Source: an uncultured Pelagibacteraceae bacterium
GTDB lineage: Bacteria > Pseudomonadota > Alphaproteobacteria > Pelagibacterales > Pelagibacteraceae
Assembly (NCBI GenBank): GCA_902524545.1
Contig: CABZDW010000005.1
Location: forward strand, 1-64,000
Length of the DNA stretch: 64,000 bases
Direction of reading: 5' to 3'
In this document: positions 1 to 64,000 of the stretch, in pieces
Position numbering within the stretch: the first letter of the stretch is position 1
Layout: each line of letters opens with the position of its first letter
Made by a program: the position numbers and the translations under genes
Notes under the pieces: model-generated
The model's input: the letters and a program-made list of their open reading frames with translations, nothing else
Told to the model about the DNA's origin: nothing
The model's database searches: none

Positions 1-337
1 CAAGTTCTTTTGGCTCAAATGGTTTAGGTAAATAATCATCTGCACCCATTTCCAACCCTTCAATTCTTTCACCTGGCTCGCCCTTTGCAGTCAACAAAAT
101 AATAGGAGTTTTTATATTTTTTTTATTTTCTTTTAAAAAGTCAAGACCACTCTTGCCAGGCATCATTATATCTAAAATTATTAAATCAAACCTAATAATT
201 TTAATTTTTTCGGCAGCATTTTCAGCATTCTCAGCAGTACTAACTAAATAATTTTTTTCATCTAAATATTTTTTTACTAAAGATCTAATCCCTTCATCAT
301 CGTCAACTACCAAAATATGAGCTTGAAAATTATCCAT
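1..337 (-). CDS. OmpR/PetR-type response regulator, receiver domain (partial, runs off the window start)
   Basis: Reverse-strand translation MDNFQAHILVVDDDEGIRSLVKKYL...DLIILDIMMPGKSGLDFL...PIILLTAKGEPGERIEGLEMGADDYLPKPFEPKEL; phospho-Asp and K motifs. Confidence 0.9.
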   Translation of the reverse strand, partial: MDNFQAHILVVDDDEGIRSLVKKYLDEKNYLVSTAENAENAAEKIKIIRFDLIILDIMMPGKSGLDFLKENKKNIKTPIILLTAKGEPGERIEGLEMGADDYLPKPFEPKEL

Positions 338-770
338 TTATTATTCTGTCTAAGACCTCATCAAAATTAAGAACCTCTTGAGAGCTTGAATTAAGCAATG
401 CGTTATAAATTCTTTTTTTTTGTTCTTCAAAGATTTCTTTAAAAATTTTTTTTCCTTTTTCATTTAGAAAAATATGTTTAATTCTTGTATCAACTTCATC
501 TTTATTAAAAAAAATTACCTCTAGTTTGATTAAATCCTTTAAAACTCTATTTAGACTTTGTTTTGATACCTTAAGTTTCTTCATAAGTTCTGAGATTGAT
601 ATTCCTTCATACGTGGAAATTAAATGTATAGTTTTTTGATGGGCTAACCCAATTTGATATTTATTGAGAATTTTTTTCGAGTCTGAAAAAGTTTCTCGAT
701 AACTTATAAACAATTTTTCAATTAAGTGTTTTAATTGTTCATCTTTTAAATATAAAAGCTCTTTCATCAC
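330..770 (-). CDS. MarR-family transcriptional regulator (PetP-like by context with the response regulator)
   Basis: 146 aa wHTH: ISISELMKKLKVSKQSLNRVLKDLIKLEVIFFNKDEVDTRIKHIFLNEKG; overlaps response regulator start. Confidence 0.85.
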   Translation of the reverse strand: MMKELLYLKDEQLKHLIEKLFISYRETFSDSKKILNKYQIGLAHQKTIHLISTYEGISISELMKKLKVSKQSLNRVLKDLIKLEVIFFNKDEVDTRIKHIFLNEKGKKIFKEIFEEQKKRIYNALLNSSSQEVLNFDEVLDRIING

Positions 771-836
771 AGGTAAGTTATATTGACATATTATATATAC
801 ATAGATATTTTTCAGTAATAATTTTATATTTCATAC

Positions 837-1718
837 ATGATACCCTACGATAAAAGATCTGGTAAAATATGGTACAACGGCGAATTAGTAGATTGGTCAA
901 ATGTTAAAGTGCATGTATTAAGCCATGGATTACACTACGCTAGCTGTGTTTTTGAAGGAGAGAGAGTTTATGATGGTTCAATCTTTAAACTAGAAGAACA
1001 TACTTCAAGATTTTTTCATTCAGCAAGACGAATGGGTTTTGACATTCCATACACTGAGGCGGAAATTAACACTGCCTCAAACACCATCATTAAAAATCAA
1101 AAAGTTGAAAATGGGTATGTTAGACCAGTGGCATGGAGAGGAAGTGAAATGATGGCAATCTCAGCTCAACAAACAAAAATTCATGTTGCAATAGCAACTT
1201 GGGAATGGGGTTCATATTTTGATCCAAAATTAAAAGTTGAGGGTATCAGATTAAATATTTCGAATTGGAGGAGACCAGCCCCCAATACAATACCATGGGA
1301 CACTAAAGCCTCAGGACTTTATATGATATGCACACTCTCAAAACATGAGGCAGAAAAAAATGGTTACACAGATTCTTTAATGTTAGATCATGAAGGCAAT
1401 ATTGCTGAAGCAACTGGTGCAAATATTTTTTTTAAAGATAAAAATGGTGAGCTTCACACACCGATACCAGATTCTTTTTTAGATGGAATTACAAGAAGAA
1501 CAGTAATTGAAATTGCAAAATTAAAAAATATTGAAGTTCATGAAAGAAAAATTAATCCTAAAGAATTGAAGAATTTTGTTGGATGTTTTCTAACTGGAAC
1601 TGCAGCAGAGGTAACACCAGTATCGTGTATTGCTGAAAATGAATTTAAAGTTTGTGATCAAATAATTGATTTAAACGAAAGTTATCAGCAACTAGTTAGA
1701 AAGAAAAAAGCTGCTTAA
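837..1718 (+). CDS. ilvE: Branched-chain amino acid aminotransferase
   Basis: Class IV aminotransferase motifs: HVLSHGLHYASCVFEGERVY, DTKASGLYMICTLSKHEAEKNGYTDSLMLDHEGNIAEATGANIFF. Confidence 0.95.
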   Translation: MIPYDKRSGKIWYNGELVDWSNVKVHVLSHGLHYASCVFEGERVYDGSIFKLEEHTSRFFHSARRMGFDIPYTEAEINTASNTIIKNQKVENGYVRPVAWRGSEMMAISAQQTKIHVAIATWEWGSYFDPKLKVEGIRLNISNWRRPAPNTIPWDTKASGLYMICTLSKHEAEKNGYTDSLMLDHEGNIAEATGANIFFKDKNGELHTPIPDSFLDGITRRTVIEIAKLKNIEVHERKINPKELKNFVGCFLTGTAAEVTPVSCIAENEFKVCDQIIDLNESYQQLVRKKKAA

Positions 1719-2299
1719 TCTTTGTTGTCCTCTGAAATTGCATGGTCAATTCCTTTTCGAATATATTCATATCCTGTGAAAAGAGTCAAAGCAGCTGAAA
1801 GCCATAAAAGAATTATTCCTATGGTTTGAGCATTATAATCTTGAAAATTTATAATTTTATTTCCAGTTTCACCTGATAGCAAGAGCGCGATAGAAACCAT
1901 TTGTAATACCGTTTTCAATTTTGCTAAATTTGAAACTGGTAGTTTGATTTTTCCTTTAGCTAAAAATTCTCTTAATCCTGATATCAAAATTTCTCGAGTT
2001 AGGATAATAATTGCAGCTATTACCTCATAATTTCTTATAGTGCCATCCATTACTAAAAGTATTAGAGCAGCTGCAACGATAATCTTATCTGCAATGGGAT
2101 CAAGCAATTCTCCAAGTTTAGACTCTTCTCCAAGAAATCTGGCTAACATGCCATCTAAAAAATATGTGAAAGATGCAATTATAAATAAAATTAAAGCTGT
2201 TAAATCTCCATAAAATCCAGGTAAATAAAAAGCCAATACAAAAAATGGAACAATTAAAATTCTCCCAACTGTCAAAATATTTGGTATCTTTTTAAGCAT
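1715..2299 (-). CDS. pgsA: CDP-diacylglycerol--glycerol-3-phosphate 3-phosphatidyltransferase
   Basis: CDP-alcohol phosphatidyltransferase motif DGMLARFLGEESKLGELLDPIADK. Confidence 0.93.
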   Translation of the reverse strand: MLKKIPNILTVGRILIVPFFVLAFYLPGFYGDLTALILFIIASFTYFLDGMLARFLGEESKLGELLDPIADKIIVAAALILLVMDGTIRNYEVIAAIIILTREILISGLREFLAKGKIKLPVSNLAKLKTVLQMVSIALLLSGETGNKIINFQDYNAQTIGIILLWLSAALTLFTGYEYIRKGIDHAISEDNKD

Positions 2300-2307
2300 A
2301 TTTGTTT

Positions 2308-4173
2308 TTATTCATGAAAAAAATTATATATTTTTTTTGCAACTTTTACTTCAACGCCCTCTACTGATTTTATTTCATCAAGACTAGCCGACTCGACAGC
2401 TCTAGCAGATCCGAAATGGTTTAAAAGTGCTCTTTTTCTTATTGTGCCAATACCCTCTATTTGATCTAACAATGATTTACTTATTCCCCTTTTTCTTTTT
2501 GCTCTATGAGCACTGATAGCAAATCGGTGAGACTCGTCTCGGATTCGTTGAAGAAAAAATAGTGTAGGATCATTTTTTGTAAATTTGTATTCTTTTCCAT
2601 TATGAAAAAAAGTTTCATTACCGCTATTTCTAAATTTACCTTTGGCTATCGCAATAATAGGTATTTCATGAAGTCCCAATTCATTCAATGTTTCTCTTGC
2701 TACAGAATATTGTCCTTTTCCACCGTCAACTATTACTAAATCTGGAATAGATAAATAGTTTTCTCTCTCTTGGACAGCTTTTTTAAATCTTCTACTCAAT
2801 ACTTCACGCATCATTCCGTAGTCATCTTGTTCATTTTTTTTGTTTTTAATATTAAATTTTCTATATCTTTTTTTTATAAACCCTTCATCTCCGTAAGTTA
2901 TTAAAGCGCCAACACTATTGGTTCCCTGAATATGACTATTATCGTATACTTCAATTAGATTTATATTTGTTTCTAAATTAAATTTATTAGTTACTGCCTC
3001 AAATAATTCTCGGTTATTTTGACTTTCGTAAAGTTTTCTATTTAAACTATCTTTAGCGTTTTTAATGGCTTGATTAATTACTTTTAATTTTGAGCCTTTT
3101 TTGGCCACAGAGATATTAATCTGCTTACTCTCTTTTTGTGAAAGTGTTTTTTCAATTAATACCTTTTCTTTAATTTCCTCAGATAAAATTATTGATGATG
3201 GGACACTTTTATTTTCATAAAATTGTGAAACAAACGAATTTATTATATTATTTAATTTTTCATCAGGATCGTGTTTTGGAAAAAAAGCTTGATTACCCCA
3301 GTTTTGTTTTGATCTATAGAAAAAGACCTGAATACAAGTTTTGCCTGACTCCTTATACCCTGCTATTACATCTGCCTCGATTAAGTTTGCTTCATTAATT
3401 CTTTGTGAAGATTGAATAATATTTAAAGATTTTATCCTATCTCTTAAAATTGTTGCTTTTTCAAAATCTAAATCTTCGCTTGCCTTTTCCATTTGATCAG
3501 AAAGACTTTTTTGTATTTTTCTAGACTTACCAGATACAAATTCAATTGCATCATCCACTGTTTTTTTGTAATCATCTTTCTCTATATAACCAACACAAGG
3601 CCCTGAACATCTTTTAATTTGATATAAAATACATGGGCGCTCTCTATTTTTGAAAACTGTATCATCGCAAACTCTTAAGTGAAAAATCTTTTGTATCATT
3701 TTTATTGTCCAATTAGCCGAGCCTGCAGATGCAAAGGGTCCGAAATAAAAACCCTCATTTGTTTTTTTTCCACGATGTCTTTTTATCTGTGGCCATTTTT
3801 CTTTATTACTAATAAAAATAAATGGAAAAGATTTATCATCTCGTAATAAAATATTGAATTTAGGTTTATGTTTTTTAATTAAATTTGCCTCAAGAAGTAG
3901 TGCCTCACTCTCATTAGAAGTAGTCGTTATTTCTAGTTTCCTAGTTTGTGAGAGCATTCTCTCAGTCCTAATAATATGATTTTTTTCAGCTACATAACTC
4001 TTAAGTCTATTTGGTAAATTTTTTGCTTTGCCAACATATAGAATATCTCCCTTGTCATTGAGCATTCTATAGACCCCAGGTAATTTAGGAATAAGGGTGA
4101 GTTCTTTTTTAATTACTTCTTTTCCTATGTCAGAACTTATCATGACTTCTTTTTTTGGTAATTTGAATACCAA
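2308..4173 (-). CDS. uvrC: Excinuclease ABC subunit C (start may be the internal Met at about 4143)
   Basis: GIY-YIG N-terminus [30 protein letters not shown]; UvrC RNase H-like and C-terminal HhH. Confidence 0.96.
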
Positions 4174-4555
4174 CTGATGAACAGTCTTTTAAAATCTCTA
4201 ATTTTTCAATTTTTAACATTATTTTACCGATCCTCTTGTCTTTAAATAATTCATCAAAAACTGCCTCTGCAAGGGACTCTAAAAAATTGTAGTGTTTCTT
4301 TTTAACTAGTTTTGTTATTAATTTAACAACTGTTCCGTAGTTTACTATGGACTTAATGTCTTTGTCGTTAGTAGGTTTTTTATCCTCATAGTCAATTTCC
4401 AGACTAAATTTAATTTTTTGGGATTTCTCTTTTTCAAAATCATAATAACCAAGTTTAAGATCTAAAATAAGTTCATTAATTAAAATTTTTTTGTCGTAAT
4501 TAAATAAGCTTTTTGATTTATCAATTTTAACTATTCTAAGATTATTTTTTTTCAT
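4130..4555 (-). CDS. folB: Dihydroneopterin aldolase family protein
   Basis: [51 protein letters not shown] typical of FolB. Confidence 0.85.
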
Positions 4556-5307
4556 TCTTTACCACCTATTATATCTGGTGTTTGCCAGTTCAAACTTTGT
4601 CCACTATCAATTGCTAAAACCTGCCCTGTAATAGAGCTGCTTTTTATAAAAAAGTCAACAGCACTGCAGATTTCATTAACATCAACTTGTTGTTTTAACG
4701 GTGTGGCAAAATACTGTTTTTTAAAGTGTTTTTCAGTTTGTCTTTTATTTTTAATTGTAGGACCTGGAGCTATACCATTTACACGTATTTTTGGTGCCAA
4801 GCTCATTGCACTTGTTTTAGTCAAAGTATAAAGGCCTGTTTTACTTAACGTGTATGAAAAAAAATAAGGTGTTAATTTGAAAACTCTTTGATCAATAATG
4901 TTAATTATACTATTATTTTTTCCTCTGGTATTTTTGGCAAAACCTTTTGATAGCAATGCAGGGGCTTTAAGATTTGCATTTAAATGAAGATCCCAACTTT
5001 TAACTGTAAAATTTTCCAATTTATCGTTTTCAAATAAGGAGGCATTATTAATTAAACAGTCAAAATATTTTAATTTGATTTTTGAAAATTTGATAATTTT
5101 CTCCACATCATTTTCTTTATTTAGATCTGCTTTCACTAAATAAACAATAGTACCATTCTTGTTTAATTCCTTTTTAAGCTTTTCTGCTTTAGATTTAGAT
5201 TTATTAAAGTGAATTACAATTTCGATTTTTGGTCCTGATAATTTTTTCGCTATTGCAGCACCTATTCTGGTCGCACCTCCTGTAATAATTATTTTCCGTG
5301 CTTCCAT
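4552..5307 (-). CDS. SDR-family oxidoreductase, pteridine reductase/FolM-like
   Basis: Rossmann motif [36 protein letters not shown] active site; adjacent to folB. Confidence 0.8.
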
Positions 5308-7463
5308 TTTTTATCTCTTTTTTTTGTTACTTTTGTCCCCGGCATACCCATAGTTGATCTACCTTTTGGGTAAAGTTTATTTTTTACATCGTACTGTCTT
5401 ATTTTAGGATTTAGTGTAATTTCTAATTCTGTACTCTCTAATTTTCTTATTTCATCTCTTATTTTTGCAGCTTCCTCAAACTCCAGATTTGAAGCGGCTT
5501 CTTTCATCTTTTTATCCAAAGCTTTAAGATGTTTCTTTAAATTTCCACCAACATTTGAGCCCTCACTAATTTTGACATAATCTTTCTCATAAACACTTTC
5601 CAATATATCACTGATTTCTTTTTTGACTGACTTAGCATCTATTTTATGCTTTTTGTTATAATCTAATTGAATTTTTCTTCTTCTATCTGTTTCTTGAATT
5701 GCTTTTTTAATACTTTTAGTTTCTTTATCTGCATACAAAATTACCTTACCCTCAACATTCCTTGCTGCTCTTCCAATTGTTTGAATTAAGGAGGTTTCCG
5801 ATCTTAAAAAACCCTCTTTATCTGCATCTAAAATTCCTACCAAAGCACATTCAGGGATGTCTAAACCCTCTCTTAATAAATTTATTCCAACAAGAACATC
5901 AAAAACTCCCATTCTCAAGTCTCTCATGATTTCTATTCTCTCTAATGTGTCTATATCTGAGTGGAGGTATCTAACTTTAACCCCATTTTCATGAAGGTAT
6001 TCAGTTAAATCTTCAGCCATCTTTTTTGTTAGAGTAGTGACTAAAACTCTATGATTTTTTTCAATTACTTTTTTGCATTCATGCATTAGATCGTCCACTT
6101 GATTTTTTGCAGGTCTTATTTCAACTGGAGGATCAATTAATCCAGTAGGTCTAATTACTTGATCAATAAATTTTCCTTTAGTTTGTTCTAACTCCCATGG
6201 ACCAGGTGTAGCTGAGACAAATACAGTTTGAGTTCGCATTAAATCCCATTCTTCAAATTTTAATGGTCTGTTGTCCATACATGATGGAAGTCTAAACCCA
6301 TATTCAGCTAAGGTGCTTTTTCTTGATCTATCACCTTTATACATTCCGTTAAGTTGCGGAACAGTAACATGGCATTCGTCAACAAAAACCAATGTATTGT
6401 CTGGAAAATATTCAAAAAGGGTGGGAGGTGGTTCGCCTGGTTTTCTTCCAGATAAAAATCTAGAATAATTTTCAATTCCAGCACAAGATCCTGTTGCTTC
6501 TATCATCTCAAGATCAAATTTTGTTCTTTCCTCTAATCTTTGCGCTTCAAGCAATTTGTTTTCTGCTTTATGTTTCTTCAGAGTAATTTCTAACTCTTTC
6601 CTGATATTAATAACTGCTTGTTCGATAGTTGGCTTGGGAGTAATATAGTGACTGTTAGCATAGACTTTAACTAAACTTAATTCTCTCACCTGATCGCCAG
6701 TTAGAGGGTCAAATTCCTCTATTTTTTCAAGCTTATCACCAAATAAACTTAATCTCCAAGCTCTATCCTCTAAATGTGATGGAAAAATCTCCAAATATTC
6801 ACCTCGAGCTCTAAATGTGCCCCGATAAAAATTTTGATCGTTTCGTTTGTATTGAAGTGCTACCAAAGATTTTATTATTTGCTCTCTATTATAATCGTAA
6901 TTTTTTTGGAGGGTTAATGTCATTTTACTATATGCTTCAACTGAGCCCAAACCGTATATACATGATACACTTGCAACTATTAACACGTCATCTCTTTCAA
7001 GAAGAGATCTCGTTGCTGAATGTCTCATTCGATCTATTTGTTCATTGATAGATGCCTCTTTTTCTATATAGGTATCTGATCTAGGCACATATGCTTCTGG
7101 TGTATAATAATCATAATAGGAGACAAAATATTCGACTGCGTTATCTGGAAAAAAAGTTTTCATCTCACCATAAAGTTGAGCTGCCAGGGTTTTATTGGGG
7201 GCTAAAATTAAAGCTGGTCTATTTGTGGCTTCAATAACTTTTGCCATTGTAAATGTTTTTCCAGATCCTGTAACTCCAAGTAAAACTTGATTAAATGCCT
7301 CTTTATTTGCTCCATTCACTAATTTTTTGATAGCATCAGGCTGATCTCCAGCGGGTTTGAAATCTGATTTAATTTTGAATCTTTTTCCTCCCTCAAGTTT
7401 TCCACTGATTTTTGGATTTTTACTCTGAATATCTGTAATTAAATCTTGATAAGTATTTTCCAT
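5289..7463 (-). CDS. uvrB: Excinuclease ABC subunit B
   Basis: Walker [11 protein letters not shown], beta-hairpin [20 protein letters not shown], helicase motifs, C-terminal UVR domain. Confidence 0.97.
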
Positions 7464-7498
7464 ATATTAAGAAAGTAGTAGAATTAAATTATATTTCA

Positions 7499-8689
7499 AT
7501 GAGCATTATATCAGACAGTTTAAAAAGAATTAAACCCTCGCCAACTATCGCCGTAACCCAGAAGGCAAGAGAACTAAGAGCAGCAGGCAAAGATGTGATT
7601 GGTCTAGGAGCTGGTGAACCAGACTTTGATACTCCTGATAATATTAAAAATGCAGCGATTAGAGCAATTAAAAAAGGAGATACAAAATATACCGCAGTTG
7701 ATGGTACTCCAGCATTAAAAAAAGCTATTATTGGAAAATTTAGAAGAGAAAATAAATTAAATTACTCAACTGATCAAATAACAGTAGGTACTGGAGGAAA
7801 ACAAGTCCTCTACAATGCTTTTATGGCAACTTTAAATAAAGGTGATGAGGTTATAATTCCAGCACCATTTTGGGTTTCATATCCTGATATGGTTCTTTTA
7901 GCTGGAGGAAAACCAAAAATAATAAAATGCACAGAACAAGATGGTTTTAAACTAACACCAAAAAAATTAAAAAAAGCAATTTCGAAAAAAACTAAATGGA
8001 TTATTCTTAATTCTCCATCAAATCCAACAGGAGCAGGTTATTCCAAAAAAGAAATTAACGATTTAGCAAAAATTTTAATCAGAAATAAAAAAATTTTTAT
8101 TCTAAGTGATGACATTTATGAACATGTTAGGTACGATAACTTTAATTTTTTTACAATTGCTCAAATTTCTAAACTAAAAGACAGGACGCTTACGATGAAT
8201 GGAGTAAGTAAATCATATGCTATGACTGGTTGGAGAATAGGTTATGCTGCTGGCCCAAAGGAAATAATAAAAGCTATTGGAAAAATACAATCACAATCAA
8301 CTTCAAATCCGTCTTCAATAAGTCAAGCTGCAGCTGTTGAGGCATTAAATGGAAAACAAGGATTTATAAAAACTAGAGCTAAAGCATTTAAAGATAGAAG
8401 AAACTTTGTTGTAAAAAGCCTAAATAGTATAAAAGGCATAAGTTGTTTAACCCCAAACGGTGCATTTTATGTTTTTCCAAGCTGCAAGGGATTGTTAAAT
8501 AAAAAAACAAAATTAAAAACTGATACTAATTTTGTTCAAAGACTACTTGAAAAAGAAAATGTTGCTGTTGTCCAAGGTTCTGCTTTTGGCTTAGATGGCT
8601 ATTTTAGAATTTCTTATGCTACATCAATGAAAAACTTAAAAAAAGCAATGTCGAGAATTAAATCTTTTTGTGAAGCTATAAACAAATAA
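7499..8689 (+). CDS. aspC: Aspartate/aromatic aminotransferase, class I
   Basis: GLGAGEPDFDTPDNIKNAA, NSPSNPTGAGYSKKE, NGVSKSYAMTGWRIGYAAG. Confidence 0.93.
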   Translation: MSIISDSLKRIKPSPTIAVTQKARELRAAGKDVIGLGAGEPDFDTPDNIKNAAIRAIKKGDTKYTAVDGTPALKKAIIGKFRRENKLNYSTDQITVGTGGKQVLYNAFMATLNKGDEVIIPAPFWVSYPDMVLLAGGKPKIIKCTEQDGFKLTPKKLKKAISKKTKWIILNSPSNPTGAGYSKKEINDLAKILIRNKKIFILSDDIYEHVRYDNFNFFTIAQISKLKDRTLTMNGVSKSYAMTGWRIGYAAGPKEIIKAIGKIQSQSTSNPSSISQAAAVEALNGKQGFIKTRAKAFKDRRNFVVKSLNSIKGISCLTPNGAFYVFPSCKGLLNKKTKLKTDTNFVQRLLEKENVAVVQGSAFGLDGYFRISYATSMKNLKKAMSRIKSFCEAINK

Positions 8690-9637
8690 TTATTTTTGAT
8701 TTAAAATTTTTTTTGCTGGAATTGTTTTTTTAATCCAATTATTTGGAATAGAATTTATACCTTTTAAAGCCGCAAAATATGCTCCAGTAAAATTTGCTCT
8801 TGAACAATTGCACCCACCTGCCTTTATTGTTTTTAAAATAGCATCTTTATAATTTTTTGAATTAATAATTGTATATATTGAGCTATTAAAAGTTCCTGGG
8901 TAGCTACACGCCATACCTAGTTTCTTTATAGCAATCGGATCGAACTTTGATCCAAATTTTCTTATCTTTTTAATGTCATTAACAATACCTTTAAAAAAAG
9001 AATTTCCGTCAAATTTTTTGATGAATTCCTTGATTGGATCTTTAGCTCCCTTTAATGCAAAATCTATCAAATAAAATTTTGCCATAGCATATTTAAAACT
9101 TATTTTTGAAATTGTTACAATTTTGAAAATTTTTTCTAAATTTTTGAAATCAAATCCATATAGAAAATATGGAAGAGTAGCACAAAAACCATCTGATTCA
9201 TTGACTTTTACACCACCAGAGATTTTCTTTTTTAATTTAATATTTTTTACCGTCTCAATAATATTTTGATGTATCCATGGCCCCTTGACTACACCGCGCC
9301 AGTCTTTGACTTTTTTATATTTAGATCTGAGTTTTAAATTTTTCCAATATTTACTTCCAGGGCCAAAGTTTTTAAAGATTTTTTTTTTGAAACGTTTCTC
9401 TATATTTTCGTGTCCATCCAGTAGTGTGTGAAACATCACCTGGCTAATTTCATTGTAACCAGAGACTTTTCCGGTTTTAATATTGTAGAATGGACTTCTA
9501 TTTTTTTTTAAGAAAGAAAAGTCCTTTTTTCCTTTAATATAAATACCTAATTTTTTTTGATTATATACCCAATGTAATGGTCTGGCTGCTGCATCCGCAA
9601 CTGTAGCGCCCAACAAAACATGGAGATTATTTTTCAC
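8690..9637 (-). CDS. ADP-ribosylglycohydrolase / crystallin J1-like protein
   Basis: LGATVADAAARPLHWVYN...; C-terminal GGCNCSRANFTGAYFAALKGINSIPNNW pattern of the family. Confidence 0.65.
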   Translation of the reverse strand: MKNNLHVLLGATVADAAARPLHWVYNQKKLGIYIKGKKDFSFLKKNRSPFYNIKTGKVSGYNEISQVMFHTLLDGHENIEKRFKKKIFKNFGPGSKYWKNLKLRSKYKKVKDWRGVVKGPWIHQNIIETVKNIKLKKKISGGVKVNESDGFCATLPYFLYGFDFKNLEKIFKIVTISKISFKYAMAKFYLIDFALKGAKDPIKEFIKKFDGNSFFKGIVNDIKKIRKFGSKFDPIAIKKLGMACSYPGTFNSSIYTIINSKNYKDAILKTIKAGGCNCSRANFTGAYFAALKGINSIPNNWIKKTIPAKKILNQK

Positions 9638-9638
9638 T

Positions 9639-10583
9639 TTAATGAGATAAAAACTTTTCAGCCTCTAGTGCTGCCATACACCCCATACCAGCAGCAGTTA
9701 CCGCTTGCCTAAATGTTTTATCCTTTACGTCTCCAGCTGCATAAACACCTGGTACATTAGTCTCTGTTGAATCTGGTTTTGTTATTAAATAACCATCATT
9801 ATCCATACTAAGTTGATCTTTAAATAATTGAGTTGCAGGGTCATGACCAATAGCAATGAAAACACCGTCTAATTTTATTTCATCAATTTTATTTGTTTTC
9901 ACATTTTTAACTTTTATTCCTTTAACATTTTTTGGATCTTTATCTCCAATTACATCCTCAACAACTGTATCCCAAATGATTTCAATTTTTTTATTTTCCA
10001 TAAGTTTTTTTTGAAGCATTTTTTCAGCCCTCAAACTATCTCTTCTGTGAATTAATTTTACTTTTGACGCAAATTTTGTAAGAAACATTGCCTCTTCAAC
10101 AGCCGCATTACCTCCACCTACAACAGCAACTTCTTTATCTTTAAAGAAAAAACCATCACATGTTGCACATGCTGATACACCAAACCCTCTAAACTCTTGT
10201 TCAGATTTAATATTTAACCATCTAGCTTGGGCACCTGTGGAAATTATTATGCTATCAGCAGTATATTTTTGTCCAGTGTCACCTACTGCCTCAAAAGGTG
10301 TTGTTTGTAAATTTACTGAACTTATATGATCTTCAATCATTTCTGTTCCAACTGCTTTTGCTTGGTCTTTCATTTGATCCATAAGCCATGGACCTTGAAT
10401 AACATCAGCAAATCCTGGAAAGTTTTCAACGTCTGTAGTTGTAGTTAATTGGCCTCCAGGCTCCGATCCATAAACCAAAATTGGATTTAACATTGCTCTC
10501 GCCGCATAAACTGCAGCAGTATATCCAGCAGGACCAGACCCAATTATTAACACTTTTGTGTGTTTAGTTGGATTTTGACTCAT
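9639..10583 (-). CDS. trxB: Thioredoxin-disulfide reductase
   Basis: GSGPAGYTAAVYAARA, redox CATCDGFFF, NADPH site VVGGGNAAVEEA. Confidence 0.97.
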   Translation of the reverse strand: MSQNPTKHTKVLIIGSGPAGYTAAVYAARAMLNPILVYGSEPGGQLTTTTDVENFPGFADVIQGPWLMDQMKDQAKAVGTEMIEDHISSVNLQTTPFEAVGDTGQKYTADSIIISTGAQARWLNIKSEQEFRGFGVSACATCDGFFFKDKEVAVVGGGNAAVEEAMFLTKFASKVKLIHRRDSLRAEKMLQKKLMENKKIEIIWDTVVEDVIGDKDPKNVKGIKVKNVKTNKIDEIKLDGVFIAIGHDPATQLFKDQLSMDNDGYLITKPDSTETNVPGVYAAGDVKDKTFRQAVTAAGMGCMAALEAEKFLSH

Positions 10584-10604
10584 ATGAAAGCTATATAGTG
10601 ATAA

Positions 10605-11555
10605 ATGACTAAATTAAAAGGTTTATTATTGACCGAGGGTATGCATGGCATGATTAGCCAAGTTGAGGGGCTTGCCAAAGCTCTTAATCTTGAATTTATA
10701 CACGAAAAAATTGAACTAAATAATTTTTGGAAAATGATTCCTCCAAAATTAACACCCGTAAAAGACTTTGTTTTCAAAAATAATATATCAGAAAAATTTA
10801 ATTTAGTAATTTCATGTGGAAGAAAAAGTGTAGTCCCATCCATCTATTTAAAAAAAAAATTTGGAAGTAAAATTATGAATATTCATATTCAGGATCCAAA
10901 AGTATCATTAAATAATTTTGATTTTGTTATTGCGCCAGAGCACGATGGTCTTGAAGGGATAAATGTTCTAAAAAGCAAAGGAGCAATTCATTATCTAACT
11001 GAAAAAGACTTAGAGGAAAATATTGATTATCTTAAACCTCGAATTAAAAAAGAAAAAGTAATAGTGTTTATTGCCGGTGGTCCAAATAAGTATTATGATT
11101 TTAATAACGAAATAATTGAGGAAATTTTTGTTAAAGCTAAAAAAAATTTTATTAATCAAGGTTATCAACTTATTTTTATACCCTCAATGAGAACACCTCA
11201 AAGAATTATAGATAAAGCCCAAAAATTTTTTGGTGATGACCAGATTATAATTCAGGATATTGATAAGAAAGCCTATTTGTCATCATTAAAGCTAGCCAAT
11301 CATATTATTGTAACTTGTGACTCTACATCTATGATATCTGAAGCAGCTATTTCGGGAAGACCAATATATGTGGCTCAAATGCCAGCTATTAAAAAAAACG
11401 TTCGTTTTAAAAAATTTTTTGAGCTTTTTAAATCCCTAAAAATAATTAAAAACTTAGAGGACAGAGTGGAAGAATGGAATTATAAAAAACTTAATGAAAC
11501 TGATAGAATATCGGGATATATAGAGAAACAATTTAAAGATTATGACTTTTCTTAA
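10605..11555 (+). CDS. ELM1-family (mitochondrial fission ELM1-like, DUF1022) protein
   Basis: LLLTEGMHGMISQVEGLAKALNLEF...ISCGRKSVVPSIYLKKK...VTCDSTSMISEAAISGRPIYV. Confidence 0.8.
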   Translation: MTKLKGLLLTEGMHGMISQVEGLAKALNLEFIHEKIELNNFWKMIPPKLTPVKDFVFKNNISEKFNLVISCGRKSVVPSIYLKKKFGSKIMNIHIQDPKVSLNNFDFVIAPEHDGLEGINVLKSKGAIHYLTEKDLEENIDYLKPRIKKEKVIVFIAGGPNKYYDFNNEIIEEIFVKAKKNFINQGYQLIFIPSMRTPQRIIDKAQKFFGDDQIIIQDIDKKAYLSSLKLANHIIVTCDSTSMISEAAISGRPIYVAQMPAIKKNVRFKKFFELFKSLKIIKNLEDRVEEWNYKKLNETDRISGYIEKQFKDYDFS

Positions 11556-12204
11556 TTCTATATTGAAAAACTCAAAAAAGTATGAATTTCCATTTAATCA
11601 TTGGGAATATAATAATGCTTTAAGTGAGGAAGCTATTAGAGAAATAGAAGGCGCAGATATTCCCGATGTAAGCAAACATAATCTCAATTATGATGGTACA
11701 AGAGCAATTGATGGTGGTGCCGCCGAATTTAGAGAAGGCATAGCTTCAGGTGGTAAGGCAATAAAATTTAGATGTTTTGTTGCAAAAGAAAATGCTTCCC
11801 AATTTCCAAATTTAGTAAAATTTATCAATCAACTTCAATCAAAAGAGACATGCGAAACGATCTCCAAAATGATCAATAAAGATTTATCCGGTTCTTATGT
11901 TAGACTTGAAATTATATGTGATCGTGAAGGTTTTTGGCTAAAACCACATTGTGACATTAAAGAAAAATTAATGTCAGGACTTATTTTTGTAAATAATGCA
12001 AATGAATCGGAGGAATTAGGTACTGATTTTTATAATGAAAAATTAGAAAAAGTTAAAACAGTTCCCTACAAACATAATTATGGTTATTTATTTACAAGCG
12101 GTCCAAATACATGGCACGGTATGGAAAAGAAAAAAATTGTTAAAGAAAGAAGATGTATTCAAGTCAACTATGTTACATTTGAAACTGATTGGAAAGTTGA
12201 TTAA
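11542..12204 (+). CDS. Putative 2-oxoglutarate/Fe(II)-dependent oxygenase-like protein
   Basis: [10 protein letters not shown] (HxD), [21 protein letters not shown] (distal H and R) double-stranded beta-helix pattern. Confidence 0.6.
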
Positions 12205-15200
12205 ATATTTTGAAGAGATGTGACCTCTAATTTTTTTGTTTTAAGTGATTTAATACCCTCAATACATGCAAGCGCTGTTGACATATTTGTGCAGTAGGGC
12301 ACTTTATTTTTAAGTGTTGCTCTTCTTAAAGCAATAGCATCGTTTAATCTGTGTTCTGTGTTGCCACCACCAGTATTAATTACTAAAGCTATTTTTTTGG
12401 AGTCAAGCACATCAACGATATGAGGTGATCCACTACTTACTTTATTAATAATTTTACAGCTCATACCATTTTTTTGAATGTATTCAGCAGTTCCTTTTGT
12501 GGCACACAAATGGAACTTCAGTCTTAAAAGTTCTTTTGCAAGCCCTATTCCTTCATCTTTATGAGAGTCTTTTAATGATAAAAAAGCTAGTCCTCTTGTA
12601 GGTAACGAATTAGACGAAGCTATCTGGCTTTTTGCGTATGCCATTCCAAAATTTTTGTCAAATCCCATCACTTCTCCAGTTGATTTCATTTCTGGACCTA
12701 ACAATAAATCACTATTAGGAAATTTATTAAACGGAAAAACAGCCTCTTTTACGGCAAACATTCCTTTAGATTTATCTTTTAAATTAAATTTTGAAAGTTT
12801 CTCACCGGCCATAACTCTTGAAGCTATCTTTGCCAATGGTATTCCTTTAGCTTTTGAGACAAAAGGAACAGTCCGACTAGCTCTTGGGTTTACTTCAATA
12901 ACAAAAATTTCATCTTTCTTTATTGCATATTGAACATTCATGAAACCTTTTACTTTAAGCGCTATAGCTAAATTTTTTGTTTGCTTTTCAATCTCTTTTA
13001 TTAAAAAAGGTTTTATGGAAACAGGTGGTAAGCTACAAGCAGAGTCGCCAGAATGAATTCCTGCTTCCTCAATATGTTGCATTATTCCAGCCACATGAAC
13101 TTCTTTACCATCAGATATAGCATCAACATCAACTTCCATTGCATGATCAATAAACTTATCAATGAGAATTGGATTTTTTTCTGCAGCTTTAAAAGCTTCT
13201 TCCACAAAATTTTTGAGCTGACTTTTTTCATAAACAATTTCCATCGCCCTTCCCCCAAGAACATAAGAGGGTCTTACTACTAAAGGTAAACCTATTTTTT
13301 CAGATATTTTAATTGCTTGTTTAAAATTTTTTGCAATACCACTTTCAGCTTGATTTAAATTTAATTTTTCTAAAAGTTTTCTAAATCTATCTCTATCTTC
13401 TGCTAGATCTATAGATGAGTATTGAGTTCCTAAAATTGGAAGATTATTATCATGTAAAAATTTGGCCAATTTAATTGGAGTTTGACCACCAAATTGCGTA
13501 ATGATACCGACTAAATTCCCTTTATCTTTCTCTCTTTTTATAATATTGAAAACATATTCTTCTTTTAAAGGCTCAAAATATAATCTATCGCTTGTGTCAT
13601 AATCTGTTGAAACAGTCTCAGGATTACAATTAACCATTACAGTCTCAAAACCAGCAGCTTTTAAGGCAAAACTTGCTTGACAACAGCAATAATCAAATTC
13701 TATTCCTTGTCCTATTCTATTAGGCCCTCCACCTAATATTATAATTTTTTTCTTAGCAGACGGGTCAGCTTCACACTCTGAGTTTATTGAGAAATTTCTT
13801 TGATATGTTGAGTACATGTATGGTGTAAAGGATTTGAATTCTGCAGCACAAGTATCAACTTTTTTAAATACTGGTAAAATTTTAAGTGCAGTTCTTTTTT
13901 TTCTTACAATATCTTCAGATAAATTTGTCAGCTCAGAAAGTTTTTTATCTGAAAAACCTATTGATTTTATTTGGTTAAAATCATCAAAATTTTTAGGTAA
14001 TCCATTATTTTTGATCTTAATTTCATTATCTACTATTTCTTTAATTTGATTTAAGAACCAGGGATCAATTTTTGATAAATTATAAATTCTTTTTAGCTTG
14101 ATTTTTTTTCTTATTGCTTCAGCAACAAGTAAGATTTTATCTGGAATATTTTCTTTTAGTTTTTTTTCAATTTGTTTTTTATTTAAATTAAATATTCTGT
14201 CTAATCCTGAGAAACCAGTTTCAAGAGAAACCAATGCTTTTTGAAGAGACTCCTTAAAGTTTCTTCCGATTGCCATTGCTTCCCCTACTGATTTCATTGA
14301 TGTACCTAGAATTGCCGGAGAAGTTGAAAATTTTTCAAAAGTAAATCTCGGAATTTTGGTCACCACATAATCTATACTTGGCTCAAATGATGCTGGAGTA
14401 ACTTTGGTAATTTCGTTTTTTAATTCATCCAATGTGTATCCAACCGCAAGTTTTGCGGCAACTTTTGCGATGGGAAATCCAGTAGCTTTAGATGCAAGGG
14501 CTGATGACCTTGATACTCTAGGGTTCATCTCGATTATTACCATTCGCCCATTTTTAGGATTTATTGCAAATTGTACATTTGAACCGCCTGTCTCAACTCC
14601 AATTTTTCTCAAACACGCAATAGAAGCATTACGCATTACTTGATATTCCTTGTCAGTTAATGTCAACGCAGGAGCGACTGTAACCGAGTCCCCCGTGTGT
14701 ATTCCCATTGGATCTACATTTTCTATTGAGCAAATAATTATACAATTATCTTTTTTATCCCTCACAACCTCCATTTCAAATTCTTTCCAACCTTCTAAAC
14801 ACTCTTCCACAAGCACTTGGCTCACTGGAGACTCATGCAAACCATTTTTGATAATTTTTACGTAATCTTTTTTATTTTTTGCTATTCCTCCACCTAAACC
14901 TCCAAGCGTAAAAGCTGGCCTAATTATTGCTGGTAAACCAATTTTATTCAAAATTTTTGATGCTTGATTAATATTGCTTACAATCTCAGATTTTGGGAGA
15001 TCTAAACCAATATCAATCATGTTTTTTCTAAATTTTTTTCTATCTTCTGCATTGGAAATAGCTCTTGAATTTGCGCCAATTAATTCAATTTTATATTTAT
15101 TTAAAATTCCTTTTTTTTCTGCTTCCATTGCAAGGTTAAGAGCAGTCTGGCCACCCATGGTTGGAAGAATTGCATCTGGTTTTTCCTTTTTGAGAATCTT

Positions 15201-15425
15201 TTCTAAAACATCTAAAGTAATAGGCTCAATGTAAGTTTTATCTGCAACATCTGGATCTGTCATAATTGTTGCTGGATTTGAATTAATTAATATAACTTTA
15301 TAACCCTCATCTTTTAATGCCTTACACGCTTGGGTTCCTGAATAATCAAATTCACAGGCTTGACCAATAATAATTGGGCCAGCACCTACAACTAAAATTT
15401 TTTTAAGATCTTTTCTTTTTGGCAT
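12201..15425 (-). CDS. carB: Carbamoyl-phosphate synthase large subunit
   Basis: 1074 aa, duplicated ATP-grasp halves; [52 protein letters not shown]. Confidence 0.98.
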
Positions 15426-16596
15426 TTTTTTTCATGTTGTTAATAAATTCCTGGAACAAATAAACACTATCTTGTGGTCCGGGGTTTGACTCTGGGTGAT
15501 ATTGAACTGAGAATACAGGATTATTCTTTAATCTTATTCCCTCGATACTATTATCGAACAATGATTTATGAGTAATCTGAATATTTTTTGGTAAGTTTTC
15601 TCTTACAACTTCAAAACCATGATTTTGGCTAGTGATTTCGACATTTTCACTAATTAAATTTTTAACTGGATGATTTGCTCCTCTATGACCCAATTTCATT
15701 TTTTTTGTTTTACCACCCAATGCGAGCGCAAGTATCTGATGACCAAGGCATATACCAAATAATGGTATTTTCTTTTTAATAAGATTTTGAATTATTTGAA
15801 TTGCGTATTTTCCTGTTGCAGCTGGATCTCCAGGTCCATTAGATAAAAAGACACCATTAGGTTTAAGAGATAAAATTTTTTCTGCAGATGTTTTACAAGA
15901 AACCACAGTAACCTTACATTTAAAATCAGAGAAATATCTCAAAATATTTTTTTTTATTCCATAATCTATGGCAACTACGTGAAATGAATTTTGATTATTT
16001 TTTCTATAGCCATGTTCTTTTCTCCAAGTTTTAAGTCCTTTCCAGATATAATTTTTTTGCGTGGTAACTTTTTTTGCTAGATCTAAATTTTTTAGCCCAC
16101 TCCATTTAATTGTAGAATTAATAAGTTTGTTAATATTAAATTTACATTTATTCGAGTAAACAATGGTTCCTTTTGGAGCACCTTTATCTCTTATAAAATT
16201 CGTTAAACTTCTTGTATCAAGTCCAGTAATACCAACTATTTTATTTTTTTTTAACCAGGCATCTAAATGCTGAAAAGATCTATAATTTGAAGGCGATGTT
16301 ATATCAGAATTAAAAACAACCCCCTTAGTCCAAATTCGATCAGATTCGAAATCTTCTTTATTTGTCCCTACATTTCCAATGTGAGGAAAGGTAAAGTTTA
16401 TTATTTGTCCAGCGTAAGATGGATCTGATATTATTTCTTGGTATCCCGTTAATGAGGTATTAAAGCAAACCTCACCAGTAGCCTCTCCCTGGTATCCAAT
16501 TCCGATCCCTTTAAAAATCTTTTTGTTTTCTAAAACTAAAATACCTGTATTTTTTTGAAAATTTTTTAAGTGAGTTTTTTTTACTTTTTTGGTCAA
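15403..16596 (-). CDS. carA: Carbamoyl-phosphate synthase small subunit
   Basis: Class I glutamine amidotransferase: [34 protein letters not shown]. Confidence 0.97.
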
Positions 16597-16722
16597 TTAC
16601 AACTCATAAGTTAAAGGTTAATACAATAATTGATTTATTATCGCAACAGAGATGTATTATAAAATTGTAAAAAAACAATTTTTCTTTTGAAGAATTTTTT
16701 CTTTAAAGTAGATTAAAAAATT

Positions 16723-17184
16723 ATGTCGTTAAAAGTAACAATTGAAACTGAATATAAAAATGCTTTAAAATCTAAAGATAAAATAAAAATCTCAACTTAT
16801 AGGTTAATTTTATCATCAATTAAGGATCTTGATATCTCAAACAGGTCCGGCCCTAACAAAAAAGAAACAGATGATGAAGATATAAAAAAATTATTAAAAA
16901 AGATGATGAAGCAAAGATCCGAATCAATCGATATTTATAAAAAAAATAATCGTTCTGATCTTCTAGAAATTGAGCAAAACGAATTTAATATTCTATCAAG
17001 TTTTCTACCTAAACAGCTGAATGACGAAGATACTAAAAAGATATGTGAGGAAACTATTTCTAAATTAGGTGCAAGCTCCATTAAAGACATGGGAAAAGTA
17101 ATGGGTGAATTAAAAAAAAAGCATGCTGATGAAATTGATTTTTCAAAAGCTGGTGCCTTGTTAAAACAAATATTAAATAAATAA
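16723..17184 (+). CDS. GatB/YqeY domain-containing protein
   Basis: LKSKDKIKISTYRLILSSIKDLDI...FLPKQLNDEDTKKICEETISKLGASSIKDMGKVMGELKKKH. Confidence 0.92.
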   Translation: MSLKVTIETEYKNALKSKDKIKISTYRLILSSIKDLDISNRSGPNKKETDDEDIKKLLKKMMKQRSESIDIYKKNNRSDLLEIEQNEFNILSSFLPKQLNDEDTKKICEETISKLGASSIKDMGKVMGELKKKHADEIDFSKAGALLKQILNK

Positions 17185-18959
17185 TGAAATATCCAAAAGA
17201 ATATCTAGATGAAATTAAAACTCGTCTTAAAGTTTCTAGCGTTGTTTCAAAAGTTGTAGCTTTAAAAAAAAGAGGAAAGGAGTTTGTTGGACTATCACCG
17301 TTTAAAAATGAGAAAACTCCTTCTTTTACAGTTAATGATGAAAAAGAATTTTATCATTGTTTCGCAACTTCAGAGCATGGAAATATTTTTGATTTTGTTA
17401 TGAAAACTCAAAACTTAAGGTTTGGAGAAGCAGTAAAATATCTTGCTAATATTGCAGGAATGCAACCATATCTATTTACAAAACAAGATGAAGAGAGAGA
17501 AAAAAATTGGAAAGAGTATTTATCAATTTATAACAAATATGTTGATTATTATCATGATCAGCTATTAAAAAACGAAAAACTCTCAAAAGCCAGAGATTAT
17601 TTAAAGAATAGATCATTAGGTAAAAATGAAGTTAAAAAATTTAAAATTGGTTTTGTTGAAAAAAATCCAAGTTCTTTTGATGAACTTAAAAAAGAATTTG
17701 GTGAAAAAACTTTATTAGAAAGTGGTTTATTTTATTTTGATGAAAAGAAAAAAAAATGTGTAGAGAGATTTAGAGGAAGATTGATATTTCCGATAAACAA
17801 TATTTCAGGACAGCCAATCGCTTTGGGTGGTAGAATAATTGAAAATTTAGATTATTTAGCAAAATATATTAATTCACCGGAGACAAATTTTTTTAAAAAG
17901 GGTTCAAATCTTTATAATTTAGATCTAGCAAGAAAATTATCTAATAAATTAGATCATATTTTTTTAGTTGAAGGTTATATGGATGTAGTTGGTTTAAGTA
18001 AAAATGGAGTTGAAAATGTTGTTGCAAATCTTGGTACTTCTTTAACTGATAAACAAATTTTAACATTAAATCAGTTCTTTGATGACATTATAATCTGTTT
18101 CGATGGAGATGAAAGCGGCTATAAAGCTGCTTTAAGAGCAGCAGAAAATTCTATTAAAGAATTGAAACCTGAAAAACAAATATCTTTTTTATTTTTACCA
18201 GATAAAGAGGACCCTGATAGTTTTGTAAATAAAAATGGTAAAAACTATTTTTTAGATTTTACGAAACAGAACAAATTACCAATTCACCAATTTATTTTCA
18301 GCCATTATAAAAAACAAACTGAAAATAATCCTTCTTCTATGGCAATATTTGAGAAAAAACTAAGATCTATAGCTAATACAATTAAAGATAATCTTATAAA
18401 AAAATACGTTCTTGAGTATTTTTTTGAGAAAATAGACGAATTAACACCTCATTCCAATCAAAATAAGAATAAGTTTTCTGTTAAGAAAACAAAATCACTT
18501 GAGTCAACAAAAAAATTTTATAATGAAAGTAAGGGAGTTACTGCTGTTGAATTAAAAGAGTTCTCTCTATTATATTTGCTTTTAAATAATTTATCTCTTT
18601 TTCAGTCAAATATCCATTTAGTTGAAAATATTAAATTATTCACAGAAATTAACAGGCAGATATTCAATTCAGTAATCGATAAATTAAAATCAAATGATCC
18701 TATTGATATTGAAAAATTTAATTTTGATAAACAACTGTTAGACAAGATAAACAAGTTCGCACCCATTAAACATATTCTTAAAAATAAACCCAAAAATGAT
18801 AATCAAGTAATAGAGTTATTAGATGATATTTCAAAAGATTTATTTAATCACGATTTAGAGCTAAGAATCCAAGAATTAGAATCGAAGTTTTCAAAGGATT
18901 TAAGTGAAACAACTTTTAATGAGCTAAAAGAGCTTAAAAATGAGAGAAAAACCAATTAA
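17184..18959 (+). CDS. dnaG: DNA primase
   Basis: SPFKNEKTPSFTVNDEKEFYHCF; TOPRIM LVEGYMDVVGLSKNGVENVVANLGTSLT; CFDGDESGYKAALRA. Confidence 0.95.
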   Translation: MKYPKEYLDEIKTRLKVSSVVSKVVALKKRGKEFVGLSPFKNEKTPSFTVNDEKEFYHCFATSEHGNIFDFVMKTQNLRFGEAVKYLANIAGMQPYLFTKQDEEREKNWKEYLSIYNKYVDYYHDQLLKNEKLSKARDYLKNRSLGKNEVKKFKIGFVEKNPSSFDELKKEFGEKTLLESGLFYFDEKKKKCVERFRGRLIFPINNISGQPIALGGRIIENLDYLAKYINSPETNFFKKGSNLYNLDLARKLSNKLDHIFLVEGYMDVVGLSKNGVENVVANLGTSLTDKQILTLNQFFDDIIICFDGDESGYKAALRAAENSIKELKPEKQISFLFLPDKEDPDSFVNKNGKNYFLDFTKQNKLPIHQFIFSHYKKQTENNPSSMAIFEKKLRSIANTIKDNLIKKYVLEYFFEKIDELTPHSNQNKNKFSVKKTKSLESTKKFYNESKGVTAVELKEFSLLYLLLNNLSLFQSNIHLVENIKLFTEINRQIFNSVIDKLKSNDPIDIEKFNFDKQLLDKINKFAPIKHILKNKPKNDNQVIELLDDISKDLFNHDLELRIQELESKFSKDLSETTFNELKELKNERKTN

Positions 18960-18966
18960 TCTGAAT

Positions 18967-18993
18967 AAATTAGCAATGGATTTTTGCTAATTT
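18967..18993 (+). promoter_or_regulatory. Perfect 10-bp inverted repeat (hairpin) in the dnaG-rpoD intergenic region
   Basis: aaattagcaa-tggattt-ttgctaattt read directly; no following T-tract. Confidence 0.6.
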
Positions 18994-19026
18994 GATATTA
19001 TATAAGTCTTTCAAACTAAATTTGCT

Positions 19027-20853
19027 GTGGAAAGAATTATTACTAAATCATTTGCTAGATTAATGGGTAGAGGAACCCACAGAGGTTTTATTACCCATGA
19101 AGAATTAAACAAATCTCTCGGTAAAAGAAATCTGTCTGATGAAAATTTATCACAAGCTTTTATTCATATCCTAAATGAGGGAATAATATTAGTCGAAAAA
19201 AAATCAGATTATAAAGTTTTAAGGAAAAAAGAAAATTCTTCTAAGGAAGAAGGCAAAACAATCGAAAAAAGCGACGACCCAATTAGAATGTATTTGAGGG
19301 AGATGGGTGGCGTTGAATTGCTTTCTAGAGAGGGAGAAATTGCAATTGCAAAAAGAATTGAGGCAGGAAAAGATGTAATGTTGAGTGCTTTATCTCAAAG
19401 TCCGATTACGGCCCAACAATTATTTGAGTGGGATGAAAAATTACAAAAAGATGAAATATTAGTTAGAGAAATTATTGATATTGATACTAATTATATGGAG
19501 GATGAGAATACAGGTCCTAGTGCTAAGCAAAAAAATTCTGGAGAGGATGAAAAAGATGAAAATTCAAATGATGAGAGTGACGATGATTTTAATCCAACAC
19601 TTGCCGCAATGGAATCTGAAATTAAACCGAAAGTCTTAACGACGGTAAATATACTTACAAAAGAGTATCGTAAACTATTAAAATATCAAAAAGAGAAATT
19701 AGATTGTGTTCTAAATTCACAAATTTTTTCTCCATCGAAAGAAAAAGGTTACACAAAATTAGTAAATGATATTTTAGAAAATATTAAATCTTTGCAATTA
19801 TCTCCTTCAGTATTAGAGGATCTTGTACAAAAACATTACGTTGAAAATAAAAAAATTATCTCTTTAGAGGGAAACCTTTTAAGACTCGCGATGGATCAAA
19901 AAATACCACGTAATGAATTTATTAAGTTTTATATAGGTAATGAGATTAATCCTAATTTAAAAAAATTTTTGGATACTAATATTTTATGGAAACAATTTTT
20001 TAACAAAAATAAAGAAGAATTTAAGAATATAAGAGAAAGATTAATTGATATCAGCCATAAACTTGGGATGTCAGTTACTGACTTTAAAAAATTAGTAAGC
20101 AGAGTTCAAAAAGGAGAGAAAGAGTCAAGAATTGCTAAAAAAGAAATGGTAGAGGCCAATTTAAGACTCGTTATTTCTATTGCAAAAAAATACACTAATA
20201 GGGGTCTCCAATTTTTAGATTTAATCCAAGAGGGAAATATTGGGCTAATGAAAGCGGTGGATAAGTTTGAATATCGAAGAGGTTATAAATTTTCAACCTA
20301 TGCAACATGGTGGATAAGACAAGCTATTACTAGATCAATTGCTGACCAGGCAAGAACAATAAGAATTCCAGTTCACATGATTGAAACGATTAATAAGATT
20401 GTTAGAACCCAGAGATTAATCCTTAGTGAATTTGGTAGAGAAGCTACTCCAGAGGAGTTAGCAAAAAAACTTCGTATGCCTTTAGACAAAGTTAGAAAAG
20501 TTCTTAAGATTTCAAAAGAACCTGTTTCTTTGGAAAAGCCAGTCGGAGATGAAGAAGATAGTAGCTTAGGTGATTTTATTGAGGATACAAAAGCTTTAGC
20601 TCCATTGGAACAAGCAATCAAATCTAATTTAGGTGAAGCGACAACAAAAATACTATCTACTTTAACACCTAGGGAAGAAAGAGTTTTAAGAATGAGGTTC
20701 GGAGTTGGAATGAATACTGATCATACATTAGAAGAAGTAGGATTACAGTTTTCTGTGACACGAGAGAGAATTAGACAGATAGAAGCTAAAGCTCTTAGAA
20801 AGCTTAAGCACCCAAGTAGATCTAAACAGCTTAAAAGTTTCTTAGAAAGTTAA
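19027..20853 (+). CDS. rpoD: RNA polymerase primary sigma factor (sigma-70, GTG start)
   Basis: [21 protein letters not shown]; region 2 [74 protein letters not shown]. Confidence 0.98.
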
Positions 20854-20856
20854 TTT

Positions 20857-20931
20857 GGGCCGTTAGCTCAATAGTAGAGTACTGCATTGACATTGCAGGG
20901 GTAGTTGGAGCGTAACCAACACGGCCCACCA
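20857..20931 (+). tRNA. tRNA-Val(GAC) with encoded CCA and non-canonical D- and T-loops
   Basis: Acceptor GGGCCGT/ACGGCCC, D stem GCTC/GAGT, anticodon stem CTGCA/TGCAG with loop TTGACAT, T stem GTTGG/CCAAC with loop AGCGTAA, ACCA end. Confidence 0.85.
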
Positions 20932-21049
20932 ATCTAAAATATTTGAATTTAAAAGATAATAACATTATGTTAGAAGCTCTTATTTTGCTGACAGAAAATA
21001 AATATTTAAATTTGCTTATTTAAAGTGAAACTCAAATTAACATAAATTA

Positions 21050-21919
21050 ATGAACGTATTAAATAAAATTAAAAATTTATTATTGTTTAACATTCTTTAT
21101 AAAATTTTAGATCCTATCTATGTTTTTTTAGACAAGAGGCATATTAGAAGATCAAAAAATATGCAGATGATACCAAATGCTTTATTAAGGAGAGGCGGCG
21201 CATATTCATATGCGGAGTGGTCTTATATAATTGGTGTTATACATACTGTTATAGAAAATAATTTAAATAATAAAACAAATTTGCAAATTCTAGATGTTGG
21301 ATGTGGAGCTGGACTTGTTCTTAATGCTGTTAATCAATTTATTGGTAAAAGTGGAGGTTATACTGGCATTGATGTAATGAAGAGTGAAATAGATTTTTGT
21401 AAAAAATATTATCCAAAAAAATTTAAATTTATTCACATAGAAACAAAAAATAATTATTATAGTCCAAAACAAGAAAAAAACATTGCGTGGAAATTTTTTG
21501 ATAATTCTTTTGATATAATTACTGCCTTATCAGTTTGGACACATTTAAATGAAACTGATGCAAGATTTTATATTAATGAAGTCAGCAGAGTTCTTAAAAC
21601 TAATGGAAAGGCATTTATAACGTTTTTTTCTTTAGATGACGATTATGAAAATTTTTTAAAAAAAAATTTGACCTTAAAATCTAATTTTCATAATCAAACT
21701 AGACTTCAGTATGTATATAATAAGAAAGCATATGACTCAGATAATTGGTTTTGTACAAGTTGGGCTAAAGTTCCTGAGAGAGCAATTGCTGTAAATTATA
21801 ATGCCCTGAAAGAAATGTTTGATAAAAGTAACTTAAAAATTACAAAACATTACAAAGGTACTTGGAAGGAAGTTCCAGGTGTTTTTTTTCAAGATATTTT
21901 TGTTCTTCAGAAGATTTGA
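21050..21919 (+). CDS. Class I SAM-dependent methyltransferase
   Basis: LQILDVGCGAGLVLNAVNQFIGKSGGYTGIDV...FDIITALSVWTHLNETDARFYINEVSRVLKTNGKAFITFF. Confidence 0.85.
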   Translation: MNVLNKIKNLLLFNILYKILDPIYVFLDKRHIRRSKNMQMIPNALLRRGGAYSYAEWSYIIGVIHTVIENNLNNKTNLQILDVGCGAGLVLNAVNQFIGKSGGYTGIDVMKSEIDFCKKYYPKKFKFIHIETKNNYYSPKQEKNIAWKFFDNSFDIITALSVWTHLNETDARFYINEVSRVLKTNGKAFITFFSLDDDYENFLKKNLTLKSNFHNQTRLQYVYNKKAYDSDNWFCTSWAKVPERAIAVNYNALKEMFDKSNLKITKHYKGTWKEVPGVFFQDIFVLQKI

Positions 21920-21924
21920 TAAAA

Positions 21925-22908
21925 TCAAAAAAATTTTTTTAATTCTTTTTCTAAATTTTTATTTGAATTAGAAAAGTGGGAATTTATTTTTTCTAGAATT
22001 TTTTTTGCAAACAAATAGTCATTAAGAATTTTATCAAATATTCTATCTAGTTGTGTAAAGTTATTAAATAGGATGTCATCCTTTAAAAGCCCAAGCTTTT
22101 CCCTACTATCTATTTGCTCACTTTGTATTATTATACCTCCAGACTCAATAATTTGATTAGATCTAGAATATAAAGAAGAGCTTCCTTCAATACACCCTAA
22201 ATCTAGACATACATTCCCTTTGTATCTATTAATATTATTTTTAATATTATAATCTGATTTGTGTGCATCTTTATAATATTTATTCCAGTCATCGCCAAAT
22301 AAGTGAAACTTTTTTTCGTACTTATTTTTAAGCTTTTTAATAATTTCGAATCTTAATAATAATTTAATTCTTCTATACAATTTATTAATTTTAATTTCAT
22401 CTCTTTCATTTATATGATTTAACCAAAAATTTTTATCATCTATGATCGAAAAATTATTTAAAATTTCATTTTTATGTTTTTTCCATGTATTTAACTCATT
22501 TTCGTTACAGTTTATGTTTATTGTTGACATAAATATTATTTTTAAATTTTTATTTGGACTTACTCTTTTTAAGTTTAGAGGATAAACTTGAAATATTTTT
22601 TTATTTTCAAGCATTGGATGTTTTATAGACACAATATTATTTTCTAATGACTTAAAATTTGAAGGTATATTCAATTCAGAACCTCTTATAAAGAAATTAT
22701 AACCGTTTCTAATGTCTTGAATGATCGGTCTGCCATCACATGATATATATTTTCCTATTTTTAAAAACATAAATATCTTTGATAGGTAATACTTAAAAGG
22801 TCCGCTTAGATTAATAATTAAATATTGTCCATACTTTCTACTATGTAAAAAATTATTTAGATCTTTAAACCTATATCTATGCTTAAAAGCAAAAAAAATA
22901 ATTTTCAT
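21925..22908 (-). CDS. Putative surface-polysaccharide glycosyltransferase (CgeB-like C-terminus)
   Basis: HLFGDDWNKYYK...GNVCLDLGCIEGSSSLYSRSNQIIESGGIIIQ resembles GT C-terminal half; genomic context. Confidence 0.4.
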   Translation of the reverse strand: MKIIFFAFKHRYRFKDLNNFLHSRKYGQYLIINLSGPFKYYLSKIFMFLKIGKYISCDGRPIIQDIRNGYNFFIRGSELNIPSNFKSLENNIVSIKHPMLENKKIFQVYPLNLKRVSPNKNLKIIFMSTININCNENELNTWKKHKNEILNNFSIIDDKNFWLNHINERDEIKINKLYRRIKLLLRFEIIKKLKNKYEKKFHLFGDDWNKYYKDAHKSDYNIKNNINRYKGNVCLDLGCIEGSSSLYSRSNQIIESGGIIIQSEQIDSREKLGLLKDDILFNNFTQLDRIFDKILNDYLFAKKILEKINSHFSNSNKNLEKELKKFF

Positions 22909-22985
22909 TTGTGACTTTTTAAAATATTAAATAATATTAATTTTTTTAATTTTAAATTAAAGATGTTTTTTTAAAATTTGCACAC

Positions 22986-24206
22986 TTATGCAATTTTTTT
23001 ATATTTTTGTTTTCTATTTAATAATTTTTTGAAGGTATTACAAATGTAGTTTAAATCATTAATTGTAAGTCCTTGATGGCAACCGATCAAAATCCCATTT
23101 TTCATTACATCATCAGCGATTATAGAGCAATCTTTATGCTTTTTGTAAAATCTTTTTTTCATTGCGGGTTGTTTTAAAATATTTCCTGTGAAAATAGTAC
23201 GTGTTTGAATTTTGTTTCTCTCAAAGTAGATTTGCATATCCCTTCTATTAAATTTATTGTTTTTTTTTATAACTAAAGGGAAAGCTAACCAAGCAGTGTT
23301 AACGTTAGGGTTTTGTTCTGGTAAGTTAAAATAATTTGGAAAGTTACTAAAAAATTTTTTTAAATATTCAAAATTATAATTTCTATTTTTAATATTTGAC
23401 TTTAAATTTTTAAGTTGCTCGATAGCAAAAGCTGCAGAAATTTCTGAAGGTAGAAAATTATAACCCATCTCAGAAAATATATATTTTGCGTCGTAGCTAA
23501 TATTTGATATTTTTGCATTAAATCTTTTACTAATAGTTTCTGACTCGTTAAATGTTGCGGAAGACCTTCCCCACCCACGTAATAATTTGGCTCTTTCATA
23601 TTGCTTTCTATCATTAAAGCAAACAATCCCACCAGAACCCGCTCCGTTGATTATATGTGATGCATAAAAACTATTCGTTGAAACGTCAGAGTATTTTCCA
23701 AGATTTTTATTTTTTACCGTATATCCAATTGTATCTGCTGAGTCTTCTATAACTTTTAAATTATATTTTTTTGCAATTTTATAAATTTTTTTCCAGTCAG
23801 GAATATTTCCTATTAAATTAGGAATCATTAATGCGACTGTTCTTTTATTTATGCATTTTTCAATTTGTTCAAGGTCAGCAATAAATTTATTTTTTTCAGC
23901 ACCAATAAAATGTGGAATTAAACCTAATTGATATATTGGAGCAACTGTAGTTGAGAAAGTTAAGGTAGGTGTTATGACCTCGGAATACTTTTTAAAATTA
24001 AAAGAAGATAAAGCTAGTAAATTCGCTGACGATCCAGAATTTACCATTAAGCCGTACTTCTTACCAAATACTTTTGAAATCTGCTTTTCTAATCTTTTAA
24101 CATGCGGTCCATCTATCAGATTTAAACTATTTTTTTTTAATACCCGAAGAACCGATTTAATTTCTTTATTGCCGTATATAGCTTTCCCATAGTAAATTTT
24201 TCTCAT
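22986..24206 (-). CDS. DegT/DnrJ/EryC1-fold PLP enzyme, RfbH/ColD-like sugar 3-dehydratase
   Basis: SGSSANLLALSSF; SFYASHIINGAGSGGIVCFND with His where DegT aminotransferases have Lys; RGWGR...KRFNAKISNISYDAKYIFSEMGYNFLPSEISAAFAIEQL RfbH-like. Confidence 0.78.
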   Translation of the reverse strand: MRKIYYGKAIYGNKEIKSVLRVLKKNSLNLIDGPHVKRLEKQISKVFGKKYGLMVNSGSSANLLALSSFNFKKYSEVITPTLTFSTTVAPIYQLGLIPHFIGAEKNKFIADLEQIEKCINKRTVALMIPNLIGNIPDWKKIYKIAKKYNLKVIEDSADTIGYTVKNKNLGKYSDVSTNSFYASHIINGAGSGGIVCFNDRKQYERAKLLRGWGRSSATFNESETISKRFNAKISNISYDAKYIFSEMGYNFLPSEISAAFAIEQLKNLKSNIKNRNYNFEYLKKFFSNFPNYFNLPEQNPNVNTAWLAFPLVIKKNNKFNRRDMQIYFERNKIQTRTIFTGNILKQPAMKKRFYKKHKDCSIIADDVMKNGILIGCHQGLTINDLNYICNTFKKLLNRKQKYKKIA

Positions 24207-24489
24207 CTGATTTTATTAAATTATTTATACATTTAATACAATAGCGATTTGATAAAAATAATAAAAGAGTAATTTTCTCATAGCGACAAATTTTTTATAT
24301 AAAATTGTAAATTAATTTGATTTTTTTTTTTATACATTTGTCTAAAAAAATTTCTCCATACAAATAAAATTCATTACCCTGAATACCTATTTCACGAAAT
24401 GCAGTTAGATACACGATCAATTAGAAACAAAATATAAACATTCAAGCTTGATTAACTTTTTTTATGGTATAAAACCTAGATTTATTAAA

Positions 24490-24566
24490 GGGCCTGTAGC
24501 TCAGTTGGTTAGAGCAGTACACTCATAATGTATTGGTCCCAGGTTCGAGTCCTGGCGGGCCCACCA
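24490..24566 (+). tRNA. tRNA with CAT anticodon (Met elongator, or Ile2 if lysidine-modified)
   Basis: GGGCCTG...CGGGCCC acceptor, loop CTCATAA, canonical T-loop TTCGAGT, ACCA end. Confidence 0.92.
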
Positions 24567-24578
24567 AAAATAAATTCT

Positions 24579-25169
24579 TTAATTACTAGAGAATTCTTTT
24601 AAAACTTTGAATAAAGCTTCAATATTGTTTTCATTAGAACTTAAAACTGACGCAAACTCCTCTTTTTGAGTTCGAGCTAAACTTAACCCCTCAATTATCA
24701 AATCTCGAATTAAAGGATTATCACGATTTTTAGTATATATCCTCCAATCAATATTTATTTCAGGCCTTTCTTTAGTGGCTTTGAGCACACTATTTACAAT
24801 AGTGTAATTATCATTGATTTTTTCTTTGTTTATTACGTCAATTTCTGGGTTGGTGTATTCTGCTAATCTACTGGAAAAACTTTTTAAAAAATATTCCTCA
24901 AATAATTTGGCGTATTTCTTTTTTTCCTCACCACTTAAGGTTTTTCTTTTTGGGCCAAGCGTATAGAAACCAATACCTTTTATATCTACTGTTTCTTTAG
25001 CAATTAATTTTAATTTTTCTATCTTTTCATCTTTGGAAATATCTTCACCAAGTAATTTAGATGCCCTGTTGACAGTGGATTGCACAAAAATGTCAGGCTC
25101 TATAGAAAATGAGCTGACTGTAATTGAAAAAAAAACAATTAAAAATACTAACAATTTTTTCTTCATCAT
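24579..25169 (-). CDS. mlaC: MlaC/Ttg2D-family phospholipid-binding ABC transport auxiliary protein
   Basis: Signal peptide; KKKYAKLFEEYFLKSFSSRLAEYTNPEIDVINKEKINDNYTIVNSVL...INIDWRIYTKNRDNPLIRDLIIEGLSLARTQKEEFASVL. Confidence 0.85.
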   Translation of the reverse strand: MMKKKLLVFLIVFFSITVSSFSIEPDIFVQSTVNRASKLLGEDISKDEKIEKLKLIAKETVDIKGIGFYTLGPKRKTLSGEEKKKYAKLFEEYFLKSFSSRLAEYTNPEIDVINKEKINDNYTIVNSVLKATKERPEINIDWRIYTKNRDNPLIRDLIIEGLSLARTQKEEFASVLSSNENNIEALFKVLKEFSSN

Positions 25170-25181
25170 TTTGTAATGAAA

Positions 25182-25973
25182 TTATTGTGTTTCTATTTCT
25201 TCCCAATCACTATCATCTTGAGTATCAATAACTTTTTGACTATTTAAGATTTTTTGTTGCCTATCTTGTAAATAAAGACTTTTCACAGATGCATAAAAAT
25301 CAATTGAGTTTTTTTCAAGATTTTCAATTGAGTCAAAGTTTTTAGCCCTAAAATCAACCCCACTTGTAACTTTTGATGAATAATAATCTACATCTCTAAA
25401 GTATTGAGTGTCATTTTTTACAGTTACATTATACCAAGCATCACCACCAAAAAAGTTAGCTAGTGAAGCAACAGTATCTCTAGCGGTGCTAGGCCCTAAT
25501 ACTGGCAGCACTAAATAGCATCCTGGCCCTACACCATGCACTGCAAGGCTTTGTCCATAATCTTCTTTTGTGTATTCTTCAAATCCTAGATATGATGCAA
25601 CATCGAACAAACCTAAAATTCCAACTGTCGTATTTATTAAAAATCTTCCAGAATTTATTCCTGCTAAGGCAAACTCTCCTTGTAAAAGATTATTTGGAAT
25701 TGTAACTAAATTACCAAGGTTACTTAATGAATTACTTACCCCACTTTTTATTGGCGAAGGCATTAATCTATAAACACTTGAAACGGGTTTAAAGATAACT
25801 TTGTCCAAACCTTGATTAAGTGCGAAAGAAGCTTTATTAAAAGTTTCTGAACAGTCTTTTATTTCAGATGGTTCATTTTTTTTTAAAATTAATTCTCCGT
25901 CTGAACCTGCATGCAAATTTGAAACTAACGCAAAAGTTGTAATTATTATAACTATAATTTTCTTAATCATCAT
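25182..25973 (-). CDS. mlaA: MlaA/VacJ-family lipoprotein-like protein
   Basis: FNKASFALNQGLDKVIFKPVSSVYRLMPSPIKSGVSNSLSNLGNLVTIPNNLLQG...GVGPGCYLVLPVLGPSTARDTVA. Confidence 0.9.
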   Translation of the reverse strand: MMIKKIIVIIITTFALVSNLHAGSDGELILKKNEPSEIKDCSETFNKASFALNQGLDKVIFKPVSSVYRLMPSPIKSGVSNSLSNLGNLVTIPNNLLQGEFALAGINSGRFLINTTVGILGLFDVASYLGFEEYTKEDYGQSLAVHGVGPGCYLVLPVLGPSTARDTVASLANFFGGDAWYNVTVKNDTQYFRDVDYYSSKVTSGVDFRAKNFDSIENLEKNSIDFYASVKSLYLQDRQQKILNSQKVIDTQDDSDWEEIETQ

Positions 25974-26035
25974 TAATCTTGTATATTACAATGAGAAACA
26001 AATTAAAATAAGAATTAATCAAAATTATAGCTCAA

Positions 26036-26767
26036 ATGTGGCTTAAAATAACAAATAATTATTCTCCAAATTTTAATACACCTAAAAGACAAAAAAAAAA
26101 CATTAAGTATATAATCATCCACTACACAGGAATGAAAAATGAGTTGTCAGCCTTAAATAGACTGACTGATATCAAATCAAAAGTAAGCGCCCATTATTTT
26201 GTAAAAAAAAATGGAAAAATACTCAATTTAGTTCCAGACCTTTACGAGGCTTGGCATGCTGGAAAATCAAATTGGAAAAATATTCAATCTTTAAATCGTT
26301 ATTCAATTGGTATTGAGATACAAAATTCTGGACATGAAAATTTTTATGAGAAATTTTCTAATAAGCAAATGAATTCAGTTAAAAAACTTTTAAGATTTTT
26401 GACAAAAAAATATAGAGTAGATTATAAGAATATTTTAGGGCATTCAGATATTGCTCCTAGTCGTAAAAAAGATCCGGGTGAGAAATTCCCTTGGAAGGAA
26501 CTAGCAAAACTTAGACTTGCACTCTGGCATAGATTAGATGAAAAAAAACTTAAACAATACAGACTTAAAAAAATAAATTTTTCAAATGAAAATAAATTTT
26601 TTATCAATCTCCATAAGATTGGATACACAGGAGTTCAATTAAAAAGACGTGCTATTAAAAAAAGACTTATAGTTAAAGCTTTTCAGCGAAGATTTCGACA
26701 GAGTCTAATAAATGGAATTTGTGATAAGGAATGTCTAATTTTAAGTAAAAACTTACTTAAATACTAA
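26036..26767 (+). CDS. N-acetylmuramoyl-L-alanine amidase (AmpD/AmiD type)
   Basis: YIIIHYTGMKNELSALNRL...VSAHYFVKKNGKILNLVPDLYEAWHAGKSNW...IGIEIQN...ILGHSDIAPSRKKDPGEKFPW. Confidence 0.92.
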   Translation: MWLKITNNYSPNFNTPKRQKKNIKYIIIHYTGMKNELSALNRLTDIKSKVSAHYFVKKNGKILNLVPDLYEAWHAGKSNWKNIQSLNRYSIGIEIQNSGHENFYEKFSNKQMNSVKKLLRFLTKKYRVDYKNILGHSDIAPSRKKDPGEKFPWKELAKLRLALWHRLDEKKLKQYRLKKINFSNENKFFINLHKIGYTGVQLKRRAIKKRLIVKAFQRRFRQSLINGICDKECLILSKNLLKY

Positions 26768-26811
26768 CTAATTACTCTTGAAAAAACTTAATTTAGTAAT
26801 AGATTGATTTG

Positions 26812-27164
26812 GCCAGATAAACGACTTATCGCTTTAAGAAATTAAAGAGGAAAGTCCGGGCTCCGCAAGGATACAGTGCCAGGTAATACCTGGCGGGGGA
26901 AACCCTAGGGACAGTGCCACAGAAAATAAACCGCCATAACATGGCAAGGGTGAAAAGGTGTGGTAAGAGCACACCGGTTCTATTGGTAACAATGAACGCT
27001 GGAAAACCCCACTGGGAGCAAGACTAAGTAGAGGTGACATTGTTGAAAAACTAAAAGCAATTCTTGGCTAGTCACCTGGGTTAGTCGCTTGAGTTTGAAA
27101 GTGATTTCAAACCTAGAGAAATGATAGGTTTAAATGACAGAACCCGGCTTATAGTTTATCTGGC
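26812..27164 (+). ncRNA. rnpB: RNase P RNA (class A)
   Basis: Terminal P1 stem gccagataaac/gtttatctggc; conserved gaggaaagtccgggctcc and acagaacccggcttat; gccaggtaatacctggcggggg. Confidence 0.96.
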
Positions 27165-27245
27165 AAATTTTCTTAATTCAAAATATTTATAATTTATCAA
27201 AAGAAATTTCTCGAATTTGCTTATTTAAACTCCTAATTGTATGTA

Positions 27246-27288
27246 TTGACACAAGGAATAAAAACCCATAATATCCCAAATATTCCCA
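27246..27288 (+). promoter_or_regulatory. Putative mraZ promoter (TTGACA-N17-TAATAT) overlapped by three NCCCA (=TGGGN on the minus strand) boxes at 10-bp period
   Basis: Boxes at 27264-27268, 27274-27278, 27284-27288; -35 at 27246-27251, -10 at 27269-27274. Confidence 0.7.
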
Positions 27289-27316
27289 TATAGGGGAATG
27301 AAGGAATTTATGGTTT

Positions 27317-27760
27317 ATGTTTTTATCAACCTACGAAAACAAATTAGACAAAAAAGGAAGGGTGTCGGTGCCTGCGAGCTTTAGATCTTATTTATCTAAT
27401 TTAGGATACAACGGTGTTATTTGTTATCCCTCATTTAATAATCAGTCAATAGAGGTATGGCCTCAAGATAGAGTTGAAAAAATTTCAAATTCAATAGATA
27501 ACTTAAATCCATTTGAGGAAAAAAGAGATTTTTTTGCTACATCAATATTATCAGAAAGCATAAATTTACAATTTGATAGCGAAGGAAGGATTTCGCTTAC
27601 ACCAAAATTATTAAAACATGCAAAAATTAAAAATAGCATGGTGTTTGTTGGTCAAGGTAAAACTTTTCAAATATGGGAACCAACAATTTTTGAAAAATTT
27701 AAGGTCACTGCAAGAAAAAAAGCAAATTTAAATCGTGCTGGTCTTAAATGGGAGCATTAA
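27317..27760 (+). CDS. mraZ: Transcriptional regulator MraZ
   Basis: MFLSTYENKLDKKGRVSVPASFRSYL...LQFDSEGRISLTPKLLKHAKI. Confidence 0.95.
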   Translation: MFLSTYENKLDKKGRVSVPASFRSYLSNLGYNGVICYPSFNNQSIEVWPQDRVEKISNSIDNLNPFEEKRDFFATSILSESINLQFDSEGRISLTPKLLKHAKIKNSMVFVGQGKTFQIWEPTIFEKFKVTARKKANLNRAGLKWEH

Positions 27761-27770
27761 CTAAAAAATA

Positions 27771-29252
27771 ATGGGGGATAACAAAATGACAATTAATTTT
27801 AAAACGCCAGAGATAAAAGAATTACAACCTAGACTTTTAGTAATGGGAGTTGGTGGTGCAGGAGGAAATGCTATTAATGAGATGATTGAAAATGGAATGC
27901 AAGGAGTGGAATTTATTGCTGTTAACACTGATGCACAAGATCTAAAACATAGTAAAGCAAAATCAAAAATTCAAATTGGTTTAAATTTAACTAAGGGTCT
28001 AGGAGCAGGTGCAAAAATTGACATAGGACAAGCTGCAGCTGATGAATCTTTAAATGATATTGTTAATGTTTTACAAGGTGCAAATATGGTCTTTATAGCC
28101 GCTGGAATGGGTGGTGGAACAGGAACTGGTGCTGCACATGTTATTGCAAGAGCTGCAAAAGAATTAAATATTTTAACTGTTGGGGTAGTTACACTTCCAT
28201 TTTTATATGAGGGTCCTTCAAGAATGAGAAGAGCTCAAATTGGTCTTGAGGAATTAAGAAAACATGTAGATACTATAATAGTAATTCCCAATCAAAATTT
28301 GTTTAAGATAGCAAATGAACAAACTACATTTGAGGAGTCGTTCAATTTATCAAATAATGTTTTAATGCATGGTGTTCAAAGCGTTACAGATCTGATGGTG
28401 AGACCTGGAATAATCAATTTAGATTTTGCAGATGTCGAAACAGTTATGGCATCTATGGGTAAAGCTATGATGGGAACAGGAGAAGCTGATGGTGAAGGTA
28501 GATCTATGAAAGCAACGGAGATGGCAATTAGCAATCCTTTAATTGATGACTATACTCTTAAAGGTGCAAAAGGATTACTTGTCAACATCACAGGTGGCAA
28601 AGATCTTAAGTTATTTGAAGTTGATGAAGTGGTTAACAAAATAAGATCTGAAGTTGAGGCTGATGCAGAGGTAATTATAGGTGCAATAACTGACCCATCC
28701 CTTGAAGGTAAAATTAGAGTATCAATTGTTGCAACAGCTCTAGATGGACAACAACCTGAAACGAAATCAGTAATTAACATGGTACATAGAATTCAGAATA
28801 GAAATCCTGGATACTCTGATTTTTCAAATTTGGGATCTAATACCTCTTTTAATTTTTCAACCAGCACGCCAATCTCAAGTGGTGCTAATGCGCTAAAATT
28901 AGAGAATGAAGTATCAACTGAAAATGTAAGTGAAACAGTTACGAATAATAATATTAATCAAATAAATGATCAATATCATGAGGAATTACTAAAAAATCAA
29001 CAAGTTGAAAGCTTAGTTGAAAACACTAATGAGGATGAGGAAAGTTCTTTTACTCAAGAAGCTATTGGCGAGTCAATTAATGAAGATGAGATAAAAAATG
29101 ATCTAAAAGAGTTTGGAGTAGATAGTGATGCACCAGATTTATTTAGCTCTGAAAACGAGACCTCTTCAACAGAAAATCTTTTGTCCCAAGAAAATGAGGA
29201 TGAAGAGGACGATTTAGAGATACCAGCATTTTTAAGAAGACAAAAAAATTAA
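27771..29252 (+). CDS. ftsZ: Cell division protein FtsZ (start possibly at internal Met 27786)
   Basis: Tubulin signature AAGMGGGTGTGAAHVIARAAKE; GVGGAGGNAINEM; C-terminal peptide DLEIPAFLRRQ. Confidence 0.98.
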   Translation: MGDNKMTINFKTPEIKELQPRLLVMGVGGAGGNAINEMIENGMQGVEFIAVNTDAQDLKHSKAKSKIQIGLNLTKGLGAGAKIDIGQAAADESLNDIVNVLQGANMVFIAAGMGGGTGTGAAHVIARAAKELNILTVGVVTLPFLYEGPSRMRRAQIGLEELRKHVDTIIVIPNQNLFKIANEQTTFEESFNLSNNVLMHGVQSVTDLMVRPGIINLDFADVETVMASMGKAMMGTGEADGEGRSMKATEMAISNPLIDDYTLKGAKGLLVNITGGKDLKLFEVDEVVNKIRSEVEADAEVIIGAITDPSLEGKIRVSIVATALDGQQPETKSVINMVHRIQNRNPGYSDFSNLGSNTSFNFSTSTPISSGANALKLENEVSTENVSETVTNNNINQINDQYHEELLKNQQVESLVENTNEDEESSFTQEAIGESINEDEIKNDLKEFGVDSDAPDLFSSENETSSTENLLSQENEDEEDDLEIPAFLRRQKN

Positions 29253-29270
29253 TGGTCTTCGTAAAAATAA

Positions 29271-30281
29271 ATGGAAGCCACCATAGTACAGGATAAAACA
29301 AAACATTATCCAGTACTGCTAAAAGAAATTATTAGCATTATTTCCCCTCAATATGGTGGCACATTTATCGACTGTACTTTTGGTCAAGGTGGTTACACTC
29401 GAGAAATTCTTAAGAATAAAGATAACAAAGTAATTGGGCTTGATAGAGATTTTGAAAGTTTAAAAGTTGCAAAAGAAATTGGAAAAGAATTTCCAGACCG
29501 ATTTATCTTTAAGAATTTAAACTTTAGTAGATTAGGAAATTTAAAACTCAAAAATGAAAATATCAGAGGTGTATTATTTGATTTAGGTTATTCATTTACA
29601 CAAATTAAAGATCCAAAAAAAGGATTATCCTTTAATTCTAGTGGATCATTAGATATGAGGATGGGTCTAAATGAGTTTTCAGCTAAAGAGGCAATAAATA
29701 AATTAGATGGAAAAAGTCTTATTAAAATTTTCAAATCTTTTGGGGATGAAAGAGATGCAAAATTAATCGTTAAGAATATCCTTAAATACAGATTATTAAA
29801 GGAAATAGATACCCCTCATTTAGTAAAAATTATTGAAAAATCAAAAAAAAGAAATAATAAAAAAATTCATTCAGCAACTAAAGTTTTCCAGGCATTAAGA
29901 ATTTTTGTTAACAAAGAAATAAGTGAGTTAATTTATGGAATGATACATGCGGCTAAAGTTTTAAAAAAAGATGGTATTCTGATTATTGTAACTTTTCATT
30001 CTTTAGAAGATAAAATTGTAAAATATTTCTTTAGAAGTCTCTCAGAACATAAAAGAGTATCTAGATACCAGCCAGAAGAAATACACGAAGAGATCTTATT
30101 TAAATTACATCAAAAAAGGCCAATAGTGCCATCAAATCTAGAACTAAAAGAAAACCCTCCCTCTAGGTCTGCAAAATTAAGGTACTTAATTAAAAGAGAA
30201 AATTTTTATGATTTTAAAACCGATATTTTTGACAAATTTAAAGATTTAATTGAAATTGAAAATCTTGGACTTAAATTATGA
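29271..30281 (+). CDS. rsmH: 16S rRNA (cytosine1402-N4)-methyltransferase
   Basis: [13 protein letters not shown]...[32 protein letters not shown]. Confidence 0.96.
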
Positions 30282-30589
30282 AAAAAATTCTTACTATTTG
30301 TTTAATTTTTTCGCTTATAGTAGTTACTTCTTTTATAAAAAATTCTACGAAGAAAATTGATGAGGAATTGTTTAGTTTAAAAGAGAATATATCAGATTTA
30401 AATTTAGAATTAGATAATGTGAAACTTGAGTTTGATTATCTAAGTTCAGCAGAAAAACTGATTAATTATCAAAATCTTTATTTTGAAAATAAGTTGATCC
30501 AAAAAAGTATAAATGAAATTGAAATTATTGACTTTACAAGAGAAAAAATTCTTACAAATGATGTCAAAATTATAGAAAGCGAAAAATAA
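30278..30589 (+). CDS. ftsL: FtsL-like small membrane coiled-coil protein
   Basis: 103 aa, N-terminal TM, coiled coil, position between rsmH and ftsI. Confidence 0.7.
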
Positions 30590-30593
30590 TAAT

Positions 30594-32264
30594 ATGAAGT
30601 TTATTCTCCAAGAAAACAAAGAAGAATTTGAATTTAAGAGCGACAAAAAAAACTTTGATATAAGATTTAATAGAATTGCATTTATTTTTTTTATTTTTTT
30701 TCTTATTTCTATAATTTATTGTATTCATCTTACTCATCTTGGATCCAGAGATTTGAGTTCCAATATTTCAAAGAATTACAGCTCTTTTAATAAAATTCAG
30801 AGAGCAAATATCTTAGACCGAAATAATCATTTTTTAGCTAAAACTGTTAATTCTATCGATATTGGAATAAATCCAATTGAAGCGATAGATAAAAAAAAAT
30901 TGTTACTTAATTTAAAATATATTTTTCCTGATAAAGATTTTGAATTAATCAATTCTAAACTTTCAAAAGATAAATTTTTTTGGTTTGAAAAAAAAATTTC
31001 AGAGGAGAATTATGAGAAAATTATGATGTTGGGTGATAAATCAATTAAACCACATGAAAATCTTACACGAGTTTATCCTCAAAAAAATTTATTTAGTCAT
31101 ATAATTGGACAAATAGATGATGATAACCTAGGGATTTCTGGGTTAGAGAAATCATTAGATTTAGATTTAAAAAAAAAGGATAAATTTATTCAACTTACTG
31201 TCGATAAAGATATTCAGTTTTTGATAAGAGAGGAGTTAATAAGGTTTAATAAAATATTTAAAACTAAGGGAAGTGCCTCAATTTTAATGGATATTAACAA
31301 TGGTGAGATATTATCGATTATTTCGCTACCTGATTTTGACCCAAATCAAAGACAAAATATTACAGACGTGAATTATATTAATAGAGCAACTAAAGGTATT
31401 TATGAACTAGGTTCTGTTTTTAAAACTTTTACTTTGGCAGCAGCGTTAAATGAAAAGATAATAGAGCCAAATACTGAATTTAAAAATTTAGAAAAAAGTA
31501 TTACTTGCGGAAAAAATAAAATAAGTGAATACGACAAAAAAATTCCCTCCAACTTGACTGCTGAAGAAATACTAATCCGCTCAGGCAACATAGGTTCGGT
31601 AAGAATCGGCCAACTAATTGGGATTGAAAAATATAAAAAATTTTTAAATGATCTCGACTTAATTAACTCAATAGAATTTGACATAGAGGAAATGGGTAAA
31701 CCAATATCCTTTAGTTGGGGAAAATGTAAGCTTGCAACTACTTCATATGGACATGGGATTACCACTACAATTTTACAATTAACCAGCGCTTACTCCACTA
31801 TCACTAACGGAGGGTTTAAAATTAATCCTACTCTTATAAAAAAAGAAAAATATACCAAAGGGGAAAGAATTTTAGAGGAAAATATTTCAAAAAATCTTGT
31901 TACAATATTGAGAAAAATTGTAACTACAAAGGAAGGAACCGCAACATTAGCTAACGTGGAAGGTTATGAAGTTGCAGGAAAAACCGGCACTGCCGAAAAA
32001 ATCTTTGAAGGTGGATACTCTCAAAAAAAAATTAATACTTTTGCATCTGTATTTCCTGCCTCAAATCCTAAGTATAGCCTAGTTGTGATGCTGGATGAGC
32101 CTAAAACAAATAGTGAGTATGTTTATAATTACAGGGACGGATCAGGAATAAAATACAAAGGAACTCCTTTTAATACTGCGGGTTGGACTTCGGTTGAAGT
32201 TGCTGGTCAAATTATAGAAAAGATTGGGCCTATTTTAGCCACAAAATACTCGGAAATTAATTAA
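30594..32264 (+). CDS. ftsI: Peptidoglycan transpeptidase FtsI (PBP3)
   Basis: SxxK motif GSVFKTF, SGN, KTGTAEK; PBP dimer domain. Confidence 0.95.
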   Translation: MKFILQENKEEFEFKSDKKNFDIRFNRIAFIFFIFFLISIIYCIHLTHLGSRDLSSNISKNYSSFNKIQRANILDRNNHFLAKTVNSIDIGINPIEAIDKKKLLLNLKYIFPDKDFELINSKLSKDKFFWFEKKISEENYEKIMMLGDKSIKPHENLTRVYPQKNLFSHIIGQIDDDNLGISGLEKSLDLDLKKKDKFIQLTVDKDIQFLIREELIRFNKIFKTKGSASILMDINNGEILSIISLPDFDPNQRQNITDVNYINRATKGIYELGSVFKTFTLAAALNEKIIEPNTEFKNLEKSITCGKNKISEYDKKIPSNLTAEEILIRSGNIGSVRIGQLIGIEKYKKFLNDLDLINSIEFDIEEMGKPISFSWGKCKLATTSYGHGITTTILQLTSAYSTITNGGFKINPTLIKKEKYTKGERILEENISKNLVTILRKIVTTKEGTATLANVEGYEVAGKTGTAEKIFEGGYSQKKINTFASVFPASNPKYSLVVMLDEPKTNSEYVYNYRDGSGIKYKGTPFNTAGWTSVEVAGQIIEKIGPILATKYSEIN

Positions 32265-32266
32265 CA

Positions 32267-35110
32267 ATGTTATTAGGCAATTATTTTACCAATATAAATA
32301 GTAGCAAAAAAAAAATTTTTTTCTCAGGGATTTCATTCAATTCAAAAGATATTAAAAAAGATAATATTTTTTTTGCTATAGAGGGCAACAATTTTAACGG
32401 AAATAAATTTATTTCTACTGCAATTAAAAAAGGCTCTAAAATTATTATTAGCGAGAAAAGAATTTCAAATTTTCAAAAAGATATTTTATTCATTTATACT
32501 AAAAATGTACGAAAACTTTTAGCAGAAATTGCTTTTAAAATTTATAAGAATAAACCAAATAATTTAATTGCTGTTACTGGAACAAATGGAAAATCATCTG
32601 TTTCAGATTTTTATTTTCAATTATTGAAACTTAATAAAATAAAAGTCGCCTCAATTGGAACATTGGGTGTAAAATCAAAAAATATTAGACAAAATTTACC
32701 AAATACTACAATAGACCCAATTCGAATAGGGCAAGTACTATCTAAATTAAAAGCTAAAAAAATTAATAATGTAATTATGGAAGCATCTAGTCATGGTCTA
32801 AGTCAACATAGGCTAGATGGTTTAAAGTTTTCATCAGGTATTTTCACAAATTTATCTCAAGATCATTTAGATTATCATAAAAATTTTAAAGAATACTTTA
32901 AAGCAAAACAGTACTTATTTGAAAATTTGATAAAAACAAAAGGAAATGTAATAGCAGATGAAACAATACCAGAATATAAAAGAATAAAAAAAATTGCAAT
33001 TTCCAGAAAGTTAAAATTGCAAGCTTTAAATAGTAGCAAAAATCAATTTCAAATCTTATTTCATAGGTTTAGAGGCGAGAAACAAATATTAAAGATAAAA
33101 TACAATAATCTATCGAGAGAGGTAAATTTAAATCTTATTGGAAAAATACAATTAAAAAATATTTTAATGGCAATTATTGCAGCAAAAAATAGTAATTTAA
33201 GTTTAATAAAGATTCTAAATGTATTATCAAAACTTAAACCAGTAGATGGAAGATTTGAAAAAATAGGTAAAATCAAAAATAAGTCTAAGGTAATACTTGA
33301 TTATGCACATACACCAGATGCTCTAAGAATATGCCTTTCAAATCTTAAAGAGCAATTTCCAAATAAAAAAATAGTTTTACTTTTTGGCTGTGGAGGAAAT
33401 AGAGATCAAAATAAAAGATTCAAAATGGGAAAAATTGCAAGTAATTATTCTAAAGAAATTTATTTAACTGACGATAATCCTAGATTTGAAGATCCAAGAA
33501 AAATTAGAGATGACATTAAAAAGGGCATTCAAAACACTTTAATAAAAGAAATTCCAAATAGAAAACAAGCTATATCAGAGGCTGTTAAAAACTTAAATAC
33601 AGGTGATATTTTGTTAGTTGCTGGAAAAGGTCATGAAAAGATACAAGATTTTGGTAAAAAGAAAATTTTCTTTTCGGATAAAAAAATCATTTTAGACTGT
33701 ATTAAACTTAAAAATATTAACTTATCAAAAAACTTAAAGATAAATATCATTAAGGAAGTATCGAAAATCAAAAATAAAATTCCTTTAGTAAAAGCAGATA
33801 AGGCAAGAATCAACTCTAAAGAGGTAAACAAGAATGATATTTTTTTTGCTATTAAAGGAAAAAAAAATGATGGAAATAAATTTATTGGAGAGGCATTTAA
33901 AAATAAAGCGTCATTAGCTGTATTAAACAAAATTCAAAATAAATTTGATAGTAAACGTCAGATAAAAGTAAGAAATACATTAAAATTTATGACTGAAATT
34001 TCAAAAATATTTAGGAAAAATATCGATACAAATATAATTGCAATTACAGGAAGTTGTGGAAAAACCACTCTTAAAGAATTATTGGGCCATGTGTTAAGAA
34101 AAATTTCTAGTGTTAGTATTTCTCCTAAATCATATAACAATAAATTTGGAGTACCTTTAAGTTTACTTAATTTAAAACATAGTGATGAATTTGGAATTTT
34201 AGAGGTTGGTATGGATAAAAAAGGTGAGATTGATAATTTGACAAATATTATAAAACCAAATGTTGGCTTGATCACTAATATTAACTATGCACATGCAAAA
34301 AATTTCAAAAATATCCAACAAATTGCCTTAGCTAAAGGAGAGATAATTAAAAATATATTACCTGATGGTTTTGTTGTCTTGAATGCAGATGATAGTTTTT
34401 TCAAATTACATAAAAAAATTGCCCTAAATTATAATATTAACGTGGTCTCTTTTGGGATTAAAAGTAAAAAAGCAAATATTAAATTGTTGGATATAAAGAA
34501 AATTAAAAAAGTATTTAAAATTAAAATTAAAATAAATGATAAGTTTAAATATTTTATAATATCTAATAATTTTCAAAATAATATTTATAATATTTTAGGC
34601 GCTTTAAGTGTAATAAGTATTTACAAAAATGTACCTAAATTAAATAAAAAAATTTTCTTAGATTTCAGAAGCCCAGCAGGAAGAGGAGATCGTTCTATAA
34701 TTAAGATTGGTAGCAAAAAAATTAACTTAATTGATGAAAGTTATAATTCTAACCCTCTATCTTTAAAATCAGCTTTAAAGAATTATGATAATATTGACAC
34801 AAAAAAATATCGTAAATATCTTTTGCTTGGAGATATGATGGAACTTGGGAAACATTCAAAAAAACTTCACCGGTCAATAGCTCCTTTAATTAATAAAACA
34901 AATATTGATAAAGTATTTGTTATGGGAAAAATGGTCAGAGAAATATTTAATAATATTAAAAAAGTTAAAAAAGGAAGAATTTTAGTAAATAAGTTTGGAA
35001 TATTTGAATTTATTAAGAAAGATTTAAATAATAATGATTATTTAATGATTAAAGCCTCAAATGCGACAGGTTTCAATAGTATAGTAAATAATCTAAAGAG
35101 GTTAAATTAA
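32267..35110 (+). CDS. murEF: Fused MurE-MurF: UDP-MurNAc-L-Ala-D-Glu:meso-DAP ligase plus UDP-MurNAc-tripeptide:D-Ala-D-Ala ligase
   Basis: 947 aa with two Mur ligase modules: VTGTNGKSSVSDFYFQLL and DDNPRFEDP (MurE), then ITGSCGKTTLKELLGHVL...KSYNNKFGVPLSLL (MurF). Confidence 0.95.
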   Translation: MLLGNYFTNINSSKKKIFFSGISFNSKDIKKDNIFFAIEGNNFNGNKFISTAIKKGSKIIISEKRISNFQKDILFIYTKNVRKLLAEIAFKIYKNKPNNLIAVTGTNGKSSVSDFYFQLLKLNKIKVASIGTLGVKSKNIRQNLPNTTIDPIRIGQVLSKLKAKKINNVIMEASSHGLSQHRLDGLKFSSGIFTNLSQDHLDYHKNFKEYFKAKQYLFENLIKTKGNVIADETIPEYKRIKKIAISRKLKLQALNSSKNQFQILFHRFRGEKQILKIKYNNLSREVNLNLIGKIQLKNILMAIIAAKNSNLSLIKILNVLSKLKPVDGRFEKIGKIKNKSKVILDYAHTPDALRICLSNLKEQFPNKKIVLLFGCGGNRDQNKRFKMGKIASNYSKEIYLTDDNPRFEDPRKIRDDIKKGIQNTLIKEIPNRKQAISEAVKNLNTGDILLVAGKGHEKIQDFGKKKIFFSDKKIILDCIKLKNINLSKNLKINIIKEVSKIKNKIPLVKADKARINSKEVNKNDIFFAIKGKKNDGNKFIGEAFKNKASLAVLNKIQNKFDSKRQIKVRNTLKFMTEISKIFRKNIDTNIIAITGSCGKTTLKELLGHVLRKISSVSISPKSYNNKFGVPLSLLNLKHSDEFGILEVGMDKKGEIDNLTNIIKPNVGLITNINYAHAKNFKNIQQIALAKGEIIKNILPDGFVVLNADDSFFKLHKKIALNYNINVVSFGIKSKKANIKLLDIKKIKKVFKIKIKINDKFKYFIISNNFQNNIYNILGALSVISIYKNVPKLNKKIFLDFRSPAGRGDRSIIKIGSKKINLIDESYNSNPLSLKSALKNYDNIDTKKYRKYLLLGDMMELGKHSKKLHRSIAPLINKTNIDKVFVMGKMVREIFNNIKKVKKGRILVNKFGIFEFIKKDLNNNDYLMIKASNATGFNSIVNNLKRLN

Positions 35111-36195
35111 TGCTTTATCAATTTTTACTTAATTTTGTTGACACCTTTAGTTTTTTGAATGTATTTAAATACCTTACATTCAGGACTGGTTTATCTTTTT
35201 TTACTTCATTGGTTATTGTTTTAATTATAGGAGGATCTTTTATAAAATTTTTTTCAAAGCAAAAAATTTTAAATCCTATCCGCGATGATGGTCCAGAAGA
35301 TCATATAGTAAAAAAAATTGGAACTCCAACTATGGGTGGAGTAATTATTTTGTTTGGTTTATTGATATCAGTATTATTTTGGGCTGATTTGTCAAATTTA
35401 AATGTTTTATTTTGTATATACATAGCTATCTCTTTTGGTCTACTTGGGGCATTCGATGATTATAAAAAAATAAAGTATAGTAACTCTTCAGGCATTTCAT
35501 CAAAATTAAAACTAACTTTTCAAATAGTACTAGCAATAATTGGAGTAAGTATTTATGTTTACTTCAATGATTATCAAGATTTAACAAATCTGTACTTTCC
35601 TTTTTTTAAAAACCTTATTATTAATCTTGGATGGTTTTTTATACCTTTTTCAATATTTGTAATTATCGGTTCATCAAATGCAGTAAATCTTACTGATGGA
35701 TTAGATGGTTTAGCTACAGTCCCAGTAATACTTGTAGCAGCTTGTTTTGCGTTTATAAGTTATGTTACAGGAAATATGGTATTTTCAAATTATTTACAAA
35801 TTCCTTACATAGAAGGAACTGGAGAAATCTCAATTTTTTGTGGAGCTATTATTGGCTCCTGTTTAGGCTTTTTATGGTTTAATGCTCCTCCTGCAAAAAT
35901 TTTTATGGGAGATACTGGCTCTTTATCTTTAGGTGGCTCCTTGGGAGCAATTGGTATAATAACAAAACATGAAATAGTTTTAGCAATTACTGGAGGTTTA
36001 TTTGTTCTTGAAGCTGTTTCAGTGATTGTTCAGGTAATATCATTTAAAATTACTGGAAAAAGAGTTTTTAAGATGGCACCTATCCACCATCATTTTGAGA
36101 AAAAAGGTTGGCCTGAGTCAACAGTTGTAATTAGATTTTGGATAATTTCTATTATTTTAGCGATGATAGGACTTGCTACATTAAAATTAAGATAA
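35110..36195 (+). CDS. mraY: Phospho-N-acetylmuramoyl-pentapeptide-transferase
   Basis: DDGPEDHIVKKIGTPTMGGV; NLTDGLDGLA; MAPIHHHFEKKGW. Confidence 0.98.
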   Translation: MLYQFLLNFVDTFSFLNVFKYLTFRTGLSFFTSLVIVLIIGGSFIKFFSKQKILNPIRDDGPEDHIVKKIGTPTMGGVIILFGLLISVLFWADLSNLNVLFCIYIAISFGLLGAFDDYKKIKYSNSSGISSKLKLTFQIVLAIIGVSIYVYFNDYQDLTNLYFPFFKNLIINLGWFFIPFSIFVIIGSSNAVNLTDGLDGLATVPVILVAACFAFISYVTGNMVFSNYLQIPYIEGTGEISIFCGAIIGSCLGFLWFNAPPAKIFMGDTGSLSLGGSLGAIGIITKHEIVLAITGGLFVLEAVSVIVQVISFKITGKRVFKMAPIHHHFEKKGWPESTVVIRFWIISIILAMIGLATLKLR

Positions 36196-37505
36196 TGCGT
36201 GATAATTCACAAATTTTTTTTAATAAAAAAATTTTGATTTATGGATTAGGAAAAAGTGGTCTTTCATCATTCAATTTTTTAAAAAATAAAAATGATGTAT
36301 ATTTATTTGACGATAATTTAAGTCTTAAAATTAATAAGTCTATTAAAAAAAAAACTCTAAATTTCAATGAATTATTAAAAACTAAATTTGATTTAATAAT
36401 ATTAAGCCCAGGAATTGATATAAAAAAATGTAAGTTAAAAAATTTACTTAAAAAAAAACATAAGTATATTTATACAGATCTAGATATTTTTCACTCATTT
36501 TATAGAAATATCTCTTTTACAATAACTGGTACAAACGGAAAATCGACCACATGTAAACTTTTGTATGATATCTTAAAAGATCAAAAAAAAGATGTAAGAT
36601 TAGCAGGAAATATTGGCACACCAATACTATCTATTAATAATTTTTCAAAAAAAACAATTTTCGTAATTGAGGCTTCATCCTACCAATTAGAATATAGTAA
36701 AATTTTTTCATCGAAATTTTCTGCTATCCTTAATATAGCACCAGATCATTTAGAGAGACATGGAAACCTAAATAATTATATAGATGCAAAATTAAAAATT
36801 TTTAATAATCAAAAAAGAGGAGCAATTGGATTTATAAATAAAAATGATCATTTAATTCAAAAAAGAATTAAAACAAAAAAGCTCAAATTCAAACTGGTAA
36901 ATGTAGATACAAAGTTAAATAATTTTATTTTGAAAAAAATTAGAAATAAATATTTTTTATCAAGGTCAAATCAAGCAAATCTATCATTCGTTTTAGAAAT
37001 GATAAAAAAAATTAATGTAAAATTAAATAAATTATTAAAAATCGTTAACAAATTTAAAGGATTAAATTATAGGCAGAAAATTATCTATAACAAAAATAAA
37101 TTAATTATAATTAATGATTCTAAATCAACAAGTTATTCTTCTTCAAAAGAATTATTAGAAATGTATGAAAATATTCATTGGTTAATTGGAGGTATTCCAA
37201 AAAAAAATGATAAGTTATTGTTATCAAAAAAATATTTTAAAAATATTAAAATTTATGTTTTTGGTAAAAACTTTAAAAAGTTCTCAAAAGATTTAAAGGA
37301 CAAGGCAGAATTTAAAAGGTTTAATAATTTAAATTTTGCACTATCAGCAATTTTTAAGAACATTTATAAAAAAAAACACTCAAATAATACGATCCTATTT
37401 AGCCCAGCCTCTGCATCATTTGATAGTTTTAAAAATTTTGAGGAAAGAGGCTCATATTTTAATAAGTTAATAAAAAGATATATTAATGAAAGAAAAATTA
37501 TTTAG
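36195..37505 (+). CDS. murD: UDP-N-acetylmuramoylalanine--D-glutamate ligase
   Basis: ITGTNGKSTTCKLLYDIL, ILNIAPDHLERHG; start taken as ATG 36195 rather than the longer ORF start. Confidence 0.95.
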   Translation: MRDNSQIFFNKKILIYGLGKSGLSSFNFLKNKNDVYLFDDNLSLKINKSIKKKTLNFNELLKTKFDLIILSPGIDIKKCKLKNLLKKKHKYIYTDLDIFHSFYRNISFTITGTNGKSTTCKLLYDILKDQKKDVRLAGNIGTPILSINNFSKKTIFVIEASSYQLEYSKIFSSKFSAILNIAPDHLERHGNLNNYIDAKLKIFNNQKRGAIGFINKNDHLIQKRIKTKKLKFKLVNVDTKLNNFILKKIRNKYFLSRSNQANLSFVLEMIKKINVKLNKLLKIVNKFKGLNYRQKIIYNKNKLIIINDSKSTSYSSSKELLEMYENIHWLIGGIPKKNDKLLLSKKYFKNIKIYVFGKNFKKFSKDLKDKAEFKRFNNLNFALSAIFKNIYKKKHSNNTILFSPASASFDSFKNFEERGSYFNKLIKRYINERKII

Positions 37506-38613
37506 TTATATTTCTTTTTATCAGTGGTGGAAAAGTCTTGATAAACTTATTTTATCATTGATCTTAATTTTATTTTTGGCGGGTTTATTTTTCTCACTTG
37601 TTTCGACTTCCCTAATTGCATCTGATAAATTAGATACGAATACTTATTTCTTTTTTTTTAAACATATAGTTTTTGTTTTTTTTGGCTTTTTTTTAATTTT
37701 TTTCTTATCTTTTATATCTGAAAAAGAAATCTATAGAATTTCAATAATAATTTTCTGTTTATCATTAGTTTTGTTATTCCTGGTTCCTATAATTGGAGTG
37801 GAGATTAAAGGTTCCAAGAGATGGATTGATTTGTTGTTATTACCAAGAATTCAACCCATTGAGTTTGTAAAGCCTTTTTTAATAGTAATAATAAGTATGA
37901 TAATTTGCTCTCAAAAATATACAAATTTTAATTTGAAATACTTCTTATCTTTTTTATTAACTATACTGATATCGAGTCTTTTGATACTTCAACCAGATAT
38001 TGGTCAAACTCTTTTAATCGGTTTTAGTTGGTTAGTTTTGATTTTTATTTCTGGTATTAATATATTTTTCTTGAGCTTAGTTTTCTTTATTTCTTTAACT
38101 GTGATAGCGTCTATCATTAGTTACCTTCCACAATTTAAATATATAAAAGATAGATTATTTTCCTTTTTTAATCCTGAAACGGGTACTCATAACTTTCAAT
38201 CAGATAAAGCATTAGAAGCTATAATAAGTGGAGGTTTTTTTGGAAAAGGTATTGGAGAGGGAACATTAAAAAACAGAGTCCCCGAAGCTCATACTGACTA
38301 CATTATTTCAGTAATTTCAGAAGAGTTTGGAGTAATCTTGATAATGTTAATTTTATTAACCTACCTAGTATTGATATTTTCAGTTCTGAAAAAGGTTAAC
38401 AAAGAAAATGATAAAAAGATCAAACTAATACTTACCGGATCTATTAGTTTAATACTTATGCAAGCAATGATTCATATAGGGGTAAATATTAGATTATTCC
38501 CAACTACAGGAATGACTTTACCATTTTTAAGTTATGGCGGGTCATCGATTATAAGTATTTCTATAATGTCTGGTATAATTTTAAATTTAACTAAAAGAAA
38601 AATAACTCAATGA
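37486..38613 (+). CDS. ftsW: Lipid II polymerase / cell division protein FtsW (SEDS)
   Basis: GSKRWIDL...PRIQPIEFVKPFLI; AHTDYIISVISEEFG; FLSYGGSS. Confidence 0.95.
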   Translation: MKEKLFSYISFYQWWKSLDKLILSLILILFLAGLFFSLVSTSLIASDKLDTNTYFFFFKHIVFVFFGFFLIFFLSFISEKEIYRISIIIFCLSLVLLFLVPIIGVEIKGSKRWIDLLLLPRIQPIEFVKPFLIVIISMIICSQKYTNFNLKYFLSFLLTILISSLLILQPDIGQTLLIGFSWLVLIFISGINIFFLSLVFFISLTVIASIISYLPQFKYIKDRLFSFFNPETGTHNFQSDKALEAIISGGFFGKGIGEGTLKNRVPEAHTDYIISVISEEFGVILIMLILLTYLVLIFSVLKKVNKENDKKIKLILTGSISLILMQAMIHIGVNIRLFPTTGMTLPFLSYGGSSIISISIMSGIILNLTKRKITQ

Positions 38614-39674
38614 AAAATATATTAATTTCAACGGGAGGGTCAGGGGGACATGTAGTGCCAGCAAAAATTCTAAGTGAACATTTGCAATCAAATTTCAATG
38701 TTTTTATTTCTACTGATTTAAGAGGGTTGAAATATTTAGATAGTAAAAAAAATGACATTGTTTTAATAAATACTCCCAAATTAAATCTTAATATATTTTT
38801 TATCTTTAAAATATTCCAAATAATTTATTTGGTAATTAAAACAGTTTTATTATTAAAAAAAAATAAGATTAATATTGTTTTTTCAACAGGAGGATATATG
38901 TCATTACCTGTTTGTTTTGGTGCAAAATTATTGGGAATAAAGATATACTTACTCGAACCTAATATTGTTTTAGGTAGAGCAAACAGACTCTTTTTGAGTT
39001 TTTGCAATAAAATTTTTACTTATACAGAAAAGTTAAAAAACTTTCCTGAAAAACTTAAACATAAAATTCAGACAATATCTCCACTAGTAAAAAAAAATTT
39101 TTATGAGAAAAGAGAAATTAAAACAGAAAATAAAGTATTCTGCCTTTTAGTTGTAGGTGGCAGTCAAGGAGCAAAGATTTTTGATAATGTAGTAAAAAAT
39201 GTTATCGTTAATTTATCGAAAAAAAATAAAATTAAAATCATTCAACAAACTCACAAAAGTAATACTGATAATTTAAAGAATATTTATGATGAGGCTGAAA
39301 TTGAAAATACTATTTTTGATTTTGAAGAAAATTTAGCAGATTTGATAAATCAATCAGACCTATGTATTACACGCGCTGGTGCATCTACTTTAGCAGAATT
39401 ATCAATCATGAATAAACCATTCTTAACAATCCCACTAGTTTCAGCAAAAGATAACCATCAACTTGAAAATGCAAATTTTTATCAAAATTTAGGTTGCTGC
39501 TGGATTATGAGTCAAAAACACTTTAATGACGTCAATTTAGAAAAATTTTTAGATCATATAATTATCAATAAGTCTGAGTACAATGTAAAAAAAAATAATT
39601 TAGAAAAACATAATTTTCAAAATTCTTGGAATAATATAAACAAAAAAATATTGGAAACTATTAATGAAAATTGA
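38610..39674 (+). CDS. murG: UDP-GlcNAc:MurNAc-pentapeptide-undecaprenol GlcNAc transferase
   Basis: STGGSGGHVVPA; VVGGSQGAKIFDNVV; ITRAGASTLAEL. Confidence 0.96.
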   Translation: MKNILISTGGSGGHVVPAKILSEHLQSNFNVFISTDLRGLKYLDSKKNDIVLINTPKLNLNIFFIFKIFQIIYLVIKTVLLLKKNKINIVFSTGGYMSLPVCFGAKLLGIKIYLLEPNIVLGRANRLFLSFCNKIFTYTEKLKNFPEKLKHKIQTISPLVKKNFYEKREIKTENKVFCLLVVGGSQGAKIFDNVVKNVIVNLSKKNKIKIIQQTHKSNTDNLKNIYDEAEIENTIFDFEENLADLINQSDLCITRAGASTLAELSIMNKPFLTIPLVSAKDNHQLENANFYQNLGCCWIMSQKHFNDVNLEKFLDHIIINKSEYNVKKNNLEKHNFQNSWNNINKKILETINEN

Positions 39675-41058
39675 ATTAGCTAAAAAAGAGATTATCCATT
39701 TTATAGGGATTGGTGGAATAGGTATGAGTGGTCTCGCACTGATTATGAAGGCAAAAGGTTTTCAAATTCAAGGTAGCGATATAAGTAAGAACAAAAATAT
39801 CGAAAAATTAAAAAAACAGGGTGTAAGAATTTTTATTGGTCACAAAAAACAAAATATAAAAGATGTTACAATTGTAGTGACTTCCTCTGCTATAAAAAAA
39901 AATAATCCAGAATTACTAGAGGCTAAAAAAAAAGTATTACCAGTAATAAAAAGAGGGAAGATGTTAGCAAATCTTGTTTCTTTAATGAAAAATATTGTTG
40001 TAGTTGGATCTCACGGCAAAACAACAACGACATCTTTAGTAAGTTCTATTTTTGAAAATACTAAGTTAGATCCGACAATAATCAATGGAGGCATAATAAA
40101 TTCAATAAAGAGCACAGCAAAATTAGGTAAGAGTGACTGGTCTATATTAGAGGCAGATGAATCAGATGGAAGTTTTACTCATATTTCACCCACATATTCA
40201 ATTATAACAAACATTGATAGAGAACACATGGATTTTTATAAATCAATGAAGGATTTAAAAAATCATTTTCTACACTTTATAAAAAAAGTTCCATCATTTG
40301 GAAAATCTTTTATTTGTATTGACGATAAAATTAACAATCAATTAAGTAAAGATATCAAAAATAAAAACTTTTTTACATATGGAGTCAAGTCTAACGCTAA
40401 TTTTCTTATAAAAAACATAACTCAAAACAAACTTTTTTCAAAATTTGATTTATCTATAAATTTACCAAATAAAAAAAAAATAATTTTAAAAAACTTTAAG
40501 ATCCCATTATTAGGTGTTCATAATATAAGAAACTCTACAGCTGCAATTGCAGTTGCTCTTACTGTAGGAATTCCAGTGTCTAATATTAAAAAAGGTCTGA
40601 AAAACTTTAAAGGTGTCCAGCGAAGATTTAATAAGATATTTACATTTAATGGAGTTGATATTTATGATGATTATGCACATCATCCAACAGAGATAAAATC
40701 TGTATTAGAGGGAGTTAAAAAAGTTTTTGATAATTGTGAAAAAGTCTGTGTTTTTCAACCACATAGAATATCAAGATTAAAAGATTTAAGAAGTGAATTT
40801 ACTCATTGTTTTAGAGATGCAGACACAATTATATTATGTCCCATTTTTACAGCCGGAGAAAAAATTAAATTAGGTTTTAATTATGATGATTTTGCAAAAG
40901 AAATAATCAAAAATTCAAAAGTAAAACTATTTATGATTAAAAATAATGTTGAATTAGCAAAATTTCTTAAACAAAATATTTATGGAAATAAAATCGTCAT
41001 AGGAATGGGTGCTGGTTCAATTTCAAATTGGATGAAAAAATTACCTGAATTAATGTAA
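39664..41058 (+). CDS. murC: UDP-N-acetylmuramate--L-alanine ligase
   Basis: HFIGIGGIGMSGLALIM; VVGSHGKTTTTSLVSSIF; YDDYAHHPTEI. Confidence 0.97.
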   Translation: MKIELAKKEIIHFIGIGGIGMSGLALIMKAKGFQIQGSDISKNKNIEKLKKQGVRIFIGHKKQNIKDVTIVVTSSAIKKNNPELLEAKKKVLPVIKRGKMLANLVSLMKNIVVVGSHGKTTTTSLVSSIFENTKLDPTIINGGIINSIKSTAKLGKSDWSILEADESDGSFTHISPTYSIITNIDREHMDFYKSMKDLKNHFLHFIKKVPSFGKSFICIDDKINNQLSKDIKNKNFFTYGVKSNANFLIKNITQNKLFSKFDLSINLPNKKKIILKNFKIPLLGVHNIRNSTAAIAVALTVGIPVSNIKKGLKNFKGVQRRFNKIFTFNGVDIYDDYAHHPTEIKSVLEGVKKVFDNCEKVCVFQPHRISRLKDLRSEFTHCFRDADTIILCPIFTAGEKIKLGFNYDDFAKEIIKNSKVKLFMIKNNVELAKFLKQNIYGNKIVIGMGAGSISNWMKKLPELM

Positions 41059-41966
41059 TGCGGATACATCAACTTAAAGATTTGTTAAAAGACTTTGATA
41101 AAAATATAATTTACAATCAAGATTTAAAAAAAAAAAATTGGTTTAATATTGGAGGAAAGTCCAAAGTTTTTTACAAGGCAGAAAATTTAAGGGATTTAGT
41201 TAAATTTCTCAAATTACTAGATAATAAGGAAAAAATCTTTATCATTGGCGCAGGGTCTAACACTTTAATCTCAGATAATATTTTTGATGGAGTCGTGATA
41301 AAGCTTAGTAAAAATTTTAGTAGAATATCTTTATTAAGAGAGGATGTAATAATTTCTGGAAGTAGCGTTTTAGATAATAGTTTATCTAGTTTTGCTGCTG
41401 AAAATAATTTGAGTGGATTTGAGTTTTTATCTTGCATCCCAGGATCTATAGGTGGAGGAATTAAAATGAATGCTGGATGTTTTGGAAGAGAATTTAAAGA
41501 TATTCTTGTTTCCATTCAAGCTATAGATCAAAAGGGGAATTTAATAACAATTCCATCAAAAGAAATAAATTTTGATTATAGAAACAATGATTTGTCTGAA
41601 GATCTGATTTTTTTAAGTGCTTCTTTTAAAGGAATTAAAAGTACCTTTAACAAAGTAAATAGTGAAGTAATAAAAATGAAATCTTTAAAAGAAAAAAATC
41701 AACCAATGAGAATTAAAACAGGTGGAAGTACTTTTAAAAACCCAATAAATCAAACAAATAAAAAGGTTTGGGAACTGATAAGAGAATCAGTGTCAATTGA
41801 TACCAAGTTTGGTGATGCATATATTTCAGAAAAGCATTCAAATTTTTTTGTAAATAAGGGTAACGCAACATTTAATGATATGAAAAAATTAATTGATTTT
41901 GTCTCAAAAAAAGTTTTAGAAAAAACTGGTATAAAATTAGATAAAGAAATTAAAATATTGGAATAA
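41058..41966 (+). CDS. murB: UDP-N-acetylenolpyruvoylglucosamine reductase
   Basis: NWFNIGGKSKVFY; IIGAGSNTLISD; IPGSIGGGIKMNAGCFGREF; GGSTFKNP. Confidence 0.96.
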   Translation: MRIHQLKDLLKDFDKNIIYNQDLKKKNWFNIGGKSKVFYKAENLRDLVKFLKLLDNKEKIFIIGAGSNTLISDNIFDGVVIKLSKNFSRISLLREDVIISGSSVLDNSLSSFAAENNLSGFEFLSCIPGSIGGGIKMNAGCFGREFKDILVSIQAIDQKGNLITIPSKEINFDYRNNDLSEDLIFLSASFKGIKSTFNKVNSEVIKMKSLKEKNQPMRIKTGGSTFKNPINQTNKKVWELIRESVSIDTKFGDAYISEKHSNFFVNKGNATFNDMKKLIDFVSKKVLEKTGIKLDKEIKILE

Positions 41967-41967
41967 A

Positions 41968-42882
41968 TTGAAAAAGAAAATTTTGATAATTTCAGGCGGT
42001 ATTTCTAAGGAAAGAATTATCAGCTTAGAGACAGGGAGGCAGGTTGCAAAAGAATTAAAAAGAAATAATTACATAGTAAAAATATGCGAGCCAGACAAAG
42101 ATTTAATATCTGTAACAAAAAGTTTTAAACCCCATTTAATTTTTAATGCTCTACACGGGCAGTTTGGTGAAGATGGATACATACAAACAATCCTTGAAAC
42201 AATAGGTATACCTTATACCCATTCAGGTGTAATTGCCTCTGCTAAAGCAATGGATAAAGAAATTTCTAAAAAAATTTTTATTAAAAATAAAATTTTAACA
42301 CCTAAATATTTCATTTTTACTTTCAATAAAACTAATAAAGAACTTATAAGTTTAGTAAAAAAAAAGTTAAACTTTCCTGTTGTGATTAAACCAATAAATG
42401 AAGGTTCTAGTGTAAATGTTTATATTTGTACGAAGAATAATTTATCGAGAAACATAAAATTGTTAAAAGATTATAAAAAAGTATTGATAGAACAATTTAT
42501 TCCTGGGAGAGAGATTCAGTCTGCGATAATTGGAAAGAAGAAGCTTGGGGCAATTGAGCTTAAACCAAAGAGGAAATTTTATGATTATCAGGCAAAATAT
42601 AATTCTAATGCCAAAACAGAACATATAATTCCCGTAGACATAACAAAAAAAAAATTCAAAATTCTTATGGATACAACTTTAAAAGCACATAATTTGATGG
42701 GGTGTAGAGGAGTTACTAGATCAGATTTCAAATATTTTAGAGGAAAATTTTACCTTTTAGAAATTAATACACAGCCAGGAATGACAAAACTATCTTTAGT
42801 TCCTGAGATATCAGCCTATATTGGAATTAATTTCATAAATCTAATAAAATTAATTTTAAAAGATGCATCTATTAATAAGTAA
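41968..42882 (+). CDS. ddl: D-alanine--D-alanine ligase (TTG start)
   Basis: ISGGISKERIISLETGRQV; LHGQFGEDGYIQTILE; ATP-grasp; LLEINTQPGMTKLSLVPE. Confidence 0.95.
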   Translation: MKKKILIISGGISKERIISLETGRQVAKELKRNNYIVKICEPDKDLISVTKSFKPHLIFNALHGQFGEDGYIQTILETIGIPYTHSGVIASAKAMDKEISKKIFIKNKILTPKYFIFTFNKTNKELISLVKKKLNFPVVIKPINEGSSVNVYICTKNNLSRNIKLLKDYKKVLIEQFIPGREIQSAIIGKKKLGAIELKPKRKFYDYQAKYNSNAKTEHIIPVDITKKKFKILMDTTLKAHNLMGCRGVTRSDFKYFRGKFYLLEINTQPGMTKLSLVPEISAYIGINFINLIKLILKDASINK

Positions 42883-43537
42883 AAAAATTACGATTTACTT
42901 ATTACTTTTTTGTTTTCTTGTATCAATAAATAATATCTCATTAATGAACATCAGTTTTCCAAAAATTAATCAGATAGAGATTAGCGGTTTAAATCTTGAT
43001 GAAAGAAAGAAAATTGAAAGAATTATTTATGACTCTGATTTTAAAAGTATATTTCATTTAGATAAGCAATATTTAAAAAGAAAAATTAGTTCCATTAATA
43101 TTATTGAACAATTTGAAATATTTAAAAATTATCCATCAACTTTAAAAATATTTATAAAGGAAACAAAAATACTCGCACAAATAAAAAGAAATGGTTTTGA
43201 TTATTTAATTGGATCAAATGGAAAACTTATTCGAAATAATAATTTATCAGCTGACTTACCATTTATATTTGGCGATTTAAATCTTAATGAATTTTTAAAT
43301 TTTAAAAATGAAATTGATAAATCAAAGTTTGATTTTAAAAATATAACAAAATTATATTATTTCAAATCAAAGAGATGGGATATTGAAACATCTAAAGGTT
43401 ATTTGATAAAATTATCGAAAGATAACGTCGAAAAGAATCTAAATTTGTTTGTTCGTTTGTCTGATGAGAATAAATTTGAGAATAAATTAATAATTGATTT
43501 TCGTCAAAAAGATCAAATAATATTGAATGCAAAATAA
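42863..43537 (+). CDS. ftsQ: FtsQ-like divisome protein (TM plus POTRA)
   Basis: N-terminal TM, INQIEISGLNLDERKKIERII...NIIEQFEIFKNYPSTLKIFIKETKILAQIKRNG; position ddl-ftsQ-ftsA. Confidence 0.8.
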   Translation: MHLLISKKITIYLLLFCFLVSINNISLMNISFPKINQIEISGLNLDERKKIERIIYDSDFKSIFHLDKQYLKRKISSINIIEQFEIFKNYPSTLKIFIKETKILAQIKRNGFDYLIGSNGKLIRNNNLSADLPFIFGDLNLNEFLNFKNEIDKSKFDFKNITKLYYFKSKRWDIETSKGYLIKLSKDNVEKNLNLFVRLSDENKFENKLIIDFRQKDQIILNAK

Positions 43538-44228
43538 ATTAGAAAATAAAATATTTCTTCTTTTAGGTATTAATAAATTTACAATAGTAGCATTAAGTTC
43601 CACTAACGAGTTAGTTTATAAAGAAGAAATCTTAACAAATGATAAAAGTAATCAAATTGATCTAAATTTTTTAGATAATTTTTTGAATGAAAATATTTTT
43701 AAGATAGAAAAAAAACTTGATGAATTTATCAAAAGTATTTTTTTAATTATTGATAATCAGAATATTTTTTCAATTCATTTATCAATTAAAAATAAATTTG
43801 ATAATATAAATATAAATTCTGATACGATGCATAAATTACTGTTGGAAGCAAAAAGTTGTTGTAACAAAACACTAGAAGATCTTGATATTCTTCACATGAA
43901 GATTGATCAGTTTTATATTGATGGAGCTTATTTTAAAACTTTACCAGAAAAAAAAAATTGTAATAATCTTTCTATCGATGTTTGTTATATATGTTTACCT
44001 AAAAGTATCTCAAAAACTATTGAAGATGTTCTTAGAAAATACCAAATATCATTAGATAGAACATTGAGTTTTGATTATCTAAATAGTTTTTTAGATAATA
44101 AAAATGAAAATTTATATGCAACTGCACAACAAATCTTAAGTGGTTTTAATGAGAATGAGGTGTTTATCGCTGATAAAAGCTCTAAAAAATTGGGTTTTTT
44201 TGAGAAATTCTTTAATTTTTTCAATTAG
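43527..44228 (+). CDS. Short FtsA-like protein (1A start plus SHS2/1C region, no 2A/2B ATPase half, amphipathic C-terminal tail)
   Basis: 233 aa at the ftsA position; DLDILHMKIDQFYIDGAYF matches the FtsA ILH..P..Y.IDG pattern; C-terminus KKLGFFEKFFNFFN. Confidence 0.6.
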   Translation: MQNKLENKIFLLLGINKFTIVALSSTNELVYKEEILTNDKSNQIDLNFLDNFLNENIFKIEKKLDEFIKSIFLIIDNQNIFSIHLSIKNKFDNININSDTMHKLLLEAKSCCNKTLEDLDILHMKIDQFYIDGAYFKTLPEKKNCNNLSIDVCYICLPKSISKTIEDVLRKYQISLDRTLSFDYLNSFLDNKNENLYATAQQILSGFNENEVFIADKSSKKLGFFEKFFNFFN

Positions 44229-44285
44229 TTCGTATTTTCTTGTAACATTTGTTGTTTTTAAATTTCAAAATAGGAAGATTAAAAG

Positions 44286-45212
44286 TTGTTCGTGTCTTTA
44301 TTAAATCAAAAAACTATTAAAAAACCTGTAACTTTCAGTGGTATAGGCCTTCATTCAGGAAAACCCTCTAAGATTTGTGTTAAACCTGCTAATCCAGACA
44401 CTGGGATTGTATTTAAAAGAATAGATCAAAAAGACAACAACCTAATCTATCCAAATTTTATGAATGTGAGTAATACAGCTTTAAATACTACTATAAGTAA
44501 TAGCAATGGAGTGAAAGTTTCAACAATTGAACATTTAATGGGAGCTCTATTTGGAATCGGAATTGATAATGCATTGATTGAAATTGATAATGAGGAAGTA
44601 CCAATTTTAGATGGGTCAGCGAAAGTTTTTATTGATGAAATATTAACAGCCGGTCTAGAACTAAGTGATAAACCTATAAAGATTATTAAGATTAACAAAA
44701 AAGTTGAGTTTAAAAAAGGTGATAAGTTTATTTCAATTGAGCCTTCTAAATTAAGCCTAGATATAGATTTTGAGTTAAAATATAAAAATAAAATCATTGG
44801 AAATCAAAGAAATAAAAAAAATGTTTATGAAGATGATCTTACAGAAATTTTTGATTCTAGAACTTTCTGTCTTTATGAAGATATAGAAATGATAAAGAAA
44901 AATGGCCTTGCAAAAGGTGGAAGCCTAGATAATGCTGTTGTGGTAAAAGGTGAAGAAGTTTTAAATGCAGAAGGTTTAAGGAACTCAAAAGAGTTTGTTA
45001 ATCATAAAATACTTGATTGTATAGGTGATCTTTATACATGCGGATACAGAATGATAGCTAGTGTTAATTGCTCTCAAGGAGGACATTATATAACTAATAG
45101 CTTGTTGAGAGAAGTATTTAATAATAAAGATAATTTTTCTATTATAGAAATTCAGGAAAGAACATTACCCCACACATTAATTAATAGAAATTTGCTAAGA
45201 TCAATAGCATAG
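44286..45212 (+). CDS. lpxC: UDP-3-O-acyl-N-acetylglucosamine deacetylase
   Basis: QKTIKKPVTFSGIGLHSGKPS; STIEHLMGALFGIGIDNALIEID; FVNHKILDCIGDLY. Confidence 0.97.
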   Translation: MFVSLLNQKTIKKPVTFSGIGLHSGKPSKICVKPANPDTGIVFKRIDQKDNNLIYPNFMNVSNTALNTTISNSNGVKVSTIEHLMGALFGIGIDNALIEIDNEEVPILDGSAKVFIDEILTAGLELSDKPIKIIKINKKVEFKKGDKFISIEPSKLSLDIDFELKYKNKIIGNQRNKKNVYEDDLTEIFDSRTFCLYEDIEMIKKNGLAKGGSLDNAVVVKGEEVLNAEGLRNSKEFVNHKILDCIGDLYTCGYRMIASVNCSQGGHYITNSLLREVFNNKDNFSIIEIQERTLPHTLINRNLLRSIA

Positions 45213-45260
45213 ATTAAATTCATCCTTATAATTTTAACTAAAATCTATATAGTTTGAGAA

Positions 45261-46094
45261 ATGTATAAATTAAAAATATATTTAATTATCTTTTCTCTAA
45301 CATTTTTCTCTTCATGCAGTAAAGAAACTGAAAATATAAAATTGATAAAAGAGACGAACCAAAAAATAGAAATGATTTCAGCTTATGAAATGGGCATGGA
45401 CTCATTCGAAATCGGTGACTACTTTAATGCAAGTAAAAAATTTTTAGAGGCAGAAATTTTACTGCCTCAATCGGAATGGGCACCCAAATCAGTTTTAATG
45501 GCCTCTTATTCATATTATATGCAGGGCTATTATTCTTTGGCTATTGAAAATATTAAGAGGTATTTTCAAACTTATCCTAAAGACAAAAATAAAGCTTACG
45601 CACATTATCTCTTAGCAATAGTTTATTATGAAACAATTGAAGGTGAAAAAAAAGATTTAGCCCCGTTGCTCCTATCTAAAAAGGAATTTAATTTTGTAAT
45701 TAAAAATTTTCCAAACACTGATTATGCTTATGATGCAAAATTTAAAATTGATTTAATTAATGATATACTAGCAGCAAAAGAGGTTTATATTGGGAGACAT
45801 TATATTAAGAAAAAAAAATGGATACCCGCTCTTAATAGATTTAAAAATGTATTAAAAGATTACGAGACTACAATTCATGTAGAGGAAGCAATACATAGGT
45901 TAGTAGAAATTTATTACAAATTAGGCATGAAAGAAGAGTCACTTAAATATGCTTCATTATTAGGTTATAATTATAATTCGGGAGAATGGTACAAAGAAAC
46001 TTATAAAATATTTAATAGAAAGTATGAAATTACAGTCCCTGAAAATAAAAAAGAAAAAAGTAAAATTTTAGGTACAATCAAGAGTCTTTTTTAG
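45261..46094 (+). CDS. bamD: Outer membrane assembly lipoprotein BamD
   Basis: Lipobox FFSSCS; TPR-like YFNASKKFLEAEILLPQSEWAPKSVLMASYSYYMQGYYSLAIENIKRYFQTYPKDKNKAYAHYLLAIVYY. Confidence 0.92.
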   Translation: MYKLKIYLIIFSLTFFSSCSKETENIKLIKETNQKIEMISAYEMGMDSFEIGDYFNASKKFLEAEILLPQSEWAPKSVLMASYSYYMQGYYSLAIENIKRYFQTYPKDKNKAYAHYLLAIVYYETIEGEKKDLAPLLLSKKEFNFVIKNFPNTDYAYDAKFKIDLINDILAAKEVYIGRHYIKKKKWIPALNRFKNVLKDYETTIHVEEAIHRLVEIYYKLGMKEESLKYASLLGYNYNSGEWYKETYKIFNRKYEITVPENKKEKSKILGTIKSLF

Positions 46095-46097
46095 AAA

Positions 46098-48119
46098 ATG
46101 TCTGATGATAAAATTAATCAAGAATATTTAAAAAAGATAAAATTATTTCAAAAGTATAATAAAAATTATTATGATTTAAATAATCCTTTGGTTAGTGATC
46201 AAGTATTTGATAATTTAAAGTCAGAAATAATTAAATTAGAAAAAAAATATAAATATCTAAATAATGTTAATTCCCCATCTAATTCAGTAGGTTTTAAACC
46301 ATCTAAAGTTTTTAAAAAAGTCAAACATTCAGTTCCAATGCTTTCTTTGGGCAACGCTTTTGATGAAAACGATTTAATAAATTTCGAAAAAAAAATTTTA
46401 AATTTTTTAAATAAAGATAAGAATTTTAATATAATATATAGTGCAGAACCCAAAATTGATGGTATATCGGCATCTTTAATTTACAAAAACGGAAAATTTA
46501 TTACTGGTTTATCCAGAGGTGATGGAAAAGAGGGAGAGGATATAACTGAAAATTTAAAAACCATTAAAGATATTCCACATCTTATAAAGTCAAAAACTTT
46601 TCCAAAAGAAATCGATATAAGAGGTGAAGTATTTATCCAAAATAGTGATTTTGAAAAATTAAAAGATAAGTTTGCAAACCCAAGAAATGCAGCCTCTGGA
46701 TCTTTAAGACAAAAAGATCCTAACGAAACAAAAAAAATTCCTTTAAAATTTATAGCTTATACGTTTGGTTCAGATAAAGGTTTGAAAGCTACATCACAAA
46801 ACGAATATTTAAAAAATTTAAAAGAATGGGGCTTTAAAACTAATCCTTTAAATAAAATTCTAGAAAAAACAGAAAATTTAATGACCAATTATTATGAGAT
46901 TGAAAATAAAAGAAGTGACATTGATTTTGATATTGATGGGATCGTCTATAAAGTTAATAATTTTCAATTACAAAAAAGATTAGGGAATGTTGCTAATGCT
47001 CCAAGATGGGCTATTGCTCATAAATTTTCAGCTAATAGTGGAATTTCAAAGATTAAAAATATTGAAATTCAAATTGGTAGAACTGGTGCTTTAACACCGG
47101 TGGCAAAGATTGATCCTGTAAATATTGGAGGTGTAGTTGTTTCTAATGCAACTTTACATAATGAAGAAGAAATAAATAGAAAAGACATAAGGGTGAACGA
47201 TACAGTTTTAATTGAAAGAGCTGGTGATGTAATACCACATGTAATTTCCGTAGATTTAAAAATGAGGAATAAAGATTCAAAAAAATTTATTTTTCCTCTT
47301 AAATGTCCATCTTGTGGATCAAAAACAATTAAAGATTTTAACTTTACAACTAAAAAAGAAGATGCGGTAAGAAGATGTTCCAGTGAAGGTTATGAGTGTG
47401 AAAAAATGTCTGTAGAAAAAATTAAACATTTTGTTTCAAAAGAAGCTTTTAACATCGAGGGTTTTGGTAAAAAGATAGTTGAGAATTTTTGGAATTTGAA
47501 TTTAATCAAACTCCCACCAGATATATTCAAACTTGATTTCAAGAAAATTGAAAGTTTGGATGGATGGGGCAAACAATCAGTTGCTAATTTAAAATATTCA
47601 ATAAATTTAAGAAAAAAAATTTCTTTTGAAAAATTTATCTATGCCTTGGGTATTAGGCACATTGGTTTAGAAAACGCTAAAACTATATCTAAGAATTTAA
47701 AATCACTTAAAAATTTTTTAGCATTCTCAAAAAAAAGTAATTTCAATGATTTAATGAATATTGATGGAATAGGTGAAACTCAGATTAATTCAATTAAAAA
47801 TTTTTTTAAAAACCATACAAATTTAGAGGTTTTGAAAAATTTGGATGAATTGGTTGAAGTAAAAGACACAGAAAGAAATAAAACAGGTGGTTTATTAAAC
47901 AATAAAACATTTATGTTTACAGGTAGACTTTCAAACATGAGCCGTTCTGAGGCGAAATCTTTAATAGAGCAAAATTCAGGATCAATAGTTAGCAATGTTA
48001 CGAATAAACTTGATTATCTTATCATTGGTGAAAAACCAACTAATAGGAAAGTCGATGCAGCAAAAAATTTGGGTGTAAAAATTTTAGACCAGTCTTCTTG
48101 GTTAAAGATGCTTAAATAA
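46098..48119 (+). CDS. ligA: NAD-dependent DNA ligase
   Basis: SAEPKIDGISASLIYKNG (KxDG), RGEVFI, CPSCGS...C zinc finger, HhH, BRCT. Confidence 0.98.
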   Translation: MSDDKINQEYLKKIKLFQKYNKNYYDLNNPLVSDQVFDNLKSEIIKLEKKYKYLNNVNSPSNSVGFKPSKVFKKVKHSVPMLSLGNAFDENDLINFEKKILNFLNKDKNFNIIYSAEPKIDGISASLIYKNGKFITGLSRGDGKEGEDITENLKTIKDIPHLIKSKTFPKEIDIRGEVFIQNSDFEKLKDKFANPRNAASGSLRQKDPNETKKIPLKFIAYTFGSDKGLKATSQNEYLKNLKEWGFKTNPLNKILEKTENLMTNYYEIENKRSDIDFDIDGIVYKVNNFQLQKRLGNVANAPRWAIAHKFSANSGISKIKNIEIQIGRTGALTPVAKIDPVNIGGVVVSNATLHNEEEINRKDIRVNDTVLIERAGDVIPHVISVDLKMRNKDSKKFIFPLKCPSCGSKTIKDFNFTTKKEDAVRRCSSEGYECEKMSVEKIKHFVSKEAFNIEGFGKKIVENFWNLNLIKLPPDIFKLDFKKIESLDGWGKQSVANLKYSINLRKKISFEKFIYALGIRHIGLENAKTISKNLKSLKNFLAFSKKSNFNDLMNIDGIGETQINSIKNFFKNHTNLEVLKNLDELVEVKDTERNKTGGLLNNKTFMFTGRLSNMSRSEAKSLIEQNSGSIVSNVTNKLDYLIIGEKPTNRKVDAAKNLGVKILDQSSWLKMLK

Positions 48120-49809
48120 AACTTGCTAACCATTTTTTTTCATTTCTATTTAAAAATGGAGATATTTTCGAGTAAACTTTAAAATGATAATTAAAAAGAT
48201 AGTTTTTTTCTTGCTTTGTTAAGAGATTAAAATTGATTAACTCTTTTTCTATTGGAGCTAAAGTTAAATTTTCAAAACCTAATTTTCTTCCAATTTTTTT
48301 TACATACACTAAGTTTTCAATGCGAATTCCAAATTTATCTTTTTTATAATAACCTGGTTCATTACTAAGTATCATGCCTTTCTGAATTTTTACTGAATTA
48401 GATTTTGAGATAGCTTGTGGTCCCTCATGAACATTAAGAAAAAAACCAACTCCATGTCCTGTGCCATGATTATAATCTAGGCGGTCTTTTTTAAGAAATT
48501 TTCTTGCATCTTTGTCTATGAGTTTTCCAGTTTTTTTTTTATTAAGGTCAGTTCGAGCAACAGCAATATGTCCTTTTAAAACATTTGTAAAAATATTTTT
48601 TATATTTTTATTTTGATTTCCAAAGCAAATAGTTCTTGTTACATCGGTTGTGCCAAATTTATATTGACCACCAGAGTCACATAGGAATATTTCATTTCTT
48701 TTTAAGAGTTTTGTTTTATTTTTTGTAGCTCTATAGTGAACTATTGCTCCATTTTTTCCACTACCTGCAATAGTATTAAAACTTGGAAATAAATATTTTG
48801 AATTCATTTTTCTAATTTTCTCTAACTTATTTTGAGCATCAACTTCAGTAATATTCAATTTTTTTAAATTTTTTATCCAGTAAATAAATTTAGTTAATGC
48901 AACTCCATCTATAACATGAGCGTTAATCATATTTTTGATTTCAATATTATTTTTTATAGACTTAAGAATATAAATTGGATCTTCTTTTTTTGTTATTTTC
49001 AATTTTTTTTCAATTACTTTTTCTAAATATAAGGAACATGTTTTTTCATCTATTAAAATGTTTCCTTTTTTTAATTTTTCAAAAAAATCTAAAATATATT
49101 TTGGATCAATTATCTGATTTTGTTTAAGTTTTTTCTCACGCAAAAGTTTTGTTGTCTTATTTTTTTCAACAATCAAGAAAACATGTTTTTCTTTTGTAAG
49201 CAAAAGATAACTATTTGGTATTGGGCTTGTTGGGCTATCATATCCTCTAATATTCAATAGCCATGCAACATTTTCTGGTGCTGTAATAAATAAATAATCA
49301 TACTTATTTCTTTTTAGAAAAGATGAAACCCTAGAAACTTTTTTATGATAGCTTTCACCAGCTATGCTTTTATCAATTGAGTAAAAAGAGGATTTTTTTT
49401 TATTCTGTATTTTTGAAATTTTATCAACAAGATTTTCTTTTATGATAGTAATTTTATTATTTTTTAAAAAAAAATCCTTAATTTGTTTTGAAGTAAATAA
49501 TGTAGGATCAATTCCTAAATTTAAATTTTTAAAAACACTCGTATTAATAATTTTTAAATAATCTAAAATTTTAAAATCCTTACCACTTTCGATTTTACTT
49601 TGGATCGTGTATCTCCCATCGACAAAAAGATAGTTTCTATTTTGTAAAATTACTGCATAACCTGCAGATCCAGTGAAATTTGAGATAAATTTAAGCCTGT
49701 CTTTATTAGAATATTCGGAAAAAAATTCATCATTTTTTGGCACGACATATCCATCAATTCCATATTTTATAAATTTACCTCTGAGTTTATTTATTCTCTC
49801 TTTTATCAT
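48112..49809 (-). CDS. pepP: M24-family Xaa-Pro aminopeptidase
   Basis: CDSGGQYKFGTTDVTRTICFG; DYNHGTGHGVGFFLNVHEGPQAI; ILSNEPGYYKKDKFGIRIENL. Confidence 0.93.
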   Translation of the reverse strand: MIKERINKLRGKFIKYGIDGYVVPKNDEFFSEYSNKDRLKFISNFTGSAGYAVILQNRNYLFVDGRYTIQSKIESGKDFKILDYLKIINTSVFKNLNLGIDPTLFTSKQIKDFFLKNNKITIIKENLVDKISKIQNKKKSSFYSIDKSIAGESYHKKVSRVSSFLKRNKYDYLFITAPENVAWLLNIRGYDSPTSPIPNSYLLLTKEKHVFLIVEKNKTTKLLREKKLKQNQIIDPKYILDFFEKLKKGNILIDEKTCSLYLEKVIEKKLKITKKEDPIYILKSIKNNIEIKNMINAHVIDGVALTKFIYWIKNLKKLNITEVDAQNKLEKIRKMNSKYLFPSFNTIAGSGKNGAIVHYRATKNKTKLLKRNEIFLCDSGGQYKFGTTDVTRTICFGNQNKNIKNIFTNVLKGHIAVARTDLNKKKTGKLIDKDARKFLKKDRLDYNHGTGHGVGFFLNVHEGPQAISKSNSVKIQKGMILSNEPGYYKKDKFGIRIENLVYVKKIGRKLGFENLTLAPIEKELINFNLLTKQEKNYLFNYHFKVYSKISPFLNRNEKKWLASFI

Positions 49810-51842
49810 TTAATTCTCTTTTGATATCGAATCCAACCAGGACTTCTTTTAGAATCATCGTCTAATTCAAAATCCTGATTAAATTCAAATTCTTCAAATG
49901 TATCTTTGCTTTCGTCAAAATATGAATTTTTCTCTAAATTATTTTCTGGAAGTTCATCGATAAATCTTGATGCCATACTATCTATCCAATCACCTTGATA
50001 GAACCTATTCATTGAAAATGATATAATTGCATTTCTTTTAGCCCTAGTAATTCCTACATAAGCTAATCTTCTCTCCTCCTCTAGACCATTGTGTCCTTTT
50101 TCCTCTATTGATTTTTGATGAGGAAATAACCCTTCTTCCCAACCAGGTAAAAAAACCACATCAAATTCCAATCCCTTAGCAGCATGCATAGTCATCATAT
50201 TGATTTTTTCACCCTCCCAATCTTGATCAATAGACGTTGCAAGAGATACATGATCTAAAAAACTCTCTAAGTTATCAAACTCTTTCATGGCACTCAATAA
50301 TTCTTTGATATTTTCTAAACGATTTTCATTTTCAAGATCTTTTTTATTTTTTAACATTGCAGAATATCCAGACTCATCCAAAAGAATTTGTAATAATTTC
50401 ACATGATTAAATTTTTTTATTTTTAAATCATTTCTCCATTTAGAAATTAAATCTAAAAATAAATTTAAACCTATTTTTGCCTTTGGTTTTATTAAATTTT
50501 GCTCTATCATTTTTCTTGATGAACTCTCTAAGCTAATTTTATTTTTTTTTGAGAATTCGTGTATTGTTTTTATTGTACTTTCTCCGATAGACCTTCTAGG
50601 ATTGTTTACTATTCTTTCAAAGGCCAGATCATCTTTTTCTTGATTAACTAATCTTAAATAGGCTACACAATCTTTTATTTCAGTTCTCTCATAAAATTTA
50701 ATTCCTCCTAAAATTCGATAAGGCATACCAATTTTCAAAAATCTTTCTTCAAATTCTCTTGTTTGAAAGATAGCTCTTACCAAAATTGCAATATTATTAA
50801 GTGAATATTTTTTTTTAATATTCTCTACTTCATCTGAAATCCCTATAGCTTCATCTTTTCCATTCTTAAAACAATTTAATTTTATGAGATCACCTTCATC
50901 CATTGTAGATTTTAAAGTTTTACCAACTCTATTTTCATTGTTAGAAATCAATGATGAGGCAACAGATAAAATATTTTTTGAAGATCTATAATTTTCTTCA
51001 AGCCTTATTATCTTTGTATTTTCATAAATTTTATCAAAATCCAGAAAATTTTTAATTTCAGCTCCTCTCCAACTATAAATTGATTGATCATCATCCCCTA
51101 CACAACATATATTCTTATTTTTTTCTGCTAATAAATTAAGCCATTGACTTTGTATAAAATTTGTATCTTGATACTCATCGACTAGAATGTATTTGAAATT
51201 TTTTGAATAAATGTCTCTTATATCTTTGTTTTTTTCCAAAATTTTCACAGAGTGCAAGATCAGATCTCCAAAATCACAAGCATTTAACTCAATCAATTTT
51301 TGTTGATAAATTTTGTAAACAGGTAAGATTGTTTTTTCATAAATATCTTTAGAATTTATTTTTACCTCGCTTGGATATAAGCCTTTATTTTTCCATTTAT
51401 CTATAATTGCAATTATATATCTCGGCGCAAGCTGTTTGACGTCAATATTTTCTGCTTTACAAATATTCTTAATCAATCTGATTTGATCATCAGTATCAAT
51501 AATTGTAAAATTAGAATTTAAGTTTACCGCTGGTGCATGCTTTCTGAGTAATTTTGCGCATATTGAGTGGAATGTTCCAAGCCAAGACAAACCAACAGCA
51601 GAAGACCCTAAAATTTTACTTACTCTGTTTTGCATTTCTTTAGCTGCTTTATTTGTGAATGTCACAGCAAGAATTTGATTAGGAAAAGCATTTTTATTTT
51701 TTATTATGTGTGCAATTCTACTTGTTAAAACCTTAGTTTTTCCAGATCCAGCTCCAGCTACTATTAATAACGGTCCATCTAAAGCTAAGACAGCTTGTTT
51801 TTGGGCTTCATTAAGATTTTTTAAATAATCAGAGTTTACCAT
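49806..51842 (-). CDS. uvrD: UvrD/PcrA-type DNA helicase
   Basis: VAGAGSGKTKVLTSRIAHII; DEYQDTNFIQ; CVGDDDQSIYSWRGAEIKNFLDF; MTMHAAKGLEFDVVFLPGWEEGLFPHQ. Confidence 0.96.
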   Translation of the reverse strand: MVNSDYLKNLNEAQKQAVLALDGPLLIVAGAGSGKTKVLTSRIAHIIKNKNAFPNQILAVTFTNKAAKEMQNRVSKILGSSAVGLSWLGTFHSICAKLLRKHAPAVNLNSNFTIIDTDDQIRLIKNICKAENIDVKQLAPRYIIAIIDKWKNKGLYPSEVKINSKDIYEKTILPVYKIYQQKLIELNACDFGDLILHSVKILEKNKDIRDIYSKNFKYILVDEYQDTNFIQSQWLNLLAEKNKNICCVGDDDQSIYSWRGAEIKNFLDFDKIYENTKIIRLEENYRSSKNILSVASSLISNNENRVGKTLKSTMDEGDLIKLNCFKNGKDEAIGISDEVENIKKKYSLNNIAILVRAIFQTREFEERFLKIGMPYRILGGIKFYERTEIKDCVAYLRLVNQEKDDLAFERIVNNPRRSIGESTIKTIHEFSKKNKISLESSSRKMIEQNLIKPKAKIGLNLFLDLISKWRNDLKIKKFNHVKLLQILLDESGYSAMLKNKKDLENENRLENIKELLSAMKEFDNLESFLDHVSLATSIDQDWEGEKINMMTMHAAKGLEFDVVFLPGWEEGLFPHQKSIEEKGHNGLEEERRLAYVGITRAKRNAIISFSMNRFYQGDWIDSMASRFIDELPENNLEKNSYFDESKDTFEEFEFNQDFELDDDSKRSPGWIRYQKRIK

Positions 51843-51874
51843 TTGAATAATTTAATTATAAGTCTCAACAATTT

Positions 51875-53458
51875 ATGTTTAATTTAAGTTTTTATAAAAA
51901 AAGTTTAAGAAAAATACTATTACAAATAAATCGAATTATAGGAAGTTTTTTTGCTGAATTAAACAGGTCAAAGTCTCAATCAAATAGGCAAACGCACATA
52001 AAGAAAAAAATAATTCAGCTAGATAGTAGGATTGAAAGTTTTTTCGATAAATTCAAAAATTTAAGAAAATTCAATCAGAGCAAGAATAAACTTTATTATT
52101 TAAATAACAAGATTGCCATCTCTATTACTTGTTTAATTTTACTTTTTTTCAGTTATTTCTTAATTCCTGCATTCTACAAAGAGGATAAAATTAAGATTTC
52201 TTTGACAAATCAAATTTTAGACAGATATGACATAAAAATTGAATTTAATGAAAAAGTCAAATATGGATTATTTCCCAAGCCATTCTTTTACACTAAAAAC
52301 TTAAATATTAAATATAATGAACAAGTTGTTGCTAGTTCAAAATACGTTAAATTTTATATTTCTTTCAATAATTTCTTTTTATCGGAAAATATCTCATTAA
52401 AGAATTTATTATTTCAAGATACAGAATTTAATATTAATTCGAATAATATTAATTTTTTTCTCAAAGCATTAAATAGTTCTGATAAAGAAAATCAGTTTAT
52501 CTTCAAAAGATCGAAATTTTTTTATAAAGATCAAAATGATGATCTGTTGTTTTTATCGAAAATAAAAAATTTCAATTTTTTTTATGATGATGTAAATAAT
52601 TTTCAAAAAGTAAAATCAAATTTTGAGGTATTTAATATTCCATTCAAACTAGATATTTCAAAAAATTTTATAAATGAAAGCAAAATTATTAGATTAACCT
52701 CAAAAAAAATTAGATTAGATGTCGAAACTTCTATTGAATATGACGATGCAAAAATAAATGGTTTTTTTGATATTGCATCAATTAATAAAAGAAAGTTTTT
52801 TACTTATGTAATTAAGGACAATACTTTAAACTTTTTATCATCAAAAAAAGATTTTAAAGGAGAAGTAAGTTTTAAACCATTTTATTTTTCAACAGATCTA
52901 AATTTTAATTATTTAAGTCAAAAAAAAATATTTCAAAGTGAGTCTTTACTTATAGATTTAATTGACTCAGAATTGTTGAATAACCCAAATTTGAATGCGT
53001 CAATAAATATCAAGATTGATAAAATTGACAAGTTTGAATATCTACAAGATTTTATTTCTAAAATTCAATTGGGTGATGGAAGAATCTTGATAAAAAATTT
53101 TAATACTCAATGGAATGAATCTGTGTCAATAAAATCGAATGAGATTGAATTTTTAAATGATATGGACGGGAAAAAATTAGTTGGAGAAATTATTTTTAAT
53201 TTTGAGGACATAGAAAAATTTTTCAGATACTTTCAAATAAAAAGGAATTACCGCGATGTTTTTCAAGAAATTAGATTAGATTTCGCTTATGACCTTACCC
53301 TTGATAAATTAATTATGAATAATATAAAAATAGATAATAAATCTTTTAAAAAAACAGATAATTTTTTGAATCAATACAACAAAAGCAAAAGTAATTCTTT
53401 TAATAAAGTTACTATCAGGAATTTTATAAAAGAATTTTTTCAGATTTATTCAGGATAA
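51875..53458 (+). CDS. AsmA-like / hypothetical membrane-anchored protein
   Basis: Long basic N-terminus, one TM (AISITCLILLFFSYFLIPAFY), AsmA-like beta-rich C-terminal part. Confidence 0.5.
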   Translation: MFNLSFYKKSLRKILLQINRIIGSFFAELNRSKSQSNRQTHIKKKIIQLDSRIESFFDKFKNLRKFNQSKNKLYYLNNKIAISITCLILLFFSYFLIPAFYKEDKIKISLTNQILDRYDIKIEFNEKVKYGLFPKPFFYTKNLNIKYNEQVVASSKYVKFYISFNNFFLSENISLKNLLFQDTEFNINSNNINFFLKALNSSDKENQFIFKRSKFFYKDQNDDLLFLSKIKNFNFFYDDVNNFQKVKSNFEVFNIPFKLDISKNFINESKIIRLTSKKIRLDVETSIEYDDAKINGFFDIASINKRKFFTYVIKDNTLNFLSSKKDFKGEVSFKPFYFSTDLNFNYLSQKKIFQSESLLIDLIDSELLNNPNLNASINIKIDKIDKFEYLQDFISKIQLGDGRILIKNFNTQWNESVSIKSNEIEFLNDMDGKKLVGEIIFNFEDIEKFFRYFQIKRNYRDVFQEIRLDFAYDLTLDKLIMNNIKIDNKSFKKTDNFLNQYNKSKSNSFNKVTIRNFIKEFFQIYSG

Positions 53459-54834
53459 ATCATTTTTTTTGGATCCATAATTTTTTCATAATCTTTTTCA
53501 TTTATAAGCTTAGATTTTAATGCTTCATGTTTTAGAGTTGTTTTATTTTTAAGAGCAAGTTTAGCTATTTTAGCAGCATTATCATAACCAATATGTGGTG
53601 CTAGAGCAGTTATTAGCATTAAGGAATTATCTAAGTATTCTTTAATTTTAATTTTATCAGCTTTAAGTCCCCTGATACAATAAAGCGAGAAATTCTTTAT
53701 GCTGTCAGATAATAGATCAATAGACTGTAAAATATTATGTGCGATTAGTGGCTTAAATACATTTAACTCAAAATGTCCATGCGATCCTGCCATTGTTATA
53801 CCGTTATGGTTCCCTATAACTTTTACACAAACCATTGTTACTGCCTCAGATTGAGTGGGGTTAACTTTTCCTGGCATAATTGATGAACCTGGTTCATTCG
53901 CTGGTAATACTAATTCTCCATAACCTGCTCTCGGGCCAGAACCGAGAAATCTAATATCATTAGCAATTTTCATCAGGCTTACAGCGGTAGTATTTAAAGT
54001 TCCTGAAAAACTAACAATTTCATCATGTGCAGCTAGTGCTGCAAATTTATTTTTTGTAGGCTTAAATGGAAGTTTTGTAATTTTTTTTATTTCGTGAATT
54101 ATTTTTTTATCAAAATTTTTTTTAGTATTTATCCCAGTTCCTACAGCAGTACCACCCTGAGCAAGTAAATAAATTTCATTTAAAGCCACACTAATCCTTT
54201 TAATGCAATCATTAATTTGAGATTGATAACCAGAAAATTCTTGACCTAAAGAAAGTGGTGTTGCATCTTGCAGGTGAGTTCTACCCACTTTAATTATATT
54301 TTTAAAATTTGATACTTTTTTTTTAAGTTCTTGATCTAGCAATTTAAGAGAAGGTAACAACTTATTTTTCGTTTCAATAGCTATTGCAATATGCATTGCA
54401 GTCGGAAAAACATCATTAGTTGATTGAGATTTATTTACATGATCATTTGGATGGATTGGTTTTTTAGACCCTTTTTTTCCACCCAATTTTTCAATAGCTC
54501 TATTAGCAATAACTTCATTAACATTCATATTCGTTTGTGTACCAGAGCCAGTTTGCCAGACTTTTAGTGGAAAATGTTCATCGAGCTTTCCAGCAATAAC
54601 TTCATTAGATGCCGCAACGACTGCGTTTGAAATTTTTGGTGAAAGTTGTTTTTCTTTTAAATGAACTATTGCCGCTGCTTTTTTTATTATTGCAATAGAT
54701 TTAATTAAAATGGGTCTAACTAAAAATTCTCCAATATCAAAATATTTTTTTGATCTTTGCGTGGAAGCACCCCAATATTTGTCATTAGGAACGTTTATTG
54801 GTCCAATACTGTCAAATTCTTTACGAAATTTCAT
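53446..54834 (-). CDS. fumC: Fumarate hydratase class II
   Basis: DKYWGASTQRS; TGSGTQTNMNVNEVIANRA; GSSIMPGKVNPTQSEA. Confidence 0.97.
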   Translation of the reverse strand: MKFRKEFDSIGPINVPNDKYWGASTQRSKKYFDIGEFLVRPILIKSIAIIKKAAAIVHLKEKQLSPKISNAVVAASNEVIAGKLDEHFPLKVWQTGSGTQTNMNVNEVIANRAIEKLGGKKGSKKPIHPNDHVNKSQSTNDVFPTAMHIAIAIETKNKLLPSLKLLDQELKKKVSNFKNIIKVGRTHLQDATPLSLGQEFSGYQSQINDCIKRISVALNEIYLLAQGGTAVGTGINTKKNFDKKIIHEIKKITKLPFKPTKNKFAALAAHDEIVSFSGTLNTTAVSLMKIANDIRFLGSGPRAGYGELVLPANEPGSSIMPGKVNPTQSEAVTMVCVKVIGNHNGITMAGSHGHFELNVFKPLIAHNILQSIDLLSDSIKNFSLYCIRGLKADKIKIKEYLDNSLMLITALAPHIGYDNAAKIAKLALKNKTTLKHEALKSKLINEKDYEKIMDPKKMIYPE

Positions 54835-54887
54835 TAATAATTTACAAACATGTATATAATAAAAAATAGATAACTAATAGGAGCAAA

Positions 54888-55259
54888 ATGACAAATTTTG
54901 AAAAAGTAGGGATTTTTATGAAAACTTTTGGTCAAGACATTAAACACAGTTCCTCATTTAGTACTGATGAGATAAATGAATTAAGAGTAAGTCTTATTAA
55001 AGAAGAACTTGACGAATTAATAGGCGCAATGAATAAAAAAGATTTAGTCGAAGTAGCTGATGCACTAACCGATATTCTCTACGTTACATATGGTGCAGGA
55101 CATGCATTTGGTATAAATCTTGATGAATGCTTTGAAGAGGTTCAAAACTCAAATATGAGTAAATTAGACAAAGATGGCAAACCTATTTATAATGATAAAG
55201 GTAAAGTTATGAAGGGTTCTAATTATTTTAAGCCAGACTTGAGTAAATTTATAAAATAG
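54888..55259 (+). CDS. MazG/PRA-PH-like nucleoside triphosphate pyrophosphohydrolase
   Basis: RVSLIKEELDELIGAMNKKDLVEVADALTDILYVTYGAGHAFGINLDECFEEVQNSNMSKLDKDG. Confidence 0.85.
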   Translation: MTNFEKVGIFMKTFGQDIKHSSSFSTDEINELRVSLIKEELDELIGAMNKKDLVEVADALTDILYVTYGAGHAFGINLDECFEEVQNSNMSKLDKDGKPIYNDKGKVMKGSNYFKPDLSKFIK

Positions 55260-55260
55260 G

Positions 55261-55281
55261 AAGGGGCGTTCTGTTGCCCGG
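55261..55281. repeat. tmRNA 3'-end-like repeat R1
   Basis: aaggggcgttctgttgcccgg; 20/21 identical to R3. Confidence 0.85.
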
Positions 55282-55404
55282 CATTAGATTAAAAGTAGCA
55301 TATTTGCTTACTAATTAAAACTACTTCATTGCAAACTTCATTGCCAGAACGACATGTTTTCTTTTCAGTTGGTTTTATTCTTTGGTACTTCGTTGTAAAG
55401 TTAA

Positions 55405-55737
55405 TTAATCGCTGTTCCAAGTAAATAAATCAGCATCAAAAGGTATGTTTCTAAATTTAAGTAAGATTTTATATTTTTCTAATCTTTCTTCTTTCTTAAA
55501 TTTTTTTAAGTAGTTGAGTATTTGATCATAGGTCAAACCCTTTAAGTATTTCTTTTTAACATCAACATACTCTTCATAATCCAAACCACATATAGAGAAT
55601 TTTTTTTTAGGATCTATATGTTCAGCATAACTTATTGTGTTTTCAGTTTCGCTAAGGACATCATAAAAATGAGCGATCTGATTTTTTCTTTCAAAGAGAA
55701 TATCTCTCCTGAAATCAAATAGTTCTTGTTGTTGCAT
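55405..55737 (-). CDS. Hypothetical protein between tmRNA 3'-end repeats
   Basis: 110 aa ORF, no recognised family. Confidence 0.5.
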   Translation of the reverse strand: MQQQELFDFRRDILFERKNQIAHFYDVLSETENTISYAEHIDPKKKFSICGLDYEEYVDVKKKYLKGLTYDQILNYLKKFKKEERLEKYKILLKFRNIPFDADLFTWNSD

Positions 55738-55811
55738 ATTTTGGAGTTAGTAAAGTTTTGAAAATTAACTTTAACAATTTAAACTTTATTAAATAAAAGT
55801 GTCAGAATTAA

Positions 55812-55837
55812 GGGGCGTTCAGTTGCCAGGTGCCCAG
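55812..55837. repeat. tmRNA 3'-end-like repeat R2
   Basis: aaggggcgttcagttgccaggtgccc; 25/26 identical to R3. Confidence 0.9.
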
Positions 55838-55841
55838 ATCT

Positions 55842-56507
55842 TTAAAATTTCTTTCCTAAATTTTTGTTATATATTGGTTTTTGCCCATATTTACTCACAT
55901 GTACTTTTAATGAGATATTCTCAAATTTTTCTCTATCGTTTTTATCCTCAACCAATGAATATTCAATTTTTTTAACCTCACTAATCCATGAGGACTTTTC
56001 TGGTGCTTTAAATCTTTTTTTCAGATTTCCAATTCCAATATAAATTATATTATTATCATTATTAAGATATCTATATATACATTGAACATCATCTAAGTTT
56101 TCAGGAGAACAAGAACTTTCAAAATTAGGTATTACTTGGAAAAAATACATACTGTTATTCTTATCATATTCAAGATTAAACCTTCTTTGTTGCGCAGTTA
56201 AACTTTTATCATTTTTTATCTCTTTTAAAATATCGTTACTATTAATAAAAAAACCCGCTTTGACAGTACGATTAAAATTTTTTTTAGAGTGACCCTGAAG
56301 TTCAAAACATGACTCAGAATTATTTTCTGGAAAACCTACATAGAATTTAAATTTATTTTCAGTGTCCTCACCGAATTCAACAAATTTATTTTTTCCTAAG
56401 TTGTTATCTTTAATAAATTTTGCAGAAAAACCAAATCCCTGAGAGGAAATCGACAAGTAATGATCAAATCTACTCGTATGTGGTGGTACAAATATTTTAA
56501 CTCCCAT
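55842..56507 (-). CDS. GIY-YIG domain protein (start taken as MGVKIF, not the longer ORF that runs into tmRNA)
   Basis: C-terminal CIYRYLNNDNNIIYIGIGNLKKRFKAPEKSSWISEVKKIEY. Confidence 0.7.
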   Translation of the reverse strand: MGVKIFVPPHTSRFDHYLSISSQGFGFSAKFIKDNNLGKNKFVEFGEDTENKFKFYVGFPENNSESCFELQGHSKKNFNRTVKAGFFINSNDILKEIKNDKSLTAQQRRFNLEYDKNNSMYFFQVIPNFESSCSPENLDDVQCIYRYLNNDNNIIYIGIGNLKKRFKAPEKSSWISEVKKIEYSLVEDKNDREKFENISLKVHVSKYGQKPIYNKNLGKKF

Positions 56508-56523
56508 ATTTAACTCCTTTAAA

Positions 56524-56550
56524 AAGGGGCGTTCTGTTGCCAGGTGCCCC
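56524..56550. repeat. tmRNA 3'-end repeat R3 (3' end of the intact tmRNA coding piece)
   Basis: aaggggcgttctgttgccaggtgcccc. Confidence 0.9.
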
Positions 56551-56692
56551 AAACCCCGTTTGCCTAATTAACAAAGTTAATTAAGCAGCAAGTGCGTAAC
56601 TTTCGTTAGCAATTATAAATTAGCCCTTTACGGAGGAACAATTCCGAACGAAAGAATAGCCTTTAGTCACTCGTCGAATCTAGTTCACCCCC
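56526..56692 (-). ncRNA. ssrA: Two-piece (circularly permuted) tmRNA: coding piece, tag ANESYALAA
   Basis: 5' GGGGGTGAACTAGATTCGACGAGTGACTAAAGGC; tag ORF GCTAACGAAAGTTACGCACTTGCTGCTTAA at 56581-56610 (minus); 3' hairpin GGGGCACCTGGCAACAGAACGCCCC. Confidence 0.93.
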
Positions 56693-56704
56693 ATAAGTTG
56701 TAAA

Positions 56705-56772
56705 TGGTGGAGGTGGTGGGTACTGCCCCCACGTCCGCAATGGTTATTACGAAATTCGTTTATCGTCATAGT
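56705..56772 (-). ncRNA. ssrA: Two-piece tmRNA: acceptor piece ending in CCA (5' boundary approximate)
   Basis: GCGGACGTGGGGGCAGTACCCACCACCTCCACCA; CACCTCC pairs with GGGGGTG of the coding piece including a G3-U pair; about 12-nt intervening segment. Confidence 0.88.
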
Positions 56773-56826
56773 TGGAAAACCAACTTTATTAATATAAAAG
56801 GAATTGTATTAGATTCAATAACAATC

Positions 56827-57777
56827 ATGAAATTAACGCAAGAACAACAAGCAGAGATTAAAAACCAACAATCCCAAAGTAAAAATACTAAAAGAGTTAC
56901 TGTTCCAGAGTTAGAAAAAATTTTATATGAGGCAATTCCAGCATTAGATCATGGTTTTGTAAGAGTAATTGATTATATGGGTGACGATACTTCTATAGTT
57001 CAGTCAGCTAGAGTTTCATATGGGAAGGGTACTAAACAAGTTTCAACAGACTCTGGTTTAATAAAATATTTAATGCGCCATTGGCATAGTACACCATTTG
57101 AAATGTGTGAAATAAAATATCATGTTAAATTACCAATATTTATTGCACGTCAATGGATAAGACATCGAACAGCTAACGTTAATGAATACTCTGCGAGATA
57201 TTCAATTTTAGATAAAGAGTTTTATTTACCCTCAACCGAAAATCTAGCTGCACAATCTACTAGTAATAGACAAGGGAGGGGAGAAATCTTAGAAGGTGAA
57301 CAAGCCCAAGAAGTTTTAGAGCTTCTAAAGAGTGATGCTGAAAGATCTTATACGAATTACGAAACAATGTTAAACCAAAAATACGATGGCTCAACGATTG
57401 ACGAAAATAAAAAAGGTTTAGCAAGAGAACTAGCGAGAATGAATTTAACTTTAAATACCTACACTCAATGGTACTGGAAAACGGACTTATTAAATTTAAT
57501 GAATTTTTTGAGGTTGAGAGCGGATCATCATGCTCAATATGAAATTAGAGTGTATGCAGATATAATGTTAGATACTTTAAAAAGGTGGGCACCAATCACA
57601 TATGAGGCATTTATGGATTATAGGGTTGGTGGAACGGAAATTTCTGCAAAGGGAAAGGAAGTTATTAAAAAATTTATTCGTGGTGAAGATATTGATATTG
57701 CCAACTCTGGTTTGTCTAGAAGAGAGTGGAATGAACTAATGTTAGCTTTTGAATTAAAAGACAAATTAGTCAAATAG
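56827..57777 (+). CDS. thyX: FAD-dependent thymidylate synthase (true start likely 56827, not 56704)
   Basis: ThyX motif [19 protein letters not shown]; longer ORF start overlaps the tmRNA acceptor piece. Confidence 0.95.
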
Positions 57778-57790
57778 ACAAATAAATTAT

Positions 57791-58924
57791 ATGACCAAAA
57801 ATAAATTTTTTTTTTCGTCTTTTTTTTTATTATTGGTAATACTAATTTTTTTTAGGTCTCCGTGTTTTTTTTTAGATGAAGGATATTGGCAAATTAGATA
57901 CGACTCATATTATGATTATTCTCTTCAAAATAATTTTTTGAAATCAATTTTGTACGTCTATGATTATGGAGGCTATTTTGAACTTGCGAGGAATATAATA
58001 TCTAAAACAGCAAGCTATTTTCCTTTTTTTTCTCAAAAAATTGATACTTATTTTTCATTATTAATTTATTTAGCTATTTTTTCTTACATTTACTTTTCGA
58101 AATCATTAATTTTCCATAACAAAAATTACAAAATTTTAATTATTTTTCTGATTTTATTCTCACCACCTATGACACCTGAAGTTTGGCTCACTGCTCCACA
58201 TTTAAAAACTTATTTTGGATTGTTTACTTTTATACTACTTTTGCAAGACTCGAGTGTTTTAAATGGTACAAAAAAAATATTATACAGATTTTTAATTATA
58301 TTTAGTGGTTTAAGTAGTATTTATGCAAGTGTGTTTGCGCCAATTTTTTTTTTAAAATACCTCTTTGAAAAAAATAAAGATAACTTCTTAAATTTTTTAT
58401 GTTCTGTAATACCTTTAGCAACAAATATTTTAATATTCTTAAATTTGTTAAATAATGCAAATAGATTTGCTTTCGATATTGGAAAAATTGAAAGTTTTTC
58501 GTATAATATTTTAATTAGACCATTTTTTGGCAGCTCTATTCCAAAATTTTTTTTTAATAAGCTTAGTGTCACTAATTTAGAGACTATTTTAATCGCTGTA
58601 TTTTTGATTTTAATATTTGCAATAACTTTTGCATATAAAATTTTAGAGAAAAAGGATAAAATTATTATATTAATTATTTCCTCTTTTATTTTACATTCAG
58701 CTTTTGTTTTAATTGGATCTTTATACCCAAATTTTGTTGGCGGGAGATATTCGGTAATACCTGGAATAATACTTTTATCATTATTCATAAGATTCTATCA
58801 ATTAGAGAATAATAACTTTTTAAAATATTTGTTTGGCTTACTTATTTTTATGTCTTTATTAATAGGAATTGTTGAGTTTAAGTATTTTTCGCCATTATCT
58901 TATATGTTAGAATGCAAAATATAA
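57791..58924 (+). CDS. Polytopic membrane protein, probably surface-polysaccharide related
   Basis: 377 aa, many TM segments; adjacent to GT2 and sugar genes. Confidence 0.45.
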   Translation: MTKNKFFFSSFFLLLVILIFFRSPCFFLDEGYWQIRYDSYYDYSLQNNFLKSILYVYDYGGYFELARNIISKTASYFPFFSQKIDTYFSLLIYLAIFSYIYFSKSLIFHNKNYKILIIFLILFSPPMTPEVWLTAPHLKTYFGLFTFILLLQDSSVLNGTKKILYRFLIIFSGLSSIYASVFAPIFFLKYLFEKNKDNFLNFLCSVIPLATNILIFLNLLNNANRFAFDIGKIESFSYNILIRPFFGSSIPKFFFNKLSVTNLETILIAVFLILIFAITFAYKILEKKDKIIILIISSFILHSAFVLIGSLYPNFVGGRYSVIPGIILLSLFIRFYQLENNNFLKYLFGLLIFMSLLIGIVEFKYFSPLSYMLECKI

Positions 58925-59674
58925 ATGAATAAGATTTCCAAAAAAAAAATTTATGGTGTTGTAATTTGTTATAATAGCGAACTTGTGATCAAAGATCTTT
59001 ATGAAAGAATTGATAAAGAAAATTTCGATAAAATCTATTTTTTTGATGATAATTCAACTGATAATTCTTATGAAATTGCAAAAAGATTTGATTGGCTTGT
59101 AGTGAAAAACAAAATTAATTTGGGTCACGGTGGTAATTTAAAAAAAGCTGTTGAAACAGCATTTTTAGATGGTGCAGATTACGTTTTGGAAATTCATGCT
59201 GATAATCAATACAATCCAAATTTGATTACTAAAGCTAAAGAATTTATCGATCAAGACTATGCGTTAATTACTGGGTCAAGATTTATTAATAAAAACCCTC
59301 ATAAAGAAGAAGGAATGCCTTTTTTAAGATATTTTTCAAATATAGTGATGAGTAATTTTACTAGAAAAACTTTATCCATTGAATTGACCGAGTTTCATAC
59401 AGGTTTTAAAATTTTTGGTAGAAATTTTTATAATAAGGTTCCATTTGAGAACTGTTCTAATAATTATTTATTTTCTTTTCAGATAATTTTAATGACGAAA
59501 TTTTTTAATTTAAAATATGGAGAAATAAGTATTTCAGCAGATTATGGAAAAAACGTTAATTCTTGTAACTATTATAATGGTTTTATTTATTTAATGTCTA
59601 ATTTTAGTGAAATAATCTTTTATTTTTTAGCAAGATTAAATATTTTTAAAAAAAGAATTTATAAACCTAAATAA
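58925..59674 (+). CDS. Glycosyltransferase family 2 (DPM1/polyprenyl-phosphate sugar type)
   Basis: GVVICYNSELVIKDLYERI...FFDDNSTDNSYEIAKR...NLGHGGNLKKAVETAFLDGADYVLEIHADNQYNP. Confidence 0.88.
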   Translation: MNKISKKKIYGVVICYNSELVIKDLYERIDKENFDKIYFFDDNSTDNSYEIAKRFDWLVVKNKINLGHGGNLKKAVETAFLDGADYVLEIHADNQYNPNLITKAKEFIDQDYALITGSRFINKNPHKEEGMPFLRYFSNIVMSNFTRKTLSIELTEFHTGFKIFGRNFYNKVPFENCSNNYLFSFQIILMTKFFNLKYGEISISADYGKNVNSCNYYNGFIYLMSNFSEIIFYFLARLNIFKKRIYKPK

Positions 59675-60371
59675 TTTTTTTTAATTCTGAGATATTCATT
59701 GATGGATTTGGTGGAAATATTTTTTTCCCTGACTTTTTCTTTACTTGAGGATTATTTTTTTTCGCAAATTCATAAATAGATTGAATTTTTCCACCAATAT
59801 TTATTGTGCCTTTTTTATTTAAAATTTTAGGAATAATTTTTACAAAATCATCGTGAAACATAAAATTTGATTTAATATCTGAAAATGCATATTTATGTAT
59901 AAAAGGTTTCTCACACATGCTTAATCTTATTATCAACGAATTTTTATATAATTTTACTGAACACTCTCCACCAAGTTTTGACCACGCGTAGTTATTGATT
60001 GGCAATATTGGATCTTGTTCTTTATAATTTCCTTTTTTTCCTGGATAAACATAATTTGTTGAAAAATAGATTAGTTTAATTTTATACTTCTCACAAACTT
60101 TTACGATATTCGCTGTTCCAATTATATTTAAATCAATACTTTTTGAAATATTTTTATCATGTATATTCATAGGTCTAGATAAAGCAGCAGCATGAAGAAC
60201 ATATTTTGGTTTTATTTTTTTAAAATAATTATCAATTGACTTAATACTTAATATATTAAGCATTTTTTTATTTGGATAAGAAATATTTAAAATTTTGTTG
60301 TTTTTTTTTAGCGTTTTGGCAAATCTTCCCTCACCACCTGTAATTACAATTTTTTTTTTAATAGATTTCAA
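59667..60371 (-). CDS. NAD(P)-dependent sugar epimerase/reductase, RmlD-like
   Basis: IVITGGEGRFAKTL, VLHAAALSRPMNIH, FSTNYVYPGKKGNYKEQDPILPINNYAWSKLGGE. Confidence 0.75.
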   Translation of the reverse strand: MKSIKKKIVITGGEGRFAKTLKKNNKILNISYPNKKMLNILSIKSIDNYFKKIKPKYVLHAAALSRPMNIHDKNISKSIDLNIIGTANIVKVCEKYKIKLIYFSTNYVYPGKKGNYKEQDPILPINNYAWSKLGGECSVKLYKNSLIIRLSMCEKPFIHKYAFSDIKSNFMFHDDFVKIIPKILNKKGTINIGGKIQSIYEFAKKNNPQVKKKSGKKIFPPNPSMNISELKKII

Positions 60372-60434
60372 TTTGATTATTAATTAATAATTTATTCACA
60401 TTATATAAATAAATTATAAGGATAAATATAAATT

Positions 60435-61622
60435 ATGAAAAAAAACTTTCTTAATTTGGGTAAACAACCCATTGCCAATTCCTTTTTAAGTTCCATATCC
60501 AAGAAATCACTTAAAAATGAGTATTTTTACAGATTAATCATGTGTTTTGATACAGAAAATTTCTTAGTTTCAGTTAAAAATCCTGTTAATCCAAAAATTC
60601 AATATACTGATAAATATGCTCATAGAGCATCAGAATCTTTGACCATGCTTAAGGCTTTTAAGTCAGCTGCTAAAAAACTTCAAAAAAGATTTAAACCAAG
60701 AAAAGTAATGGAAATAGGAAGTAATGATGGAGTTTTTTTAAAAAATTTTCCAAAAAAAAAGGTTATAGCTGTAGAGCCATGTAAGAATCTTGCCAATCTA
60801 ACAAAAAAAAAATTTAAAACATATCCAAGTTTTTGGAATAAAAAGCTTTCCAACAAAATATCTAAGAAACATTCAAAAGTAGACTTAATCTTTTCATCAA
60901 ATACAATATCTCATATTCCGAATCTTAAAGAAACTTTTGAATCAATAAATAACATTCTTTCTGATAGAGGTGTTTTAGTGATAGAGGATCCGTCATTGAG
61001 TTCTGTTTTAAAAATAAACTCTTATGACCAATTTTATGACGAACACGTTTATGTCTTTTCTGCATTATCAATAAGTAACATAGTTAAAAATTATCAATTA
61101 AAGTTATTTGATGTAGAAAAAATTAGTAATCATGGAGGATCATTAAGATATTTCATAACTAAAAAAAAAAATTCATTCAAAATAACATCTCGACTTAACA
61201 AGATTATTAACGAAGAAAAAAGACAGGGGTTAAATAATTTTGCAACATTTAAAAAATTTGCCAAAAAAGTAGAAAAATCAAAACAAAAATTAGTTGCTTT
61301 GCTAACTACATTAAAAAAAAAAAATAAAAAAATAATAAGTTATGGCGCAACTTATAAATCAACGACAGTTTTTAATTATTGTAAAATTGATAATAAATTT
61401 TTCCATTATGTAACAGATACAACTAAAAATAAACAAGGAAAATTTACACCCGGTATGCATATTCCAATATTATCACCAGAAAAAGGTTTTAACGAAAGTG
61501 TTGATTACGCTTATCTTGGTGCATGGAATTTCAAAAAAGAAATAATGAACAAAGAAAAAGATTATTTAAAAAGAGGTGGAAGGTTTATAACGCATGTTCC
61601 GCGAGTAAAAATAATAAAATAA
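60435..61622 (+). CDS. Sugar C-methyltransferase (TylC3/EryBIII-type fold)
   Basis: NLGKQPIANSFL; VMEIGSNDGVFLKNF; IEDPSLSSVLKINSYDQFYDEHVYVFSALSISNIV; SYGATYKSTTVFNYCKI. Confidence 0.85.
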   Translation: MKKNFLNLGKQPIANSFLSSISKKSLKNEYFYRLIMCFDTENFLVSVKNPVNPKIQYTDKYAHRASESLTMLKAFKSAAKKLQKRFKPRKVMEIGSNDGVFLKNFPKKKVIAVEPCKNLANLTKKKFKTYPSFWNKKLSNKISKKHSKVDLIFSSNTISHIPNLKETFESINNILSDRGVLVIEDPSLSSVLKINSYDQFYDEHVYVFSALSISNIVKNYQLKLFDVEKISNHGGSLRYFITKKKNSFKITSRLNKIINEEKRQGLNNFATFKKFAKKVEKSKQKLVALLTTLKKKNKKIISYGATYKSTTVFNYCKIDNKFFHYVTDTTKNKQGKFTPGMHIPILSPEKGFNESVDYAYLGAWNFKKEIMNKEKDYLKRGGRFITHVPRVKIIK

Positions 61623-61625
61623 AAA

Positions 61626-62894
61626 ATGATAAACAAAAATTTCCAAAAATGGTTTAATTCACAAAAAAAATTAAATAAAATTCGGGTTAAGATTAAAAGA
61701 CTCAACGATCTAGAAAACTGGAATTACGGAAAAAAATTGATATTTCATAATAGTCGAAGATTCTTCAAAATAATAGGTATTGAAGTGAAATCAAACTTAG
61801 CTGGTAAAAATTGGGATCAACCAATTATTGTGCAAAATGAGCAAGGAATATTAGGAATAATTAAAAATAAAAAAACAAAGAAATATTTGCTGCAAGCAAA
61901 AGTTGAACCAGGAAACAAAAATAAATTGCAATTATCTCCAACAGTTCAAGCTACTAAAAGTAATTATCAAAGAATTCATAAGGGAAAAAAAACTCCTTAT
62001 TTAAATTTTTTTAAAGACAATAAGGTAAAATTTACAAGTCAGTCAGAACAAGGATATAGATATTTATCTAAATTTAATAAAAATTCGATAGTGGTAGTTG
62101 AAAAAAAAATAAAAGTTTTAAAAAATTTTTTTTGGTTTAGTAGGGAAGATCTAAAATACCTGATTAAAAGAAAAAGTGTATTAAATATGGATACTGTTTC
62201 AGTTTTCTCTTCATTTATAAGAAAAAATACAAATGATTTACCTCATAAAAAAATGCGTGAAATTAAAAATTGGATTAGACAAAATGATAAAATTTTTAAA
62301 TTAAAAATAAAAGTTAAGCCTTTGGCAAATTTAATAAATTGGAAGGTGACACCTGATAATATAACTCATAAAAATAATAAACATTTCTCAGTAATTGGAA
62401 TTAACACCCTTAGTAATAAAAGAGAAGTTACAGAGTGGGATCAGCCAATTATAAAGGGAAAGAGGATAGCATTTGCTGGATATCTAATTAAAGAGTTTAA
62501 TAAAACTGAGCATTATTTGTGTAAATATAATAAGAAGCCCGGATTAAAAAAAAGTACATTATCATGCACAGCCAATACTTCAGATTTAGATAATTTCAAA
62601 ACAAACAATAATCTAAACAGTTTTGAGAAAAAGATGATAAGAGACATTTTCTTAAATAAAAAAAATAAATATAAAAAAATTTATGACAATATTCTTTCTG
62701 ATGAAGGTGGGAGATTTTTTAATTGTGAAATAAAATATAAAGTATTGAAACTACATAATAAAACAAAAGTTGAAATTCCATCAAACTATTTTTGGATATC
62801 ACGAAATCAGATGATCGAAATGATAAAAAGAAAGAAGGTTGATATAGAGGCAAGGCTTCTTTTTGCTTGTGCTAACATAGATAAAATAATTTGA
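61626..62894 (+). CDS. NDP-hexose 2,3-dehydratase
   Basis: Two repeated modules: FFKIIGIEVKSN...WDQPII...LQAKVEPGNKNKLQLSPTVQATKSNY and FSVIGINTLSNKREVTEWDQPII...LSCTANTSDL. Confidence 0.88.
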   Translation: MINKNFQKWFNSQKKLNKIRVKIKRLNDLENWNYGKKLIFHNSRRFFKIIGIEVKSNLAGKNWDQPIIVQNEQGILGIIKNKKTKKYLLQAKVEPGNKNKLQLSPTVQATKSNYQRIHKGKKTPYLNFFKDNKVKFTSQSEQGYRYLSKFNKNSIVVVEKKIKVLKNFFWFSREDLKYLIKRKSVLNMDTVSVFSSFIRKNTNDLPHKKMREIKNWIRQNDKIFKLKIKVKPLANLINWKVTPDNITHKNNKHFSVIGINTLSNKREVTEWDQPIIKGKRIAFAGYLIKEFNKTEHYLCKYNKKPGLKKSTLSCTANTSDLDNFKTNNNLNSFEKKMIRDIFLNKKNKYKKIYDNILSDEGGRFFNCEIKYKVLKLHNKTKVEIPSNYFWISRNQMIEMIKRKKVDIEARLLFACANIDKII

Positions 62895-63817
62895 GAAATA
62901 GAAATAAAATATTACTGATAGGTTACTCTAACATTGCTAGAAAAAGATATATAAAAACATTCATTAAAAATAAAATACCTTTTTGTGTTGCTTCAAAATC
63001 TTTTAAAGGAAAGATTAAAGGTGCCTATAAACATTTTAATAATTACAACAAGGCATTAAATCAATCATATGCAAATATAGTATTATTATCCTTACCAAAT
63101 TCATTACACTTTTATTGGTCAAAAAAAATATTAGAATCTGGCTTTCACTTAATTGTCGACAAACCAATAACAACAAGAGTTGGTGAATTAGATCAGTTAA
63201 TAACAATAGCTAGAAAAAAAAAATTATTATTAAGTGAAGCAACATTTTTTAATTATCATAAACAATTCAAATTTTTGGAAAAATCTGTAGGTAACCTAAA
63301 AAATGTTGAACATGTATTTGCTAACTTCACGATTCCTATGCCAGGACAAAAAACGATATTGTCATCAAAAAAATTAAAGGGTGGAGCTTTAATGGATATG
63401 GGCCCATACGCAGCAGCGATAAATAGAATATTTTTTAAAGAAAATTTAAGTCAAAAAGATATCATAATTAAAAAAAACCTAAAAGGATTAATAATCTCTT
63501 TTGATATTTTTATAAAATATGAAACAAAAATTTTTATTGGCACTTTTAGATTTGGAAATGAATATAAAAATAATTTAACTGTTTATACTGATAAAGGATT
63601 TATAGAATTAAACAGAGTTTTCTCACCCCCCGAGGATCTCAGACTAAGAATTGTTATTGACAAAAAAGATAAATCAAAAATAATTAAGATTAAAAATGAC
63701 GATTGTTTTGAAAATTTTTTTTTAGAAGTTATTAAAAATTTAAAAGAAAAAAAATTTTCTTTTTATTATAGTCGAATGTTAAAAGATGAAAGTTTAAGAT
63801 TAAAGTTAATTAAATAA
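62891..63817 (+). CDS. Gfo/Idh/MocA-family oxidoreductase (candidate NDP-hexose-3-ketoreductase)
   Basis: LLIGYSNIARKRYIKTFIKN; LPNSLHFYWSKKILESGFHLIVDKPITT; GGALMDMGPYAAAINRIFF. Confidence 0.85.
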   Translation: MRNRNKILLIGYSNIARKRYIKTFIKNKIPFCVASKSFKGKIKGAYKHFNNYNKALNQSYANIVLLSLPNSLHFYWSKKILESGFHLIVDKPITTRVGELDQLITIARKKKLLLSEATFFNYHKQFKFLEKSVGNLKNVEHVFANFTIPMPGQKTILSSKKLKGGALMDMGPYAAAINRIFFKENLSQKDIIIKKNLKGLIISFDIFIKYETKIFIGTFRFGNEYKNNLTVYTDKGFIELNRVFSPPEDLRLRIVIDKKDKSKIIKIKNDDCFENFFLEVIKNLKEKKFSFYYSRMLKDESLRLKLIK

Positions 63818-64000
63818 TTCGTCAAAAGTTTTCGCATTTTTATCTTTATCTGTAATTATTATTTTTTTAAGTGGCCATTTAATTGTTATTTTTTTATCAT
63901 TATATAAAAGAGAATGTTCATAACCAATTGATCGATAATCAGTACAACTATAGTTTACTATATTTTCTTTTCCCAAACACAAAAAACCATGAGCAAAACC
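63806..64000 (-). CDS. dTDP-4-dehydrorhamnose 3,5-epimerase-like protein, C-terminal part (runs off the window end)
   Basis: Reverse translation GFAHGFLCLGKENIVNYSCTDYRSIGYEHSLLYNDKKITIKWPLKKIIITDKDKNAKTFDELFN*. Confidence 0.8.
   Translation of the reverse strand, partial: GFAHGFLCLGKENIVNYSCTDYRSIGYEHSLLYNDKKITIKWPLKKIIITDKDKNAKTFDELFN

Follow-up and report, generated by a model that had tools for sequence, protein, structure and literature searches.

FtsA, the actin-like protein regarded as the main membrane anchor of FtsZ in most bacteria, has a function that is tied to ATP, polymerisation and a contact between its subdomain 2B and FtsZ. It comprises domain I (subdomains 1A and 1C), domain II (2A and 2B), which is one continuous insertion in the actin fold, and a C-terminal amphipathic membrane helix. 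In solved FtsA, the cytoplasmic tail of FtsN binds the IA-IC cleft, lateral double-filament contacts use IC and longitudinal filament contacts use IIA-IIB (PMC7613929). The C-terminal peptide of FtsZ binds 2B (structure 4A2A).

Many SAR11 (Pelagibacter) bacteria, among the most abundant cells in the ocean, carry an FtsA from which the half that binds ATP and FtsZ has been removed at least once. We analysed one such locus in a 64,000-nucleotide stretch (hereafter the window) of an uncultured Pelagibacteraceae bacterium (assembly GCA_902524545.1, contig CABZDW010000005.1, positions 1 to 64,000). A preliminary description made from the sequence alone had reported a 233-aa FtsA-like protein without the 2A/2B half, and this observation is confirmed, with one detail corrected below. 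The open-access literature searched, which leaves out most subscription journals, contained no paper on SAR11 FtsA and no earlier report of such a form. The features of the locus are as follows:

27771..29252 (+), ftsZ, placed after mraZ and not after ftsA
29211..29249 (+), FtsZ C-terminal peptide DLEIPAFLRRQKN
42863..43537 (+), ftsQ, overlapping ftsA by 11 bp
43527..44228 (+), half-size FtsA (domain I and membrane helix), 233 aa, ATG start
43527..43658 (+), 1A N-terminal strands (residues 1-44; predicted strands 8-13, 17-23 and 29-36), phosphate-1 motif lost
43659..43751 (+), 1A helix and strand (residues 45-75)
43752..44000 (+), subdomain 1C (SHS2), residues about 76-158
44001..44084 (+), 1A segment before domain II (residues 159-186), ending in the helix aligned with CSSYAKS of full-length forms
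44085..44111 (+), junction (residues 187-195) where about 150-170 aa of 2A+2B are missing
44112..44162 (+), final 1A helix (residues 196-212, ATAQQILSGFNENEV), aligned with CESALKLGEGLNKQEV of full-length forms
44190..44225 (+), amphipathic membrane-targeting helix (residues 222-233, GFFEKFFNFFN)
44286..45212 (+), lpxC, its first possible start 57 bp after the stop of ftsA

The gene thus has the position of ftsA in the dcw cluster, after an ftsQ verified by its POTRA_1 and FtsQ_DivIB_C domains. ftsZ lies 14 kb upstream, right after mraZ (27317..27760) at the start of the cluster, and the same arrangement is seen in the related loci that reach that far. In the same window murE and murF form one fused ORF (32267-35110, 947 aa), whereas in the more distant genera (loci L229-L232, L235 and L236) the MurE/F match is in separate ORFs of about 460-477 aa. 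In one genome, G009 (locus L202), the upstream dcw genes from murC back to mraZ are missing from the 16 kb before ftsA, suggesting a rearranged cluster. The nearest named loci are single-cell genomes of Pelagibacteraceae, 74-90% identical in the half-size protein.

Homology to FtsA was examined by sequence profiles and by structure. The window protein alone has no Pfam hit even at E<=10, but 19 of 42 relatives match SHS2_FTSA (best E 1.7e-6). The NCBIfam ftsA model TIGR01174 matches weakly over residues 45-179, at 14.9 bits and so below its cut-off of 175.85 bits. A profile of the short forms reaches E. coli FtsA in the PDB at E=0.003, covering the part just before domain II, and profile-profile comparison with full-length Pelagibacter FtsA gives 99.8% probability (E=4e-28). 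The preliminary description had named a predicted structure without 1A/1C similarity as grounds for rejecting its reading; the AlphaFold2 model, built with 42 relatives, is confident (pLDDT 84.5, pTM 0.80), and its first 19 Foldseek matches in the PDB are all FtsA (best E 1.2e-11, TM 0.67 of the query, about 188 columns), followed by PilM. A model of a second short lineage (genome G016) gives pLDDT 86.4 and the same answer, with GspL/EpsL further down the list.

Other species of the genus have a full-length FtsA of 368-401 aa at the same locus. Aligned with these and with E. coli FtsA, the short form follows the full form through 1A, 1C and the CSSYAKS helix, then jumps about 150-170 residues and resumes at the final 1A helix (ATAQQILSGFNENEVFIADKSSKKLGFFEKFF in the window; CESALKLGEGLNKQEVVVVPKKQIKEGFFEKLF at locus L039; ICESGLKLIKGINKQEVAIVPRKLEKKGFFERLF in the short form of genome G100). 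An automatic alignment had placed the post-junction segment on the start of 2A, but the gapless match of GxNxxEV...K....GFFEK to the C-terminal helix of full-length forms shows that it is the final 1A helix. Domain I plus tail amounts to 216-231 aa in full-length forms, against 230-236 aa for most short forms. Domain II has therefore been taken out in frame and domain I closed by about 10 linker residues, a precise excision rather than a truncation. The phosphate-2 and adenosine motifs are lost with it, and the FtsA-like start claimed in the preliminary description must be qualified, since the phosphate-1 motif is degenerate (DxGSSK in the full-length relatives, LLLGINK here). The genus's full-length forms keep all three nucleotide motifs. 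Sister genera (loci L233 of genome G487, L234 of genome G470, and L241-L243) keep full-length FtsA (396-398 aa) with degenerate nucleotide motifs, for example FLEINN for the phosphate-1 loop, suggesting loss of ATP use without loss of domain II.

The short form is not a pseudogene, nor a frameshift artefact. Intact ORFs of 230-244 aa are carried by 79 named loci, and the short form is intact in most genomes of the genus. Among near-complete genomes of the genus, 30 besides the window have the short form, 13 have the full form and 2 are cut by contig or frame ends. One of the 30, the complete genome G012, has the gene split by a frameshift in a homopolymer run (locus L012, 1404-2103); a sequencing error was not distinguished from a real frameshift here. 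Some genomes gave no ftsA match, but the four that were opened proved to be contig breaks next to lpxC, and an apparent match to domain II only, in genome G422, was a contig end. Within the window's clade dN/dS is 0.19 for ftsA, 0.20 for ftsQ and 0.06-0.13 for the neighbouring enzymes and ftsW, indicating purifying selection; dN/dS of the domains of full-length forms was saturated. The membrane helix is the best conserved part of the protein (mean top-residue frequency 0.81) and its amphipathic character is supported by sequence and hydrophobic moment, although membrane binding itself was not assayed.

No substitute for the missing half was found. A second, full-length FtsA elsewhere in the genome was the other finding that the preliminary description had said would overturn its reading, but PF14450 in the window's own genome finds only MreB, and near-complete short-form genomes have no second FtsA. 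A dedicated domain-II profile gave no hit at E<=1 in the own genome and nine near-complete short-form genomes, and only a weak hit broken by stops in a tenth, while scoring E=1e-55 and 5e-63 in two full-length controls. The FtsZ C-terminal peptide is identical in short-form and full-form genomes apart from single-residue variants, and FtsZ lengths and C-termini do not differ between the two groups. SepF (PF04472) was found in 0 of 14 genomes and ZapA is present. No FtsE exceeded the curated cut-off; this search used only that strict cut-off and is unspecific, ABC ATPases being hard to tell apart. FtsN was not recognised in these genomes: the only SPOR hit of the own genome is an RlpA-like lipoprotein ORF between lytic-transglycosylase-like and carboxypeptidase-like genes (locus L250, 1438-2190).

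Whether related SAR11 genomes uniformly carry the short form had been posed in advance as a check, and they do not. The sister family and the other genera of the family have FtsA of about 394-420 aa, and several clades of the same genus are also full-length. In a tree of 8 neighbouring proteins from 128 loci, the genus splits into a short clade (5 genomes), a full clade (22), a clade with short forms (2: G100 and AG-414-L04) as sister of full forms (5, including genome G419), and a short clade (86, with the window). Forcing all short-form genomes into one clade is rejected (AU test, p=4.6e-7), as are the groupings of short A+B (p=7e-85) and B+G100 (p=5.8e-7), A and B being short-form groups. 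Since an excised domain is not easily regained, this means three losses, or one loss followed by transfer of the short allele; FtsA's own tree is too weak to decide between one and several origins (p=0.23). In a sample of 144 members of the class Alphaproteobacteria, 133 have an SHS2_FTSA match, in open frames of 398 aa or more except for one of 340 aa that begins at a contig end, so that the half form appears confined to this genus as far as sampled.

The interpretation in the preliminary description, a reduced membrane-tethering or FtsN/FtsQ-side adaptor, is supported in part. FtsA homology, loss of the 2A/2B half, the amphipathic tail and the intact FtsZ peptide all held, as did its judgement that a frameshift does not hide the rest, but a role on the FtsN/FtsQ side is inference only, FtsQ being present and FtsN unrecognised. 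What sequence and prediction establish is the anatomy, the purifying selection, the lack of domain II elsewhere in the genomes tested and the unchanged FtsZ peptide; everything on mechanism is inferred from these, and no interaction was tested. Without 2A the protein could not build the canonical ATP site, without the 2A-2B longitudinal contact it could not form FtsA protofilaments (filament formation was not assayed), and without 2B it lacks the known pocket for the FtsZ peptide, while the partner cleft, the lateral face and the membrane anchor are kept. In the reading that we favour, with moderate confidence, it would therefore work as a monomeric or 1C-paired, nucleotide-independent membrane adaptor that holds divisome membrane proteins at the septum through the 1A-1C cleft, while another membrane protein, not yet identified, or a newly evolved surface of this protein, holds the FtsZ peptide. 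Neither the partner of the cleft nor the tether was identified, and the fast divergence between clades (about 25-40% identity) could also mean relaxed function. A stronger version is put forward only tentatively: that within one free-living genus the anchor lost its ATP- and FtsZ-binding half three separate times at the same domain boundary, leaving a nucleotide-free half-actin adaptor, with FtsZ held by an undiscovered tether that already existed in the genus ancestor.

Of the alternatives, the one that survives best, though we consider it unlikely, is that the short protein is still the Z-ring tether, the FtsZ peptide binding a new surface on 1A, 1C or the tail. The unchanged peptide, the lack of SepF and of an above-cut-off FtsE, and the conservation of the membrane helix are in its favour; against it, the known site in 2B is absent, the best conserved non-tail part is the 1A helix, no new FtsZ-binding motif was recognised, and conservation of the peptide is not specific because it also binds other partners. 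Binding of the peptide was not measured. It is very unlikely that the gene is a decaying relic, left after FtsZ tethering became redundant. Fast divergence, the G012 frameshift and the degenerate nucleotide motifs of some full-length relatives outside the genus would fit such decay, but ORFs of nearly constant length, a dN/dS like that of ftsQ and a confidently predicted fold disfavour it. A split FtsA with domain II acting in trans has no evidence for it and is all but excluded by the domain-II search of the genomes tested and the PF14450 search of the own genome. An assembly or annotation artefact, although many of the genomes are single-cell or metagenome assemblies, is refuted by occurrence in hundreds of independent assemblies, including several single-contig genomes at 99-100% completeness.

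If the favoured reading is right, a selected half-FtsA lacking ATP use, polymerisation and the 2B-FtsZ contact would separate the membrane-adaptor role of FtsA from its FtsZ-tether role and imply an unknown way of attaching the ring in one of the most abundant bacterial groups in the ocean. Among known systems, SepF is likewise a nucleotide-independent membrane anchor, serving FtsZ in other phyla, but has an unrelated fold. The cytoplasmic domain of GspL/EpsL, and PilM, are actin-fold membrane adaptors that hold partner peptides; they belong to secretion or pilus machines, are weaker fold matches and attach to the membrane differently. Canonical FtsA (T. maritima 1E4F/4A2A, E. coli 7Q6D, V. 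maritimus 7Q6I) gives the best fold matches, over domain I, but also has domain II, the ATP site, the FtsZ-peptide pocket and the IIA-IIB filament contact; the short form is FtsA by descent and position, yet without domain II and the nucleotide motifs we class it as an FtsA-derived domain-I protein. Closest is the full-length FtsA of the same genus, for example that of G419 (369 aa; contig of 1,308,759 bp), which shares the locus, 1A/1C, the final 1A helix and the amphipathic tail but keeps 2A/2B and the three nucleotide motifs, so that related species of one genus, differing in exactly this domain, provide natural full and half comparators for the question of which parts of FtsA are needed for division.

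Follow-up and report, generated by a model that had tools for sequence, protein, structure and literature searches.

Tandem copies of the tmRNA 3' end in a SAR11 genome: probable attachment sites of small, non-autonomous elements

The closest described relatives of the locus considered here are the ssrA islands of Dehalococcoides, some of which have no integration module and may rely on their neighbours to move (PMC3146451). Like them, the SAR11 units occur in tandem downstream of ssrA, in a small genome, between direct repeats of the ssrA 3' end of ~20 bp. The Dehalococcoides islands are larger, are inserted at the T-loop, and depend on a serine recombinase, whereas the SAR11 units are mostly shorter than 2 kb, occupy the non-tRNA-like end of a permuted gene, and are associated with a tyrosine integrase. 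The 2003 survey by Williams of elements in tmRNA genes reportedly includes permuted cyanobacterial ssrA. Those elements, too, use the non-tRNA-like 3' end created by permutation, but they are cyanobacterial; the target here is alphaproteobacterial, and carries large arrays whose units have no integrase. Additive flexible genomic islands with tRNA-end repeats, such as those at tRNA-Lys in Methylopumilus (PMC10872708), are a further comparison; their target is a tRNA, and the accessible part of that account describes neither arm repeats nor one-gene cassettes. Integron cassettes likewise form one-direction arrays of short units, some with a single gene, that end just before a folded recombination site. 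Here, however, there is no linked integron integrase, the site is the tmRNA end, the genes of most units point the opposite way, and the armed ends are like those of phage attP. The core has no attC boxes that can be made out by eye. Phage satellites and tycheposons are likewise small, sit at RNA genes, carry defence cargo and either have a linked integrase or depend on a helper, but most SAR11 units have no integrase, and packaging and satellite genes are absent among the matches listed. We regard the array as a new variant, in that its target is a permuted alphaproteobacterial gene, its units are small, some with a single gene, and it is frequent in SAR11. No earlier description of a tmRNA cassette array in SAR11 was found in the literature, as far as open papers go.

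SAR11 bacteria, one of the most abundant groups, have tiny, conserved genomes in which mobile elements are few. If site-specific cassette arrays at the tmRNA gene are common, they would give these cells a route of gene gain and loss, including that of restriction–modification and defence-like cargo, and would explain a hypervariable spot. They would also provide a testable case of integrases that act on the non-tRNA-like end of a permuted tmRNA, with several types of arm site and one core. The array lies in a window of 64,000 nucleotides (the whole stretch of DNA analyzed) from a Pelagibacteraceae genome of the SAR11 group (assembly G000; 1.06 Mb in 27 contigs), and its features are collected in Table 1. 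We consider it very probable that the repeats are copies of an attachment site, produced as small, non-autonomous elements inserted site-specifically at the tmRNA's 3'-terminal hairpin, by means of an integrase supplied in trans. This is a reading of sequence, in which the recombinase activity is inferred. The locus works like a tyrosine-integrase attachment-site array.

Table 1. Features of the tmRNA locus (positions in the window)
Feature	Position	Strand	Basis
MazG-like/PRA-PH gene, chromosomal; abuts the tmRNA in empty sites	54888..55259	+	Pfam PF01503, E=1.2e-22
Type C element, third, truncated right end (arm + core), fused to P0001 cassette	55263..55408	-	
R1, distal core; only the last 17 bases are core (GGGCAACAGAACGCCCC); attR-like boundary with chromosome	55263..55287	-	
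Type C repeat CAATGAAGT, 12 bp from the copy at 55335..55343	55323..55331	-	read in sequence; conserved in type C ends
Type C repeat CAATGAAGT	55335..55343	-	read in sequence; conserved in type C ends
Type C repeat CAACGAAGT, outer copy	55387..55395	-	read in sequence; conserved in type C ends
P0001 cassette part of unit 2 (R2 core + P0001)	55397..55837	-	
P0001, 110-aa ORF of unknown family; recurrent cassette gene	55405..55737	-	
R2, second core copy, 2 changes in 25	55812..55836	-	
P0002, 221-aa ORF filling unit 1	55842..56507	-	translation
Ends of the P0002 unit: right end ...TTTTAAAGATC, left end TTTTTAAAGGAG			
ssrA, permuted two-piece tmRNA, tag ANESYALAA; integration target	56523..56822	-	Rfam RF01849, ARAGORN
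R3, tmRNA 3'-terminal hairpin GGGGCACCTGGCAACAGAACGCCCC; tmRNA-proximal attachment site (attL-like)	56526..56550	-	exact consensus
thyX, chromosomal flank on the other side of the tmRNA	56827..57777	+	Pfam Thy1, E=1.1e-54

The tmRNA matches the Rfam alpha_tmRNA model over its full length (positions 1–355; 225 bits). The final 25 bases of the permuted gene form the core of the repeat and, because the alpha_tmRNA consensus closes with the same conserved block, ACCuGGCAACAGAA, we assign the repeat to the tmRNA and take the other copies to be derived from it. The presumed attachment site is at the non-tRNA-like 3' end of the permuted gene and not at its CCA end, as the preliminary description of this DNA had proposed. 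Folded as RNA, the core gives a short hairpin with a GCAA loop (-13 kcal/mol). That three direct repeats of the tmRNA 3' end are present is borne out, on the minus strand, and beyond chance: the whole genome would by chance contain the 16-mer core 4.5e-6 times, and dinucleotide-shuffled windows yield 0.04 matches at up to three mismatches, against three observed. The repeats are real, and the contribution of chance is negligible. Their details need amending. In one register the copies begin at 55261, 55810 and 56524, and the spacings are 549 and 714 bp instead of ~551 and 712; and where one mismatch each to R3 had been reported, R2 has two, and R1 is the poorest copy, with one change among its 17 matching bases and flanking sequence unlike that of R2 and R3.

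In HTCC1062, the tmRNA lies between thyX and COG4696, in a single intergenic region of 217 bp (PMC2704228), and COG4696 is, on our reading, the window's MazG-like gene; the start of thyX given in Table 1 is inferred from the sequence and from the same paper. At two other loci (L186 and L206), the tmRNA has one core and the MazG-like gene is directly adjacent. The flanks of the window, when joined through one core, align colinearly to both over the whole stretch tested, from which it follows that the 1263 bp between the outer repeats are an insertion, and that the tmRNA site is polymorphic. Empty sites of this kind are what the preliminary description had suggested looking for, and the outcome it held would refute integration—the same three repeats in all relatives, without size polymorphism—is not what is found, for occupancy varies. 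Chromosomal right flanks of clusters d0, d1 and d4 occur directly behind the tmRNA at 34 loci (21, 11 and 2, respectively), and behind an element end at six (1, 2 and 3).

Each interval contains one minus-strand ORF, P0002 or P0001, as had been noted. P0002 starts 18 nt past R3 and stops 5 nt ahead of R2. It has no match in Pfam, NCBIfam or PDB and no homologue among the loci fetched, and only a weak, GIY-YIG-type match to an endonuclease family (phrog_3312; E=2.5e-4, residues 142–202). P0001 has no match in Pfam, PHROGs, NCBIfam or PDB; it recurs in seven other Pelagibacteraceae loci at 92–95% identity, and its cassette is 92–95% identical over 426–435 nt to those of L053, L214 and L160. Structure models of the two proteins have mean pLDDT values of 51 (P0001) and 32 (P0002). 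The unit between R2 and R1 is chimeric. The P0001 cassette accounts for the first 441 bases, and a type C right end for the final 145; the latter is 82–86% identical over ~145 nt to the right ends of L214, L029 and L043 and has an arm of the same kind as in other type C copies. Since unit 2 combines two such pieces, the window comprises the remnants of at least three non-autonomous insertions: one cassette each for P0002 and P0001, and the end of a type C element as the third. At L160 the series of P0001 cassette, core, 787-bp type C element and element end is still complete, and the order in the window looks like that of L160 after a deletion, although this is an inference. Two stacked mini-elements had been proposed earlier; the stacking stands, but the number does not, and R1 is the end of another type of element. 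We file the window units as non-autonomous because they lack an integrase. Of the marks by which ssrA islands are recognized, they have the repeat and the empty site, and do not have a cognate integrase within the element.

The window units were at first thought an oddity in a streamlined genome, but they belong to a system that is common in Pelagibacteraceae. Among 148 genomes of the order compared at the same threshold, two or more copies of the core occur in 53 of 107 Pelagibacteraceae genomes (described as near-complete), and in none of 41 from the sister family, by our count from the table; the sister-family genomes have one tmRNA core, of slightly different form. Loci were picked by exact match to the core, so its conservation among them is partly selected. 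All cores of one genome (G028) carry the variant of that genome's own tmRNA. In the fetched loci, neighbouring cores share one orientation in 73 of 73 pairs, and the 72 unique units range from 124 to 4556 bp (median 754 bp). Genes point only towards the tmRNA (backward) in 42 units and only away from it (forward) in 20, and in 17 of these 20 the stop codon is within 18 nt of the next core. The ends of backward-pointing units are often conserved, and ends A, B, C and F are common to many units with different cargo. The cargo includes restriction enzymes of the Tsp45I and DpnI types, methylases, MrcB_N/NOV_C and HNH proteins, and small unknown proteins. No integrase appears among the listed matches of the 87 unit protein families, and no packaging or phage-hijacking genes among the Pfam and PHROGs matches listed (25 families); most unit proteins have no match.

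When the 300 bases after each core are clustered, the same left ends recur behind the tmRNA, behind the right ends of other units, and behind pnp and rnhA, with homology starting at the core end. A cassette of 343–350 bp with a gene for a 68-aa secreted protein, for example, is behind the tmRNA in G014, behind a 63-aa ORF in the window's own genome (G000), and behind an element arm in G019. Chromosomal sites other than the tmRNA are also used. The window's own genome has a second three-core array on contig C9 (L008 8663, 9013 and 9778), which lies behind the 63-aa ORF and the 68-aa secreted-protein gene and adjoins sodB and an outer-membrane barrel gene, and a degenerate core 2 bases past rnhA on C10 (L009 4185). 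Cores 1–2 bases after the rnhA stop codon occur in several genomes (L009 4185, L023, L130, L194 and L217), and in some the rnhA-end core is an insertion site. An array of five cores on contig C12 of G028 (L040 8945–15978) has units that encode secreted proteins with near-identical signal peptides (MKKLLGI..LSSN), the rest of the protein seemingly exchanged.

Many of the larger units end in short, paired repeats. Pairs of 7-bp repeats, mostly 11 bp apart, occur in 16 of 44 right ends (0.3 expected) and 14 of 44 left ends (0 expected) of backward-gene units, and direct repeats common to the left and right ends are seen in 32% of units, but in 3.6% when ends are mispaired. The arm-like repeats at one end of a unit tend to be the same as those at its other end, and to differ among units, a layout that resembles that of integrase arm sites flanking an attP core. 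Since they have several different sequences, several integrases must be assumed. In the window, such repeats are confined to the type C remnant at R1, where they have no left-end match. The forward-gene cassettes of the window lack clear 11-bp arms, and so the case for their mobility rests on their relatives.

Integrases near the core were sought in 198, and then in 396, Pelagibacteraceae genomes. The preliminary description had found none, and there is indeed none in the window or near its tmRNA; the genome as a whole has only the Xer-like P0004. A single relative, G179, has an intact one: its tmRNA core is followed by arm repeats (TTGGCGTCATGGTGGCGTCA) and then by a tyrosine integrase, P0005, of 330–343 aa with the catalytic block HDLR...GHKDW...RY. 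The TTGGCGTCATGGTGGCGTCA repeat occurs also in the integrase-less units L043 and L201. The left end of L201, which has no integrase, is 84% identical to that of G179 over 93 nt, and diverges where the integrase starts. Remnants persist in two further genomes: a stump of ~41 codons behind the tmRNA of G161, and a broken copy behind a core, beside an element arm, in G337. The preliminary description had suggested looking for a distant integrase that could act in trans: the window's own genome has only P0004, without a core nearby, and a relative has an integrase at the tmRNA core. As the intact copy is so rare (1/396), the ssrA integrase is probably supplied transiently. Relatives of the G179 integrase sit at tRNA genes in other genomes; several of the other Pelagibacteraceae integrases are also at tRNA genes, and, apart from G179 and the two remnants, none is at ssrA. 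The empty sites, the variation in size, the mobility of the unit ends and the presence at this site of an element with an integrase agree in placing integration at the tmRNA 3' end. Small elements with an arm-type integrase also occur near tRNA-Met, tRNA-Arg and other genes in Pelagibacteraceae (L273–L279); they often encode an AAA/primase-like protein of ~480–690 aa, and are possible satellites.

Might P0004 itself be responsible, recombining at the core in the manner of an integron integrase with its cassettes, the phage-type integrases being incidental? We think this unlikely. P0004 (L228 8336–9313) is Xer/Cre-like, adjoins glycosyltransferase genes, and occurs in 99 of 107 Pelagibacteraceae genomes, most of which have no other tyrosine recombinase; the sister family, where multi-copy cores are absent, has nothing but distant XerC/D-like proteins; and many forward units consist of one gene between two cores, without arms. 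The co-occurrence of P0004 and multi-copy cores rests, however, on a single clade split. P0004 shows no arm-binding domain, whereas armed units carry element-matched arm repeats; there is no core near it, and in G179 an arm-type integrase is situated exactly at the tmRNA core. Against the integron integrase model (integrase_gron), P0004 scores 28.7 bits (cut-off 265), and it is unlinked to the arrays. Most Pelagibacteraceae have one divergent Xer/Cre-like recombinase and not a XerC/XerD pair, and many sister-family genomes have a XerC/D-like pair. Whether P0004 lies near the terminus could not be read from sampled GC skew in G012, which gave no clear terminus location. Exploitation of dif by Xer was set aside, the core being unlike dif (by eye only).

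Very improbable, in our estimation, is a dispersed family of terminators or hairpins spread by gene conversion. The core is a stable hairpin and often follows a stop codon by 0–18 nt, including those of chromosomal rnhA and pnp, but whole units move with it, their boundaries coincide with it, the arrays are uniform in orientation, the arms match, and there is an integrase at the site. Nor does the core belong to a terminator family unrelated to ssrA, a finding that would have refuted the earlier proposal, for it lies within the conserved alpha_tmRNA 3' end. Homologous recombination between short repeats, or faulty assembly, is scarcely credible as the source of the arrays, for although most of the genomes are drafts assembled from single cells or metagenomes, many assemblies made independently, the one-contig genome G102 among them, agree on these structures, while homology starts at the core end and the core is, as is generally known, too short for ordinary RecA recombination.

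If the repeats are attachment sites, as we prefer, a tyrosine integrase of the P0005 type would come from an autonomous element or from a phage infecting the cell, act in trans, and recombine the core of a circular unit with that of the tmRNA. No unit was seen as a circle. The tmRNA 3' end would be restored, a second copy of the core would be left at the far side, and repeated rounds would stack units in one orientation; excision of a gene flanked by two cores would yield a one-gene unit. The scheme builds on what can be read in the DNA (repeats, empty sites, shared unit ends, uniform orientation, matched arm repeats, and the G179 integrase with its remnants), and strand exchange by P0005-type integrases, their action in trans, and the origin of one-gene units by excision between cores are inferred. 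A broader proposal, which we put forward tentatively and regard as doubtful, is that SAR11 maintains an integron-like cassette economy, in which the tmRNA, rnhA, pnp and a handful of further genes have a shared 25-bp hairpin site at their ends, and genes between cores are excised by integrases acting in trans and pasted behind the tmRNA. Were it true, ordinary chromosomal genes would become one-gene mobile cassettes in otherwise streamlined genomes.

Viruses were searched as well. The core has no match in INPHARED phages; the arm sequences A and F and the F repeat block have none in viral contigs, and relatives of the integrase gave one weak partial match there. Viral contigs that do carry the core were rejected as leads, as the matches were accounted for by tmRNA genes of phages and, in GC-rich contigs, by chance. 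The Melnitz-like phages (PMC9004378) are the comparison for phage contigs with the tmRNA hairpin. A group of IMG/VR phage contigs (L090–L097) has the same tmRNA 3' hairpin, and in the two that were scanned, L091 and L095, a complete permuted tmRNA with the tag ADENLALAA was called.
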